Positions 1-54,224 of a stretch of DNA of 54,224 bases are shown one piece after another. The position numbers were made by a program, and so were the translations under genes. The stretch comes from a virus. Where the stretch lies: the IMG/VR virus record IMGVR_UViG_3300032050_006033, positions 1 to 54,224 of that record; one strand, 5' to 3'. Positions within the stretch are counted from its first letter, which is position 1; each line of letters starts with the position of its first letter. The notes beneath the pieces are model-generated. The model was given only the letters and a program-made list of their open reading frames with translations, had not been told where the DNA came from and did no database searches.

Positions 1-31
1 AAGGTAACTGTGATATTCTTTTATCTGCCAT
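1..31 (-). CDS. Start of a tail/fibre-type protein (partial, runs off the window)
   Basis: Only the first ten codons are present, reading MADKRISQLP from an ATG whose complement is at 29-31. The opening resembles that of the next gene upstream (GKTIGELP at its N terminus), which suggests another fibre protein using the same short N-terminal tag. It follows the 68-685 gene on the same strand across a 36-base A/T-rich gap. The rest lies outside the window, so function cannot be judged. Confidence 0.6.
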   Translation of the reverse strand, partial: MADKRISQLP

Positions 32-67
32 GTTCTTTATTATATAAATATTAATTATAATTAAAAA

Positions 68-685
68 TTACTCCCCAATCCTAACCACCTCAAAATACGG
101 CTGGTTAAAAAATGTATTATCAAATACTGGGTACCCTTGATTACCTACACCACCACTAGCACCACCATGTAAACAAACGATCCCGATCCATTCGTTACCT
201 AATGATGTATATATTTTTGAACCGGATTTTGTTGACTCACCATTCCCGGTTGTACCAATGAAACCTTGATCTAAGTATTCAATCTTTGTACCTAGATCCC
301 CACTACTTGATGTTGTTGAGGTTATCAAGGCCAACCTCAAAAAGTCAGTTCCGTCAGTCATATCGTAACTAGAGTACCTAGCTTTAATTAAATATCTACC
401 GGGTAATATTAGTTCTATTTTACTGCTGGTTGGATTAAAAACCGACGGAGAAGTGTTAATTACGGTATTATTATACGGGACTAAAAACTCAACACCATTG
501 GTCGTATTAGACAAACCAGAAGAACCATTAATGTTTATTTTACAATATGGGAACTGTAAATATTCGGTTATTGATGAAAATGGAGTGTGATAAGTTGTTC
601 CGGTTAATTCGATGGGGAATAGGGTATCCTCAGTTATATTAGTGAGTACTGGTAATTCACCGATTGTTTTTCCTGTTAGTGACAT
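68..685 (-). CDS. Tail fibre/receptor-binding protein with C1q-like jelly-roll
   Basis: A 205-residue protein. Residues 1-40 form a short conserved-looking tag (GKTIGELPVLTNITEDTLFPIE, shortened: GKTIGELP then DTLFPIE), as in other fibre proteins here. Residues about 50-205 look like a C1q/TNF-type beta-sandwich: a central PGRYLIKARYS strand and a terminal PYFEVVRIGE strand. Such domains often form trimeric tips of phage fibres and bind glycans or proteins. It lies in the minus-strand fibre cluster 12 bases after the 698-1927 gene. The domain call is by eye from strand pattern; a generic tail protein is the alternative. Confidence 0.6.
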   Translation of the reverse strand: MSLTGKTIGELPVLTNITEDTLFPIELTGTTYHTPFSSITEYLQFPYCKININGSSGLSNTTNGVEFLVPYNNTVINTSPSVFNPTSSKIELILPGRYLIKARYSSYDMTDGTDFLRLALITSTTSSSGDLGTKIEYLDQGFIGTTGNGESTKSGSKIYTSLGNEWIGIVCLHGGASGGVGNQGYPVFDNTFFNQPYFEVVRIGE

Positions 686-697
686 AATCTTATTTAT

Positions 698-1927
698 TTA
701 TATTGGGTTATTATATTTTAAGTAATTGTTTAAACCCACATTTAGATACGTATCACTGCCAACTATAATTGGATCGATAATATAATATGTGGATGTTGGG
801 GTTACAGTTGGGGTTGGTGTTATAGTATTTGTTGGTGTTACGGTAGGTGTTACAGTTGGTGTTACAGTTGGTGTTATAGTATTTGTTGGTGTTACGGTAG
901 GTGTATTTGTTGGTGTTACGGTAGGTGTATTTGTTGGTGTTACAGTTGGTGTTATAGTATTTGTTGGTGTTACAGTTGGTGTTACAGTTGGTGTTATGGT
1001 ATTTGTTGGTGTTACAGTTGGTGTATTTGTTGGTGTTACAGTTGGTGTTACAGTTGGTGTTACAGTTGGTGTATTTGTTGGCGTTACAGTTGGTGTATTT
1101 GTTGGCGTTACAGTTGGTGTTACGGTAGGTGTATTTGTTGGTGTAGGTGATATTGGAAATATTTCCTCAATTTGCCAATTTAAATTTGACGGGTCCGTAG
1201 TCACATCTGTAAATTGATCCACACGAGTTAAATTAGAGTAATCCTCACCCAGGTTAATTACTGTAGAACCAAAATTACTACCCTGTGATATGGTAACACC
1301 GGTAGTTATTGTTATTGGTAAACCACTAAATACACCTAAATTGTGTGTAAAATTTAATGTGGTATCGATAATTACGGGTTTATTAGAAAATAGATTATAC
1401 GTTATGTTTACCGACCCGGGTAATACCGTAACCACCAATGTCAATTCCGTTGGTGTTTCGGGGTTTATAAAACAAAATTGAGTTGTTGTCGTTGTTATCA
1501 CCGGGTTAGACGGTACACAACAAGGAAATTCCGAAACATAACATGAGTCGTACATCAAATCGTCAGAGATAAAACTATCCTGAACTGTTATATATAATTT
1601 TTCCCTGATTGGTAATATTAAATTACCCTCATTTGTTTTTAATAAAAATTGTCCTTCATACCTACCAACACGATTTGTGTCTTTATTTGTGAACTGGTAA
1701 TACACATAATATTCTGGACTAGCGTTTGGGTCTAACATTATTTTATTTACAAACCCAGCTGGTCTAGTTACTAACTTTGGTATCCCATTTTCAGTATCAA
1801 TCATAGAGAAGAAAATGGACGATTCCTCAATAAGATCCATCATCTTATTGTAATCACTACGACCATCCTTCACTACTTGTAATTTTAAAACCGGTAGTGT
1901 GGCATTTTTTTTAATGAAAAACTCCAT
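698..1927 (-). CDS. BppU-like baseplate/fibre protein with long Pro/Thr repeat stalk
   Basis: A 409-residue protein. Residues 1-120 ([15 protein letters not shown]..., [24 protein letters not shown]) resemble the Ig-like N-terminal domain of phage baseplate upper proteins (BppU family). Residues about 125-260 look beta-rich, with a CVPSNP-type junction. Residues about 262-380 are a nearly pure repeat of PTxTPT units ([11 protein letters not shown] and variants), an extended mucin-like stalk. The last ~25 residues are ordinary sequence. The upstream neighbours are three glycosyltransferases, so the Thr-rich stalk is a plausible glycosylation substrate (inference). The repeat DNA is a potential length-variable tract. 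Confidence 0.65.
789..1145 (-). repeat. Tandem repeat encoding the Pro/Thr stalk
   Basis: About 350 bases built almost only from six-base modules of the type GGTGTT, with GTTACAGTTGGT, GTATTTGTTGGT, GTTACGGTAGGT and GTTATAGTATTT variants in changing order (plus-strand reading). On the minus strand they encode [14 protein letters not shown] and TNTITPT units. The in-frame six-base period means gain or loss of units would change stalk length without frameshift. Confidence 0.9.
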
Positions 1928-1954
1928 TTAATGTTTTTAATATAAATATATTAA

Positions 1955-3631
1955 TTAACATTCTTTTCTTAAATTTCCATCATAAAAATCAAATCGATTG
2001 TGTTCTGTTGGTGTTAACAACAACAATCCAGGTTTAATATTTCCCTTAATTGTTTCTTGATAGCAATTAGACATTAATGTCTGTTCGTAAGGATGTTTAA
2101 ATTTTGTTTTTAAGTAACACTTATAATTACCCACTTTTGACATTAGAATAGGCCAATTTGATAGGTATATCTCCCCAGATACATATGGAATACCACCATA
2201 CGATTTTATGTGTTTAAATTCTAAATCAGGTGAGTTTGGGTCCAGTCCAATTAAAGGCAGTGATCTGTTGTTAGGCCAATGACTTTCTCTAAAATGTTGT
2301 GGTACATTATACCAAGACCATTGTTTATCGTGACTCCCAAAAAATTCGGTAAAGTTTAATTTTAAAAAATCAAACCCCTCTTTTTTTAGAATTAATAATG
2401 ATTTTTTAAATAAGTTTTTAACTTTTCTGTTAAACCCGTTTTTACATGTTTGATCAACACCATTATAAAAAAACATATCATCCTCAAAGAAATAGTAAAA
2501 GGATAGATCTTCTTGGTCATTAAAATGTTCAGATATAAACTGTCTACCACCAGTAATTCCGATGTTATCTTTTTTTATATGTTCAAAACCATACATTTCA
2601 CATAACCTAACATATTCATCCGTAGTCGTTAGATCGGTCGAGTTATTAAGTAGAAATTTTTTAGTACTAAAAATAAAATCAGAGTCATACTCCAGTATGG
2701 ACTCAATCAAGGTTTCGAATTGTTTTGGTGAATTAAAAGTGATGACATATAAACCCACAGAACCATTATCATTAGAATAGTCATTTGGTTCTTTTTTGTT
2801 CTTTGTTTTTAAAACTAAATTATTGTTTTTAACATCTTCAAAAAATTTATATAATAAACCATTACCCTCAATCTCGTAATAGTTTATCACATCCGGGTTA
2901 TGGTATAACAATATAGTAAATAAACTTTCCTCAGTACCCATGAACCCCTCACTCAATGTTTGAGTTAAAATATTATAATATAATGTATTTAGTTCTGTTA
3001 TCAACTCCTTATCCCCACCAAAAAATCCACCTCTAGCCACAATATTAGGGTTATCATTTGTCATCTCACACATTTTACTAAATGTAAATCCGTGTATTTC
3101 CGAGTTAGTTTCATATGGGAAACATATAAAATTAAATTTACTTAATTCACTATCTATTTTAGATAAAACTAAATCCTTTGTAAAATAACCTAAATGAATG
3201 GTATTTGTTATACCAGCGTCAATCCAAAATAATTTATCTGAATCAAATCTGTCTAAAATTTTTGCGTCATGTAATAAAAACATTTTAGACATTACTAATG
3301 GATTATACATCTCCAACTTAGCTTGTGTCGAATCAGATAACCATCCGACTTGATTATACCAATCGGGGTTGTTTCTAATCGTTTGGATTTTATCATAGTA
3401 TTCATTGTTTTTAAACCAAGTAAGGTCTCTTAAAACAAATTGGGTGTTTTCCCTGGATCTATGTTTGAAAACAAACTCCATTAAATTTTCATCACCAAAA
3501 ATTATAAGATTACAATCAATGGTTAATAATTCCGTGAATTTTTCTAAATAATAATCAAATGACCTGGACCATCCTTCAGACATATCACCACGACCAATAT
3601 CCCACAATCCAGTAACTAAAGTTGTTTTCAT
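1955..3631 (-). CDS. Two-domain glycosyltransferase: HtrL/YibB-type plus GT2-like
   Basis: A 558-residue protein. Residues 1-270 match the HtrL/YibB (WlaTC) glycosyltransferase pattern: opening TLVTGLWDIGRG, LFWIDAG with Asp138, then a GGFFGG turn near residue 200. Residues about 290-558 form a second GT-A-like domain (GLYVITFNSPKQFETLIESI) with an acidic FFEDDMFFY motif that could bind metal and nucleotide sugar. Its ATG overlaps the stop of the 3631-4476 gene (TAATG), so the two are translationally coupled. It lies directly upstream of the Pro/Thr-repeat protein gene. Donor and acceptor are unknown. Confidence 0.75.
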   Translation of the reverse strand: MKTTLVTGLWDIGRGDMSEGWSRSFDYYLEKFTELLTIDCNLIIFGDENLMEFVFKHRSRENTQFVLRDLTWFKNNEYYDKIQTIRNNPDWYNQVGWLSDSTQAKLEMYNPLVMSKMFLLHDAKILDRFDSDKLFWIDAGITNTIHLGYFTKDLVLSKIDSELSKFNFICFPYETNSEIHGFTFSKMCEMTNDNPNIVARGGFFGGDKELITELNTLYYNILTQTLSEGFMGTEESLFTILLYHNPDVINYYEIEGNGLLYKFFEDVKNNNLVLKTKNKKEPNDYSNDNGSVGLYVITFNSPKQFETLIESILEYDSDFIFSTKKFLLNNSTDLTTTDEYVRLCEMYGFEHIKKDNIGITGGRQFISEHFNDQEDLSFYYFFEDDMFFYNGVDQTCKNGFNRKVKNLFKKSLLILKKEGFDFLKLNFTEFFGSHDKQWSWYNVPQHFRESHWPNNRSLPLIGLDPNSPDLEFKHIKSYGGIPYVSGEIYLSNWPILMSKVGNYKCYLKTKFKHPYEQTLMSNCYQETIKGNIKPGLLLLTPTEHNRFDFYDGNLRKEC

Positions 3632-4476
3632 TAATCAAATATATTGTAAAAATATTTTATACTATCGTCAGTGTGTTCAGGTCTTCTATACCAGTCATCA
3701 AAAGAAATTAAATTAATACCGTTATTATTGTTATAAAATAAACAAGATAGTATTTGTTCTTCCATATATAACTCCTTCTCACTATTGAGTAACTCAACCA
3801 GTAAGTTCTCAAATTGATCCCTAAAGTTTGAAAATAATTCAGGTTTCCCACCAAAAAATCCACCTATAACATGGTGATCCCTTTGGTAATCTATATAATA
3901 CTTGGTTGGTAAGGTTTGTGACCAGAAAAATCTACCGGTATTATTCTTCCCAACCAAAATAAATTTTTCATCTGACATATCATTAAGTTTATTTAAAAAT
4001 CCACTATTAAATGATGTGAATGAGTAATACCTATCATAACCAGTACCGTAAGCTAAATTTTCGGGGAATAACCCACTATGTGATAGTCCAGCGTCAAACC
4101 AATATATTCTATCATATTGGTTTTTATTCTCTAACATATCGTACCAAAAAAATTTATTATACTGAACTTCAAAACATCGGTCAATAGTCTTCATAAGTTC
4201 TAAATCTTTTAAAGATCTAATCTGATTAAAATATTTAGTGTCATGTAAATCAAAAACAATAAACTCAAGTTTTTCTGGTGAAACACCCCAGTTATTATAA
4301 AAATGATTTTTTAAATCATTCAACTCTTCTTGCGGTACAAAACAAATAAATTTATTAGCTTCTAAGTTTAAAATATTTTTTAATGAAGATCTGTAGTGAT
4401 AATGTCTCGACGGTCTACCACCAAATTCAGTTCCCCATAAATTTGAGTATATTGACGTGTAAATTAATGTTTTCAT
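3631..4476 (-). CDS. HtrL/YibB-type glycosyltransferase
   Basis: A 281-residue single-domain relative of the first half of its downstream neighbour. Shared landmarks are YWFDAG (Asp128 by alignment with Asp138 there) and IGGFFGGKPEL near residues 207-217. The DAG motif is the expected catalytic or metal-binding site of this family. It sits between the GT60-like gene (5-base gap) and the HtrL+GT2 gene (1-base overlap), forming a three-gene glycosyltransferase unit. Family knowledge links HtrL/WlaTC enzymes to surface glycan synthesis; a role on phage protein is inference. Confidence 0.72.
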   Translation of the reverse strand: MKTLIYTSIYSNLWGTEFGGRPSRHYHYRSSLKNILNLEANKFICFVPQEELNDLKNHFYNNWGVSPEKLEFIVFDLHDTKYFNQIRSLKDLELMKTIDRCFEVQYNKFFWYDMLENKNQYDRIYWFDAGLSHSGLFPENLAYGTGYDRYYSFTSFNSGFLNKLNDMSDEKFILVGKNNTGRFFWSQTLPTKYYIDYQRDHHVIGGFFGGKPELFSNFRDQFENLLVELLNSEKELYMEEQILSCLFYNNNNGINLISFDDWYRRPEHTDDSIKYFYNIFD

Positions 4477-4481
4477 ATTTA

Positions 4482-5729
4482 TTATAAATTTCCTGTTATA
4501 CGATCACACCAACCTTTTGATTTTGAGTATGGCCAAACAACCCAATAAGCCGGTTTTTCTTTAGTGTTAAATTGTCTCCATATTTTACAATATCCGTCTG
4601 GATCAGTCATCATCATTTTTATCTCATCTGTACTAGCGTCTTGTCTATAGATTGTTTCATCTGTTTTATCGTGAAAAGCAACCACCCAATATTCGTAATC
4701 GTTTTCCGGTACCTGTAAAAAGGATACATCAATACAGTGTTTAAAAATTGATGAAAAACTCTCAACCCAATCCTCTTCGGTTTCAAAGTCGTATGGATTT
4801 GGTGGGTATTTCTTATCTATGGTGTATTTTTGTACAGCTCTTTTAGAGAATAAAACACCGGAATATTTTTCATAATCCTTAATTGTTCTTTCGGTACCAA
4901 AACCATATTTACCAAGGTCACCGTTATATACTTCACCATCCACACCTAATACCTCCCTGTTTTTTTTGTGTGAAGATTCATTTTTTAAGTACCAAACTTT
5001 ATCATCGTCCCATTGTTTTGTTCTACCTTTTCTGGTGTATTCGTGCCAAATAACAGTTTTATGGGGATGAAACAAATCATAACCGTGTGTATAAGCTCTA
5101 ACAGCTATAGAAATTTCCTCACCATGAAAGTAATATTCCGGGTCGTGTTGTACCTCAACACTAAATTGACCAAGAGTAAAACAAAAATGAGCTGAGTAAA
5201 ATCTAGATGTTATCGGTTCGGTTAAATCTTTCCACCCAGGAATTGTCTCCGGTAAAAAGAAAACACAACCCTCTGGGGTGAACCGATCAAAAACCATCCT
5301 CCAAGGGTCAACAACCCGACCATCTGGATCGTTTTCTGGATCGAAAGATGATACATATCCGGTTAATAGGGGTTTTTTATATCCCTTATCCTGTAGATCA
5401 GATAACATATCTATTAATGTTTGATCCCAGTCTTGATCAAATCTCATGTGTGAATCAATCTGTAGTGTATATTCCTCACCACCGTACAGTTGTTGTACTT
5501 GATTACGAGCCCAACAAACACCTTTAGATTCCTCGTGTGGAATATTTAGAACTCTAAATCTTTTATCTTCTTCATAAGATGAAAGATCATCAAATTTATC
5601 TTCTGGGTGGTATTGACGAGCGATACCAAATACTAAATTTTTAGGATGTTTTGATTTACTAATAGCGTCTTCTATTGTCGGGACTAATTGTGGATCCCTA
5701 TATGAAGCGATTTGAATGAATATCTTCAT
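4482..5729 (-). CDS. GT60-like polypeptide GlcNAc-transferase
   Basis: A 415-residue protein resembling the GlcNAc family (Pfam Glcnac; CAZy GT60). It opens with IFIQIASYRDPQLVPTIEDA and carries the characteristic QIDSHMRF with the D92-S93-H94 metal motif, preceded by GVCWARN. Another family-like block is YYFHGEEISIAVRAYTHGYD. Known GT60 enzymes add GlcNAc to protein: to hydroxyproline on Dictyostelium Skp1 and to threonine in trypanosomal mucins. In this unit it is followed by two HtrL-type genes and then a protein with a long Thr/Pro repeat, a mucin-like candidate acceptor. Family membership looks solid by motif; the acceptor is inferred. Confidence 0.8.
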   Translation of the reverse strand: MKIFIQIASYRDPQLVPTIEDAISKSKHPKNLVFGIARQYHPEDKFDDLSSYEEDKRFRVLNIPHEESKGVCWARNQVQQLYGGEEYTLQIDSHMRFDQDWDQTLIDMLSDLQDKGYKKPLLTGYVSSFDPENDPDGRVVDPWRMVFDRFTPEGCVFFLPETIPGWKDLTEPITSRFYSAHFCFTLGQFSVEVQHDPEYYFHGEEISIAVRAYTHGYDLFHPHKTVIWHEYTRKGRTKQWDDDKVWYLKNESSHKKNREVLGVDGEVYNGDLGKYGFGTERTIKDYEKYSGVLFSKRAVQKYTIDKKYPPNPYDFETEEDWVESFSSIFKHCIDVSFLQVPENDYEYWVVAFHDKTDETIYRQDASTDEIKMMMTDPDGYCKIWRQFNTKEKPAYWVVWPYSKSKGWCDRITGNL

Positions 5730-5771
5730 GATTTTTTATTTAAAATATATCATGAAACAAAAAAAAATAAA

Positions 5772-5951
5772 CTATACTTTAGTTTTTAACATTAGTATAA
5801 AATTATCCCAAATATCCTTTTCGTCTTGATTTAAATCGTCGTATTTAACTAAGGTTTGTGATTCAGGTAAAAAATCATTACCATACTGTAGTATTGATCT
5901 AACATCAGGACTATTTGTTAATTGAACCACTATTTGTTGTAAATCTTTCAT
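5772..5951 (-). CDS. Small acidic hypothetical protein (59 aa)
   Basis: A 59-residue reading frame from an ATG (complement at 5949-5951) to a TAG (5772-5774) fills the gap between the GT60-like gene and the pectin-lyase-like fibre gene. The product begins MKDLQQIVVQLTNSPDVRS, is acidic in its second half (KYDDLNQDEKDIWDN) and ends FILMLKTKV; it is probably helical. Same strand and compact spacing support a real gene. No family recognised. Confidence 0.6.
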   Translation of the reverse strand: MKDLQQIVVQLTNSPDVRSILQYGNDFLPESQTLVKYDDLNQDEKDIWDNFILMLKTKV

Positions 5952-5963
5952 TGTGTAATATTA

Positions 5964-7430
5964 TTAAACTTTTATATTTCCATAACTATCTATAAGGCCC
6001 AAACTTCCCTGTGATATGTTGGTATTCACTGGTGGGGTCGCTGATGTTTTAAATGACAAATTAACAAAAGCTACCGTTATTGGTAGACTTGACGTTAAAC
6101 ACTCAGCCGAGTTCCAAACGTCTAATGAACCACCCATTATTTTTATATTATTATTCCCACTTACAGTACAAGCGTATCCGGATCCACCAGACAATAATGA
6201 GGTTGATTGTAAATTTTTAACCACCAATGACGCGGTACCTAAAGCACTTAACCCACAACTATAGTTGGTGGCTGAACTAGATGTTAAATTTTCTAATTTG
6301 GAATTCACACCATTAGTTGGTACTGAAACATTAACACCAAGAAATGTGTATGAATACCCCAACATATTCGTACCCAAATACACGTTCTCCAAATCCATAC
6401 CGATACCACCACTTGAATAACCCTTACAGTCTTGAGCTATTGAGTTGAGGATGGCCATTCCATCACTTGCTGTACTATAACCAACACAAGACTGTATTCT
6501 ATTTACGTTAGCGGCATATATTCCAGCGTTTCCGAGGGAGTACCCGACTGAATTTGTTATTGACCCAGCAAATGACGGCATCAACATACCAATACCAAAA
6601 CCTAAACCGTTTGATCTACCAATACAATCGTAAACCTCGGAAGTAATCGAGTTACAATATATCGCAGTTTCAAGTGTAGCTATAACATTTAATGAATATA
6701 GTTTGCCACTATTAACAACCCCCCTAGTGTAGGATTCAACTAAAGACCCTCTAACCGTACCGTTATTATTTATTCCGGTTGTCGCTGGTGATATGAAATA
6801 AACACCCACAGTTTCAATTACGGTATTAGTATTTTGAACATATAGACAAAGTGATGTTGTATCATTAACGTATGACACATTACTTCTAACAATATTACCA
6901 TTATATATTTTACAATTAACCGTAAGATTATTATCAGTTAAACAATGGTCTGTGGAGTTTCTGTCTAGAGTGTATGTGTACCCATTCATATTTAAATCAA
7001 CACCATCCTTTAAAATTACGGTAACAGGTGAAGATTCAGTAACGTTAGCAAACATTTGTATCACATCACCGGATGAAGCAGCGTTTATAGCTGATTGTAA
7101 CGTTGAATAGTATGTGTATTCACCTAAACTATCGGATATACCAAATATTCCATAACTTGTCGAAGTACCACCAGTTGTAAACCCTGTGATTGAATTTGTA
7201 CCACCGGTACTATTAATTAATGTTAACGTTCCTGTGGTGTTGTTATACGTACCACCGGTAACAAAAGAACCTGAATTACCAGAAAATATTGGAATTAAAT
7301 TCTCTAAAGTTGTTTTATATGAGGATCCACCACTATATTGTATGGTGTCCCCAGTGTTAACAATATGAATTAAAGTATCCTTATCAACGTAAGGAGCTAA
7401 GGTTCTATCTGTAAGTCTTTGTTGTGGCAT
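5964..7430 (-). CDS. Tail spike/fibre protein with pectin-lyase-like beta-helix
   Basis: A 488-residue protein. Residues 1-40 (RLTDRTLAPYVDKDTLIHIV) form an attachment tag like those of neighbouring fibres. Residues about 60-90 contain the GGTYNNTTGTLTLINSTGG hairpin seen in other fibre genes of this window. From residue about 105 (YSTLQSAINAASSGDVIQMF) a right-handed parallel beta-helix begins: DGVDLNMNGYT, then repeated short strands with G/N turns to residue about 450. This fold is typical of phage tailspikes that bind or cleave polysaccharide. I cannot identify catalytic residues, so enzymatic activity is not claimed. Confidence 0.7.
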   Translation of the reverse strand: MPQQRLTDRTLAPYVDKDTLIHIVNTGDTIQYSGGSSYKTTLENLIPIFSGNSGSFVTGGTYNNTTGTLTLINSTGGTNSITGFTTGGTSTSYGIFGISDSLGEYTYYSTLQSAINAASSGDVIQMFANVTESSPVTVILKDGVDLNMNGYTYTLDRNSTDHCLTDNNLTVNCKIYNGNIVRSNVSYVNDTTSLCLYVQNTNTVIETVGVYFISPATTGINNNGTVRGSLVESYTRGVVNSGKLYSLNVIATLETAIYCNSITSEVYDCIGRSNGLGFGIGMLMPSFAGSITNSVGYSLGNAGIYAANVNRIQSCVGYSTASDGMAILNSIAQDCKGYSSGGIGMDLENVYLGTNMLGYSYTFLGVNVSVPTNGVNSKLENLTSSSATNYSCGLSALGTASLVVKNLQSTSLLSGGSGYACTVSGNNNIKIMGGSLDVWNSAECLTSSLPITVAFVNLSFKTSATPPVNTNISQGSLGLIDSYGNIKV

Positions 7431-7442
7431 ACCAATAAATAT

Positions 7443-7739
7443 CTATCCCTCAAAAATATACTCAACCCCATCCTCGAATAAAAAGAAAATACCGTCCTCA
7501 AACATTTTATTTTCCACCGGACAAGTTAACAATTCAAATCTCTCACACCCATTCGAATCTATTATTTTTAATAAAAATGATTCAACAACATCTAATGGCG
7601 GTGGTACATAAAAAATATATGCTGGGGGTATTGTCTCACCACTAGATACCAAATAACAATATGTGTTTGTTATATCACAAACTTGTATTTCGTAAGGTGA
7701 CGTACCCGTTGTTCCAGAAATTATTACTTGATGTGCCAT
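7443..7739 (-). CDS. Small beta-rich virion-associated hypothetical protein
   Basis: A 98-residue protein. It starts VIISGTTGTSPYEIQVCD, has a Pro-rich centre (YVPPPLDV) and a DSNGCERFELLTC segment with paired cysteines, and ends in acidic FEDGIFFLFEDGVEYIFEG, a duplicated FEDG motif. It lies between the LamG-like and beta-helix fibre genes with 1- and 12-base gaps, so it is probably a small accessory fibre protein. No family recognised. Confidence 0.55.
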   Translation of the reverse strand: MAHQVIISGTTGTSPYEIQVCDITNTYCYLVSSGETIPPAYIFYVPPPLDVVESFLLKIIDSNGCERFELLTCPVENKMFEDGIFFLFEDGVEYIFEG

Positions 7740-7740
7740 T

Positions 7741-8484
7741 TTAATTATGATTAAATCTACCTTTTAAAGTATTATAGTTTTGTCTTATTTCGTCTAAACT
7801 TAAACATTTATTATATATTGAAGCTGTAGCTATTTTTCCGTTAAATCTAGTACTACCAGCACTAGAACCCCTACCAATATCTGGTTCATTTGGTCCAGAT
7901 GGTCTACCTGAAACTCTACCTTGATTTGTTAGTTGTCTTACTAAATTACCATTGATATATATCGATAAAGTACTGGCTGTTAAACTAGGCTCCAATTGAC
8001 ATGTAGCCACCACATAATTAAATTCATTTGGAAAATTAGATGCAGTGAATTGATTATATGTCACACCAAATTGTGCCGTACCATCTGTTAGTGCAAAATT
8101 AATACTATTACCAAATGGGTATAACCAAGTTCTATTAATTGACGCTCCGGTACCAGGTAAAAATAACACACTACCTTGAGATAAACTTCTATCATGACTA
8201 AACCAACTAGCGTAAGTTATGTTTGGGGGTATGTTAACCATTGGGGTTCCGAAACCAGTCGACGATAGATAGTTTACTCCATTTAAAAAAAAATAACTAA
8301 TATCATTCATTGACTGAATTGTCACCCCACTTTGAATTGTTAATCTTCTAAAGTTTGACCCATTTTCACGTTTTACAAGTGAATAAGCTTCGGTACCTAT
8401 ATTATTGTACGATTTAGAATTTTGTGCGTCTATATGAAACACCAAACCATCCGTAACTATATTTGGGAAAAAATGATAACTCAT
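7741..8484 (-). CDS. LamG/concanavalin-like fibre protein
   Basis: A 247-residue protein made of one concanavalin-A-like (Laminin_G_3) jelly roll. Landmarks are DGLVFHIDAQNSKSY at residues 12-26, TLSIYINGNLVRQL near 170-185, and the typical end FNGKIATASIYNKCLSLDEI followed by QNYNTLKGRF. Such domains in phage tail proteins bind glycans. It begins 1 base after the 8486-10393 gene, suggesting co-expression. The fold is clear from motifs; the ligand is unknown. Confidence 0.75.
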   Translation of the reverse strand: MSYHFFPNIVTDGLVFHIDAQNSKSYNNIGTEAYSLVKRENGSNFRRLTIQSGVTIQSMNDISYFFLNGVNYLSSTGFGTPMVNIPPNITYASWFSHDRSLSQGSVLFLPGTGASINRTWLYPFGNSINFALTDGTAQFGVTYNQFTASNFPNEFNYVVATCQLEPSLTASTLSIYINGNLVRQLTNQGRVSGRPSGPNEPDIGRGSSAGSTRFNGKIATASIYNKCLSLDEIRQNYNTLKGRFNHN

Positions 8485-8485
8485 C

Positions 8486-10393
8486 TTAAATACTTCTTAT
8501 TATAACTCTAACCTCCCAGGTACCGGAAATAACAGATACTCTAAGAGTAGCGTTAGTACCGTTAGAAATCATGTTAAATGTTATTGGTGTCGTAACACCT
8601 ATACTAGTGGTTGTAGTTTCAGTAATGTTAACGGTTGTACCACTAAAGATTGACATTATTTGTCCTGACCTAGCTCCGGTAGTACTTTTAACAGTATACT
8701 CAAACCAAGCTCCGGTATACGCACTCAATGGTAAAGAGTATACGTTTGTAGTACCCACAGGTGGTAAAACCCTAACCGTTGTATTTAATGATGGGGCAAG
8801 GTATGAACCCATTAGTATTGTGTTATCTGAAAACACCTCAAATATTGGTATTCCGGAAATATCATTTACACTAAACAACGATCCGATTAGACTATCATTT
8901 ACACTAAATAATTCTCCGTTAGATCCTTGAACACTAAAAATTGGTGGTGACGATGTATTCCCGGAACCAATAATTGTTAATACATTCTGAGAACTTCCAG
9001 ACATTATTGTGTTCCCACTAACATTAAAATTTCCCTTAATATTAACCTCATCTTGTAAACCATCAACCGTTAGAAAATCATGATTATCGTTATCATCTCT
9101 AATAACAAAATTACGGTCTTGATAAACATAAAATATTGATTCTGTTATTGTGTGTTTTCTAATCTCCTCACCCGCTGAGTATTCGATAATACCAGGTGTT
9201 GTTGGATTTACGGTTTGATATATGATTGAGGATCCGCTAGGTGTTAACATTCCCAAAGAAACAGATGAGGTATCAATACCTAAATAACCTTCACTATAGG
9301 ATGTACCATCAGTTGACAAATACACCCCGTAACCATCCAAATCGTGAACCCTATAACCAGTAAATGTTAAATCGGTATTTGCAAAGTTTGTATCTGTAGT
9401 TACCGGTAAATTCAAATATGTTGTCGCGGATAAAGTCCCATTTACCGTTAAACCGGTCATCGTGTTTATTGACGCTGAAAAAGTATTCCCAGAATTATCA
9501 TAGATGTTAAAAGTATTTGAGTCATCATATGTATACCCGGTTACATAGTGATCAGTATACCCAACTAAAAAACCAGAAACATTAAATGTCCCACCTGAAT
9601 TATTTGTAAATGTCGCGACACCACTACCAGAATTATATGTACCACCAGTTATAGTCATATCACTAGATAATATTGATAAACTAACTGTATCACTCCACAA
9701 ATCGTTTCTTGTTACCGTTAAATTATAATTTGAATTGTTAAATGATAAATCCGTTATATATTTATCTGGTGTATTGGTTAAATTAGATCCGTCCCCGTAA
9801 AATGTTCCACCACTTATTGTTGTCGCTGATAATACGTTTATAGATGATGAAAATGTATTTCCAGAGTTATCATCAATACTAAATGTATTTATATTATCAT
9901 ATGTAAATCCTGTAATATATGTATTAGTTGTGTCTAATCCACTAATTTGATACCCACCACCAGTATTATAATAAAAATTTAAAATACCAGATGAATAAGT
10001 TCCACCCGTAGTATATGTATCACCAGTAATACTCACACCGTTAACATTTAATGTTGTAGCTGTAACTCCCTGTGTGAATATTGTATCCCCACTTATTGTA
10101 CCCCCAGTAAAGGTACCACCACCACCCCCACTTTGGAATATTGACCAATCACTTAATGATCCATTCCATGGTGGCGAATTTAATTTGTAATATATTGAAC
10201 CGTCATTCACACCAACAACCATCCCAGGTCGTCTCCTTTGATTTGTTATTGAGTTTAATTCGGTTATAGTATTAACATTTCGTAAACCGTCAATACCATA
10301 CAATGGGTCAATTACTGGGTATGTATCATTTGTATCCGTGGGGGAAATAAATCCCAGAACCTCAACCCCACCTGAAAAACTAAAACTTGGCAT
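8486..10393 (-). CDS. Large tail fibre protein with repeated GGT hairpin motifs
   Basis: A 635-residue Ser/Thr/Gly/Asn-rich protein. Residues 1-90 (YPVIDPLYGIDGLRNVNTI... IYYKLN) look like the baseplate-attachment domain. Residues 90-330 contain at least two copies of a module: TGGTYNSGxGxxTFxxNxGG, then GYTYDDSNTFNIYDNSGNTF. The rest is beta-rich, with a terminal C-type domain (TGAWFEYTVKSTTGARSGQI to RVIIRSI). Composition and position in the fibre cluster support a long fibre. No adhesin or chaperone domain was recognised. Confidence 0.65.
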   Translation of the reverse strand: MPSFSFSGGVEVLGFISPTDTNDTYPVIDPLYGIDGLRNVNTITELNSITNQRRRPGMVVGVNDGSIYYKLNSPPWNGSLSDWSIFQSGGGGGTFTGGTISGDTIFTQGVTATTLNVNGVSITGDTYTTGGTYSSGILNFYYNTGGGYQISGLDTTNTYITGFTYDNINTFSIDDNSGNTFSSSINVLSATTISGGTFYGDGSNLTNTPDKYITDLSFNNSNYNLTVTRNDLWSDTVSLSILSSDMTITGGTYNSGSGVATFTNNSGGTFNVSGFLVGYTDHYVTGYTYDDSNTFNIYDNSGNTFSASINTMTGLTVNGTLSATTYLNLPVTTDTNFANTDLTFTGYRVHDLDGYGVYLSTDGTSYSEGYLGIDTSSVSLGMLTPSGSSIIYQTVNPTTPGIIEYSAGEEIRKHTITESIFYVYQDRNFVIRDDNDNHDFLTVDGLQDEVNIKGNFNVSGNTIMSGSSQNVLTIIGSGNTSSPPIFSVQGSNGELFSVNDSLIGSLFSVNDISGIPIFEVFSDNTILMGSYLAPSLNTTVRVLPPVGTTNVYSLPLSAYTGAWFEYTVKSTTGARSGQIMSIFSGTTVNITETTTTSIGVTTPITFNMISNGTNATLRVSVISGTWEVRVIIRSI

Positions 10394-10401
10394 AATATTT
10401 T

Positions 10402-11358
10402 TTAACTACATAACCAACAATCAACAGTACCCAAGAAGTCATTAAAGGTTCTGTAGACATTGTAATTTATCTGGAATCCATTTCCATCTACTATAATTAT
10501 TGTACCTATATTGTTTGTTGGTATGTTAAATCCATTACAACCAATCGTACTATTTCTAAATCCTGTTGGTTGTGGTAATGATATCGGTATTAAAATGTAT
10601 CCCCAGTATGGTGTAACACTACTCGTAAATGTAACATAATCATCTGTTGGGTCATTTGTATACTCGAAAGTAAGAAGTGAAGAGTCCCCACTAGTTATTG
10701 ACGAACCACTAAATTTACCAAAATAAATTCCTGGTAAGTCTGGTTCCGGTGAACTACTAGGTGTTGGTGTTGGTGTATTCGTTGGTGTGGTAGTATTGGT
10801 AGGGGTAGGTGTCATAGTATTTGTTGGAGTAACTGTGTTTGTTGGAGTAACTGTTGGTGTAGGTGTAGGTGTTGATTTACATATTTGATATGTTGGTGTG
10901 GGTGTTGGTGTTTTTGTTGGGGTTGGTGTATTACTTGGATGTGGACATCCACAAGGACTTGTACAAGTTTCAGTTGGTGTTGGTGTTACAGTTGGGGTAA
11001 CGGTATTCGTTGGTGTGTTCGTTGGTGTTGGGGTTGGTACCTTACAAGGATCAAATGTTGGTGTTGGTGTTACAGTTGGTGTTGGTGTAGGTGTTTGTGT
11101 CCTTGTCGGAGTCACAGTTGGTGTTGGTGTGGGGGTAGGTCTTGGAACATTTAATATATTCGGACAATCCCCATTCTCAACTAGTATCGTATAGACACCG
11201 TACACTTCCCTTGGTGGTACTAATAAGTCCGGGAAAAAAATAAACGGTAACGTAACTTGACCTAGATTAATGACAACATTATCATTATCCGGTTTAAAAA
11301 TAACGGTAGCTAATTCACCGTCAAAATTTATACTATCTATGGTTATACTTTGACTCAT
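10402..11358 (-). CDS. Pro/Thr-repeat stalk protein of the fibre cluster
   Basis: A 318-residue protein in three parts. Residues 1-72 form a beta-domain ending in [15 protein letters not shown]. Residues about 72-205 are PT repeats broken by short cysteine segments ([26 protein letters not shown]). Residues 206-318 form a C-terminal beta-domain with GCNGFNIP and a final CWLCS. The cysteines inside the stalk could cross-link or bind metal. It lies immediately after the GT9-like/heptosyltransferase/GT8 gene unit, repeating the arrangement at 698-5729 where a PT-stalk gene follows glycosyltransferase genes. Confidence 0.6.
10758..11145 (-). repeat. Second Pro/Thr-encoding tandem repeat
   Basis: In-frame GTTGGTGTT-type six-base modules encode PTPT, TNTPT and TVTPT units, interrupted by three short Cys-coding segments. 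The composition matches the 789-1145 tract, but the units are more degenerate and are split into blocks. Confidence 0.85.
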
Positions 11359-11407
11359 GGTATATAACCATAAATACCCCCAGGTTTAGTAATTTTCTTT
11401 TCTAATT

Positions 11408-12292
11408 CTAATTTTGTAAGGACTCGACAATCTCATCCAAATTAAAAATATTATTATCGAACATAGGACATTCATGTGTTGTACCATTGAAGTCGTAGTC
11501 AAATAAATAACTATCTGGTAATTTAACAGTATTTGGTAATGTAGCCACTATATTTTTGTGTAACCCATACCCAAACACAACCGGAGATGTCCCAACCCAA
11601 AGAACTGTTGACTGGAGACCTAAAGCTGCCGAAGCGTGTTGTAGTGATGAATCAATTAATAATCTTTTTTCTGAAGCTAATAACATTGAAAATAATTCCA
11701 TATTTGATAATGGTTCATGTACAACCTCAACATTGGGTAAAGAGTTGTGTTCATGTCGACAAACTTGGATTATATGATATTTCTCGGAAAATACCTCAAC
11801 AATTTTTTGAGCTACTTCATATGGAATATCCCTAGTCCATGAATATGTGTGTGGTTGTTCTTGTAACGGACCACCATTTGTTTGAATAACCATTACCGGT
11901 TTTTCTCTTAACCATTTACCATGTGCTATTTGTAATTGTCTAATATTGAATTTTAAAACAGGTTGTTCGTTATTATATTTTAAATTATGTAGTTTACACC
12001 AATTTAACAATAAATGTAATCTTTTGTGTATGTGATCATCGGTAAAATATGGTTCATGTTTAAATACCATAGTATCTTTATTATTAATAAAATCGTCGTA
12101 GAAATATGGTGTCATACCAAGTCTATATACTCGATCAACAAAATCTAAGTTTAGAAATATTTCTGGGTAAGCACAAACAATTATTAATTCTCTGTCCGGG
12201 TGATTATTTTTTATACATTGGGCTACCGCTGTAGCTAGAACGTGCTTACCCAAACCACCCTCAATGTGAAATAAACTATATTTTTTTTCCAT
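11408..12292 (-). CDS. GT9-like (heptosyltransferase-type) glycosyltransferase
   Basis: A 294-residue protein with a GT-B/GT9-like outline. The N-terminal motif IEGGLGKHVLATAVAQCI (residues 10-27) matches the GGLGD-type opening of the family. The C-terminal half has LLIDSSLQHASAALGLQSTVLWVGTSP (shortened here: DSSLQHAAL...WVGTSP), the usual nucleotide-sugar-binding region that scans for 'unfair' stock residues and a Gly turn. It is the last gene of a three-gene glycosyltransferase unit with the TibC-like and GT8 genes. Partner enzymes suggest it adds a sugar, possibly a heptose, to a phage protein or glycan; this is inference. Confidence 0.65.
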   Translation of the reverse strand: MEKKYSLFHIEGGLGKHVLATAVAQCIKNNHPDRELIIVCAYPEIFLNLDFVDRVYRLGMTPYFYDDFINNKDTMVFKHEPYFTDDHIHKRLHLLLNWCKLHNLKYNNEQPVLKFNIRQLQIAHGKWLREKPVMVIQTNGGPLQEQPHTYSWTRDIPYEVAQKIVEVFSEKYHIIQVCRHEHNSLPNVEVVHEPLSNMELFSMLLASEKRLLIDSSLQHASAALGLQSTVLWVGTSPVVFGYGLHKNIVATLPNTVKLPDSYLFDYDFNGTTHECPMFDNNIFNLDEIVESLQN

Positions 12293-12311
12293 ACTAAATT
12301 ATATAACTGTT

Positions 12312-13223
12312 TTATTTATTTGTAAACGACAAAGCTAATTCTATTTTTTCCCAGACCATATCTGGGGTTATTTTTAAATGACATTCATTTTCCCTACCGG
12401 TCCCCAAAAATACCGGACAATGTGTTTTAATGTTCATAAACATATTAAAACATCCATTACACACATTTGGGTTTAACACACGAAAACAATCAAATTCATT
12501 TTGTTTTTTTGTAAAGTTAGATATCATAACCACCGGTATGTCATACGCCCAAGCTAACCAAGATAAACCAGAGGACAACCCAATAAAAATCCTAGATTCG
12601 AGTATGTGGTTTAAGGACACCGTAATATCATCGAAACCGTTACAATTTGTCACACCTTCAAGATTTAGTGTATTCTCATATGATACATTTGTCACTTCAT
12701 ACCCAGATGAGGTCAATCTGTTAACAATTTCCTGCCACCCATTATCATAATCCCACCTAGCTATTTTCTTTAATGATTCCGGTGCGATTGAAATTTTATT
12801 ATTTTTTTTGTTAATTTTATATGGGATAACCGGACATTTTCCGGGTTTAGTATCTTGTGGTAACATCATGGTATCTTTGGTAGCGTACATCATACCATTT
12901 AGGGTATGTTTTAAATTACCTTTATCATAACCAATGTCCAACAATCTATCAACCTCAATATAAACCGGATTATTAGCTTTTATAAATTCACACCTATCAA
13001 CATCTTTAGATTGGAATAAATGTGGAAAAAAGGTTGATATGTAAATCTTTTTGGGTTTGTGGTATTCAATAAACGGATCAATGAAAGATGAAAAACATAT
13101 TGTATCACCCAAACAAAATGAGTCAAAATGAAGTAGTAACGTACGACCATTAAAATTTGTAATATTTGGATCTAACTGTATGTACTTTAATAATTCCTCT
13201 TCTTCGTAATGTCGTTTAACCAT
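12312..13223 (-). CDS. TibC/Aah-like autotransporter-type protein O-heptosyltransferase
   Basis: A 303-residue protein matching the bacterial autotransporter heptosyltransferase (BAHT) family by several landmarks. These are FCLGDTICFSSFIDPF (residues 37-52), IAPESLKKIARWDYDNGWQE (146-165), LSSGLSWLAWAYDIPVVMIS (216-235) and a four-cysteine motif C255-x2-C258-x10-C269-x11-C281 followed by ITPDMVWEKI. In TibC the equivalent cysteines bind iron and shape the active form. BAHT enzymes add heptose from ADP-heptose to Ser in strand-loop-strand repeats of autotransporter adhesins. Its start overlaps the end of the GT8 gene by 8 bases. The repeat-rich fibre genes at 14052-19296 lie just upstream and are the obvious candidate substrates (inference). 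Confidence 0.82.
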   Translation of the reverse strand: MVKRHYEEEELLKYIQLDPNITNFNGRTLLLHFDSFCLGDTICFSSFIDPFIEYHKPKKIYISTFFPHLFQSKDVDRCEFIKANNPVYIEVDRLLDIGYDKGNLKHTLNGMMYATKDTMMLPQDTKPGKCPVIPYKINKKNNKISIAPESLKKIARWDYDNGWQEIVNRLTSSGYEVTNVSYENTLNLEGVTNCNGFDDITVSLNHILESRIFIGLSSGLSWLAWAYDIPVVMISNFTKKQNEFDCFRVLNPNVCNGCFNMFMNIKTHCPVFLGTGRENECHLKITPDMVWEKIELALSFTNK

Positions 13224-13959
13224 TTTTAAGTTTTAAAATTTTAGAATAATAATCAAACCAATATCTTTCTTGCCACAATGTACCTTCCTCAAGTGAGACT
13301 AACGGTTTATTTTGCCAAGGTTTTTTAGCTATAAAATGTAATATTTTAATATATTTTGGTAGACCTGTATTTATGAAAATTTGTTTAGAGTACGTCTTTA
13401 AGTAATTATACTCGATTGGAATAGTACTAATTACGTCACTAAAGTACAAATTAATAATATCCTGATCAAAGTGTTCAGTAATACCATATATTAATGTTAG
13501 ATTAATTAAATCATTTGTTATTTTTTCTGACAAATATTTTTTGTCGATAACCATAACACCCGTATTATATTGGTCAATATATAATTCCCGGACACACCCG
13601 AACGAATGTGAATAATCAATCAGGTAATCGATATTACCAAGAACAACAATATCTGAATCTAAAAATATTATTTTATCAACATCACTAATTGAAAATATCT
13701 CATACTTTGTGTAATCACCAAACCCAGTCTGGTCTGATTTTAATTCGTCAATATTACCGTACTTTGACTGGTCATAATTTTTTAATGAAATATTATTATG
13801 TATTTTCCTAGAGGTTATCAGATCATCCGAAGTTAAATCATTACTGATCACCATAAATGGTATATTTTCATCAACAACCCTGGGATTGTTTTCCACTAAT
13901 GATTTTAACATTACCTCAAAACCAATTAGATAGTCCTTATTACATACTGATACAAACAT
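13216..13959 (-). CDS. GT8-family glycosyltransferase
   Basis: A 247-residue GT-A enzyme with GT8 motifs. These are MFVSVCNKDYLIGFEVMLKS at the start, KIIFLDSDIVVLGNI with the D101-S102-D103 metal motif, a YNTGVMVID strand, DQDIINLYF, and HFIAKKPW near the end, where the His is the usual metal or phosphate ligand. The length is normal for a minimal GT8 domain. It is first in the unit GT8, O-heptosyltransferase, GT9-like and follows a terminator at 14001-14028, so the unit probably has its own promoter in 13960-14000. It may extend a glycan started by the neighbour. Confidence 0.78.
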   Translation of the reverse strand: MFVSVCNKDYLIGFEVMLKSLVENNPRVVDENIPFMVISNDLTSDDLITSRKIHNNISLKNYDQSKYGNIDELKSDQTGFGDYTKYEIFSISDVDKIIFLDSDIVVLGNIDYLIDYSHSFGCVRELYIDQYNTGVMVIDKKYLSEKITNDLINLTLIYGITEHFDQDIINLYFSDVISTIPIEYNYLKTYSKQIFINTGLPKYIKILHFIAKKPWQNKPLVSLEEGTLWQERYWFDYYSKILKLKNG

Positions 13960-14000
13960 AAATTAATAATAAACATTATTGGGAAAATGTCATTATTAAA

Positions 14001-14028
14001 ATAAAAAACCCCCATTTAAAGTGGGGGT
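14001..14028 (-). terminator. Rho-independent terminator after the 14052-16160 fibre gene
   Basis: Read on the minus strand: 7-bp stem ACCCCCA/TGGGGGT (arms 14022-14028 and 14008-14014) with a 7-base loop, followed by a U-tract (complement of 14001-14007). It separates the repeat-fibre genes from the GT8/heptosyltransferase/GT9 unit. Confidence 0.85.
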
Positions 14029-14051
14029 CTTCATAATTATTTTTTTTTATT

Positions 14052-16160
14052 TTAGAATGGTGCTGAGTCGTTAGCGTACCAGTCAGTACCATTACTAATA
14101 AATGTTGTTTTAGTATATACAGCTGTTGGTAAGTTTTGAGCTATACCAACCCCATTTATTTTAGCTCCTCCACTACCAACAACAAAAGCACTGTTAGTGT
14201 TATTAGTTCTAATTAGAATAACCTCTTTACCATCTCTAGCTGTTGGTAGATAAATGGTACCACCAGGTCCTGAAGTGTTATAAAATACAATACTATCGTT
14301 ATCCGTTAAATTCGGATCCGCTAACGCGTCAACCATTGTTGTTTTATAATTTACTGGTCCAGTAAATTGTGTTTCACCAAGGTACACAGTGTTTGGGGTT
14401 GTTGCGGTCAAACTACTTGTGTTAATTAATACTACATCATTAGTTAACACTAGATTACCACTACCCCCGACAGTATTTGATCCATCCCCAACGATTGTAT
14501 TCCCTAGCCCACCAAGTACATGAGATGTTTCACCAGTTATGTCGTTACTTGCACCACCAAAAACAGATGACCCAGCTCCAACTACACTATTCCTCGATCC
14601 ACCCAAAATTGTTGATGTGTCCCCAGAAGTTGAATTAAATCTACCCCCACCGATAAATGAGTTATTGGAATATATTGTATTATCTTTACCTGCACCAACG
14701 GATGAGTAGTCACCAAATACCACACTTTCACCACCAACTTTGGTAATTCCAGTTATTGGGATTGGTGTTGGTCCGTCGGGATTTAAAATTATATCCCCGG
14801 TTCTACCAGAATATGTCCCACCTGTTATACAACAATCAGCGTCAGTGAAACCAGTGACAATTATATCTTGATTGTTATCATATCTTAAATTTAAAGTACC
14901 AGTGGTGTTATCATATGACCCACTAGTAATGTAAGTTGTTTTTGGGAATTCAAAAACCCTAACAAACCCATCACCATCAACCCCAATAGGGTCAATACCC
15001 GATAATGGTACTGGTATAGTTGTATATGTTACAGATGTTGGGTCACTATTGTTAAATAAATTTAATTGATCAACATATACTGTATTATCCGAAAAACCAC
15101 TAATGTTACTACCACCAAGAATCACAGAATTATTACCAACTAGGTAGGAATTATTTGACAAAACATGTGAAGTATCTCCAGATACAAAGTTACCGTATCC
15201 AACAGACGATGACGTGGAACCTAAAACAGTGTTGTATATTCCACCACCAACTGTTGATCCAACACCTTCGACTGTATTAAATCTACCACCAAGTACGGAT
15301 GAATATTCTAAAACAGTTTTATTGTCCATACCACCAGCGATTACCGAAGACCCACCCTCAATCATATTTAATGATCCACCACCAATGAATGATGATTCGG
15401 ATTTAATTTCATTTAAATACCCACCACCAATAACTGATAGATCAGAAGATATTGAGTTATTTATACCGGTGTTTATTGATGAATTACTTGATGTGATTAT
15501 ATTACAAATACCATTATTAATAACTGATTGTTCTCCGGAAATTTGATTTCTAAATCCATTCCCGATTGACGAAAGTGATCCGTTAACAGTATTCGACACA
15601 CCATTTAAAATTGATCCGTTTTGTGAGTTTACGGTGTTACCCTGTCCATTCAGTATTACTGACGATGATTTTGAGATAACATTTGACGACCCACCACCTA
15701 CTAAACTATGATCACCAGTAACTATATTACCGATACCATTTGTTACCGTTGAATAGTTCGAATTTACTGTATTTGTTAAACCGTTAGAGATTGTCGAGTA
15801 GTTACCAAATAGGTTATTATTCAACCCATTGTTTATCACACTAGTCGAACCAGTTATAATATTATTAGATCCACCAATTATAACCGAGTAACTAGAACTA
15901 TTTTCAGATATTCTATTTGATTTACCACCAGAAATTACTGTAAAGTCGGACTGTGAAAAATTATCATAACCACCAGCTACCGAGTCATTACCAACCAATG
16001 TATTGCCATAACCACCCAATACGGTTGATCTAACACCGTTTGATGTATTTTTACCACCTCCAGATATTGTTGAGTAAGAACCAAGACTAATATTACCTAA
16101 TCTGTCTCTCACTGTTGTGGTGCTCCCACCATTCACATCTGTTATAATTATTTCTGTCAT
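14052..16160 (-). CDS. YadA-head-like repeat tail fibre (beta-solenoid)
   Basis: A 702-residue protein dominated by repeats of about 14-16 residues with the pattern S-S/T-V-I-x-G-G-x-x-N-T-I-x-G-x-x. Examples are STVLGGYGNTLVGND and SVIGGGYLNEIKSESS. About 20 copies span residues 25-360, and a further block spans 465-580 (SFIGGGRFNSTSGDTS, STILGGSRNSVVGAGS). The pattern resembles the left-handed beta-roll of YadA heads and other strand-loop-strand adhesins. Between the blocks are GGTYSGRTGDIILNPDG-like hairpins; the C terminus (NTNSAFVVGSGGAKINGVG) looks like a fibre tip. The surface-exposed Ser/Asn/Thr loops are candidate glycosylation sites. Confidence 0.75.
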   Translation of the reverse strand: MTEIIITDVNGGSTTTVRDRLGNISLGSYSTISGGGKNTSNGVRSTVLGGYGNTLVGNDSVAGGYDNFSQSDFTVISGGKSNRISENSSSYSVIIGGSNNIITGSTSVINNGLNNNLFGNYSTISNGLTNTVNSNYSTVTNGIGNIVTGDHSLVGGGSSNVISKSSSVILNGQGNTVNSQNGSILNGVSNTVNGSLSSIGNGFRNQISGEQSVINNGICNIITSSNSSINTGINNSISSDLSVIGGGYLNEIKSESSFIGGGSLNMIEGGSSVIAGGMDNKTVLEYSSVLGGRFNTVEGVGSTVGGGIYNTVLGSTSSSVGYGNFVSGDTSHVLSNNSYLVGNNSVILGGSNISGFSDNTVYVDQLNLFNNSDPTSVTYTTIPVPLSGIDPIGVDGDGFVRVFEFPKTTYITSGSYDNTTGTLNLRYDNNQDIIVTGFTDADCCITGGTYSGRTGDIILNPDGPTPIPITGITKVGGESVVFGDYSSVGAGKDNTIYSNNSFIGGGRFNSTSGDTSTILGGSRNSVVGAGSSVFGGASNDITGETSHVLGGLGNTIVGDGSNTVGGSGNLVLTNDVVLINTSSLTATTPNTVYLGETQFTGPVNYKTTMVDALADPNLTDNDSIVFYNTSGPGGTIYLPTARDGKEVILIRTNNTNSAFVVGSGGAKINGVGIAQNLPTAVYTKTTFISNGTDWYANDSAPF

Positions 16161-16183
16161 AATTTATTTTTTTCTTTTTTTTA

Positions 16184-17629
16184 TTATGGGGTACATGGAT
16201 TTAATAATGAAGGATCATTAGTTAATCCTACTTGCCAGTACGTATCACCACTACAAACTACAGTTGGGTTAAAACTTTTACCACAAGCTGTTACAGTATG
16301 TGGGTTCGGATCTATATGACACTTAGGTGTCCCGTCCCAAGCTTGAATATTTAATTGTGAAGCTATGTTAGTTATTTTACAACCAAACATATATGGCCAA
16401 GAAGCGTTACCAATTAAAGCTGGACCAAAACCAACTATAGGTCCAACAAATGGTGGATAATTGATTGGGTTTATCGTGTTATTAACATACCAAGTTGTAT
16501 TTGGATTTAATAGTGGTTGTTTATTTGGACTACCAGCCTGTATTAAACCAATTACTTTCCAAGTACCACCAAATTGAGCGAACATAGCTGAACCAGAATC
16601 ACCTTTAAAACCTGGAAAAGCACATAACTCACCAGTTGGTGAATATCTAGCAAAACTCATCAAATCTTGATATATAATCGGGGTTTGTAACCCCTGCATT
16701 GATTGGGTGTATTCGTAAATCACACTCAGTAGATGTATTCGTAGCGAACAAACACCTTCTTTACCTCCGGAAGTTCTACCAGCACTTATAATCGAATCAG
16801 CTGGAGTTAATGAATTTATTTCCAAGTTGGTAGCGAATGGTTGAGGAGCTGTTATTGAGGATAAACCCAACTGTCTCCAAGAAGCGTTCGGACCTGAAGT
16901 ACTTATAGTTTGATTTCCTTGTGCGTCAAATTGATCGATACTGACAATTGCAGCATCTGAAATATTTATACCATCAACAGGAAAAACATTACTAAATACA
17001 GGAACATACCTAAGTACAATCCCAAATGACCTGTCAAAGTTGGTACCAACAAATGGATCCGATAACCCAGGTTGATAAGCGTTTATCGCGGAACCCACGC
17101 CACTTGGGTAAGTTACGTTTGAAATACCACCATTTAATTGTCTATCACCAGTATAGAATGGGTCGTTTATTACAACGTGGTTATTAGTTAAACCAACATA
17201 ACAACCTGTTTCTCCATCCACAGCTATCAAACCTAATGTTCCAGAACCAGCTATATTTGAAGGACCTAAAGAAATACCACCTTGTAACGGCCTTAAATAG
17301 TTCCTATTTGCTGGTGGGGTAATCGTCCAGTTCCAACAAGTTGGACTTAGGTCCGGGTTTGGTCCGGCACAATAAAATGCGTATGGTTCCGCCTCTGAAA
17401 AAGCTACAACATCTGTGGGGTAAGTAACTCCATCAACTGTCATTTCTTTTGGGAATACTTCACCACTAGATAAAGAACTCAAAGGTTTCTTTTCTTTAAC
17501 AATTAACGTAAATGATTTTTCATTTGTTAATTGACCATCTTTAATTTTAAATCCGAACCCAACACCAACTTTATCAATGTTTGATTTATATATAGACTTT
17601 AATTTTTCCTTAATTGAGTCTGTGACCAT
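16184..17629 (-). CDS. Trypsin-like (S1-fold) serine protease in the fibre cluster
   Basis: A 481-residue protein with a complete apparent triad: His151 in GLTNNHVV, Asp225 in NISDAAIV and Ser345 in FKGDSGSAMF, with WKVIGLIQAG following as in S1 proteases. Residues 1-80 (KVGVGFGFKIKDGQ... FPKEMTVDGVTYPTDVV) form the N-terminal domain seen before some bacterial trypsin-like peptidases. No signal peptide is present, so it is probably a virion or cytoplasmic protein. The C-terminal ~85 residues form an extra domain with paired cysteines. It lies between two repeat-fibre genes with 23- and 26-base gaps. It could process a fibre or cut host surface protein; a degenerate enzyme seems unlikely given the motifs. 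Confidence 0.82.
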   Translation of the reverse strand: MVTDSIKEKLKSIYKSNIDKVGVGFGFKIKDGQLTNEKSFTLIVKEKKPLSSLSSGEVFPKEMTVDGVTYPTDVVAFSEAEPYAFYCAGPNPDLSPTCWNWTITPPANRNYLRPLQGGISLGPSNIAGSGTLGLIAVDGETGCYVGLTNNHVVINDPFYTGDRQLNGGISNVTYPSGVGSAINAYQPGLSDPFVGTNFDRSFGIVLRYVPVFSNVFPVDGINISDAAIVSIDQFDAQGNQTISTSGPNASWRQLGLSSITAPQPFATNLEINSLTPADSIISAGRTSGGKEGVCSLRIHLLSVIYEYTQSMQGLQTPIIYQDLMSFARYSPTGELCAFPGFKGDSGSAMFAQFGGTWKVIGLIQAGSPNKQPLLNPNTTWYVNNTINPINYPPFVGPIVGFGPALIGNASWPYMFGCKITNIASQLNIQAWDGTPKCHIDPNPHTVTACGKSFNPTVVCSGDTYWQVGLTNDPSLLNPCTP

Positions 17630-17655
17630 TGTTATTGTTATTTTTTTAGTTTATA

Positions 17656-19296
17656 TTATCCAACTCTTTGTGTTGAGAACCTAACATAATCATCAGGTGC
17701 TACAGTTGTGTAGTTTAATCCTGTTGTATTAAGTACTCTAACACATAATTGGTCACCAGCGTTTAGTAACACACCCCATTGTCCACCGTTAATATCAGCG
17801 TATTTTTGAATGTTTGACGTGTAGAATGTACTTGAAGCGTAAACCTCACCAGTAACAACATCAACAATACCAGCGTAAATCATACCCTCAGCTAATGAAT
17901 ACCACCCATTAACCGCGTCTGGACCAGTTAAATGAACATAAAAACTCATGTTCCATCTACCACTTTGTGGACATGTCCAAATACCAGTAGCGTTATCATA
18001 TGACCCGATGTAATCATTATATTGTAATGTCGGTGTTTGTGTTACCGCAACCAATGAGTTTGATAAATCATTACCTAAACCAGAAGACACACTATTTACT
18101 GGATCTGGTGAACCTTCCGATAAGAAAGCGTCAACCACAAAGTTAACACCTGGATTAGTTGATGGTACAACAAATCCGTTAGCGTCAACCGCTAATCCGT
18201 ATATTGGTGAAGTGTTTGGAAAACTTCTAATGTTAAGTTTTGGTACGTAAACCGAATCATCAACAGTTACGTTAACGTTAGATCCACCCAAAGCTACACT
18301 TCGGTTAGCACTAACACTTGAACTTGTAGCGATTATGAATGAATCATTACCTGTAATTTTATTTGATGAACTACCTAAGATTGCTGATCTTTGTCCAGTT
18401 ATTGTATTACCAAATCCACCACCGATTGTTGATGAACAAGCTGTCGTTGTTATTGTGTTCCCACTACCACCACCAATCGAAGATATTTGACCAAGTGTTG
18501 TATTACGAACCCCACCACCAATTGCTGGTGAAGCAGCATTAGCTAAGTTAAAAGAACCACCACCAACGATTGAGTTTATTTGTAAAGCCGTGTTATTTGT
18601 TCCACCACCAATTACTGTGTTAGCACCACTAGTGAAATTACACTGACCACCTAGAATTGTTGAGTAACTAAATATACCAAACGGGTCAATGGTGTTTCTT
18701 GCACCACCACCAATAACGTTTATATTTCCTTTTCCATCAACACTTGGTAGTATTGTGTTATTATCACCACCACCAATAACACTACTTATTGATTGTGTTA
18801 GGTTACAGTTACCCCCAAGGATTACAGAGTTAATGGCAAAAGCCCTATTAAGTTGACCACCACCTATTGTCACATTTGATTCTCGTATAGAGTTACTTGA
18901 ACCACCAGCAATAGTGTTGTCAACACCAGTAATAATATTGTTACAGATACCACCACCAATGAAACCTTCAATACCACTGATATTGTTACACGCTCCACCA
19001 CCAATAGTTGATCTCTCACTGTTCACATTAATTACGTTTCTCCAACCACCAACAATTGTACTACAAGGTGCTGACCCAGAAGCTTTTGTTGTTGATATTC
19101 GGTTACACGCTCCACCACCGATAGTTGACCATACTGGTCCAGCGGTATTTTTACAACCACCACCGACGATAGTTTCAGTTAATTGTGACGTATTTAATTG
19201 ACCACCAGCTACGGTACTACAGCTTCCGTTCGATAGGTTAGTGTTCGAATCTCTTAGTGTTGACCCAGGTCCTATACCTTGAATTATAATTGCCAT
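17656..19296 (-). CDS. YadA-head-like repeat fibre with C1q-like C-terminal domain
   Basis: A 546-residue protein. Residues 15-345 are about 18 beta-roll repeats of the form STIGGGxxNxI (for example STIGGGACNNISG and SVIGGGDNNTILPS), many with Cys after Gly-Gly-Gly (GGGACN, GGGICN). Residues about 380-546 look like a C1q/TNF-type jelly roll (DNATGIWTCPQSGRWNMSFY, LNAGDQLCVRVLN, YVRFSTQRVG). It is related in design to the 14052-16160 fibre but has a different tip. First of three co-oriented genes (this fibre, protease, second fibre). Probable receptor-binding fibre. Confidence 0.75.
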   Translation of the reverse strand: MAIIIQGIGPGSTLRDSNTNLSNGSCSTVAGGQLNTSQLTETIVGGGCKNTAGPVWSTIGGGACNRISTTKASGSAPCSTIVGGWRNVINVNSERSTIGGGACNNISGIEGFIGGGICNNIITGVDNTIAGGSSNSIRESNVTIGGGQLNRAFAINSVILGGNCNLTQSISSVIGGGDNNTILPSVDGKGNINVIGGGARNTIDPFGIFSYSTILGGQCNFTSGANTVIGGGTNNTALQINSIVGGGSFNLANAASPAIGGGVRNTTLGQISSIGGGSGNTITTTACSSTIGGGFGNTITGQRSAILGSSSNKITGNDSFIIATSSSVSANRSVALGGSNVNVTVDDSVYVPKLNIRSFPNTSPIYGLAVDANGFVVPSTNPGVNFVVDAFLSEGSPDPVNSVSSGLGNDLSNSLVAVTQTPTLQYNDYIGSYDNATGIWTCPQSGRWNMSFYVHLTGPDAVNGWYSLAEGMIYAGIVDVVTGEVYASSTFYTSNIQKYADINGGQWGVLLNAGDQLCVRVLNTTGLNYTTVAPDDYVRFSTQRVG

Positions 19297-19380
19297 TATT
19301 AATTTTTTTTTTAAGTTGTTTATTTACTTTTCTATAAATAGTTAATATCTTGGGAAAATTTTTATTCGACTAAATTTTTT

Positions 19381-21612
19381 TTATATAATTGTTGTGGTTG
19401 TTGTTGTGTAATCGTTTATGGTATATGTTAAATCATTAGTTTCACAATATTTTGTATCACAATTTGGACAGTCTGGATCAAACATTTCAAATTTATTTTT
19501 TAATAAATTAAAATTATGTTTAACTTCCGACGAGTTTAATGGTTCAACATACATTCTAAATTGAGTTATCCCACCCTCAAAGTAACCACCAAAATTTTGT
19601 TCTAGTAAAATGTTAGTTTTTAATTTTGAAAATGTTGTACCACTTAATATATTATTTGGAAAACATTCTGGATCCTGAATATAATTTGATGTTAATCCGG
19701 TACAGGAAGAGAATGTTAAGTTCTCATGTAATCCTTGTGTACCCCCACCCCAAGAGATATTAAAAGGAACACCAACTTGTTTTTCTTTATCGGTATGTAA
19801 AGCTCTAGGAATTACTTCCTCAAAGTCCTCAATAGTGAAGAACCGTTTACCGTTCACATAGATCTTTAATCTACCCATTCGATATTTTACATCATCTAAC
19901 CACTTTTTATTTAAATTAACAAGTTCTACAGTTTGTGGTGTTTTAATACCATTAGTAACTGGGGGTGAAATTAATTTAACAGTATCATTAGCTAATGAAT
20001 CCAAATATTTAACCTCACTAATATCCCCAAGACCACCAAAGTATTTTAGATCACAGAAATCTAAAAATGTATACCGACTCCACACGACATCAACTTGTAA
20101 CCACTTCTCGATATCTAAAAATCCAATATTACGTTTTTCACAATAATCATAAACCCCATTTGGTGAACAATAATTAACAACCGTATATCCTGTTGTAAAT
20201 GTTAAACCTGTGACAGTAGTTCCAGTTGTTTCACAAGTTCCCGTTAATTTTAAAACCCTAACACAAATTTTTGGATTTTTGGGATCACCAGAAAATTTAA
20301 TAGACATAGCGTTTGATAACGAATCCCACAATGGATCCTTTTCACACGTATCCTCAATTGATTTAATCCCCTCATTTGTTGAACAATCTGTACAATCAGT
20401 ACATGTTTTACACGTCGTACAACTTGGTGTACAAACCGGTACTTGGTATTCACAATTAGGGGTTGGACTAGGTGTGGGTGTTGGTGTGGGTGTTGGGTAT
20501 TTCGTGGTAAAACATTTGTGTGTTCTACATTCCCACCCACAAGTTTCACATGGGTCTTCACCACAACTACAACCACAAGTTAATCTTTTTTCTTTATCCC
20601 CACCACAAAGATCACATCCATAATTTAAATGTGGATCATGTTTTCCATCTTTAGATCTTGGGGGGTAAACAAATATACATCTACTGTTTGTAATATTTTC
20701 TAAAACATAATCAGGTGTGATTCCTGTTGTAAATACCGCTTCGACCGAACAACAAGCACAAGTTTGTAGACAATCAGCTAGTGGTGTTGTTACACGAGTA
20801 TACCCGGTTAAACATTTTGGGGACCCGTCAGCGTAATGATAAAATTTATTTTCAGCTCTGGTACCAAAATAAAAAAATGTATTTTTATTGTTTGGGTATA
20901 AAATATTTAAGGTTGTCTCACCAGATGATACCGGATACTCATCACAGAATCTAGGTCTTAACAACATCTCAACCGACCAACCCTTACTCATACGTTCTGG
21001 TAATATGTCATAGTCATAACCAAAAAGTTTATAAAACCCTTGATAAAATCCACCATACAATTCATGGTAATATCCATAATTTGGGTGGTTTTTACTTACT
21101 ATCTCATACAATGTGTTTTGTGGTCTACCCGAAAAAATATCATATTGTTTTGTATGTCCGGTAACCTGAAACATTTTCATTCTTCGATCGTAAAATAATC
21201 TATTAAATTTAAATGGATCAACATATAAACCATTCGTGTAATTTAAACTAATTCCCGTCATCACATCAACTAAACCATTGTCAATACCAGTCAACCCAAT
21301 ATCACATGAGGTTGATGATGAATAGTTACAAAAATTTATGTTATCTGGATTATAAAAGTTTTGAGATACAAATACATTATTATAATTGTAATTTTTCCAA
21401 ATAAGATTTGGTTGTGTTGTTGTTAAAAAATTATTTGTGTCAAAATATATAGGTAATTTATTTCCATATGTTTCAGCTATTAAGTAAGGTGAAAATAAAA
21501 CTTCTTCATCGTAATCACGTTCATCAGATGTTAATGACATATCCATACTGTCAGATATAAGATTTATCTTATATTTCTGATAAACATATTGATTAATATT
21601 CTGTTGAGCCAT
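19381..21612 (-). CDS. Large baseplate/tail protein with LamG-like and Cys-rich segments
   Basis: A 743-residue protein from the ATG at 21612 (MAQQNINQYVYQKYKINLIS). A TTG seven codons further upstream is possible but poorer. Residues about 190-290 and 480-700 look like parts of a concanavalin-like fold (KGWSVEMLLRPRFCDEYP; RLKIYVNGKRFFTIEDFEEV; GGITQFRMYVEPLNSSEV). Between them, residues about 340-430 hold a dense cysteine region (CDLCGG, CGCSCG, CETCGWEC, CTTCKTCTDCTDC) split by a short [13 protein letters not shown] linker. The cysteines suggest metal sites. It is the first gene of the minus-strand fibre cluster, behind a TATAAATA element. Confidence 0.6.
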   Translation of the reverse strand: MAQQNINQYVYQKYKINLISDSMDMSLTSDERDYDEEVLFSPYLIAETYGNKLPIYFDTNNFLTTTQPNLIWKNYNYNNVFVSQNFYNPDNINFCNYSSSTSCDIGLTGIDNGLVDVMTGISLNYTNGLYVDPFKFNRLFYDRRMKMFQVTGHTKQYDIFSGRPQNTLYEIVSKNHPNYGYYHELYGGFYQGFYKLFGYDYDILPERMSKGWSVEMLLRPRFCDEYPVSSGETTLNILYPNNKNTFFYFGTRAENKFYHYADGSPKCLTGYTRVTTPLADCLQTCACCSVEAVFTTGITPDYVLENITNSRCIFVYPPRSKDGKHDPHLNYGCDLCGGDKEKRLTCGCSCGEDPCETCGWECRTHKCFTTKYPTPTPTPTPSPTPNCEYQVPVCTPSCTTCKTCTDCTDCSTNEGIKSIEDTCEKDPLWDSLSNAMSIKFSGDPKNPKICVRVLKLTGTCETTGTTVTGLTFTTGYTVVNYCSPNGVYDYCEKRNIGFLDIEKWLQVDVVWSRYTFLDFCDLKYFGGLGDISEVKYLDSLANDTVKLISPPVTNGIKTPQTVELVNLNKKWLDDVKYRMGRLKIYVNGKRFFTIEDFEEVIPRALHTDKEKQVGVPFNISWGGGTQGLHENLTFSSCTGLTSNYIQDPECFPNNILSGTTFSKLKTNILLEQNFGGYFEGGITQFRMYVEPLNSSEVKHNFNLLKNKFEMFDPDCPNCDTKYCETNDLTYTINDYTTTTTTII

Positions 21613-21643
21613 ACTTTTTAATAATAAATACAATAAATGAAAG

Positions 21644-21651
21644 TATTTATA
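21644..21651 (-). promoter_or_regulatory. T4 late-promoter-like TATAAATA box
   Basis: The minus strand reads TATAAATA, the exact T4 late -10 element, 31 bases upstream of the preferred ATG at 21612. It lies in the 70-base divergent region between the minus-strand fibre cluster and the plus-strand gene at 21683. A gp55-type late sigma factor is encoded at 37599-38348. Confidence 0.5.
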
Positions 21652-21682
21652 TTTAAAAACTAAATTGAATTACGTTTAATCA

Positions 21683-22651
21683 ATGAGCGAGAATAATAAA
21701 AATAGTGAGGTTAATCAAAAATCTATCACTGGATATTTTAAAAAATACCTTGATGGTGCTAAAAATGAGATGTCTGAAACTAGGGTGTTAGGTAAGATAC
21801 TATCTAAAGCTATTGTTGACTATAAAAAGGAAGGTAAATTTAATTTAACTGATGAAGATAAAAAATTCATTAAGGATCAATCAACGGACATATTAAAAAT
21901 ATTACCATTAATTATTTTTCAAATTTTACCAGGATCTTCATTAGCTACACCATTTATTATTGAATTAAGTAAAAAACTTGGGATTAAATTGAATAGTAAG
22001 GTTCCTGAGAAATATAAAAACAAACCAGAAAAATCTGATGGTGAAATAGATGAGGTAATTGGACCCGACGGAACGTTTAGTAGTTCCAGTTACCCAATTT
22101 TAAATCAATTGTTACACCCAAGAAAAACTATGGACCAAACTGTTAGAATGGCTAGAACAAACCAATGGCCATATATGAGAAAATATTATGGTGAATCTGA
22201 AATAGATGAACCAAATAAATTATTAGATGAAGACGATAAATCAGAAGCTTTTGGGTTTTTGGAAACTAAAAACGCGTCGACTTGGAATCAAGCTAATCGA
22301 ATTTTAAAAAAAATGGGTATTGATGATCCCGAGGAAAGATATCATAGATTAAAAGTTTTAGGTTTTGACAGAAACTTAGATAAAGAATTAAAACAAGAAA
22401 AAAAACGTGGTCGATGTAAAAAATGTTTCACCAAAAGAAAGTTAACCGAATTGGAAAAAAATAAAATGGTAAAACTTATAGACGAGGTAATTCTAAACAA
22501 AAAAAATAAATCTGATGACGTTGTTGGGAAAAACGAAGAGAACACAATATCAAGGATATTAAAAAGAAATATTGACTCCATTAAAAAAATAGCCGAAAAA
22601 GAAGGTATAAGTGTTAATAAACTAATCCAATACTTTAAAAAAAGTGAATAA
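21683..22651 (+). CDS. LETM1-like domain protein, function unknown
   Basis: A 322-residue, strongly charged protein. Residues about 70-105 (DILKILPLIIFQILPGSSLA, TPFIIELSKKLGIKL) are a hydrophobic stretch resembling the LETM1/ribosome-binding region found in some Bacteroidota proteins. Residues 115-200 include TRTMDQTVRMARTNQWPYMR-like sequence, and the Lys-rich C-terminal third contains CKKCF. It is the first gene of a plus-strand run of five. The LETM1 call is weak; a virion or assembly protein is the alternative. Confidence 0.5.
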   Translation: MSENNKNSEVNQKSITGYFKKYLDGAKNEMSETRVLGKILSKAIVDYKKEGKFNLTDEDKKFIKDQSTDILKILPLIIFQILPGSSLATPFIIELSKKLGIKLNSKVPEKYKNKPEKSDGEIDEVIGPDGTFSSSSYPILNQLLHPRKTMDQTVRMARTNQWPYMRKYYGESEIDEPNKLLDEDDKSEAFGFLETKNASTWNQANRILKKMGIDDPEERYHRLKVLGFDRNLDKELKQEKKRGRCKKCFTKRKLTELEKNKMVKLIDEVILNKKNKSDDVVGKNEENTISRILKRNIDSIKKIAEKEGISVNKLIQYFKKSE

Positions 22652-23114
22652 AGATTTATACGGAAAGGAAATTGAGTTACCAAAAGAAATAACTGAATAT
22701 CTACAAAAGTGTTTTGACATGTTCCCAGACTCAAACTCATCAACTGAGGGACACATGAGAAACAAGGAACTTCGTGATACTGGTATGGTAACTTACCAAC
22801 AACTTGGTAGAATTAAAAATTGGTTTGACAATTATACCGGGGACGGGAAAGACGCTCCCTTTATTTTAAATGGTGCTGATTATATGAGATCCTGGGTTGA
22901 TAACACATTGGGAAATATGAGAAATGATGATAATCAATATAAACAGATTAGACAAGATTATGTACCAGATGATGTTAACCAAGGATTGATAGATGATCTT
23001 GGGTGGTTGGGTGATATGGTTAGACCGTCAAAAGAACATAGTAACTTAACTGACGAATTACAAATAACCGAATCTCTTAGGAGGATAAACGAAATAATGA
23101 AAAAAATAATTTAA
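22644..23114 (+). CDS. Conserved-looking hypothetical protein (GTG start)
   Basis: A 156-residue protein starting at a GTG that overlaps the previous gene by 8 bases. The next in-frame ATG (MFPDSN) would remove about 30 residues, so the GTG is preferred. Features: LPKEITEYLQKCFDMFPDS, VTYQQLGRIKNWFDNYTGD, and an acidic C-terminal half. It ends 1 base before the next ATG, consistent with an operon. No family recognised. Confidence 0.6.
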   Translation: MNKDLYGKEIELPKEITEYLQKCFDMFPDSNSSTEGHMRNKELRDTGMVTYQQLGRIKNWFDNYTGDGKDAPFILNGADYMRSWVDNTLGNMRNDDNQYKQIRQDYVPDDVNQGLIDDLGWLGDMVRPSKEHSNLTDELQITESLRRINEIMKKII

Positions 23115-23115
23115 C

Positions 23116-23403
23116 ATGGCTACAACAGAACATTTAGATTTTAGTCAACCAAATAATGAGTTGTCACAAATCGCTGATCAACAAAGACAAAAATTAATAC
23201 CTAAAAACGACTATAAAAGTGTTAATCCCTATTCGTCCACAAACAAAGACGCGATTAGTGATGGTGATGAATATGGTAAGGGTACTGGATCTTTTTTGGA
23301 CACTACTAATGGTGGTTCATCTGTGGATAACATAGAAAGAATCAATGAAATTAAAATTAATGAATATCAAAAAACAAAACCTTACACAACACCAACAGCG
23401 TAA
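23116..23403 (+). CDS. Small polar hypothetical protein
   Basis: A 95-residue, Asn/Ser/Asp-rich protein (LDFSQPNNELSQIADQQRQK... GDEYGKGTGSFLDTTNGGS) with low hydrophobicity and probably little fixed structure. Its stop overlaps the ATG of the WYL-like gene (TAATG). Position in a five-gene run suggests a shared, perhaps virion-assembly, role. No family recognised. Confidence 0.6.
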   Translation: MATTEHLDFSQPNNELSQIADQQRQKLIPKNDYKSVNPYSSTNKDAISDGDEYGKGTGSFLDTTNGGSSVDNIERINEIKINEYQKTKPYTTPTA

Positions 23404-23864
23404 TGAAACTTTACAATACTCTAAATAATCTTATCCTTGAGGTAGCTTCTATCGATTCCGTAGTTAAAGCTATTAGGGAACGAAAACGAGTTATCATCTA
23501 TTATGAGGGTGATGAACCTGGTGGTCGTGGACTTAGAATTGTGGAACCGGTGTGTTTTGGTTATAGTAAATCAGATAATCCGGTACTCAGAGCTTGGGAT
23601 ATTGAAGGTTCATCACATAGAGCTTATTTAGGTGAGAAACCATTACCTAGTTGGAGGATGTTTAGATTGGATAAAATAATCACTTTGAAACCGACAACCG
23701 AGACATTTAACGAACCAAGACCGGACTATAATCCACTTGGGGATAAAAGTATGATTAGAGTAATAATAAACGCTAAGTTTGACAACGTTCAACCGGAAGA
23801 ACCTGAGCCAGAACAACCACAACAACCGGAAGAACCTGGAGGACCAGAACAAAATGTAGTATAA
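23403..23864 (+). CDS. WYL-like domain protein
   Basis: A 153-residue protein. Residues about 15-100 fit the WYL fold: SVVKAIRERKRVIIYYEGDE, RGLRIVEPVCFGYSKSDNPV, LRAWDIEG, and WRMFRLDKIITL. The last ~30 residues are a Pro/Glu-rich tail (EPEPEQPQQPEEP). WYL domains bind nucleic acids or nucleotides and often regulate transcription; there is no DNA-binding domain here, so this is a stand-alone WYL module of the type seen in T4-like phages. Coupled to the preceding gene by a TAATG overlap. Confidence 0.7.
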   Translation: MKLYNTLNNLILEVASIDSVVKAIRERKRVIIYYEGDEPGGRGLRIVEPVCFGYSKSDNPVLRAWDIEGSSHRAYLGEKPLPSWRMFRLDKIITLKPTTETFNEPRPDYNPLGDKSMIRVIINAKFDNVQPEEPEPEQPQQPEEPGGPEQNVV

Positions 23865-23865
23865 T

Positions 23866-24438
23866 ATGAATTCAGAACAAGAACTGTTACAAAAATTAAT
23901 GATTTCCAAAAAAATAATGGAAAAACACAACACAATTAATCGAGGAAGTGTTAGTGAAAGTAGATTATCGTCACCACAGGTTGAGGACTTTCAAGGGGTC
24001 AACGGTAAATATAATATTCCGGAAGAATTGATGATGGAAAGTAAACCACAAACACGTAGTAGTGAAATCCCATCAAGTGATAGAATTTTAAAATCCAATT
24101 TACCTGACGAGATTAAACAATTAATGATTGAACACCCAATCCAACAACCAAGTATGGGGACACCAACTGAATCCGTATTAACGGAAGAGTTGGTTGAAAA
24201 AGCTTCCAGGTTAATGAATACCAAAGCTAACGGTGAATTAATGTCAGAAGTTAGAAAGTCATCACCTGGTGTTTCATCAGATTTAAAATCCGTAATCCGT
24301 GAGGTAATTGAAGATGTACTTAGGGAAAACGGTTTAATAACTGAATCTGAAACTAAAAGTAATGAAACCTTTAAATTTAGAGTTGGGAAACATATATTCG
24401 AAGGTAAATTAACAAGAATTAAAAAAATACAGCAGTAA
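23866..24438 (+). CDS. Hypothetical protein, last gene before a terminator
   Basis: A 190-residue protein. Residues 1-70 are helical or polar (SEQELLQKLMISKKIMEKHN), the middle is Pro/Ser-rich, and a C-terminal segment (SDLKSVIREVIEDVLRENGL, ETFKFRVGKHIFEGKLTRIK) looks like a helix followed by a small beta unit. It begins 1 base after the WYL-like gene and is followed by a hairpin terminator at 24463-24496. It may be structural, since the VIREVIEDVLRENGL type of helix is common in phage virion proteins. No family recognised. Confidence 0.6.
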   Translation: MNSEQELLQKLMISKKIMEKHNTINRGSVSESRLSSPQVEDFQGVNGKYNIPEELMMESKPQTRSSEIPSSDRILKSNLPDEIKQLMIEHPIQQPSMGTPTESVLTEELVEKASRLMNTKANGELMSEVRKSSPGVSSDLKSVIREVIEDVLRENGLITESETKSNETFKFRVGKHIFEGKLTRIKKIQQ

Positions 24439-24462
24439 TATAAAAATAAATTGTATATTTGT

Positions 24463-24496
24463 AACCTCAACCGAATGGTTGGGGTTTTTTGTTTTT
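24463..24496 (+). terminator. Rho-independent terminator closing the 21683-24438 operon
   Basis: 10-bp stem AACCTCAACC/GGTTGGGGTT (arms 24463-24472 and 24477-24486, one G-U pair) with a GAAT loop, followed by TTTTTTGTTTTT. Plus-strand orientation fits the preceding gene. Confidence 0.88.
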
Positions 24497-24501
24497 AACC
24501 A

Positions 24502-24530
24502 TTGATATTTTCGTTTTTTCTTGGTATACT
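24502..24530 (+). promoter_or_regulatory. Promoter of the glycosyltransferase/nucleotide operon
   Basis: TTGATA (24502-24507) and TATACT (24525-24530) are separated by 17 bases, 21 bases upstream of the ATG at 24552 and just after a terminator. It also fits the looser Bacteroidota form: TTG, 20 bases, TATACTTT. No Shine-Dalgarno sequence precedes the start. Confidence 0.6.
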
Positions 24531-24551
24531 TTTACAAGAACAAAAAATATT

Positions 24552-25766
24552 ATGGAAAAAATAAATGTATTAGTATTACCATCAGACCAATCTGGTGTTG
24601 GAAAATTTAGAAGTGTTGACCCACATGTTAAACTACAAAATATGTACCCTAATGACTTTCATGTAGATATTGATTATAATCCGAGAATCAATGATCAAAA
24701 TTACTGGAAGAAATATCAGATTGTACACTTCCATAGGAATATCGGACAAGATTATGACAACTGTGTTAGTATAATTGAGAATTTAAAATCTCTTGGGATT
24801 ATAGTTGTGGCTGACATCGACGATTATTGGTTACCAACTCCAGAACACCCGATTCATCAGTTAATATTACAAAACAAAGTTCACGAGAAAATTAAAAATA
24901 ATTTAAAAGCTTCGTCTTATGTGATAACCACGACTGAAATTTTTGCTGATGAAATAAAAAAAATTAATAAAAACGTAGTGGTTTTCCCTAACGCTATTGA
25001 CCCTAAAGATCCACAATTTACTGAGGTAACACAACCTTCAGACAAGATCCGAATTGGTTGGTTAGGTGGTTCATCACATTTACACGATTTAAAACTACTT
25101 GATGGGATGGTACCAAAACTATCATCAGTACACGATAAAGTACAATTTTTTGTTTGTGGTTTTGACACTAGAGGTCAAGTAACCGAAATTAACAAACAAA
25201 CAGGTCAAAAAACACAAAGACCAATAAAACCAGAAGAGACTGTATGGGTTAAATATGAGGAAATATTTACTGACAATTATAAAATCATCACACCAAAATA
25301 CAAAGACTATTTAAATACCTTTACAGAAAATGATTACCCTGGTGTAGAAAAAGAAAACTACGTTAGGGTTTGGACCAGGCCGGTAAATAACTACGCTAGA
25401 AACTATTCCAAATTTGACATTTCACTAGCACCAATTAAAAACCACGTATTCAATAGAATGAAATCACAATTAAAGGTGATTGAAGCTGGGTTTTATAAAA
25501 AAGCTATTATAGCTTCAAATGTTGGTCCATATACGATTGACTTGAAACACGCTTTAAAAAATGGTGAATTTACCGATGGTAACGCTCTATTGGTGGACGA
25601 ACATAGAAACCACGGTGACTGGTCTAAGTATATTAAAAAACTAGTTAATAACCCTAACATGATCACTGACTTGGGTGAAAGGTTATATGAAACTGTTAAA
25701 GACCGTTATGATTTAAATAACGTAACAAAAGAGAGAGCTGAATTTTACAAATCCTTAATTAAATAA
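24552..25766 (+). CDS. GT-B glycosyltransferase (family 4-like)
   Basis: A 404-residue protein from the ATG at 24552; the longer frame would begin inside the terminator/promoter region. Landmarks are VLPSDQSGVGKFRSVDPHVK (residues 7-26), IVVADIDDYW, VITTTEIF...VVFPNAID, IRIGWLGGSSHLHDL, and a C-terminal RMKSQLKVIEAGFYKKAIIA segment. These fit the Rossmann fold pair of GT4-like enzymes common in T4-like phages. It is first in the long plus-strand sugar operon. Substrate unknown. Confidence 0.75.
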   Translation: MEKINVLVLPSDQSGVGKFRSVDPHVKLQNMYPNDFHVDIDYNPRINDQNYWKKYQIVHFHRNIGQDYDNCVSIIENLKSLGIIVVADIDDYWLPTPEHPIHQLILQNKVHEKIKNNLKASSYVITTTEIFADEIKKINKNVVVFPNAIDPKDPQFTEVTQPSDKIRIGWLGGSSHLHDLKLLDGMVPKLSSVHDKVQFFVCGFDTRGQVTEINKQTGQKTQRPIKPEETVWVKYEEIFTDNYKIITPKYKDYLNTFTENDYPGVEKENYVRVWTRPVNNYARNYSKFDISLAPIKNHVFNRMKSQLKVIEAGFYKKAIIASNVGPYTIDLKHALKNGEFTDGNALLVDEHRNHGDWSKYIKKLVNNPNMITDLGERLYETVKDRYDLNNVTKERAEFYKSLIK

Positions 25767-25768
25767 TA

Positions 25769-26488
25769 ATGATAACTATACCAATTACAAAAATTTTATT
25801 CCTAGACATAGAGACTGTTGGAATAACCAGGGATTATGATTCTTGTTTAGAATCAAACCCAAGATTAGCCAGTCAATTTGATAAATATTTTGATTGGTTT
25901 TTAAAAAGGTTTCCAGAAGATTCGGTGAAGGGTGAAAACGAAATTCAACGTAAAAATATTGTGTTTTCAACCAGGACAGCTTTGGTACCTGAATTTGCTA
26001 AGATTGTTTGTGTCTCCATGGCTTTTGTTACCGATAAGGGTGAAATAAAACAACAAACGTTTTCAAACGATGACGAAAAACAGTTATTACTCGATGTCCA
26101 AAAATTGTTAGACAGGTGTGGTAAGTTAGACTTCTACCTTTGTGGTCACAACCTTAAAAATTTTGACATACCGATGATGGCTAAAAGAATGATAATTAAT
26201 GGTTTAAATCCACCATCAATATTACCTTCATTTGATACAAAACCGTGGGAAGTTAAAGCACTAGACACTCGTGAAATTTGGCAATACGGAGCTTATACAG
26301 CTATAGGATCATTAGATCTTATGTGTACGTCATTGGACATCCCGACACCAAAAGGTGGTGAGGTTACAGGTGATAAAGTACATGAATGTTACTGGGAAAG
26401 AAACATGTTAAAAGAAATTTCAGAATATTGTGAAAGGGATGTTGTAGTATTGGTTGACACCATTAAAAAATTAAAAGAATTAGTATAA
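25769..26488 (+). CDS. PolB-type 3'-5' exonuclease (DEDD)
   Basis: A 239-residue protein with the three exonuclease motifs of DnaQ-like DEDD enzymes: Exo I FLDIET (Asp13, Glu15), Exo II GHNLKNFD (Asn128, Asp133) and Exo III EYCERD (Tyr220, Asp224). Length and motif spacing match stand-alone predicted exonucleases related to the PolB proofreading domain (DNA_pol_B_exo2). It probably degrades or proofreads DNA during phage replication. It is 2 bases after a glycosyltransferase gene and abuts the dUTPase gene. Confidence 0.82.
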   Translation: MITIPITKILFLDIETVGITRDYDSCLESNPRLASQFDKYFDWFLKRFPEDSVKGENEIQRKNIVFSTRTALVPEFAKIVCVSMAFVTDKGEIKQQTFSNDDEKQLLLDVQKLLDRCGKLDFYLCGHNLKNFDIPMMAKRMIINGLNPPSILPSFDTKPWEVKALDTREIWQYGAYTAIGSLDLMCTSLDIPTPKGGEVTGDKVHECYWERNMLKEISEYCERDVVVLVDTIKKLKELV

Positions 26489-27085
26489 ATGGACAATAAT
26501 AATTTAGACGATCTAAAAAAAGAAATTGACGAGTTACAAAAATTATTTAGTGACGAGATTGAAAACCTAGTGGTTAATGATGTTATTGATAGACATGGGT
26601 TTGATATAAGGGAACTTGAAGAAGAGATGTCAAAATCAAATAACAAGCTATTATTACATTATAGTGTATCCTCGGACGAATCAGTTGACCCAAAATACGT
26701 GTACCCAACAGACTCCGGGTTTGATTTACACTCAACCGAAAATGTACGTATAGAACCATTCAGTAGGACATTAGTACCGACCGGATTACATATTGACATT
26801 CCAGATGGGTATGAAATACAAATCAGATCAAAAAGTGGATTAGCTCTTAATCAAGGGTTAATGGTGTTAAACTCACCTGGAACTGTTGACCAAGGATATA
26901 CTGGTGAAATTAAAGTGATTATCTTTAACACGACACAAGAATTGATTGATATTAGTAAGGGTCAAAAAATAGCTCAGGGTGTCTTATCACCGGTTGTTTG
27001 TGGTAAATGGATTACATTAAAAAAGGTTAAAAATGTAGAAGACAAAGATAGATCTGATAAAGGTTTTGGTAGTACTGGAATTTAA
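26489..27085 (+). CDS. dut: Trimeric dUTPase
   Basis: A 198-residue protein with all five dUTPase motifs: DSGFDLHS (75-82), RSKSGLA (113-119), GTVDQGYTGEI (131-141), GQKIAQ (158-163) and RSDKGFGSTG (188-197). It hydrolyses dUTP to dUMP and pyrophosphate, limiting uracil in DNA and feeding dTMP synthesis. Residues 1-50 are an extra acidic, probably helical N-terminal extension (LDDLKKEIDELQKLF) absent from the basic family length of about 150. The start abuts the exonuclease stop. Confidence 0.93.
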   Translation: MDNNNLDDLKKEIDELQKLFSDEIENLVVNDVIDRHGFDIRELEEEMSKSNNKLLLHYSVSSDESVDPKYVYPTDSGFDLHSTENVRIEPFSRTLVPTGLHIDIPDGYEIQIRSKSGLALNQGLMVLNSPGTVDQGYTGEIKVIIFNTTQELIDISKGQKIAQGVLSPVVCGKWITLKKVKNVEDKDRSDKGFGSTGI

Positions 27086-27097
27086 AAAATTAATATT

Positions 27098-27661
27098 ATG
27101 GATAATAAATTAAAACAAGAAATGAGAATGGTTGGGTCTGGGTCAGACTTAGCACTTAAAAAAATGTGTGATGACGCTAGAGAAATAATTGGAGACTCTC
27201 CGACTATTGTTGAACTTGGGTCATATATGGGTGAAAGTAGTTTAATTATCGCGGAAGCGTTCCCTAATGGAAAAATAATATGTATCGATTCCTGGGAAGG
27301 TGGGTTTGATAGATTAGATTCATGTAGTTTTTCGAATTATAATGAAATCGAACATCAATTTGATCTTAGAATGAATTTGGTTAATAACATCACAAAAATA
27401 AAAGGTTTATCAACTAGTTTTGGTTTTGAGTGTGATATGGTATATATTGACGCTTGTCATAAATATGAATGTGTTAAAAATGATATTATCCATTGGTTAC
27501 CATTTGTTAAAAAAATAATGTCTGGTCACGATTATTATCCAGACATTGATTTTTGTAATCGAAACCCCCACATTAAGGGTGTTAAATTAGCGGTGGAGGA
27601 AATGTTAGGTCTTCCAGATAAACAATATGATGATAGCTCTTGGTTAATTTATAAGAAATGA
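27098..27661 (+). CDS. Class I SAM-dependent methyltransferase (Methyltransf_24-like)
   Basis: A 187-residue protein with motif I IVELGSYMGESSLIIAEAFP, then KIICIDSWEGG with an acidic residue at the SAM ribose position, and MVYIDACHKYECVKNDI followed by a MSGHDYYPD loop. This fits small methyltransferases often found in sugar clusters. A sugar or a side chain is a likely target given the neighbours (inference). Its stop overlaps the next start by 4 bases (ATGA). Confidence 0.75.
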   Translation: MDNKLKQEMRMVGSGSDLALKKMCDDAREIIGDSPTIVELGSYMGESSLIIAEAFPNGKIICIDSWEGGFDRLDSCSFSNYNEIEHQFDLRMNLVNNITKIKGLSTSFGFECDMVYIDACHKYECVKNDIIHWLPFVKKIMSGHDYYPDIDFCNRNPHIKGVKLAVEEMLGLPDKQYDDSSWLIYKK

Positions 27662-28359
27662 AAATAGGTATTTGTTTAATAATTAAAGATGAGAATGACT
27701 ATTTGGATGAATGGTTATCTTACTATCGAAAACTAGGTGTTGATAGATTTTTCGTATATGACAACAATAGTTATATTCCGATCAAGTCTAACGACGAGGA
27801 TGTTGATGTTATTCTATGGGATAATGAAAAATTTGGTGCTCAAAATAAAGCTTATAAGGACTGTTGTTTGAATAATAAAAATTTTGACTACATTGGGTTT
27901 TTTGATACTGATGAATTTTATGTGTCAAGCACCATGAACATAAAAGAGGATATTAGAAACTTAACAAATAATTTCGGTAAATTTAGTGGGTTAGGGATTT
28001 ACTGGAGATTATATGGCAAACCAGAACCATACTATATGGATAGAAAACCAATAAGTGAATATACATATTACCACAATAGTGATCATATTAAAAGTTTTAT
28101 AGACCCAAAAACTATTAAATATTTTTCAGACCCACATTGTCCATCAATAAATGGTAGATTTATAGACGAATTAGGTAGAGAGGTAAATTCACCCATTGGG
28201 CCACACACTAGTGAGTCAATATGGTTAAAACACATATGGGCAAGAAGTTTACCAGAATTTAAAGAGAAAATTAAAAGAGGGGACTCAAATAAAGTAGTAC
28301 GTGATAGAAAAATAGAGGAATTCTATACGTATAACGATAATTGTATTATACAAGATTAA
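27658..28359 (+). CDS. GT92/GT2-type glycosyltransferase
   Basis: A 233-residue protein opening with IGICLIIKDENDYLDEWLSY and continuing LGVDRFFVYDNNS, a signature of GT92-like (Glyco_tranf_2_4) enzymes. The metal motif is FFDTDEFYV (Asp83, Asp85). A later SIWLKHIWARSLPEF segment fits the acceptor-side region with a conserved His. It is coupled to the methyltransferase gene by a 4-base overlap. Sugar specificity unknown. Confidence 0.8.
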   Translation: MKIGICLIIKDENDYLDEWLSYYRKLGVDRFFVYDNNSYIPIKSNDEDVDVILWDNEKFGAQNKAYKDCCLNNKNFDYIGFFDTDEFYVSSTMNIKEDIRNLTNNFGKFSGLGIYWRLYGKPEPYYMDRKPISEYTYYHNSDHIKSFIDPKTIKYFSDPHCPSINGRFIDELGREVNSPIGPHTSESIWLKHIWARSLPEFKEKIKRGDSNKVVRDRKIEEFYTYNDNCIIQD

Positions 28360-28360
28360 A

Positions 28361-29875
28361 ATGATTACTATTATTTACTCAACACATAAAGACTCAGAAT
28401 ACAATAACAAATTTAGACAACATTTGTCACAAACTGTCGGTGTTCCTAATCCTCAAATATTGGAGTATGAAAATAATAATGAACATTCATTAGCTAATGT
28501 ATATAATTCTGGAATTACCGAATCAATATATGATATAGTAGTTTGTTGTCATAATGACATAAAACTTGAGTCTGGGTGGGGTAAAAATTTATTAAACGAC
28601 TTCAATACTAACCAAGATTATGGTATAATTGGTAAAGCTGGTTCATGTTATTTTCCAGAGTCTGGTGTTTACTGGGAAAGATTATCACAAACAATGGTAG
28701 GTCAAGTGTACCACCACCCAGAAGACGGTAAAAAATTTTTAAGTAGATACTCACCAAAATTTGACTTTTTAATACCGGTGGTAACCATTGACGGATTGTT
28801 TATTTCATTTGACAAAACAAAAATTAAACATAAATTTGATGAAAGCCTGGGTGTGTTTCATTTTTATGATCACGGTTTTTGTATCCCAAATTACCTTGAC
28901 GATATTAAAATAGGTGTAACATCTTCGTTTGAAATAACTCACAAATCTTTAGGAAAGCCAAACCAAGAATTTTTTGATTCTCGGGTTAAGTTTGTGGAAA
29001 AATGGGGTGACAAATTACCTCTGGACTTAAAACCAAAAAATGTACACACCCCGGAAATAAAAAGAAAAAAATTTAATAAGTTTGGTAAAGTAGCTATAAT
29101 TATACCAACAAAAAGTAACCTTAATTTATTATTTGATTGTATAACTTCGTACATTGATAACTGTGATACCAAAATCTTTGATATTTTTATAGCTGACACA
29201 GGATCAACCGACGATGAAAAAAATAATATAAAAAATTTTATATCTAACCATGACAACATAACATTAATTGAATTTGATTATTATAATTTCGCTAAAATAA
29301 ATAATGAGGTTGTTAGAAATTATATTGATAGTACATACGAATTTTTACTATTCTCAAATAACGATATAAAAATATTAAACGACGTTATAAGTGGAATGTT
29401 AAACATTTTTAACACTCAAGTTAGGACTGGATCCGTTGGGTGTAGGTTACATTTTGAGGACAATACGGTACAACACGATGGGATATTTATTGGGTTAAAC
29501 AGAAATAACGGTCACGTTAGTGTTAGTCATTTAAATTTAAAACATTATTATAACTATCACAACCGAACAACTGAAGTTATTGGAAATACTGGTGGTTTAT
29601 TAATGATTCGTAAAAATTTATTTGAGAAGGTTGGGTATTTTAATGAAAACTATATATCATGTTTTGAGGATGTACACTTAAACATTGACCTAATCTCCTC
29701 CGGTCTTAAAAATTATTTATGTGGTGAGTGTGTCGCTTATCATTATGAGTCAAAAACTAGAAATGGGGATCCAGAGAATTTATCAAAATTAAAAATTGAT
29801 TACTTAAATAATTTATTACCCCACATTAAAAATAATTGGGAAAAAATAAAAACAAAAATAATATTAACATCTTAA
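28361..29875 (+). CDS. Two-domain GT-A glycosyltransferase
   Basis: A 504-residue protein with two GT-A-like domains. Domain 1 (1-230) begins ITIIYSTHKDSEYNNKFRQH and has VVCCHNDIKLESGW as its metal motif. Domain 2 (about 242-480) begins KVAIIIPTKSNLNLLFDCI and has LFSNNDIKI, a GNTGGLLMIRKNLFEKVGYF block and CFEDVHLNIDLISSG (the ED base motif). Both domains look intact, so it may add two sugars in succession. It lies 1 base after the GT92-like gene. Substrates unknown. Confidence 0.78.
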   Translation: MITIIYSTHKDSEYNNKFRQHLSQTVGVPNPQILEYENNNEHSLANVYNSGITESIYDIVVCCHNDIKLESGWGKNLLNDFNTNQDYGIIGKAGSCYFPESGVYWERLSQTMVGQVYHHPEDGKKFLSRYSPKFDFLIPVVTIDGLFISFDKTKIKHKFDESLGVFHFYDHGFCIPNYLDDIKIGVTSSFEITHKSLGKPNQEFFDSRVKFVEKWGDKLPLDLKPKNVHTPEIKRKKFNKFGKVAIIIPTKSNLNLLFDCITSYIDNCDTKIFDIFIADTGSTDDEKNNIKNFISNHDNITLIEFDYYNFAKINNEVVRNYIDSTYEFLLFSNNDIKILNDVISGMLNIFNTQVRTGSVGCRLHFEDNTVQHDGIFIGLNRNNGHVSVSHLNLKHYYNYHNRTTEVIGNTGGLLMIRKNLFEKVGYFNENYISCFEDVHLNIDLISSGLKNYLCGECVAYHYESKTRNGDPENLSKLKIDYLNNLLPHIKNNWEKIKTKIILTS

Positions 29876-29878
29876 GAT

Positions 29879-30508
29879 ATGGCAAATGGGATTTATAAAA
29901 TAACTGAGGATTTTGAAAAAGCTCTATCGGATTATACTGGAGCTAAATATGTGGTTACTGTTGACAATCAAAGTAACGCTTTGTTTTTAGCTTTAATGTA
30001 CGAAAAAGTTTCAGGTCAAGAAATAGAAATACCATCTAGGACTTACCCATCCGTACCATGTGAGATTATACATGCTGGAGCTAAAGTCAAATTTAAACCA
30101 GTAAATGGTAAAACATTAAAAGGGGCGTACCAATTGTTACCAACCAAAGTATGGGATTCAGCTTTACGATTTACAAGTAACATGTACATACCCGATACCC
30201 ATATGTGTATCTCATTTACCGGACCCTATAAACATTTTAAACTATCAAAAGGTGGTGCAATATTGACTGATGATTATGACGCGTATCTTTGGTTTAAAAG
30301 AGCTAGGTATAGTGGACGAAGAGAATGTTCATACCATGATGATCACTTCGACATGTTGGGGTGGAATTTTTATATGATGCCAGAATTAGCTGCTAGGGGA
30401 TTATTATTAATGAACCAATTTTATAAACCAGACGGGACACCAAAAGAAAATGATGACTTAGAGTTACCATACCCAGATCTATCTAAATTTAAAATATATC
30501 AAGGATGA
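29879..30508 (+). CDS. Short DegT/DnrJ/EryC1-type aminotransferase
   Basis: A 209-residue relative of PLP-dependent sugar aminotransferases. EIEIPSRTYPSVPCEIIHAG, VWDSALRF (Asp93, PLP pyridine contact) and KHFKLSKGGAILTD (candidate PLP lysine 124) are in family order. Normal DegT proteins are about 370-400 residues, so the C-terminal domain is missing. The end (YPDLSKFKIYQG) is not abrupt, and the stop overlaps the next ATG, so it looks like a stable short form rather than a fresh break. It would convert a keto-sugar to an amino-sugar if active. Confidence 0.7.
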   Translation: MANGIYKITEDFEKALSDYTGAKYVVTVDNQSNALFLALMYEKVSGQEIEIPSRTYPSVPCEIIHAGAKVKFKPVNGKTLKGAYQLLPTKVWDSALRFTSNMYIPDTHMCISFTGPYKHFKLSKGGAILTDDYDAYLWFKRARYSGRRECSYHDDHFDMLGWNFYMMPELAARGLLLMNQFYKPDGTPKENDDLELPYPDLSKFKIYQG

Positions 30509-31125
30509 AAAATTTACACAAATTAATTACTAACGACCAGTATGATATCGGTGGGTTGTGCACTGAACCTAAAGGAAATGTAATAAAGTCCCTAGTTAAG
30601 GACTCTAATGCTAAATTATGTGTTGAGATTGGTGTCTTCAAGGGATCATCATTACTATACTTCGCTGAAGCCTTACAGGAAACTGGGGGTAAAGTGATTG
30701 GAATCGACCCATATGAAATAGAATCATTAAAAAATGAAATTCCAAATAAACAAGTTAGTCATATTATATATAATGTTTTATTTAAGGAACAGACAACATT
30801 AGACAATTTGTACTCAAACCTAACACAAATTATTGAAGAAAATAAACTAAATAATGTGGTTAAACTAATTAGGGATAAATCAGAGAATTACTACCAAAAC
30901 ATAAAATCCGAGTCGATTGATGTGTTACATATTGATGGAAATCATGACGAAGAATATGTCAGTAAAGACATTCTTAACTACCTACCACTGGTAAAAAAAG
31001 GTGGGTATATAATAATGGATGATATAACATGGGTTGGAGTTAAAAATTCAATAAATAATCATTTAATTAACAGTTGTCACCTAATGAGCGATCACGTTGA
31101 TTTTTCAGTTTACATAAAAGATTAG
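30505..31125 (+). CDS. Class I SAM-dependent methyltransferase
   Basis: A 206-residue protein. Motif I is CVEIGVFKGSSLLYFAEALQ, followed by GGKVIGIDPYE, SIDVLHIDGNHDEEYVSKDI and a LPLVKKGGYIIMDDI strand, as in Methyltransf_24/cephalosporin-hydroxylase-like enzymes. It overlaps the aminotransferase gene by 4 bases. It is the second small methyltransferase in this operon and differs clearly in sequence from the one at 27098. A role in glycan O-methylation is inferred from context. Confidence 0.75.
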   Translation: MKNLHKLITNDQYDIGGLCTEPKGNVIKSLVKDSNAKLCVEIGVFKGSSLLYFAEALQETGGKVIGIDPYEIESLKNEIPNKQVSHIIYNVLFKEQTTLDNLYSNLTQIIEENKLNNVVKLIRDKSENYYQNIKSESIDVLHIDGNHDEEYVSKDILNYLPLVKKGGYIIMDDITWVGVKNSINNHLINSCHLMSDHVDFSVYIKD

Positions 31126-31129
31126 TGAT

Positions 31130-31888
31130 ATGTCAAAAATAAGACAAGCTTTTGTTTCACCGTCAATTGGATTCTTTAAAGATAATTTTCTAAAAGTTAC
31201 CAACTTGGTAGAGTATAACGATATATATGAACCCGCGGTTTTTTTTGGTGCTTATGAATCTAGTCAATTTATTGAGAAACACAAGGGGTATAAAATTATT
31301 TTACCATGTATGCCATTAGATTTCCCAGTAATTCGTAATTATAATAAGACATTATTTGTGTGTTCAGAAAATTGTAGATTACCCCAGAATGTAATTAGAA
31401 AAAGTATCACCCCCAGAATAAAAGACTACGACATGTTTAAACCAAACAAATTGGGTGATAAAATCTACGTATACAGTGGATTTAAAAAAGGAAACAACTT
31501 GTTACATGAAGAATTTATTAATGAAATACAAAAAAGAATTAATTATGAAATTATAACCACTGACCATAACACACTCAATGACTATTATAGTATTGACCAC
31601 CTAAAATCAAACTATTATGATAATTGTTTTTTAAATATTAATCTAACTGAGGGGTCTGGGTTGTCAACAGTGATAGAATTAGGACTTATGGGTAGGAAGA
31701 CCATATTTAAAAACCCATATACCAACAACGTACAAAGAATGGAGTTTCCCAATTTTATCACATACAAAACTTTTGATGGTATAATTAGTATAATCAATGA
31801 AGAGAGTAAAAAAATTAACACCTTACAAGAACCAATAGACGCTCACAATGTTGGTGATGAATGGTTAGATTTAGATTTTTGGTTATGA
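31130..31888 (+). CDS. Probable GT-B glycosyltransferase
   Basis: A 252-residue protein: QAFVSPSIGFFKDNFLKVTN, FFGAYESSQFIEKHKGYKI, then GDKIYVYSGFKKGNNLLHEEF and the C-terminal NINLTEGSGLSTVIELGLMG followed by RKTIFKNPY. The latter resembles the donor-binding E-x(7)-E-type region of GT4-like enzymes (the acidic/GLSTVIELG part). It is shorter than typical two-domain GT-B proteins. Stop overlaps the acetyltransferase start (ATGA). Confidence 0.6.
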   Translation: MSKIRQAFVSPSIGFFKDNFLKVTNLVEYNDIYEPAVFFGAYESSQFIEKHKGYKIILPCMPLDFPVIRNYNKTLFVCSENCRLPQNVIRKSITPRIKDYDMFKPNKLGDKIYVYSGFKKGNNLLHEEFINEIQKRINYEIITTDHNTLNDYYSIDHLKSNYYDNCFLNINLTEGSGLSTVIELGLMGRKTIFKNPYTNNVQRMEFPNFITYKTFDGIISIINEESKKINTLQEPIDAHNVGDEWLDLDFWL

Positions 31889-32460
31889 AGAAAGCTTTGA
31901 TTGGTTACGGGGGACACTCTAGAGAGGTAATGTGTCAAATGGGTGAAAAATTACCATGTTTTGTTAGTGATGAGTATGTAAATGAAAATACACTACCATT
32001 ATCCTCATTAGATATTAATCAGTATATGGTTATGGTCACAATATCGAATCCATTAGATAGGTATAACGTAATAAAAAAATTACCAAAAAATACTAAATTT
32101 TTTACATTTATACACGATACAGTTTTAATTATGGATGACAATGTAAAAATTGGTGAGGGGTCATTTATCGGAGCTTACTCGATTATAACCACAAACGTGT
32201 CAATAGGTAAACACTCAATATTAAACAGATCCGTACATATTGGTCACGATACCAAAATCGGTGATTATTTTAGTGGTATGCCAGGGTCTATCGTATCGGG
32301 TAATTGTGATCTAGGTGACTATGTATATATGGGTAACAATTCATCGATAAGAGAAAAATTAAAAATAAACAGTAATGTAACTATTGGGTTAAATTCCGGT
32401 GTGGTTAAAAACATAACCGAACCGGGAATTTACGTTGGGTTACCAGTGAAAAAAATATGA
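31885..32460 (+). CDS. NeuD-like hexapeptide-repeat acyltransferase
   Basis: A 191-residue protein from the ATG at 31885, chosen because it overlaps the preceding stop by 4 bases and gives the family opening KKALIGYGGHSREVMCQM. Residues 85-190 are a left-handed beta-helix of hexapeptide repeats (IGEGSFIGAYSIITTNVSIG...), with a family-like VHIGHDTKIGDY carrying the catalytic-type His. NeuD-like enzymes O- or N-acetylate sugars such as sialic acid. With the aminotransferase it suggests synthesis of an acetylated amino-sugar. Confidence 0.82.
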   Translation: MKKALIGYGGHSREVMCQMGEKLPCFVSDEYVNENTLPLSSLDINQYMVMVTISNPLDRYNVIKKLPKNTKFFTFIHDTVLIMDDNVKIGEGSFIGAYSIITTNVSIGKHSILNRSVHIGHDTKIGDYFSGMPGSIVSGNCDLGDYVYMGNNSSIREKLKINSNVTIGLNSGVVKNITEPGIYVGLPVKKI

Positions 32461-33203
32461 TGGGTACTGAACAAAAAATAAAAATAATAACCTACATTGA
32501 TCGGTCAAATATTTTATCTGATATATTCATTAAGTACTATTTAAATTTTTTTAACTCTGAAGAATTTTATTTTTTAATATTAGATTCACAATTTGATCTG
32601 GTACGAGATTACCTACTAAGTAAAAAATTCACAAATGAAAATCTCAAACCAGTACCAAATAATCATTTTGGTACTGTAGATCAAATTTTGAAAATACAGA
32701 ATGAAACTTTAAATCAATTCATTAATCAAGGCTATATTGTTGTTTATGTTGATATCGATGAGATTATTTATCACCATGATTTGAGGAATTATATATTAAA
32801 TAATATAATAGACTACATAACCCCGTCAGGTATTGTAATAATCCCAAACTCAAGTGAGGGGTATATAGATCCTAATGATAAAATTTTGGACCAGAGGAAG
32901 TACTGTATTTTTGATAATACCTGGCATTCAAAAACTTGTGTTTTAAATAAAAAATACACCTGGAGTGGGGGTAGACACAATAAAAACTCAAATAAAATTT
33001 CTGATGACATTTTTTTAATTGATATTGGTAGATGTTGTCAACAAATAATATTGGAAAATAACAAGATGACAAATAAAATTTATGAGAATGTTACTTTTAG
33101 ATACTCAACAGAATCTAAAGACTTGATTAATACAATGGTTTCTAAATTTTTACCTACATTAAAACCATTACCAGAATATATATTAAACACAAAATTATTT
33201 TAA
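32457..33203 (+). CDS. Probable GT-A glycosyltransferase
   Basis: A 248-residue protein: KIKIITYIDRSNILSDIFIK at the start and GYIVVYVDIDEIIYHHD with a D-x-D motif, then IVIIPNSSEG and a WSGGRHNKNS loop. The GT-A outline resembles GT92/GT2-like proteins nearby. It overlaps the acetyltransferase gene by 4 bases. Donor and acceptor unknown; assignment depends mainly on the DxD and context. Confidence 0.6.
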   Translation: MMGTEQKIKIITYIDRSNILSDIFIKYYLNFFNSEEFYFLILDSQFDLVRDYLLSKKFTNENLKPVPNNHFGTVDQILKIQNETLNQFINQGYIVVYVDIDEIIYHHDLRNYILNNIIDYITPSGIVIIPNSSEGYIDPNDKILDQRKYCIFDNTWHSKTCVLNKKYTWSGGRHNKNSNKISDDIFLIDIGRCCQQIILENNKMTNKIYENVTFRYSTESKDLINTMVSKFLPTLKPLPEYILNTKLF

Positions 33204-33206
33204 ATT

Positions 33207-34028
33207 ATGGAATTTTTATTAGGATTTGTTCATAGTCATCCAGCTGACAAAAGTGGTGGATTAACCGCGTTAAAAAAATTAGTGTCCATGTTATCCGATA
33301 GGGGTCACACCGTATATGTACTTCATAATAATTTTATGGTCGGGAACTCAATTTTAATATCCGATACTAGTAATTTAAATATGGATAAAGTAATTGTTAT
33401 ATACCCAGAAATTGTTACGGGTAATCCTTATAATGGTAAACATGTTGTTAGATGGATATTATATCACACGAAGAATGAGGAAATGACTTGGTCCGAAACT
33501 GACGTTTACTTTTATTATAATGACTTTTTTAAGACAAAACGTAAAAGAGAAAAACTAATGTTAAATTGTTATGAATTTAGATTAGACGATCTTAAAGATT
33601 TTGGACTAGAAAGGGAAGGTTATTGTCATATATACAGACCTGATAAGACACCTAATGATTTTAAAATTATTACTAATTATAGATCTGAAGACTTATTTCA
33701 TGGGTTTCTTAGAAACGGTTGGGATTGGTTAATAAACAAGTTTAATACTAAAGAATATTTTTTAACGTATGATGACGCAACATTTTTTTCAGTTATATCT
33801 ACTTTATGTGGGTGTAAATCAGTTATACTTTATGAAAACAAAAAACCAAATTTTAAAAATGAAATGCCATTATTTAAGTATGGGGTTGCTTACGGTTTTG
33901 AAGAAGTAGACGAGTCAATTAAAACCAGACCTCTAATGAGAGATCATTTAAGTGAGATGGATAAAAACTCACACAAAACTGTCGATGACTTTGTTAGTTA
34001 CTGGGAAAAAATAATAAATAATAAGTAA
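33207..34028 (+). CDS. Probable GT-B glycosyltransferase (WavL-like N-terminal region)
   Basis: A 273-residue protein starting FLLGFVHSHPADKSGGLTAL, KKLVSMLSDRGHTVYVLHNN. The GGL/I-x-x-L pattern after 'DKSGG' is a typical glycosyltransferase N-terminal Rossmann start. The C-terminal half is acidic and carries DYFLTYDDATFFSVISTLCG-like sequence (YDDATFFSVISTLCGC), possibly the donor domain. It is the last gene of the first stretch of the sugar operon; a promoter-like site lies before the next gene. Confidence 0.55.
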   Translation: MEFLLGFVHSHPADKSGGLTALKKLVSMLSDRGHTVYVLHNNFMVGNSILISDTSNLNMDKVIVIYPEIVTGNPYNGKHVVRWILYHTKNEEMTWSETDVYFYYNDFFKTKRKREKLMLNCYEFRLDDLKDFGLEREGYCHIYRPDKTPNDFKIITNYRSEDLFHGFLRNGWDWLINKFNTKEYFLTYDDATFFSVISTLCGCKSVILYENKKPNFKNEMPLFKYGVAYGFEEVDESIKTRPLMRDHLSEMDKNSHKTVDDFVSYWEKIINNK

Positions 34029-34030
34029 TG

Positions 34031-34060
34031 TTGATTTTGTTAAAATATCACCTATATATT
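34031..34060 (+). promoter_or_regulatory. Possible promoter upstream of phoH
   Basis: TTGATT (34031-34036) and TATATT (34055-34060), 18-base spacing, 18 bases upstream of the ATG at 34079. The 50-base gap is the largest since 24552, which fits an internal start of transcription. The match is modest in such AT-rich DNA. Confidence 0.4.
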
Positions 34061-34078
34061 TTAATATAAATTAATATA

Positions 34079-34816
34079 ATGACTAGAAAAAAACCGGTAA
34101 TACAAAAAGAGGAAACAACAACACAACCGTTTTCCAAAAAAGATTTCATTAATTCGGTCATAAAGAAAAAACAAAAAAGTAAGTTTTTATCTGACAATCA
34201 AAAAGAATATTATGATATTTTAATATCCAGTGAAATAACCATATGTTCTGGACCAGCTGGTGTGGGTAAAAGTTATATCTCAATGAAAGCAGCTGTCGAC
34301 TTGTTAATGGACCCGAACAATTCCTACGAAAAAATAATAATTGTTAGACCAGCGGTTGAAGCTGAAGAGAAATTAGGTAGTTTACCTGGTAATCTTGAGG
34401 AGAAATTAGACCCATATATTTTTCCTTCATATTATTTGTTAAATAAAATAATTGGAAAGGAAGCTAGAGAAAAATTAAAAGAAGCTGAAATAATTGAGGT
34501 ATTCGCTTTGGCTTATATGAGGGGTATGAATATAGATAACTCAATATTGATTTTTGAGGAGGCACAAAACTCAACACCAAATCAAATGAAATTACTATTG
34601 ACAAGAATCGGTTTTAATAGTAAATTTTTCATATCCGGGGATTTGGAACAAACAGACAGATATAAAGACAAAAAACAATCAGGTCTTTATGACGCGTTAC
34701 AAAGATTTAAAAACGTACAAAGTATTGGAGTTTACGATTTTAAAAACGCTAAAAATGTTAGGAACCCATTAATTGGTAAAATATTGGAAAAATACGATGA
34801 TGAGAATAGGGGTTGA
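34079..34816 (+). CDS. phoH: PhoH-like ATPase
   Basis: A 245-residue P-loop ATPase. Walker A is GPAGVGKS (58-65), followed by the PhoH-typical KIIIVRPAVEAEEKLGSLPG and DPYIFPSYYLL; Walker B ILIFEEAQN (156-164) precedes STPNQMKLLLTRIG and the FISGDLEQTDR sensor region. PhoH proteins are widespread in marine and T4-like phages; the role is uncertain but linked to RNA or phosphate stress. The HAD-like gene starts inside its 3' end. Confidence 0.92.
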   Translation: MTRKKPVIQKEETTTQPFSKKDFINSVIKKKQKSKFLSDNQKEYYDILISSEITICSGPAGVGKSYISMKAAVDLLMDPNNSYEKIIIVRPAVEAEEKLGSLPGNLEEKLDPYIFPSYYLLNKIIGKEAREKLKEAEIIEVFALAYMRGMNIDNSILIFEEAQNSTPNQMKLLLTRIGFNSKFFISGDLEQTDRYKDKKQSGLYDALQRFKNVQSIGVYDFKNAKNVRNPLIGKILEKYDDENRG

Positions 34817-35489
34817 AATTAACGGGGTGCTTAGAGACACGATCGGTAAGTTTAAGAACTTATATGAAAAATATCTAATTGAGTCACCACAATTTGGTGA
34901 TAAAATCTATGATATTTCTGTCGATCTATTATCTGGTGACACTAATGAAGTTACCAGTCAGGAGATTGAGGTGGTATCGGATAACTTTGAGTACGAAATA
35001 TTAAGTGATGTCACTTCACTAGAACTGGATAAACATTTTAAATTCAGGGACAAAGACGAGTTATATTCTTTCATGTATGAGGAATATACAATGGAATTGT
35101 TTGGTCACTCACCATCCACTGAAATGAACACATTTAACTTGTTAAATGAATTCTACTACGATAATAGGGATAATTTTGATATTATGGTTCTTTCAGATGA
35201 AATTGGTAAATCAAAACCAGCCTCTTTATTTTTCCTGTCAAAATTTGGATGTTTAATAGAACAGATATTATTTTATAGTGAGATAACTAAAACAAAAATG
35301 TGGGATCAGGTTGACGTACTGGTAACATCAAATCCCGATTTAATCTTAAATAAACCAATGGATAAAACGGTTATAAAATTCATAACCGACTATAATAAAC
35401 ATGTTTATTCTGAATATGAAATACATTCATTATCGGAACTTAACGAAACAATAAAAAAAGTAAAAAATGATGTTTTCGATATTCAATGA
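34800..35489 (+). CDS. HAD-like protein with degraded nucleophile motif
   Basis: A 229-residue protein from the second of two adjacent ATGs (34797 and 34800), overlapping phoH by 17 bases. It opens MRIGVEINGVLRD. In phage and bacterial HAD 5'-nucleotidases the corresponding motif is DxDGVLRD, so here the two catalytic Asp are Glu6 and Asn8. The rest keeps a HAD-like layout: a MVLSDEIGKSKPASLFFLSK segment with conserved-type Lys, and VDVLVTSNPDLI near the end. It is probably non-catalytic and possibly a binding protein; the family assignment is moderate. Confidence 0.6.
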   Translation: MRIGVEINGVLRDTIGKFKNLYEKYLIESPQFGDKIYDISVDLLSGDTNEVTSQEIEVVSDNFEYEILSDVTSLELDKHFKFRDKDELYSFMYEEYTMELFGHSPSTEMNTFNLLNEFYYDNRDNFDIMVLSDEIGKSKPASLFFLSKFGCLIEQILFYSEITKTKMWDQVDVLVTSNPDLILNKPMDKTVIKFITDYNKHVYSEYEIHSLSELNETIKKVKNDVFDIQ

Positions 35490-35724
35490 GAATTATTACA
35501 TTGATCTAGATAAAATGGAAAAGTATGTCCAGTTTATTGGTGATTCAGGTGAAACACAAATTCACTTAGTTAAGTATGAAGCTGTAAAATCGATGGTTGA
35601 AACCATTTTAACTGAGGGTGGTGAAATCGATGAAAATTTAGGTATGAAAACCAGTGAGTTATCAATACCATTTAAAATAGCTTTTAATACGTTATTAGTT
35701 AAAAAAATAATAAATAAAATATAA
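35467..35724 (+). CDS. Small hypothetical protein
   Basis: An 85-residue protein overlapping the HAD-like gene by 23 bases; ATGs at 35467 and 35470 are both possible. Sequence includes NENYYIDLDKMEKYVQFIGD, an acidic middle and a hydrophobic C-terminal helix (PFKIAFNTLLVKKIINKI). Translational coupling supports expression. No family recognised. Confidence 0.6.
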   Translation: MMFSIFNENYYIDLDKMEKYVQFIGDSGETQIHLVKYEAVKSMVETILTEGGEIDENLGMKTSELSIPFKIAFNTLLVKKIINKI

Positions 35725-35729
35725 ATAAT

Positions 35730-36791
35730 ATGAACACAGAACAGATTACAAAATTGGAGAAGTCCATTCAAAACATGGTGGACAAATTGTCTAGAATCTA
35801 TTTCTTGGTACAGGATACAAGAGGTAACGCTAAAGCTTCTGTATCGTACATCTACGATATGGCTTTAACATTAAAAAGAAATGGATATAACTCAATCATT
35901 TTACATGAAAAAAATGATTACATGGGTGTCTCAGATTGGTTAGGTGAGGAGTACATGGATGAATTACCACATAAATCAATTGACGGACAAAATCTTGAGG
36001 TATCACCTGAAGATTTAATTATCATTCCGGAAATTTATGGATTTATAATGGACCAAATTACAAAATTGCCTTGTGGTAAAATTGTAATTAGTCAATCTTA
36101 TGATTATATATTTGAAACATTACAACCGGGACAAACATGGTCACAGTTAGGGTTTTTAAAGTGTATAACCACATCTGAAAAACAAAAAGACTACATCGAA
36201 TCGGTTATGAGAAATGTATCCGTTGATGTTATTGAACCTGTAATTTCGGAGAAGTTTAATAAGTCGGAATACCCAGCGAAAACAATAATAGCTATACACA
36301 CTAGAGAACATAGAGACACAATTAATTTGGTTAAAACATTTTACACTAAGTACCCACAATATCGATGGATTACATTTAGAGACCTTCGTGGTTTAACTGT
36401 TTCAGAATTTTCTAATGGAATTAAAGAAGCTTTTGTATCCGTGTGGATTGACCAAAATAGTAGTTTTGGTACCTTCCCACTGGAATCAATGAAGTGTGGT
36501 GTTCCAGTTATTGGACTAGTACCGAACATGGTTCCCGAATGGATGAATGAGGACAATGGTATTTGGATTAACAATCAAAATATGGTCATTGATGTGATAT
36601 CTGATTTTATACAGAATTGGTTAGAGGATAATATTAACCCTGAGTTATACACAACCATGGAATCCTCGGTATCGAAAGTTACCAATAAATCAGATTTCGA
36701 TAATAACGTAGTGTCAATTTTTGGTAAAATGATCTCAACCAGAATCGAGTCATTTTCAGAACAATTAAATAAATTAGAAACAATAGAATAA
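35730..36791 (+). CDS. GT-B glycosyltransferase (family 4-like)
   Basis: A 353-residue protein with an N-terminal helical lead, then RIYFLVQDTRGNAKASVSYI (23-42), a KCITTSEKQKDYIESVM hinge, VIEPVISEKF, and a donor-domain end SSFGTFPLESMKCGVPVIGL with EWMNEDNGIWIN. The E-x7-type element (PLESMKCGVPVIG) is the classical GT4 donor-binding motif. It is separated from the preceding gene by 5 bases. Substrate unknown. Confidence 0.75.
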   Translation: MNTEQITKLEKSIQNMVDKLSRIYFLVQDTRGNAKASVSYIYDMALTLKRNGYNSIILHEKNDYMGVSDWLGEEYMDELPHKSIDGQNLEVSPEDLIIIPEIYGFIMDQITKLPCGKIVISQSYDYIFETLQPGQTWSQLGFLKCITTSEKQKDYIESVMRNVSVDVIEPVISEKFNKSEYPAKTIIAIHTREHRDTINLVKTFYTKYPQYRWITFRDLRGLTVSEFSNGIKEAFVSVWIDQNSSFGTFPLESMKCGVPVIGLVPNMVPEWMNEDNGIWINNQNMVIDVISDFIQNWLEDNINPELYTTMESSVSKVTNKSDFDNNVVSIFGKMISTRIESFSEQLNKLETIE

Positions 36792-36792
36792 T

Positions 36793-37599
36793 ATGGAAAA
36801 TAGAAAAACAATTTCAGTTGTATTACCCTTAAAATCTTCACAATCACCATTTTTTGAGGATTTATATAGTCGATCAATACAATCAGTAAAAAATCAAAAA
36901 GAATATGTTGATGAGTTAATCATTGTATATTGTAATGAAACAAATCTAACCAATCACATTAAAAGTTATGATTATGGTGATTTAAATGTTGTATTCGAAG
37001 AGTGGACATCTGAACCTAATTTTTGTTCACAGGTGAACCACGGTTTTGAAATGTCTAAGTCGGAATGGGTGTCATTCATTGAATTCGATGATGAATACTC
37101 AAACATCTGGTTTAAAAATTTTAACACATACTCAAACATCTATAAGGATATTAACGCTTTTCTACCAATTGTTGTTGATGTTAATGATAAAGGGGTATTT
37201 GTTGGATTTACAAATGAAGCTACATTTGCGGCTAACTTCTCACAAGAAATGGGTTACCTAACAAATGATACACTACAAAATTACCAAAACTTCCAAATAT
37301 CTGGAATGATGGTTAAACGAGAAACATTCCTTGAGATTGGTAAGTTTAAAACAAATATAAAATTAACATTTGGTTATGAATTCTTATTGAGACTAACCTC
37401 TAATACACCTAGAATTATGTCGATACCAAAAATTGGGTACAAACACATGAACTTTAGGGAGGGTTCATTATTTTGGAATTATAAAAATGGTAATGACGTT
37501 ATGTCAGATGATGAGGTTAAGTTCTGGGTTGACTCAGCTAAAAAAGAGTATCATTACATTAATCAACGTGATATAAAATATGAACCACAAGAAGTTTAA
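36793..37599 (+). CDS. GT2-family glycosyltransferase
   Basis: A 268-residue protein with a GT-A fold of the GT2 type: ISVVLPLKSSQSPFFEDLYS, ELIIVYCNE, then CSQVNHGFEMSKSEWVSFIE and FDDEYS as the metal motif. Later come QISGMMVKRETFLEIGKFKT and a KLTFGYEFLLRLTSN segment, the usual acceptor-side block. It begins 1 base after the GT4-like gene and its stop overlaps the sigma-factor ATG (TAATG). It is the last clear sugar gene of the operon. Confidence 0.8.
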   Translation: MENRKTISVVLPLKSSQSPFFEDLYSRSIQSVKNQKEYVDELIIVYCNETNLTNHIKSYDYGDLNVVFEEWTSEPNFCSQVNHGFEMSKSEWVSFIEFDDEYSNIWFKNFNTYSNIYKDINAFLPIVVDVNDKGVFVGFTNEATFAANFSQEMGYLTNDTLQNYQNFQISGMMVKRETFLEIGKFKTNIKLTFGYEFLLRLTSNTPRIMSIPKIGYKHMNFREGSLFWNYKNGNDVMSDDEVKFWVDSAKKEYHYINQRDIKYEPQEV

Positions 37600-38348
37600 T
37601 GACTAATGAACTAAATGTTATAGATGATAATAATGAACAGAAAAAGAAGGGTAGAAAACCAAAAGTAAAAAATTACTTCGCTGAAAGAGAGGAGAACGCG
37701 GTTAGGGAATACTTAACCGCTACAACCTTTGATGAGAAGAATAAAATATACAACGAGTTTTTAAAAGACCCCTTAGATAAAATGATATCGTCAATTATTA
37801 GACGATACAAATTGTACCGAAAAGATATGAATTTTGATGAAATTCATATGGACACACATTCATTTTTAATGACCAAAATTGATAAGTTTAAACCTTCAAA
37901 AGAAAAGAAGGCGTATTCGTATTTTGGTACAATATGTAAAAATTATCTTATGGGTCAAATAATGAAGGACCAAAAAGATACTAATAGAAAAATATCATAC
38001 GAGGATATATCAACGGATGTTCAAAATATGCCGGATATGATTTACTATTTGGACAACGACAATTTAACAACTGATGAAATTATAAAAAATTTTTTATCAA
38101 AACTTAAAGATACCATGTCCGAAAAAAACATTTCAGAACAAGAGGTTCGTCTAGGTAACGCTCTTTTTGATATATTTCAAAATTACCCATCAACGTTTAA
38201 TGATAACAACGACAATAATAAGTTTAATAAAAATATTGTTCTGTTTGAACTCCGAGAAATGACAAACCTATCAACAAAGGAAATTAGAAATTCATTGAAA
38301 AGGTATAAGAAATTATATTATGAAATTTTAAATGAATTACTAAAATAA
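37599..38348 (+). CDS. gp55: gp55-like late transcription sigma factor
   Basis: A 249-residue protein. Residues about 50-125 (PLDKMISSIIRRYKLYRKDM, FDEIHMDTHSFLMTKIDKFK, YSYFGTICKNYLMGQIMKDQ) match sigma region 2 as in T4 gp55-type factors, with the aromatic-rich core. The C-terminal part has TNLSTKEIRNSLKRYKKLYY, a possible helix for core or DNA contact, but no full region 4. gp55 directs host RNA polymerase to late promoters (TATAAATA in T4). Its gene stands right before the baseplate genes and starts on the GT2 stop. Confidence 0.8.
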   Translation: MTNELNVIDDNNEQKKKGRKPKVKNYFAEREENAVREYLTATTFDEKNKIYNEFLKDPLDKMISSIIRRYKLYRKDMNFDEIHMDTHSFLMTKIDKFKPSKEKKAYSYFGTICKNYLMGQIMKDQKDTNRKISYEDISTDVQNMPDMIYYLDNDNLTTDEIIKNFLSKLKDTMSEKNISEQEVRLGNALFDIFQNYPSTFNDNNDNNKFNKNIVLFELREMTNLSTKEIRNSLKRYKKLYYEILNELLK

Positions 38349-38357
38349 TAAAAAAGA

Positions 38358-38365
38358 TATTTATA
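38358..38365 (+). promoter_or_regulatory. TATTTATA element before the baseplate gene block
   Basis: TATTTATA lies 3 bases upstream of the ATG at 38369. It is one of about ten such octamers close to starts of virion-type genes in this window (see findings). It could be a late-gene control element; the direction is the reverse of the T4 late box. Confidence 0.3.
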
Positions 38366-38368
38366 GTT

Positions 38369-38737
38369 ATGCCAAGACCACCAAAAAAAGAAATAAATCT
38401 GACTAAAGATTCGATGTTAGCTTTAATGCAGGAAATCTACAATGAAATTGTGGAACAAAGAAATACCGCAATAAGGATCCAAAATAAAATGTTAACAATG
38501 ATGAAGGAACCGGAAGATATGACTTTGATTGGTCCGGTAATTGAAAAACAACAGAAGATTGTAAATGATTGTGTTGAAAAGAAATTATCCCTATCTAAAC
38601 TACAATCCCAAATGTGGCAAAAATCACAAGATAAACAAGAAGAATTTACTTTATCTGATCTTGAGTTGGATGATGACGTTTTAAAATCTTTAATTGAGAA
38701 GGATACATCAGATAAATCCTACAAAATGAATAAATAA
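38369..38737 (+). CDS. Small helical hypothetical protein
   Basis: A 122-residue protein: DSMLALMQEIYNEIVEQRNT, KMLTMMKEPEDMTLIGPVIE, KQQKIVNDCVEKKLSLSKLQ; high in charged residues and probably a long coiled coil, with an acidic tail (LSDLELDDDVLKSL). It starts the run of baseplate-type genes, and its stop overlaps the next ATG (TAATG). It may be an assembly or linker protein. No family recognised. Confidence 0.6.
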   Translation: MPRPPKKEINLTKDSMLALMQEIYNEIVEQRNTAIRIQNKMLTMMKEPEDMTLIGPVIEKQQKIVNDCVEKKLSLSKLQSQMWQKSQDKQEEFTLSDLELDDDVLKSLIEKDTSDKSYKMNK

Positions 38738-40662
38738 TGGCTTTAGATGATATTAATGATAATAAAAAAATTAAGTCTAAATCATCAATACTTAAAAAGT
38801 ATAAACAATTTAAGGATGGTGAAAAAGAATTAAAAAAAAATTCTGGTGATACTTTCGAACAAAAAAAGTCGGATATTACCACACAATTGTCTGAAGCTAA
38901 AAAATTAAAAAACAAATATCAAAAAGAACTCAAAAGTCAATTTGACGAAATGTTAGATTTGATTTTTATAACAAATAACAACGGTAGTCAAACTAAAAGT
39001 TACCTAAAAAGAACATTTGTTACCGCTCTTAATGAGTTAAAACCAAAAGTATTTGAATTATTAACCGAAACATCAATACAAGCTATTGGGTGTTCCGAGG
39101 ATCAGTTATATCAAAATCAAACTGTTTACGTTAAAGTTTCCAATATTGATTTTAATAAATTACTCCAGGAACCATACGACACCTTAATAGGGTCAATAAG
39201 TTATGAATCAAAAGATATAACTTATGGTAACACACCATTCTCAATGAATAAAGAATTATACGAGAGAACCCAACAAATAAACCAACCATTCTCAGTATCA
39301 TCTGGTTCACCATACAAAGGAACGTCAGGACAAGACCTATTTGACATTACTTATGTTGAGTCGTACCCAGATCCGGTAACTGGTAACATAATCGTCGGTA
39401 ATTTTTATAAAATTGAATTAAAAAATAGAGCTACGGTAAATAAAGTATCTGAGTTCTTAAACGATTATTACTCAACAATTGAATTAATCGATTTAAAAAA
39501 CTTCTTCGCAAATGTAATGAATCAATTATCTGGAGCTATATCAATTAAAAAAGGTAATGGGAAAATTGATCTGGGTGAATTTGAGAAATTTTTACTGTTG
39601 ATAAAAAGACTATTAGGTTTATGTTACGATCCGAACACTGAAATTGATGTGTCTGGACCCTCTAAAGTTTCTAGTACTGATAATATTGATGAGTCATTTT
39701 GGGAATTTACCGACATTGACTTGAGAATGATAGATCAAAAGGTGTCAGATATAAAATTGGGTGTTGTCGAGTTTGATGATTGTTTTAATGTAAAACTACC
39801 TGTAGACTCAGATAGTATCATCAACGCGATTAGTAATCTAAATTTTATTGAGGATGAGAACAACTCAATACCGATTGATGAAGCTTCTAATTTACCACAG
39901 GTACTAACTAGTAATCCTGGGTGGTTCCCATTAGAAATTGACGTTGACACTGAGTTTTTAAAGGAGTTCCCGAAAGCTATGGTAACAACAGTACTTTCAC
40001 CAAAAGTATTATTACCAATAATGACAATGATTAAAGCTCTTGGTCAATCATTTAATGATCAAATTTCATCATTTACTGAGTTTGCCAAAAATTTTAAAAA
40101 ATTTTTTACGGAACTAGTTACCAAAATTGGAGCTTTGTTTATTAAAATATTATTTGATATAATTAAAAAGGATTTGAAAAGTTTAATTAAGTCAATCACC
40201 ACGGACATTCTAAAAGAAAAAACAAATAAAAAATTAACTATAATTTTATCTTTAAGCGAGTTGTTGGTGTCAATAGCTAACTTATTACAGACTACCGATT
40301 ATAGAGAGTGTAAAAACGTAATTCAAGAATTATTAAATTTGTTAGATTTGTCATCGAAAGTTTTTAAAGCTTTCGGGAATACAATACCACTACCGTTATT
40401 ATTAGCTTCAAAATTATTGAGTGGGTTTTCAGCTACAAGGGCGTTTGTCAATGTTGTTGATGAGTTGGACAAATTGGGAATACCCACCGGACCAATGCCG
40501 GACGGATCACCAAATAAATTTGTAGCGTCAATAAAAGCTGTAATAGATGGGATTGATAAAGAAGAAAGTGAGAACGGTCAAGTTCAAATTGCGTTAAGTC
40601 CTTTAAGTGTCAACCCAATAAACCAAACGGATCCATTGATATTATATGGTAAAAAAATATAG
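38737..40662 (+). CDS. Large virion-type protein, probably baseplate
   Basis: A 641-residue protein. Residues 1-70 are Lys-rich and coiled. The middle has acidic beta-type sequence, for example FDITYVESYPDPVTGNIIVG and the DIDLRMIDQKVSDIKLGVVE region. Residues about 420-560 are long, hydrophobic, helix-forming sequence (KAMVTTVLSPKVLLPIMTMI, FTELVTKIGALFIKILFDII). The mix fits a tail or baseplate component that inserts in the membrane or packs in the hub; it is not a recognised family. It sits between the coiled-coil gene and the gp5-like gene. Confidence 0.5.
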   Translation: MALDDINDNKKIKSKSSILKKYKQFKDGEKELKKNSGDTFEQKKSDITTQLSEAKKLKNKYQKELKSQFDEMLDLIFITNNNGSQTKSYLKRTFVTALNELKPKVFELLTETSIQAIGCSEDQLYQNQTVYVKVSNIDFNKLLQEPYDTLIGSISYESKDITYGNTPFSMNKELYERTQQINQPFSVSSGSPYKGTSGQDLFDITYVESYPDPVTGNIIVGNFYKIELKNRATVNKVSEFLNDYYSTIELIDLKNFFANVMNQLSGAISIKKGNGKIDLGEFEKFLLLIKRLLGLCYDPNTEIDVSGPSKVSSTDNIDESFWEFTDIDLRMIDQKVSDIKLGVVEFDDCFNVKLPVDSDSIINAISNLNFIEDENNSIPIDEASNLPQVLTSNPGWFPLEIDVDTEFLKEFPKAMVTTVLSPKVLLPIMTMIKALGQSFNDQISSFTEFAKNFKKFFTELVTKIGALFIKILFDIIKKDLKSLIKSITTDILKEKTNKKLTIILSLSELLVSIANLLQTTDYRECKNVIQELLNLLDLSSKVFKAFGNTIPLPLLLASKLLSGFSATRAFVNVVDELDKLGIPTGPMPDGSPNKFVASIKAVIDGIDKEESENGQVQIALSPLSVNPINQTDPLILYGKKI

Positions 40663-40664
40663 TT

Positions 40665-40898
40665 ATGAACATAGAAACTAACGAATACTTGGTTAAATCA
40701 AATCAAGTTTTAGAAATTATTAGGGATCACAAAAATAAGTCAAATAAAGATTTAGTTTTAGCTCTTGAGTTTATTAAAAAAGAATTTGACTTAACTAAAG
40801 AAAATTTATTAAAATTAACAAATCACATTGACAAGTTGGAGTTGACCTATAATGTTTTATTAAAAGAGTACGAAGAAAGAAATGCGACAAAAAAATAA
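40665..40898 (+). CDS. Small coiled-coil protein
   Basis: A 77-residue, Lys/Glu/Leu-rich protein, almost wholly heptad-like (LVLALEFIKKEFDLTKENLL; KLTNHIDKLELTYNVLLKEY). It starts 2 bases after the large virion gene and overlaps the gp5-like gene by 17 bases, so it is likely a baseplate assembly partner. No family recognised. Confidence 0.6.
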   Translation: MNIETNEYLVKSNQVLEIIRDHKNKSNKDLVLALEFIKKEFDLTKENLLKLTNHIDKLELTYNVLLKEYEERNATKK

Positions 40899-42414
40899 AT
40901 TTATATATGAGGGGAGGGTATTGAACAACCAAGATCCGTTAATGTTAGGTAGACTACGTGTATATCCAACAACACCGGATCCCGAAACTGATATTTATCC
41001 CCCAGATTGGGATGAATCCAAGGAGTGGTCATTAGATGATCCATTAATTTTTCTACCTCTAATACCATATTATTTAAATCAAACCCCATTAGTGGGTGAA
41101 TACGTACATGTTGTTTATTATAACAGTGAGGAAAGACTAGATCGAAATAAATTCTACATTCAAGGACCGGTATCAAGACCTTGGTTTAATAGTCGAGAAA
41201 GTTTCGCTAACTCAAAATCAATGTTAGCTGACGGACAAATATTAAAACAAGCTAAACCAATTAGAAATAAAACAAACGGTGATATTGATGTTGATTTACG
41301 TGGTATATATCCCCTTCCAGGTGACAACGGGTTTCTTGGTCGTGGATCAAGTGATATAATTCTTAAAACAAGTGAATCATCAAATGATGTACTGATAAGA
41401 GCTGGTAAGACAAGACCATCCGGTAACCCAGTTGTCCCAGTTAGATTAAACGATAGTCGATCATTTGTTCAGGTATCTGAATTCGGTATCCAACAAACAC
41501 TTGGACCGGTAACAGAAAAAGAAGAATTAATATATACCCCCAGACAAGTTAAGAATCTAATAGAGTGGGAAATATCAAATTTAAACACCTTACCATCACC
41601 AAGTGGAATTACGTTTGATGGGTCAATTAGATTATACAGTTTAAAACCAGTTGAAAATACATTAAGTAGTGTACTAACGGTAAATACACCACTAGATGAA
41701 TACATTGGAAATACCTTATTTGAGTTGGACTTTACTGATAAGACGGTAATTGAAACGTCACAACTAATTAACTCATTTATTCGTGGGTTTAATAATGGTC
41801 GAATTAACATTCCTGGGTATGTATCTTATCCATCTGAACCTGGTGTAACGATTAGTGATCAGTTCCCATTTGTGTTTAGACCGGTTAAATCTAACCTTGA
41901 TACATTAAGTACGAATAACACAACGGAATATAACAACCTAATTGAAATTTATAATAAAATAAAATTATCCCCGTCGGATACCCAAAATGGGTACGCTCTC
42001 GTATGGTTAAAGAATGTTATAAATCCACAACCAGAACTAAAAAAGACCATAGTACAAAATAAAACATTTGTTCCGGATCCGGTAACATATACAACAAACG
42101 GGGGGGATTTTGTTTATTTATTATCACACAAACAATCAATACCATCCAAAGAGAAATTTTCATTAAAAGATACACTATATGGTATACCTAGAGAAAAATT
42201 TGATGAGATTATTTATAAGACTGACCCAATGGTTAGGGGTGATGAATTAATGTCATTTTTAACCCTATTAACCAAGTTTGTTTTTTCACACGTTCACAAC
42301 ATAAACGAAGCTCCAATACCGGTGGGTACTGACGGAACTCTTAAGTCAGATATCCTTAAAAAATTATTAGAAGCTGATTCAACCATTTTAAATCAAAATA
42401 TTCGAATTAATTGA
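40882..42414 (+). CDS. gp5-like baseplate hub protein with N-terminal OB-fold
   Basis: A 510-residue protein. Residues 1-110 match the OB-fold of T4 gp5/VgrG-type hub proteins: YEGRVLNNQDPLMLGRLRVY, then PLIPYYLNQTPLVGEYVHVV and KFYIQGPVSRPW. Residues 140-200 show GFLGRGSSDIILKTSESSND, a likely start of a repeat or needle-proximal domain. No lysozyme or clear beta-prism repeat is visible, unlike T4 gp5. The C terminus includes FVFSHVHNINEAPIP, a His motif often found in phage hub proteins. Position beside other baseplate genes supports the call. Confidence 0.7.
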   Translation: MRQKNKFIYEGRVLNNQDPLMLGRLRVYPTTPDPETDIYPPDWDESKEWSLDDPLIFLPLIPYYLNQTPLVGEYVHVVYYNSEERLDRNKFYIQGPVSRPWFNSRESFANSKSMLADGQILKQAKPIRNKTNGDIDVDLRGIYPLPGDNGFLGRGSSDIILKTSESSNDVLIRAGKTRPSGNPVVPVRLNDSRSFVQVSEFGIQQTLGPVTEKEELIYTPRQVKNLIEWEISNLNTLPSPSGITFDGSIRLYSLKPVENTLSSVLTVNTPLDEYIGNTLFELDFTDKTVIETSQLINSFIRGFNNGRINIPGYVSYPSEPGVTISDQFPFVFRPVKSNLDTLSTNNTTEYNNLIEIYNKIKLSPSDTQNGYALVWLKNVINPQPELKKTIVQNKTFVPDPVTYTTNGGDFVYLLSHKQSIPSKEKFSLKDTLYGIPREKFDEIIYKTDPMVRGDELMSFLTLLTKFVFSHVHNINEAPIPVGTDGTLKSDILKKLLEADSTILNQNIRIN

Positions 42415-42434
42415 TATTTATTGTAAAAATGTAA

Positions 42435-43895
42435 ATGTCAATTAATAATTCATATTTTAGTCGGAATAATACCATCATATCCAATAGTTTCGTTAACACA
42501 GGTAGGAACCCTGTTATGGAATTATACTATGGGGATGGGAATATATCCTTACCTACCGGGTTCTCTAGATTTATCTTTGACATTGATCTAACCCTGTTAA
42601 AAGAAAAAATTAATAACGGTACAATATCAACCGATATATGTTCGGGTATGACACATACATTAAGAATGGTAAATACATCATTCTTTGATAAAGATTATTT
42701 AAATACATCAAATTCACAAGGTAGACTGAGAGCTACATCCTTTGATTTAATTCTGTTTAGAATACCTTACGTTAATTTGGATCCGGACCAACCACAGATT
42801 TGGGATGAAGGTGTTGGGTATGATTACTTTGATGTCGTTACCGAAATACAAAATGATAAGAACTACTCTGATAGACCAAGTAACTGGTATCAAACAACAA
42901 CTATTGGTGTTTGGGAACAACCTGGGATATATAGTAATACAAATTCTGGGACATTTAATTATAATCAGTTAGAAATTGTTAAAACCCAACATTTTGAATT
43001 CGGTGATGAGAACATTGAGTTTGACATGACACAGGAAATTAATGATGTTTTAAGTGGTAGTATTCCTAATTGTGTGGGTTGGGGGATTGCGTATCTACCA
43101 CAGGTTGAAAATTTAAGTGGTACAACCGGTACATACTCAGTTGGGTTTTTTACAAGACATACCCAGACATTTTACGAACCATTTTTAGAAACTAGTTATA
43201 ATGATTTAATTGAGGATGATAGGAATTCATTCTCACTTGGAAAAATTAATAAATTATATTTATACATCTATGAAGATGGGGATTTTCAGAATTTAGATTT
43301 TAGTCCCAAAGTAACTATTTCTGATAGTGTGGGTAACCCAATTCCAGGTTTAGTAAATCTACAATCATGTAGACGAACAAAAGGTGTTTACGAAATAGAA
43401 CTACCACCTCTTATTGGATACAAAACCCCATGTATATTTAATGACGTTTGGTCAGATATTAAATTAAATGGATTCTCTTTACCGGACATACATAATGAAT
43501 TTGTTATATACCCAATTCAAAAGTCATTACAAATGGGAACAACATCTGTCGACCCAAAGGTTTATGGGTTTGATTTTTATGGTATTAAACAAGATGAAAA
43601 GATATTAAACACCGATGTTAGAAAGGTCGGTGTAATTATAAAACAAGCTTATACCACAAACAAACAATTACCCAAAGTGGGGGGGTATTATAGAATTTAT
43701 GTTAGGGAAGGTCAAACTGAAGTACAAGTACAAGACTGGACCAAACTAAATAGAACACCAAATGAGTATTATTTTATATTTGATACAAGAGATAAAATTC
43801 CTAATGAATATTTTATTGATATGAAAGTTATCTCAAGTGGGGAAGTTAATACTTATAAAAGAACAATAAAATTTCAAATTGTAAATAAAAAATAA
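42435..43895 (+). CDS. Virion structural protein, probably baseplate/tail
   Basis: A 486-residue, beta-rich protein. Residues 30-130 (LYYGDGNISLPTGFSRFIFD; LRATSFDLILFRIPYVN; DEGVGYDYFDV) and 175-215 look like a jelly-roll-type domain. Residues about 270-480 carry KLYLYIYEDGDFQNLDFSPK, VGVIIKQAYTTNKQLPKVGG and YFIFDTRDKIPNEYFIDM, like Ig-like wedge domains. Not recognised as a named family. It follows the hub gene by 20 bases and is 2 bases before the cysteine-rich 627-residue gene. Confidence 0.55.
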   Translation: MSINNSYFSRNNTIISNSFVNTGRNPVMELYYGDGNISLPTGFSRFIFDIDLTLLKEKINNGTISTDICSGMTHTLRMVNTSFFDKDYLNTSNSQGRLRATSFDLILFRIPYVNLDPDQPQIWDEGVGYDYFDVVTEIQNDKNYSDRPSNWYQTTTIGVWEQPGIYSNTNSGTFNYNQLEIVKTQHFEFGDENIEFDMTQEINDVLSGSIPNCVGWGIAYLPQVENLSGTTGTYSVGFFTRHTQTFYEPFLETSYNDLIEDDRNSFSLGKINKLYLYIYEDGDFQNLDFSPKVTISDSVGNPIPGLVNLQSCRRTKGVYEIELPPLIGYKTPCIFNDVWSDIKLNGFSLPDIHNEFVIYPIQKSLQMGTTSVDPKVYGFDFYGIKQDEKILNTDVRKVGVIIKQAYTTNKQLPKVGGYYRIYVREGQTEVQVQDWTKLNRTPNEYYFIFDTRDKIPNEYFIDMKVISSGEVNTYKRTIKFQIVNKK

Positions 43896-43897
43896 TT

Positions 43898-45781
43898 ATG
43901 GCAGATAATTCAATTCTTTGTTTAGAAGTAAACGCACCTTTAGACATAAATTTTAATGGAAATCCTATAAATTCGGGACAATATTGGGTTGTTTATGATT
44001 TCATTTTTGGGGGTGATCAACCTATTTGTGTTGAAACTGTATCAAATGTCAATAATACATCTTCTCAATATTTAGCAGATCAACAATATACAAATTGTTA
44101 TGATTGTATATCTAATAATAATGGTCTTATATATTTAAGTAATTGTTTTGAATCTAATATAGAGGACCTTTTTATAGATGTGAGTGGATTGACAGAATCA
44201 CAATATTTAGAAATATTTTCTATTATATCCGGAAAAACTGAGGAAGTTTTATATATTGAATTTTTATCCAATGGTACTTTACAGAAAGGTTGTTTTGGTC
44301 CAAAAGAAATTGGTACTCTATCAACAAATGATTATTTAAAATTATCGGAACAATTACAGTTTCAAGGACAACAAATTGTGAACACTTTAAGTTATACCGC
44401 TCAAACAAGTTGTCAAAGTTGTTTAACCGGGGCATCATTTGTTTATGACGTTCGTAATTGTACTGGAGATATAATTGATTATGTGTATCTTCCTTATAAT
44501 TTTCCTGAAGGAAATTTAATTTCTTATACGGATGGAATTAATGAATTTTGTGGTATTGTGGGTCAACAAGCGTTTGAATTTGGTGGGACATATACATTTG
44601 TAACTGATTATGGTAAGTGTGATTCTAGAGATTGTTGTGATGTTTGTTTAGAAAACGTAAACAAAAGAGTTTTACTTGAAAACTGTTCAGATTCTGGAGA
44701 TGTGGTAGTAGTTTGGGCATCTCAATTGTTTGGTGTGGGTGAATCATCAAATTTAGAAATAAATGGAGGTTGTTATGAAATAATTGGTGAAACACTTGAT
44801 CCTGTAACACAAAATGGATTTTTAGATTTTGAACCTCATCCTGGTTGTACATCTTGTCAAACTTGTAATGGTGTTAATTATGACTATTTTACTTGTGATG
44901 ATGTGTTTGAGGGTTATTTGCAAACAAACCAAGTACTACCGTTTGGTTACGAATTTTTAAATCCATTTGACGGATTAATTTACAAACTCGGAAACCAAAC
45001 AAGTACGTCATATAATATCTATATTTCAACGTTACAACCAGTAAGTTGTTCTGGTTTTCTTCCAACTTATAAAGTATGGTTGGCTAGAGAATGTTATACA
45101 AATACAATAGGACCAGTATATACCGATCCATCAAAACAGTCAGGTGATTTTGTTCAAATAATGTATGGTGATAATGATTTTTTATGTGTAGAATTAATTG
45201 AAGAGGTAGACCCAACTACCCTAGGGGGGGTGTATAACACCAAAAGAGATGGTGGTGGCAATACAATAACATATAATGATTGTGAGGAATGTATTGGAAA
45301 TAGGACAATTGGTGTAAGAACAGTAAATTGTGATACACAAGAATTACAAATTGTTGATTTAAATTACACCGCTTATACGGAACTTGTTCTTTCACAACAA
45401 GCACAAGATAGGTCAAGATCTAATTTTGTCACAAACCAATTTGTTTCATTTGGTTTTAATTGTTTTCTTGATACAAATGATATTTGTAGAACAGTAGTTG
45501 AGTCTTGTCCACAACAACCTGTAGGTAATTTAGTTGTTCCTGTAGAAAACTATTTTAGTTGTCCTACTTGTAGAGCTTTTAATCCTAGACCGGAACCAGA
45601 CCCAGCTAGGAGTGCTGGTACTGAATATTTTGAATGTGTGATATGTTGTGATTGTGGAGCGACTGGAAGTACTGTTACTCAGGTATCACCACCACATCCA
45701 GTGTGGACCGATGGTTACGGGACTCCTGTTATACAAATGGGTTCGGCAACATTAGGTGGAATGTTTGGATTAAATAATTAA
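43898..45781 (+). CDS. Cysteine-rich modular virion-type protein
   Basis: A 627-residue protein of repeated Cys modules about 70-90 residues long, each with a CxxC pair and a downstream Cys (CQSCLTGASFVYDVRNC; CDVCLENVNKRVLLENC; CEECIGNRTIGVRTVNC). It is paralogous to 45797-48535: both share the modules GNLISYTDGINEFCGIVG / HLVSFTDLLGITTYCGIV and the same 57-residue C terminus (SAGTEYFECVICCDCGATG... LGGMFGLNN). The N-terminal body is much more AT-rich than the paralogue. The cysteines suggest metal binding or disulphides. No family recognised. Confidence 0.6.
   Translation: MADNSILCLEVNAPLDINFNGNPINSGQYWVVYDFIFGGDQPICVETVSNVNNTSSQYLADQQYTNCYDCISNNNGLIYLSNCFESNIEDLFIDVSGLTESQYLEIFSIISGKTEEVLYIEFLSNGTLQKGCFGPKEIGTLSTNDYLKLSEQLQFQGQQIVNTLSYTAQTSCQSCLTGASFVYDVRNCTGDIIDYVYLPYNFPEGNLISYTDGINEFCGIVGQQAFEFGGTYTFVTDYGKCDSRDCCDVCLENVNKRVLLENCSDSGDVVVVWASQLFGVGESSNLEINGGCYEIIGETLDPVTQNGFLDFEPHPGCTSCQTCNGVNYDYFTCDDVFEGYLQTNQVLPFGYEFLNPFDGLIYKLGNQTSTSYNIYISTLQPVSCSGFLPTYKVWLARECYTNTIGPVYTDPSKQSGDFVQIMYGDNDFLCVELIEEVDPTTLGGVYNTKRDGGGNTITYNDCEECIGNRTIGVRTVNCDTQELQIVDLNYTAYTELVLSQQAQDRSRSNFVTNQFVSFGFNCFLDTNDICRTVVESCPQQPVGNLVVPVENYFSCPTCRAFNPRPEPDPARSAGTEYFECVICCDCGATGSTVTQVSPPHPVWTDGYGTPVIQMGSATLGGMFGLNN
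45611..45781 (+). repeat. C-terminal cassette, copy 1
   Basis: The last 171 bases of the 627-residue gene align without gaps to 48365-48535; my hand alignment gives about 150 of 171 identical. It encodes SAGTEYFECVICCDCGATG and the terminal LGGMFGLNN. Confidence 0.9.
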
Positions 45782-45796
45782 AAATTAAAAATAAAA

Positions 45797-48535
45797 ATGG
45801 CAAATATAAGATACTTTCAAATATCATTGTGTAATTCACCAAAAGATTTTCAATATGGGGTTTATGTCGATGACCCAACATCCCAATTAAATGTTGGATT
45901 AATATACTCATTTAGTGGTCTCACCGGTAGTCTTAGATCTATACCGTTTGGTTGTTATGTCATCCGAAGTGAGAAAGATCCTGGTGGGGCTACTCAACCA
46001 AATGCGGTCGTTGTAAATTCATACATAAAAGACTGTGAATTATGTTTATCAACAGAGTCAAACGCTTTATCATTCTCGGATTGTCAAGGGGTATTTGGTT
46101 CCGTTACCCTTGACAAAAATGATTTTTCACCAATACCAACCCCAGGTGATGTGTATTATTTGGATTTTTACCTATCAGGAAAAGAATTTGAACCGATTAC
46201 TAGAATTACGGCATGTTTTGAATTTAAAGAATTGGTAATATCTCCCAGAATTAGTGGTGAATTGTACTCAGCTTCCACACAAACAGGGTGTGAGGACTGT
46301 TTATTAAACCAACCGATAATTTACGAAGTATATGAATGTTTAAGTGAAAACGTATACTACATACCTTTCCCAAATAATACCTACAGTGATCACCTAGTAT
46401 CGTTTACGGACTTATTAGGTATTACCACATACTGTGGAATAGTTAATCGTATTATAGAGGGTGAACCAGCAACTGGTGAATTAATTTTTGACTATGGGAA
46501 CCCAATTAAAACAGGAGTTTTCTGTGATGATTGTTTATCAACAACAAACGAAAAAAAGAAATTAATTAACTGTTTAGATGGTCATGAAGATATTGTATGG
46601 ACCTCAAACTTATTTACCGTTGGAGACGCTACAAATATATCGACTGGTCAGGGTTGTTATGAAATAAGTCCAGACATCGTCGACCCAAGTGAACCGGTTA
46701 CCTATACTGAATTAGCTGATTTTGACCCACATTCAGGTTGTGAGGATTGTCTTGAATGTCATGGGGTTACATATGACTTCACTTCGTGTAGTGAAGTAGA
46801 TGTTTATGGGGAATTACTTAAAATCAACACAGGTGGTAACTACGCCTTTAGTGTGGTTAATGATGGTACTTACGCTTACGTGGGTTACCGTGATAGTAAT
46901 CAAGTTAGAAAAATTGATTTAACAACAAATTCAGTGGTTTCCACAATAAATGTGGGTGTCGGACCTAGAAAATTGGGTCTAGATATATCTAACAATATTT
47001 TATCAATACCAAACTATAATAGTAATTCAATCACTTTTGTTGATACATCAACAATGAGTCCATTTACACTCAGTCTTGGATATCCGTACTACCCTAAAGT
47101 TGCTTATTTTAACACAAATGATGGTTATTTTTACGTGGGTGTTGAAAACGCAACAGGTTCAGATGAAATTAGAATGTACACCGTACCATCTTATAGTTCC
47201 GTAACCCAAGTTAATGTTTTCCCGTCAATAATAGAGGGTGTAAACGACATACTCCAAATAGGAAGTTTGATTTATGTTTGTGGTACGGGTAATAATTATG
47301 TACAAATTTTTAATACGGCATACACCCCGGTTGGAACATTTGGGATAGCTTCCCAAGGGACATCAATGAGTTATGACTTGTCAAATAATTTATTATATGT
47401 TGCCACAGTTAGTACGACCTACACAGTAATAGATTTAAACACATCGTCAGTTTCAAACTACTCACCAGGACTTAATAGTTGCTGTTGTGATAAAGAAATA
47501 TTATTTGATGGGGTTAATAATAAGTTATACATTACAGACCCGTGTCCGAATGAAATTTATGAGATAGACCCATCAACAAATACAATGATCCAGATTTACA
47601 ACACAACTGACGGATCACCAAATGGAATGACAATATGGTCAAATACCGTATACTTCACATCTTACTCAAGTCTAATAACAGTTGGGTTGTTATCACAATT
47701 TATTAACGGGTCGATAAATTCATATGAGTATATTCCAAATGGTAACACATTCTTCCACCCAGTTTATAACGTTTGTTGTGAAGTAACAAATACTAGACCT
47801 GATTTTGATGGTGACTATACATTCTACAGTTTATTATCATATGACAACTGCGGTAGTTGTGAAATGGTGTCTCACGACTTATTTTATTGTGAAGAATGTA
47901 ACACTGGTGTATCTGGAATATTAGTAGCACCAAGTGGTGTTTATAACATTAATGACTTTGTTAAATCACATTGGGGAAATTCTAATTTTTTATGTTTTCA
48001 GATTTTAGATACATGGTCGGAAGTTAATTACGGTATCCCAGATTTTATATTTGAATCAGAATCACACTTACCCTACTCAACGTGTGGTGAGTGTGAGTTA
48101 AACTCAACATTAGGTATTACTGTAATTAATTGTGATACGTTAGTTGAATCACAAGTAACATTAACCCTATCGGAATGGATAACCGTTACTGGATTCCCAA
48201 GGTTAGTACCTAGACCAACAATTAGTGACATTTACGGTAATTGTTTTACAGTCGTTAACACATGTCCAGTGGATAATATATACCCAGCATTTGAATTAGC
48301 GGATTATTATTTAAGTGGGACACAATGTAGATTATTGAACCCGAATAGAACTGAACCGCCAAGAAGTGCTGGTACTGAATACTTTGAATGTGTAATATGT
48401 TGTGATTGTGGAGCGACCGGAGGAACAGTTACACAGGTATCACCTCCACATCCAGTGTGGTCCGATGGATATGGAACCCCGGTAACACAAATGGGTTCGG
48501 TGACATTAGGTGGAATGTTTGGACTGAACAATTAA
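45797..48535 (+). CDS. Cysteine-rich paralogue with inserted beta-propeller
   Basis: A 912-residue protein. Residues 1-333 and 636-912 carry the same Cys modules as the 627-residue neighbour. Residues about 340-635 are inserted and look like a YVTN/NHL-type beta-propeller: repeated blade ends such as VVNDGTYAYVGYRDSNQVRK, ISNNILSIPNYNSNSITFVD, LSNNLLYVATVSTTYTVIDL and VNNKLYITDPCPNEIYEIDP. The cassette at the C terminus is shared with the neighbour. This looks like domain gain in one of two duplicated genes. It may act as an adhesion or baseplate-attached protein; function unknown. Confidence 0.65.
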   Translation: MANIRYFQISLCNSPKDFQYGVYVDDPTSQLNVGLIYSFSGLTGSLRSIPFGCYVIRSEKDPGGATQPNAVVVNSYIKDCELCLSTESNALSFSDCQGVFGSVTLDKNDFSPIPTPGDVYYLDFYLSGKEFEPITRITACFEFKELVISPRISGELYSASTQTGCEDCLLNQPIIYEVYECLSENVYYIPFPNNTYSDHLVSFTDLLGITTYCGIVNRIIEGEPATGELIFDYGNPIKTGVFCDDCLSTTNEKKKLINCLDGHEDIVWTSNLFTVGDATNISTGQGCYEISPDIVDPSEPVTYTELADFDPHSGCEDCLECHGVTYDFTSCSEVDVYGELLKINTGGNYAFSVVNDGTYAYVGYRDSNQVRKIDLTTNSVVSTINVGVGPRKLGLDISNNILSIPNYNSNSITFVDTSTMSPFTLSLGYPYYPKVAYFNTNDGYFYVGVENATGSDEIRMYTVPSYSSVTQVNVFPSIIEGVNDILQIGSLIYVCGTGNNYVQIFNTAYTPVGTFGIASQGTSMSYDLSNNLLYVATVSTTYTVIDLNTSSVSNYSPGLNSCCCDKEILFDGVNNKLYITDPCPNEIYEIDPSTNTMIQIYNTTDGSPNGMTIWSNTVYFTSYSSLITVGLLSQFINGSINSYEYIPNGNTFFHPVYNVCCEVTNTRPDFDGDYTFYSLLSYDNCGSCEMVSHDLFYCEECNTGVSGILVAPSGVYNINDFVKSHWGNSNFLCFQILDTWSEVNYGIPDFIFESESHLPYSTCGECELNSTLGITVINCDTLVESQVTLTLSEWITVTGFPRLVPRPTISDIYGNCFTVVNTCPVDNIYPAFELADYYLSGTQCRLLNPNRTEPPRSAGTEYFECVICCDCGATGGTVTQVSPPHPVWSDGYGTPVTQMGSVTLGGMFGLNN
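48365..48535 (+). repeat. C-terminal cassette, copy 2
   Basis: Second copy of the 171-base cassette found at 45611-45781, here at the end of the propeller-bearing paralogue, with a Cys cluster CxxCCxC. Confidence 0.9.
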
Positions 48536-48547
48536 AAAAATATAGAT

Positions 48548-49006
48548 ATGAATTTAAATAGAATAATTAGGAGAGTTTTAATGGAGGAAGAACATATGTC
48601 ATCAAGATATATGTTCTTCTCAAACCTTGAACAAATGAGACGACAGTGTGATTTACTATTGGACCTGGATCGGGAAATGGTGGAATCAATATTAGAAAAT
48701 GGACATGATTGGGCTCAGGATCACATATCCGAAGCTAAAAACAACATGGATCAAGTTTTTGATTTTATTATGAACGAATCCAAAAAAGATGGGATGGAAA
48801 TGTCAATGAATATTGACGATAAAGATATGATGTCTGAAGGTAAAAAAAAATCAGGTACTAAATTGTGTTCCAGGGGTAAGTCAGCAGCCAAATCCAAATT
48901 CGATGTTTACCCAAGTGCTTACGCAAATGGATACGCTGTCCAAGTATGTAAAGGTACAAAACCAGGACTTGATGGTAAAAAACGATGTTCTCCCCCTTAT
49001 TGTTAA
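48548..49006 (+). CDS. Small virion-type protein with KFDVYPSAYANGYAVQVCKG motif
   Basis: A 152-residue protein. Residues 1-75 are acidic and helical (FFSNLEQMRRQCDLLLDLDR). The end has KLCSRGKSAAKSKFDVYPSA, YANGYAVQVCKGTKPGLDG and a final KKRCSPPYC. The SKFDVYPSAYANGYAVQVCKG-type block is familiar from proteins of marine T4-like phages, function unknown. It lies 12 bases after the propeller gene and may be co-expressed with it; a Bacteroidota-type promoter follows. Confidence 0.65.
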   Translation: MNLNRIIRRVLMEEEHMSSRYMFFSNLEQMRRQCDLLLDLDREMVESILENGHDWAQDHISEAKNNMDQVFDFIMNESKKDGMEMSMNIDDKDMMSEGKKKSGTKLCSRGKSAAKSKFDVYPSAYANGYAVQVCKGTKPGLDGKKRCSPPYC

Positions 49007-49019
49007 AAAAAAACCAAAA

Positions 49020-49063
49020 AATTTGTTTAATTAGTTTTTTCGTGTATATTTGTCAAACAAATT
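49020..49063. repeat. Inverted repeat flanking the 49022 promoter
   Basis: Nine-base arms AATTTGTTT (49020-49028) and AAACAAATT (49055-49063) are exact reverse complements and enclose the promoter core. This arrangement could be an operator or may simply reflect AT-rich chance. Confidence 0.5.
49022..49052 (+). promoter_or_regulatory. Bacteroidota-type promoter TTTG-N19-TATATTTG
   Basis: TTTG at 49022-49025, 19 bases, then TATATTTG at 49045-49052, matching the -33 TTTG / -7 TAnnTTTG promoter consensus of Bacteroidota primary sigma factor. The predicted start lies a few bases before the ATG at 49070. Confidence 0.75.
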
Positions 49064-49069
49064 AACATT

Positions 49070-49501
49070 ATGAAAAAGAAACTATTTAGATTTTTTAGAC
49101 GTTTAAAATTAAGATTCTACATTTGGTTTAAAAAGGGTCGAACACTACCAACATATGAAGAGGAAGCGACTACATATGAAAAAACATGTTTTATGATTTG
49201 TTTAAAAGTAATAAAACACCCGTCAACCAAATTTATGATCGCTCCAATGTCTAATAAAAGGTATATGGAAAACAAAGAACTTGACATATTTGTTACTATG
49301 GATTATAAAAGAGTCGACTTAACAAATCATGTGTATCACTATAGTGTTAAGTTGTCCAATCGTGACTGGGAACGTATTACTCAAATTTTCGATATGGAAA
49401 CTGAAAAAAGACGTTTAAATTATGAGGATGTTGTAAATTCACAGATTAAAAACTCACTACACAACGTTTTAGAAAGAATTTCTAATCTCGATAAGGATTA
49501 G
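49070..49501 (+). CDS. Basic hypothetical protein behind a host-type promoter
   Basis: A 143-residue protein. The N-terminal 25 residues are strongly basic (MKKKLFRFFRRLKLRFYIWF), possibly membrane- or nucleic-acid-contacting. The remainder has TCFMICLKVIKHPSTKFMIA and DIFVTMDYKRVDLTNHVYHY. Host-type promoter and separate transcription suggest expression early after infection. It converges on the next gene, overlapping its 3' end by 33 bases. No family recognised. Confidence 0.65.
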   Translation: MKKKLFRFFRRLKLRFYIWFKKGRTLPTYEEEATTYEKTCFMICLKVIKHPSTKFMIAPMSNKRYMENKELDIFVTMDYKRVDLTNHVYHYSVKLSNRDWERITQIFDMETEKRRLNYEDVVNSQIKNSLHNVLERISNLDKD

Positions 49502-50374
49502 GTCAACCAACTTACCAATCGACTCGTTACGGGTCTTATATGAAGTCATAACAGGTTTTTGACCTTTACCACTTTGTGTGTCTTTCTTTTCAGCTTTTCT
49601 TTTTTGTTGACAAGCCGATTTTTTTTGTGAATCTGACATTTTACCAGCTACACCAGCAGCTCTACACTTAGGGTAACCCCCCTTATCAGTGTCAGGTCTC
49701 CCACATGGAGGATGTTTACCATCTACCTTTCGACAAATATTAACCCATGGACCTTTTGGTTGTTTTGACCCTTTAGGTTTCTTTTTAGTACCAAACCAAA
49801 CCCCCAGGTCTTCATTAATTGTGTGTACCGGGTATGTCTCCACATCATGTGATTTTGTATTTGGATCCTTTTCCCAAACACCAACAATACGTTTTACATT
49901 ATTTTTAAGAGTCTTTTGTTTATGTTTTTTTGTGGTGTGATGATCAACCTCATCGGTATATGGTCCTAAAATATGTTTTTTCCATTTACGTAAACCAAGT
50001 TCCATAGGTCCATTATACCCACCAGCTGATGTTGTGGTATCCACTTCATTTATTTTACCAGGTGACGGATTAATAACATTACCCTCATCATCACTAAATG
50101 TTGAGTTCGGGTGTTTTTTTAAATACTCTGAGGATTTTTTAGCCTTTTTTTCAATTGATTTTATTTTCTTTTTTGGTGTGTCCATTTTACCATCATAACT
50201 GTCATATTCCAATTCTGGACTATCATATTTTGACACAGGTACTGTATATGGGTCCAATTGATCTTTTTTAAATAATCTAATCCCATTTTGGAGGGGTCCA
50301 ATATAAGATCCTCGACTTCCATTAGTGGATGTTACTTCTTGTATTATTTCCTTTATTTTGTTATTACTTATCAT
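49469..50374 (-). CDS. Virion-type protein with internal duplication and DUF5872-like domain
   Basis: A 301-residue basic protein. Residues 20-46 and 117-143 share a motif G-x-Y-x-GP-x(3)-G-x-R-x(2)-KK-x(2)-L-x-PYT-x(2)-V (SYIGPLQNGIRLFKKDQLDPYT versus GYNGPMELGLRKWKKHILGP). Residues about 190-265 resemble DUF5872: PWVNICRKVDGKHPPCGRPD, CRAAGVAGKMSDSQK with a four-Cys pattern. It is divergent from 50393 across an 18-base gap holding one TATAAATA site. Structural role is likely from resemblance to T4-like virion proteins. Confidence 0.6.
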   Translation of the reverse strand: MISNNKIKEIIQEVTSTNGSRGSYIGPLQNGIRLFKKDQLDPYTVPVSKYDSPELEYDSYDGKMDTPKKKIKSIEKKAKKSSEYLKKHPNSTFSDDEGNVINPSPGKINEVDTTTSAGGYNGPMELGLRKWKKHILGPYTDEVDHHTTKKHKQKTLKNNVKRIVGVWEKDPNTKSHDVETYPVHTINEDLGVWFGTKKKPKGSKQPKGPWVNICRKVDGKHPPCGRPDTDKGGYPKCRAAGVAGKMSDSQKKSACQQKRKAEKKDTQSGKGQKPVMTSYKTRNESIGKLVDLILIEIRNSF

Positions 50375-50379
50375 TATTA

Positions 50380-50387
50380 TATAAATA
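50380..50387 (+). promoter_or_regulatory. Shared TATAAATA octamer between divergent starts
   Basis: TATAAATA (plus) sits exactly 5 bases from both the minus ATG at 50374 and the plus ATG at 50393. If used as a late box, the plus-strand transcript would be nearly leaderless. Confidence 0.4.
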
Positions 50388-50392
50388 TCTTT

Positions 50393-50605
50393 ATGGAAGA
50401 AAAAGAGGAAATTTACGGTAATTTGTTTGGGTCTATAAATATCCTAAATGAAGAACATCTAGAACTTATGTTATCCACAATGGATAGGGAAAGATCGATT
50501 TATTTCCTGGTAGAATCCGTTAAATCAGCTCATAATAGGGGGTCGTTTACTATTGGTGAAACTGAAGTGATATCAAAAGCCATTAGGGTGTTATCAACTA
50601 CCTAA
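50393..50605 (+). CDS. Small acidic hypothetical protein (70 aa)
   Basis: A 70-residue protein from the ATG at 50393; the longer frame beginning at 50288 would run through the neighbouring gene on the other strand, so it is rejected. Sequence MEEKEEIYGNLFGSINILNE then ERSIYFLVESVKSAHNRGSF, GETEVISKAIRVL, probably helical. Its 3' end overlaps the end of the T9SS-like gene by 8 bases, convergently. No family recognised. Confidence 0.6.
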   Translation: MEEKEEIYGNLFGSINILNEEHLELMLSTMDRERSIYFLVESVKSAHNRGSFTIGETEVISKAIRVLSTT

Positions 50606-51896
50606 TTATTTTTCTCATTGTACCGTCCTCATATAACTCAAATAACAAACCATTTGTGTACTGGTCAACTTCCCTACCAAATACATCAACATATTTTAAT
50701 ACTTTTTTAAATTGTTTTGTATTGTCTAAAGATATTGGTCCATATGTTTTACATTTACCATCAAAATCATATTGTTTTAATATATAATAATTAATGGTAA
50801 ATTCATCAATGTTATCTAGATAACTATAATACACCTTTGTATTACTATTACCAGAAGCTGTTTTTGTGGAAACAATTTTCCATATTTCACCGTCAGTACT
50901 TCTTTCGATTTGAAAGTAATCTGAATTATATTCAGAAGCTGTAACCCACCTAATTAAATTAAATCCAGGATAAACCACACCGTCAAACGACATAAGATCG
51001 ACCGGTAATGATACGGGTGATGTTGAATTAATTGTTACAGCGAACCCACCCCAAGTACCAACATTAGATACATCTGTGGTCCATCGTATGGTCAATTGTC
51101 CGGTCGAATTTGTCGCGGTTATATTTGGTGGTATTGTTGTACCATTTAATGTCGCTAAAAGTGTTGATGATGTATTTGGACCGTCATACACATATAAATA
51201 ATCGTACCCAGTTTCTAAATCCAACTGTGTAAATGATAACTCCAATAGTTTTGTGTTATCGGACGGTGAAAATGTTACGGTTCTGTTAATGTTGTTACCA
51301 TATCCGGTTAATGTTGGCCCAGATGGTCCACCATCATCAGTTAAAGTGTAAGTTAAGCTGGACGACAATGTTTGTGAACAACTTGAGAGTATTGGTATTA
51401 ATAAATTTTGTGATGAGACAGTTGATGTGAGATTTAAATCGTCAACATATCTTTCATGAGCTCCAGAAGCTCGAGAATCTAGGAGTCTTATGAAAACATT
51501 TGTTAAACCAATAGATCCAATATCGAGTGTGTATTGTGTGTATGTTGTCGTGATTGTGGTTATAGACCCACGAGTGGTCCAAGTTATACCATCCGGTGAC
51601 GTTTGTATATTTAGTGTCCAAGCGGTTGAATTAGCACTTCTACGATACCAGAAAGATAATACACCTGGATTAGATATCTGTGGTGTTCTAACCCAATCAC
51701 CGGTACCATTAAACCCAATTGAGTGAGTACCAGTCCTAACTGGTGATGTTAAAACAATCATTGAATTTGATGACCATGTACCCCCTTGTGTTGGTAACGT
51801 ACTTGTAAAACTTTCATGGATAATGTAATTACCACATTGTGTCCTAGAAATAAAACTAATGAAAACCATTAATAAAAAAATAATATGTTTTTTCAT
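50598..51896 (-). CDS. T9SS-cargo-like secreted protein with CUB-like domain
   Basis: A 432-residue protein from the ATG at 51896 (the longer frame adds 12 residues before MKKHIIFLLMVFISFISRTQ, a clear signal peptide). Residues 25-165 are a MAM/jelly-roll-like region (GTWSSNSMIVLTSPVRTGTH). Residues 170-285 resemble a CUB domain (CSQTLSS; YDYLYVYDGPN; TGQLTIRWTTD). Residues 290-385 match the Ig-like domain of Bacteroidota T9SS cargoes (LPVDLMSFDG; SEYNSDYFQIERSTDGEIW; YYILKQYDFDGK). The final VDVFGREVDQYTNGLLFELY, EDGTMRKIIR resembles a type A sorting domain. It looks host-derived; a secreted role during infection is inferred. Confidence 0.75.
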   Translation of the reverse strand: MKKHIIFLLMVFISFISRTQCGNYIIHESFTSTLPTQGGTWSSNSMIVLTSPVRTGTHSIGFNGTGDWVRTPQISNPGVLSFWYRRSANSTAWTLNIQTSPDGITWTTRGSITTITTTYTQYTLDIGSIGLTNVFIRLLDSRASGAHERYVDDLNLTSTVSSQNLLIPILSSCSQTLSSSLTYTLTDDGGPSGPTLTGYGNNINRTVTFSPSDNTKLLELSFTQLDLETGYDYLYVYDGPNTSSTLLATLNGTTIPPNITATNSTGQLTIRWTTDVSNVGTWGGFAVTINSTSPVSLPVDLMSFDGVVYPGFNLIRWVTASEYNSDYFQIERSTDGEIWKIVSTKTASGNSNTKVYYSYLDNIDEFTINYYILKQYDFDGKCKTYGPISLDNTKQFKKVLKYVDVFGREVDQYTNGLLFELYEDGTMRKIIR

Positions 51897-51996
51897 AATA
51901 AAAATCTTTGTACTTAATAAATATTTGTACAATATATTATCATGTCATAAATTAGTTAATAAATGAACAAAACATAGGTAAAAATTAACATATAAC

Positions 51997-52024
51997 AAAA
52001 AAGGTCAGATTTCTCTGACCTTTT
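51997..52024 (-). terminator. Rho-independent terminator after the capsid gene
   Basis: Minus strand: 11-bp stem AAAAGGTCAGA/TCTGACCTTTT (52014-52024 and 51999-52009) with a 4-base loop, followed by a U-tract from 52002 down to 51997. It ends the transcript of the major capsid gene. Confidence 0.88.
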
Positions 52025-52045
52025 CTTATACTAAAGATATATTGA

Positions 52046-53929
52046 TTATCTCAATTCTCTTAAATCAAATGTACGAACTCCATCAACTGTGATACGTCCA
52101 TAGAAACGGTTGTTAACCATTTTCTTAGCGTATCTAGTCATGATACCTTTGATAGGTGTGAAGTTGAATGGGTTATACATTGTAGGTGTTAATTGTAGAG
52201 GTACGTATGGAGCGTAGATGTATCCAGTGTCCAATAAAGAAGTACCTTTGTGACCCAACAAGATTTGGTTTGGTGGGAAGTAAGGATCTCTATACACTTG
52301 GTAACGACCAGCTAAAGTACCAACTCTTTCGATACCCATGTTGTATTGATCTTGCTCAGGTGAAGCGTTAGATACGTGGAAGTATTCTAAGTCATCAAAA
52401 ATAGCTGAAACTTCAGAAGAAACAACGATCCAGTTAGCACCACCACGAAGAGTTGACTTGTGGATTTGAGCTGACAATTGGTTAATCGCTGTAATCAATG
52501 TTTGATTCCAGTCTTTTTGAGTGTAAGAAGTTACTTGTTGTACTCTTCTCCATCCGTTGTAATCCCAACGTAGGTTCCAAGCCGCACCTTTACGTAAGTC
52601 ACGTAAGATTTCACGGTCGATTTCCGCAGCTACTTGTTCAGATAATAAAGCTGTTAATTCAGCTTCAGCGTCGATGTTGTGGAATGCCGCAACGTCTTGA
52701 GCTAATTCTGGAGACCATTGAGCTCTTAGTTTTCTTTCAGCGACAGAAACTGTAACAGATTCCAAGTCGAAAGAAACCTCACCAATTTGATCTTCAAACT
52801 CCAAGTTTTTATAACGTCTCCAAACAGCTGTGATTGATTCGATGTCCACAGCTTCAACCGTTGTTGATCCTGTGTATCCATCTAATGAAGAATCACCACA
52901 TGTAGCACAAGCTGGACAAGAAAGATCAACTTCTAAGTAGATACAACCAGCGTCATCACAAGTGTTGTTAAACGCACCACCGTTACCATTTCCTGGATAA
53001 TCAGTGTACTGTAGATTTGATGTAGGTTGAACGATACCCTTACCGTAGATTTGTGTTACCACACGGAACAATAAAGAGTTAGGACCATTTTGGTTAAACA
53101 ATGGATTACAAGGTGAATTTTCAGTCAAGAAAGGTGTGTTAGCGTAAAGTCTTAAATCAGAAAGGAAAGTTTCTGAATCTACCTCATGACCATCAGGACC
53201 AATTAATTTACCAATACCTGGAATAGATTTCCATCCACAAAGTTTAACAATAACTTTACGAAGGTTTGTTTGATCATCTAATTGACCAGCGTCAGCGTCT
53301 TCTAAACCAGAACCAACCCATACCTGCATTGTTGTGGTTTGTGAAACAGCTGTCCAAGAACCTTTAGAGTAATCAAATAATCCTGGAGGATCTAATTCAC
53401 CTTCAGAACCTTCATAAAATAAATCATAAAGATTTTTCTTGAATGGTTTGTTATTGATTCCTAAATATCCTGGGTATCCTTGTCCTGGATCATTTTCACC
53501 TTTAGCTACCGCTTCTGGTGATCCGATTGGTGAATAATGTTCACCAAATCCAGTCCATCCATTAGCTGCACTTGGAGTATCTCCGGAAGCGTAACCTTGG
53601 ATACGTGGAATAAAGTAGAACAATTTACCGATTGGTAAGTTCATAGCTTGTACCGATACGATATCGTTAGCCAATAATTTAGAGAATACTCTTCTCACGA
53701 TAGGGAAAACAACAGTTTCGAAAGCTCCGTTTGAACCTTCAGAAGTTGCTTCGTTAATTAGGAAAGACGCTTGGTTCTCATATAACTGAGCTACGTTTTC
53801 TTTTAAGTGTCCTTTAAGACCCTCTAGGAACCCTAATCTGTCCCATTTGTTTATTGTGTCTTCTTTGATAACTTTAAGGTGTTTTAACCCGATGTTACCT
53901 ACAAGACCTGATTCTAATAATGCTCCCAT
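52046..53929 (-). CDS. gp23: Major capsid protein, T4 gp23-like
   Basis: A 627-residue protein of gp23 type: ENQASFLINEATSEGSN (51-67), then FETVVFPIVRRVFSKLLAND and IVSVQAMNLPIGKLFYF. The C-terminal part has FEDQIGEVSFDLESVTVSVA, AERKLRAQWSPELAQDVAAF and a terminal YGRITVDGVRTFDLRELR. INE60-Ala61 matches the (L/I)xE site cut by the T4 prohead protease gp21, at the equivalent place in T4 (Glu65-Ala66). Length is longer than T4 gp23 (521), with extra Gly/Cys-rich insertion (about 320-360, DLSCPACATCGDSS). It forms the capsid hexamers. Confidence 0.93.
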   Translation of the reverse strand: MGALLESGLVGNIGLKHLKVIKEDTINKWDRLGFLEGLKGHLKENVAQLYENQASFLINEATSEGSNGAFETVVFPIVRRVFSKLLANDIVSVQAMNLPIGKLFYFIPRIQGYASGDTPSAANGWTGFGEHYSPIGSPEAVAKGENDPGQGYPGYLGINNKPFKKNLYDLFYEGSEGELDPPGLFDYSKGSWTAVSQTTTMQVWVGSGLEDADAGQLDDQTNLRKVIVKLCGWKSIPGIGKLIGPDGHEVDSETFLSDLRLYANTPFLTENSPCNPLFNQNGPNSLLFRVVTQIYGKGIVQPTSNLQYTDYPGNGNGGAFNNTCDDAGCIYLEVDLSCPACATCGDSSLDGYTGSTTVEAVDIESITAVWRRYKNLEFEDQIGEVSFDLESVTVSVAERKLRAQWSPELAQDVAAFHNIDAEAELTALLSEQVAAEIDREILRDLRKGAAWNLRWDYNGWRRVQQVTSYTQKDWNQTLITAINQLSAQIHKSTLRGGANWIVVSSEVSAIFDDLEYFHVSNASPEQDQYNMGIERVGTLAGRYQVYRDPYFPPNQILLGHKGTSLLDTGYIYAPYVPLQLTPTMYNPFNFTPIKGIMTRYAKKMVNNRFYGRITVDGVRTFDLRELR

Positions 53930-53957
53930 TTTTTTAGGTTTTTATTTTTAGGTTTAT

Positions 53958-54224
53958 TTATTTTATTTTTGTCATTAAGTCTTTCATTCTTAAAAACTGA
54001 GGATTCTCATAAGTTTTAGATTCAATTAGATTAACAGCTGAACCATTTGTTGGTGCTTTAGATACTGTTCTCTCGATTGATTCTGTAATATTACCAGATT
54101 CAGTTTTTCCTTCTGAAAGTTCTCCTTTAATTGACTGATAAAGATTCTTAGATTCTTTTAAAGTATCGACATTGTCAAATCTTTTAAGAATATTAAGTTT
54201 CTCTTGTTTAGTTGTTGAATGTTC
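53958..54224 (-). CDS. Probable prohead-core/scaffold protein, C-terminal part (partial)
   Basis: The last 88 residues of a protein whose start lies beyond the window: it ends LIESKTYENPQFLRMKDLMTKIK. The segment is charged and helical (LNILKRFDNVDTLKESKNLY), as expected for a scaffold. It lies directly upstream of the capsid gene on the same strand, the place of gp22 in T4. NITESIER contains an ITE-type motif that could be a prohead protease site. Family assignment is mainly from position. Confidence 0.6.
   Translation of the reverse strand, partial: EHSTTKQEKLNILKRFDNVDTLKESKNLYQSIKGELSEGKTESGNITESIERTVSKAPTNGSAVNLIESKTYENPQFLRMKDLMTKIK

Follow-up and report, generated by a model that had tools for sequence, protein, structure and literature searches.

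The stretch of viral DNA analysed here (the window: 54,224 nucleotides, from an IMG/VR virus record) carries, next to a T4-type capsid gene, an ORF whose product we predict to be a cargo of the host type IX secretion system (T9SS): probably it would be exported by Sec, after which SprA/PorV would recognise its short C-terminal tail and the protein would cross the outer membrane. That the tail is a sorting signal is well supported by five lines of evidence, namely its position and conservation, a natural swap with a long tail, its anatomy, its use by cellular proteins, and the ancestry of the protein. Judged from its sequence, the tail is a short variant of the T9SS C-terminal domain (CTD), not a standard type A CTD. 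The features concerned are as follows.

50598..51896 (-), T9SS-type cargo gene, 432 aa (ORF with ATG start; viral contigs contain 62 relatives)
51840..51896 (-), signal peptide, residues 1-19, then an invariant Q20-C21 (by inspection)
51417..51836 (-), N-terminal jelly-roll-like beta domain, residues 21-160 (beta strands of the AF2 model, moderate confidence)
51021..51404 (-), CUB domain, approximately residues 165-292 (Pfam match at 216-279, and fold)
50721..51008 (-), LPVDL/TASE Ig-like domain, residues 297-392 (in every full-length relative; pLDDT 82-89)
50601..50708 (-), predicted short C-terminal sorting tail, residues 397-432 (tail profile at the stop, AF2 strands, short-CTD anatomy)
51997..52026 (-), terminator-like hairpin in the capsid/cargo gap (13-bp stem plus T run)
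52046..53929 (-), T4-type major head protein gene, upstream neighbour of the cargo gene (phrog_138, E 2.1e-66)

The ORF (51896..50598, minus strand) is intact and coincides exactly with the coordinates given by the first-pass annotation, and the four elements read there, a signal peptide, a CUB-like domain, an Ig-like domain and a conserved C-terminal tail, are all present at 50598-51896 (by inspection, PF00431, fold and relatives). By inspection the signal peptide is MKKHIIFLLMVFISFISRT, with the cut falling immediately before QC, as suits the Sec signal peptide of a T9SS cargo; complete relatives begin likewise, and the AF2 model places a helix (2-16) over it. We rejected a lipoprotein reading of the QC start because a Gln preceding the Cys does not fit a lipobox. 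Reelin and MAM entries were among the fold matches of the whole model and bear on the N-terminal beta domain. What had been called CUB-like is a true CUB domain, both by profile (PF00431, 30.2 bits, cut-off 21.4) and by fold (TSG-6 CUB 2wno, TM 0.83 on target, rmsd 2.2 A). The Ig-like domain runs LPVDLMSF...TASEYNSDYFQIERS, and its LPVDL/TASE...ERS pattern, found in all full-length relatives, is typical of secreted Bacteroidota proteins; for this domain Pfam gave no hit above threshold, all being weaker. The remaining ~36 residues, KKVLKYVDVFGREVDQYTNGLLFELYEDGTMRKIIR, reach the stop.

The tail had been likened to type A sorting domains, with a TIGR04183/TIGR04131 profile search proposed as the check. 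That search was negative: neither these models nor PF18962 matched the window protein even at E ≤ 10, let alone above the curated type A cut-offs (TIGR04183 / PF18962). A type B CTD (TIGR04131) was likewise absent from the NCBIfam scan, none of 17 aligned tails matched any NCBIfam sorting model, and profile-profile comparison of short with long tails was not significant. Assignment to the standard type A class thus falls; what stands is a tail conserved at the stop with short-CTD anatomy. The profile result does not refute the cargo idea, because a class of short CTDs exists (PMC11969387) and because an orthologue, at locus L027, has a long type A tail in that place.

Short CTDs are known from cargo of Prevotella intermedia, where they comprise three strands in 40-55 aa with motifs B, D and E, support cleavage and anchoring, and have been modelled to bind PorV in a type A-like manner (PMC11969387, 2025). 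The window tail is alike in its three strands (399-404, 417-422 and 427-431 in the AF2 model, which for the whole protein has moderate confidence, pLDDT 73 and pTM 0.40), in its length (~36-45 aa counting the linker), in the glycines of motifs B and D (G13 and G22 of the tail, invariant together with a D-G turn among 17 diverse aligned tails) and in a basic C-terminal motif E ([KR][KR].[IY].R in nearly all of the 17). It differs in motif D, where GxY (or GxN) gives way to G-x-[VLI] in the 17 tails, V/L/I standing for the Tyr, and moreover in sequence, in the Bacteroidota order concerned and in being phage-borne. Its position at the protein end is that of a C-terminal domain that the secretion system would recognise. 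Since CTDs can be incompatible between species (PMC11285876), export in any given host is not guaranteed.

The missing Tyr of motif D and the failure of curated profiles would also suit a periplasmic protein, exported by Sec and acting in the envelope, e.g. in lysis, whose tail has lost its function as a T9SS signal. We consider this improbable: the glycines and the D-G turn do not vary across 17 diverse tails, T9SS-positive bacteria bear the same tail, and the tail is under purifying selection (pN/pS 0.43, with 0.36-0.54 outside the signal peptide, values that are rough because synonymous sites are near saturation).

For the reading as an exported cargo, the strongest comparison comes from viral relatives. 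Viral contigs were scanned twice (36 and 62 loci), which yielded 35 distinct ORFs having a stop codon, and in 33 of the 35 the short tail lies 0-2 residues from that stop. The other two are an ORF with a long type A tail in the same position and a frameshift fragment, leaving 33 of 34 intact distinct homologues with the short tail and 1 of 34 with the long, well beyond chance. Signal peptide and tail occupy opposite ends in all intact relatives, and the tail is kept despite varying middles, the long forms inserting GEVED or GBD_T9SS_assoc modules between the CUB and Ig-like domains. A close relative (L011, nucleotide identity 91% and 89% on the two flanks) has a clean insertion of ~700 bases relative to the window at the CUB/Ig-like junction (L011:7089-7788) in a phage otherwise ~90% identical, which implies that the middle of the cargo is exchanged as a module while both address labels are kept. 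Another copy, 99% identical (L004:7055-8399), is frameshifted after ~84 residues, possibly through sequencing error or possibly as a true off-state.

The long tail of the L027 orthologue (FPNP...GVYYISI...KQIIR) scores 15.2 bits with TIGR04183 and 20.0 bits with PF18962, both under cut-off, and the subtilase encoded beside it has a type A CTD that, at 31.4 bits, passes the TIGR04183 cut-off. In other phages the subtilase tail is short (VIDVNGK...PGMYFIVDNN..KRIYKN) and retains the GxY. Cargo and subtilase thus both carry long CTDs at L027 and short ones elsewhere, so that long corresponds to short in two genes; this swap between orthologous phage genes constitutes a natural experiment on the minimal T9SS signal. 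The L027 contig is viral, with genes of a phage DnaK-type family and an endolysin. No INPHARED record matched across most of the window protein; four huge metagenomic phages there match the Ig-like domain, two of them extending into the tail. Separately, a ~1015-aa phage protein on contig G020 (L031, 182849-184369, minus strand) contains five repeated weak TIGR04183-like stretches, which we read as tandem CTD-like Ig domains.

On the cellular side, the tail profile found matches in 88 of the 150 genomes that share a family with a Crocinitomicaceae-labelled genome, in none of 100 from a Flavobacterium family, and in 11 of 247 across the class. The 25 tail-bearing cellular proteins examined fell into 7 groups by similarity outside the tail, so that the family has the tail on at least 7 homology groups; a signal-peptide-like N-terminus was found by a simple hydrophobicity rule in 16 of the 17 with a visible start, and SprA, the T9SS translocon, was encoded in each of the ten tail-bearing bacterial genomes checked. 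Within the Crocinitomicaceae-labelled family (L122-L147 and others) short T9SS tails occur on many cargoes, with up to 15 matches per genome, and the six genomes of the family that were scanned also encode 75 to 150 or more long type A CTDs. As no curated model recognises the tail in its phage versions, the secretome of this family may be under-annotated; standard sorting-domain profiles miss such cargo in phages and bacteria alike, so T9SS secretomes are probably under-counted. Regarding ancestry, a Chitinophagaceae genome encodes on its chromosome a 2854-aa cargo whose beginning shares 40% identity with the N-terminal half of the window protein; by eye, the C-terminal end of this cargo looks like a type A tail. 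The host phylum proposed by the first-pass annotation, Bacteroidota, is well supported and probably narrows to a Crocinitomicaceae-like family; our search for literature linking Crocinitomicaceae, phage and T9SS found none. Concentrated as it is in one bacterial family, the short tail may serve as a host-assignment marker.

The major capsid gene is followed immediately downstream by the cargo gene, across a gap of 149 bases; the adjacency reported earlier is real, and PHROG identifies the neighbour as major head protein. The hairpin in the gap suggests that the cargo gene may be a separate transcription unit, and is weak evidence by itself because shuffles average 1.4. A promoter scan of the window did not rise above shuffles, and a TATTTAT-type motif, which by eye precedes many cargo and capsid genes of relatives, is not consistent within the window and is not claimed as a promoter. 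Gene order is conserved in more than ten independent viral contigs, with phage genes flanking the cargo gene on both sides. This synteny rules out a chimeric contig and largely refutes the wider reading of a passenger host gene caught by chance, with no phage role; derivation of the modules from Bacteroidota cargo and the frameshifted L004 copy would suit such a passenger, but diverged homologues are under purifying selection, and we find the idea scarcely credible.

Phage-encoded T9SS cargo, as predicted, is well supported; its placement by the capsid gene is restricted to one phage lineage. At L005, L006, L009, L013, L018 and L027-L030 the gene sits among unrelated genes, and from these varied positions it appears to move like an accessory gene, yet under purifying selection. 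Location bears also on whether the product could be a virion protein, a head decoration or fibre built of Ig-like and CUB modules whose T9SS likeness reflects shared domain ancestry only. The site immediately after the capsid gene in one lineage fits this, as do the Ig-like/CUB-like modules of phage structural proteins (tail-protein entries in the fold search); the gene is, however, far from head genes in other phages, a protein with a signal peptide could not take part in virion assembly in the cytoplasm, unrelated bacterial secreted proteins have the same tail, and L027 shows the swap to a long CTD. A virion role is accordingly unlikely.

Two kinds of neighbour recur beside the predicted cargo in relatives, both absent from the window. 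One, in about nine distinct phages, is a secreted subtilase (Peptidase_S8, E 2e-31) encoded at a distance of 86-530 bases from the cargo; its Asp/His/Ser triad is visible by eye, and its tail is short in most phages and canonical type A above cut-off in L027.

L017:6284-7735 (+), phage subtilase with signal peptide and T9SS-type tail, adjoining the CUB cargo
L021:8330-9787 (+), phage subtilase with signal peptide and T9SS-type tail, adjoining the CUB cargo
L027:8167-9819 (-), phage subtilase with signal peptide and type A tail over cut-off, adjoining the CUB cargo

Further phage subtilases of this kind, again with signal peptide and T9SS-type tail, adjoin the CUB cargo at L177, L182, L190, L191, L196, L199 and L203. 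The other neighbour is a strongly hydrophobic protein of 150-170 aa, without a family match, near the cargo in about ten distinct phages. Its gene starts at or before the cargo stop (gap +1, -3 or -30) or is divergent at up to 125 bases, and from this arrangement the protein is likely a partner of the cargo.

L013:11257-11760, L015:4909-5379, L017:9968-10426, L021:11990-12451, hydrophobic-protein gene
L026:2707-3171, L032:11999-12460, hydrophobic-protein gene
L162, L164, L180, L028/L030, hydrophobic-protein gene

We propose a mechanism in four steps. The cargo would 1) be expressed in the course of infection, its gene next to the capsid gene being transcribed as a separate unit, and 2) cross the inner membrane via Sec by means of its signal peptide, a step that the sequence supports. 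In the periplasm 3) host SprA/PorV would recognise the three-stranded, type A-like CTD, as homology, the natural swap and anatomy suggest, and the protein would cross the outer membrane, the tail probably being cleaved and the cargo anchored or released; for type A CTDs the outcome is static anchoring or else release (PMC12618676). Outside, 4) the surface of the infected cell may be remodelled by the jelly-roll and CUB modules, which would bind glycans or proteins there. Since CUB and jelly-roll modules are typically glycan or protein binders, surface masking or remodelling would be the likeliest use. The phage might benefit by excluding superinfecting phages or by freeing its progeny from debris, which we put forward with low confidence; the roles suggested in the first-pass annotation, superinfection exclusion, aggregation or lysis support, are likewise candidates. 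Our leading candidate, itself tentative, is that re-adsorption of sibling or rival phages is blocked, helped in some relatives by the exported subtilase and the small hydrophobic protein. It is conceivable, at clearly less than even chances, that a widespread group of T4-like and other phages deploys CUB cargo, subtilase and small hydrophobic protein as a dedicated host-exported module for surface takeover, under a short tag matched to the host family, such that receptors are stripped or masked and other phages excluded.

Phage-encoded T9SS cargo in general is prior art (PMC6949934, 2019; PMC7468147, 2020). Cryophage has three variable type A cargo genes, for which superinfection exclusion was proposed (PMC7468147). 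As here, these are Bacteroidota phage genes with T9SS sorting domains that vary between close phages; they encode, however, an endoglucanase, a GH39 and a PA14 protein with profile-recognised type A domains in a 76-kb non-T4 phage, whereas ours is a CUB protein with a short, profile-missed tail in T4-like and other phages. The crAss-BACON phages resemble our case in having sorting-domain ORFs near head genes of Bacteroidota phages, and differ in being crAss-like gut phages with BACON domains for which ordinary profiles suffice (PMC6949934). A homologue from an uncultured Caudovirales phage (A0A6J5NMN5 in BFVD, 44% identical over the fold alignment) is annotated just 'CUB domain' and, at 658 aa, is probably a longer form. 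New are the short tag itself, found in phages and a Flavobacteriales family and missing from the curated libraries scanned, and the T4-like setting, the conserved cargo family and its gene neighbourhood. On this reading, exploiting the outer-membrane secretion machine of the host would be a conserved feature of the gene set of these phages, not a curiosity.

Elsewhere in the window we found no tRNAs. A 912-aa protein encoded at 45797-48535 (+), without a PHROG match, combines a beta-propeller-like (YVTN-type) region with repeated C-x-x-C segments and is possibly a fibre or adhesin, and a glycosyltransferase is encoded at 24489-25766 (+; phrog_7162, E 5e-45).
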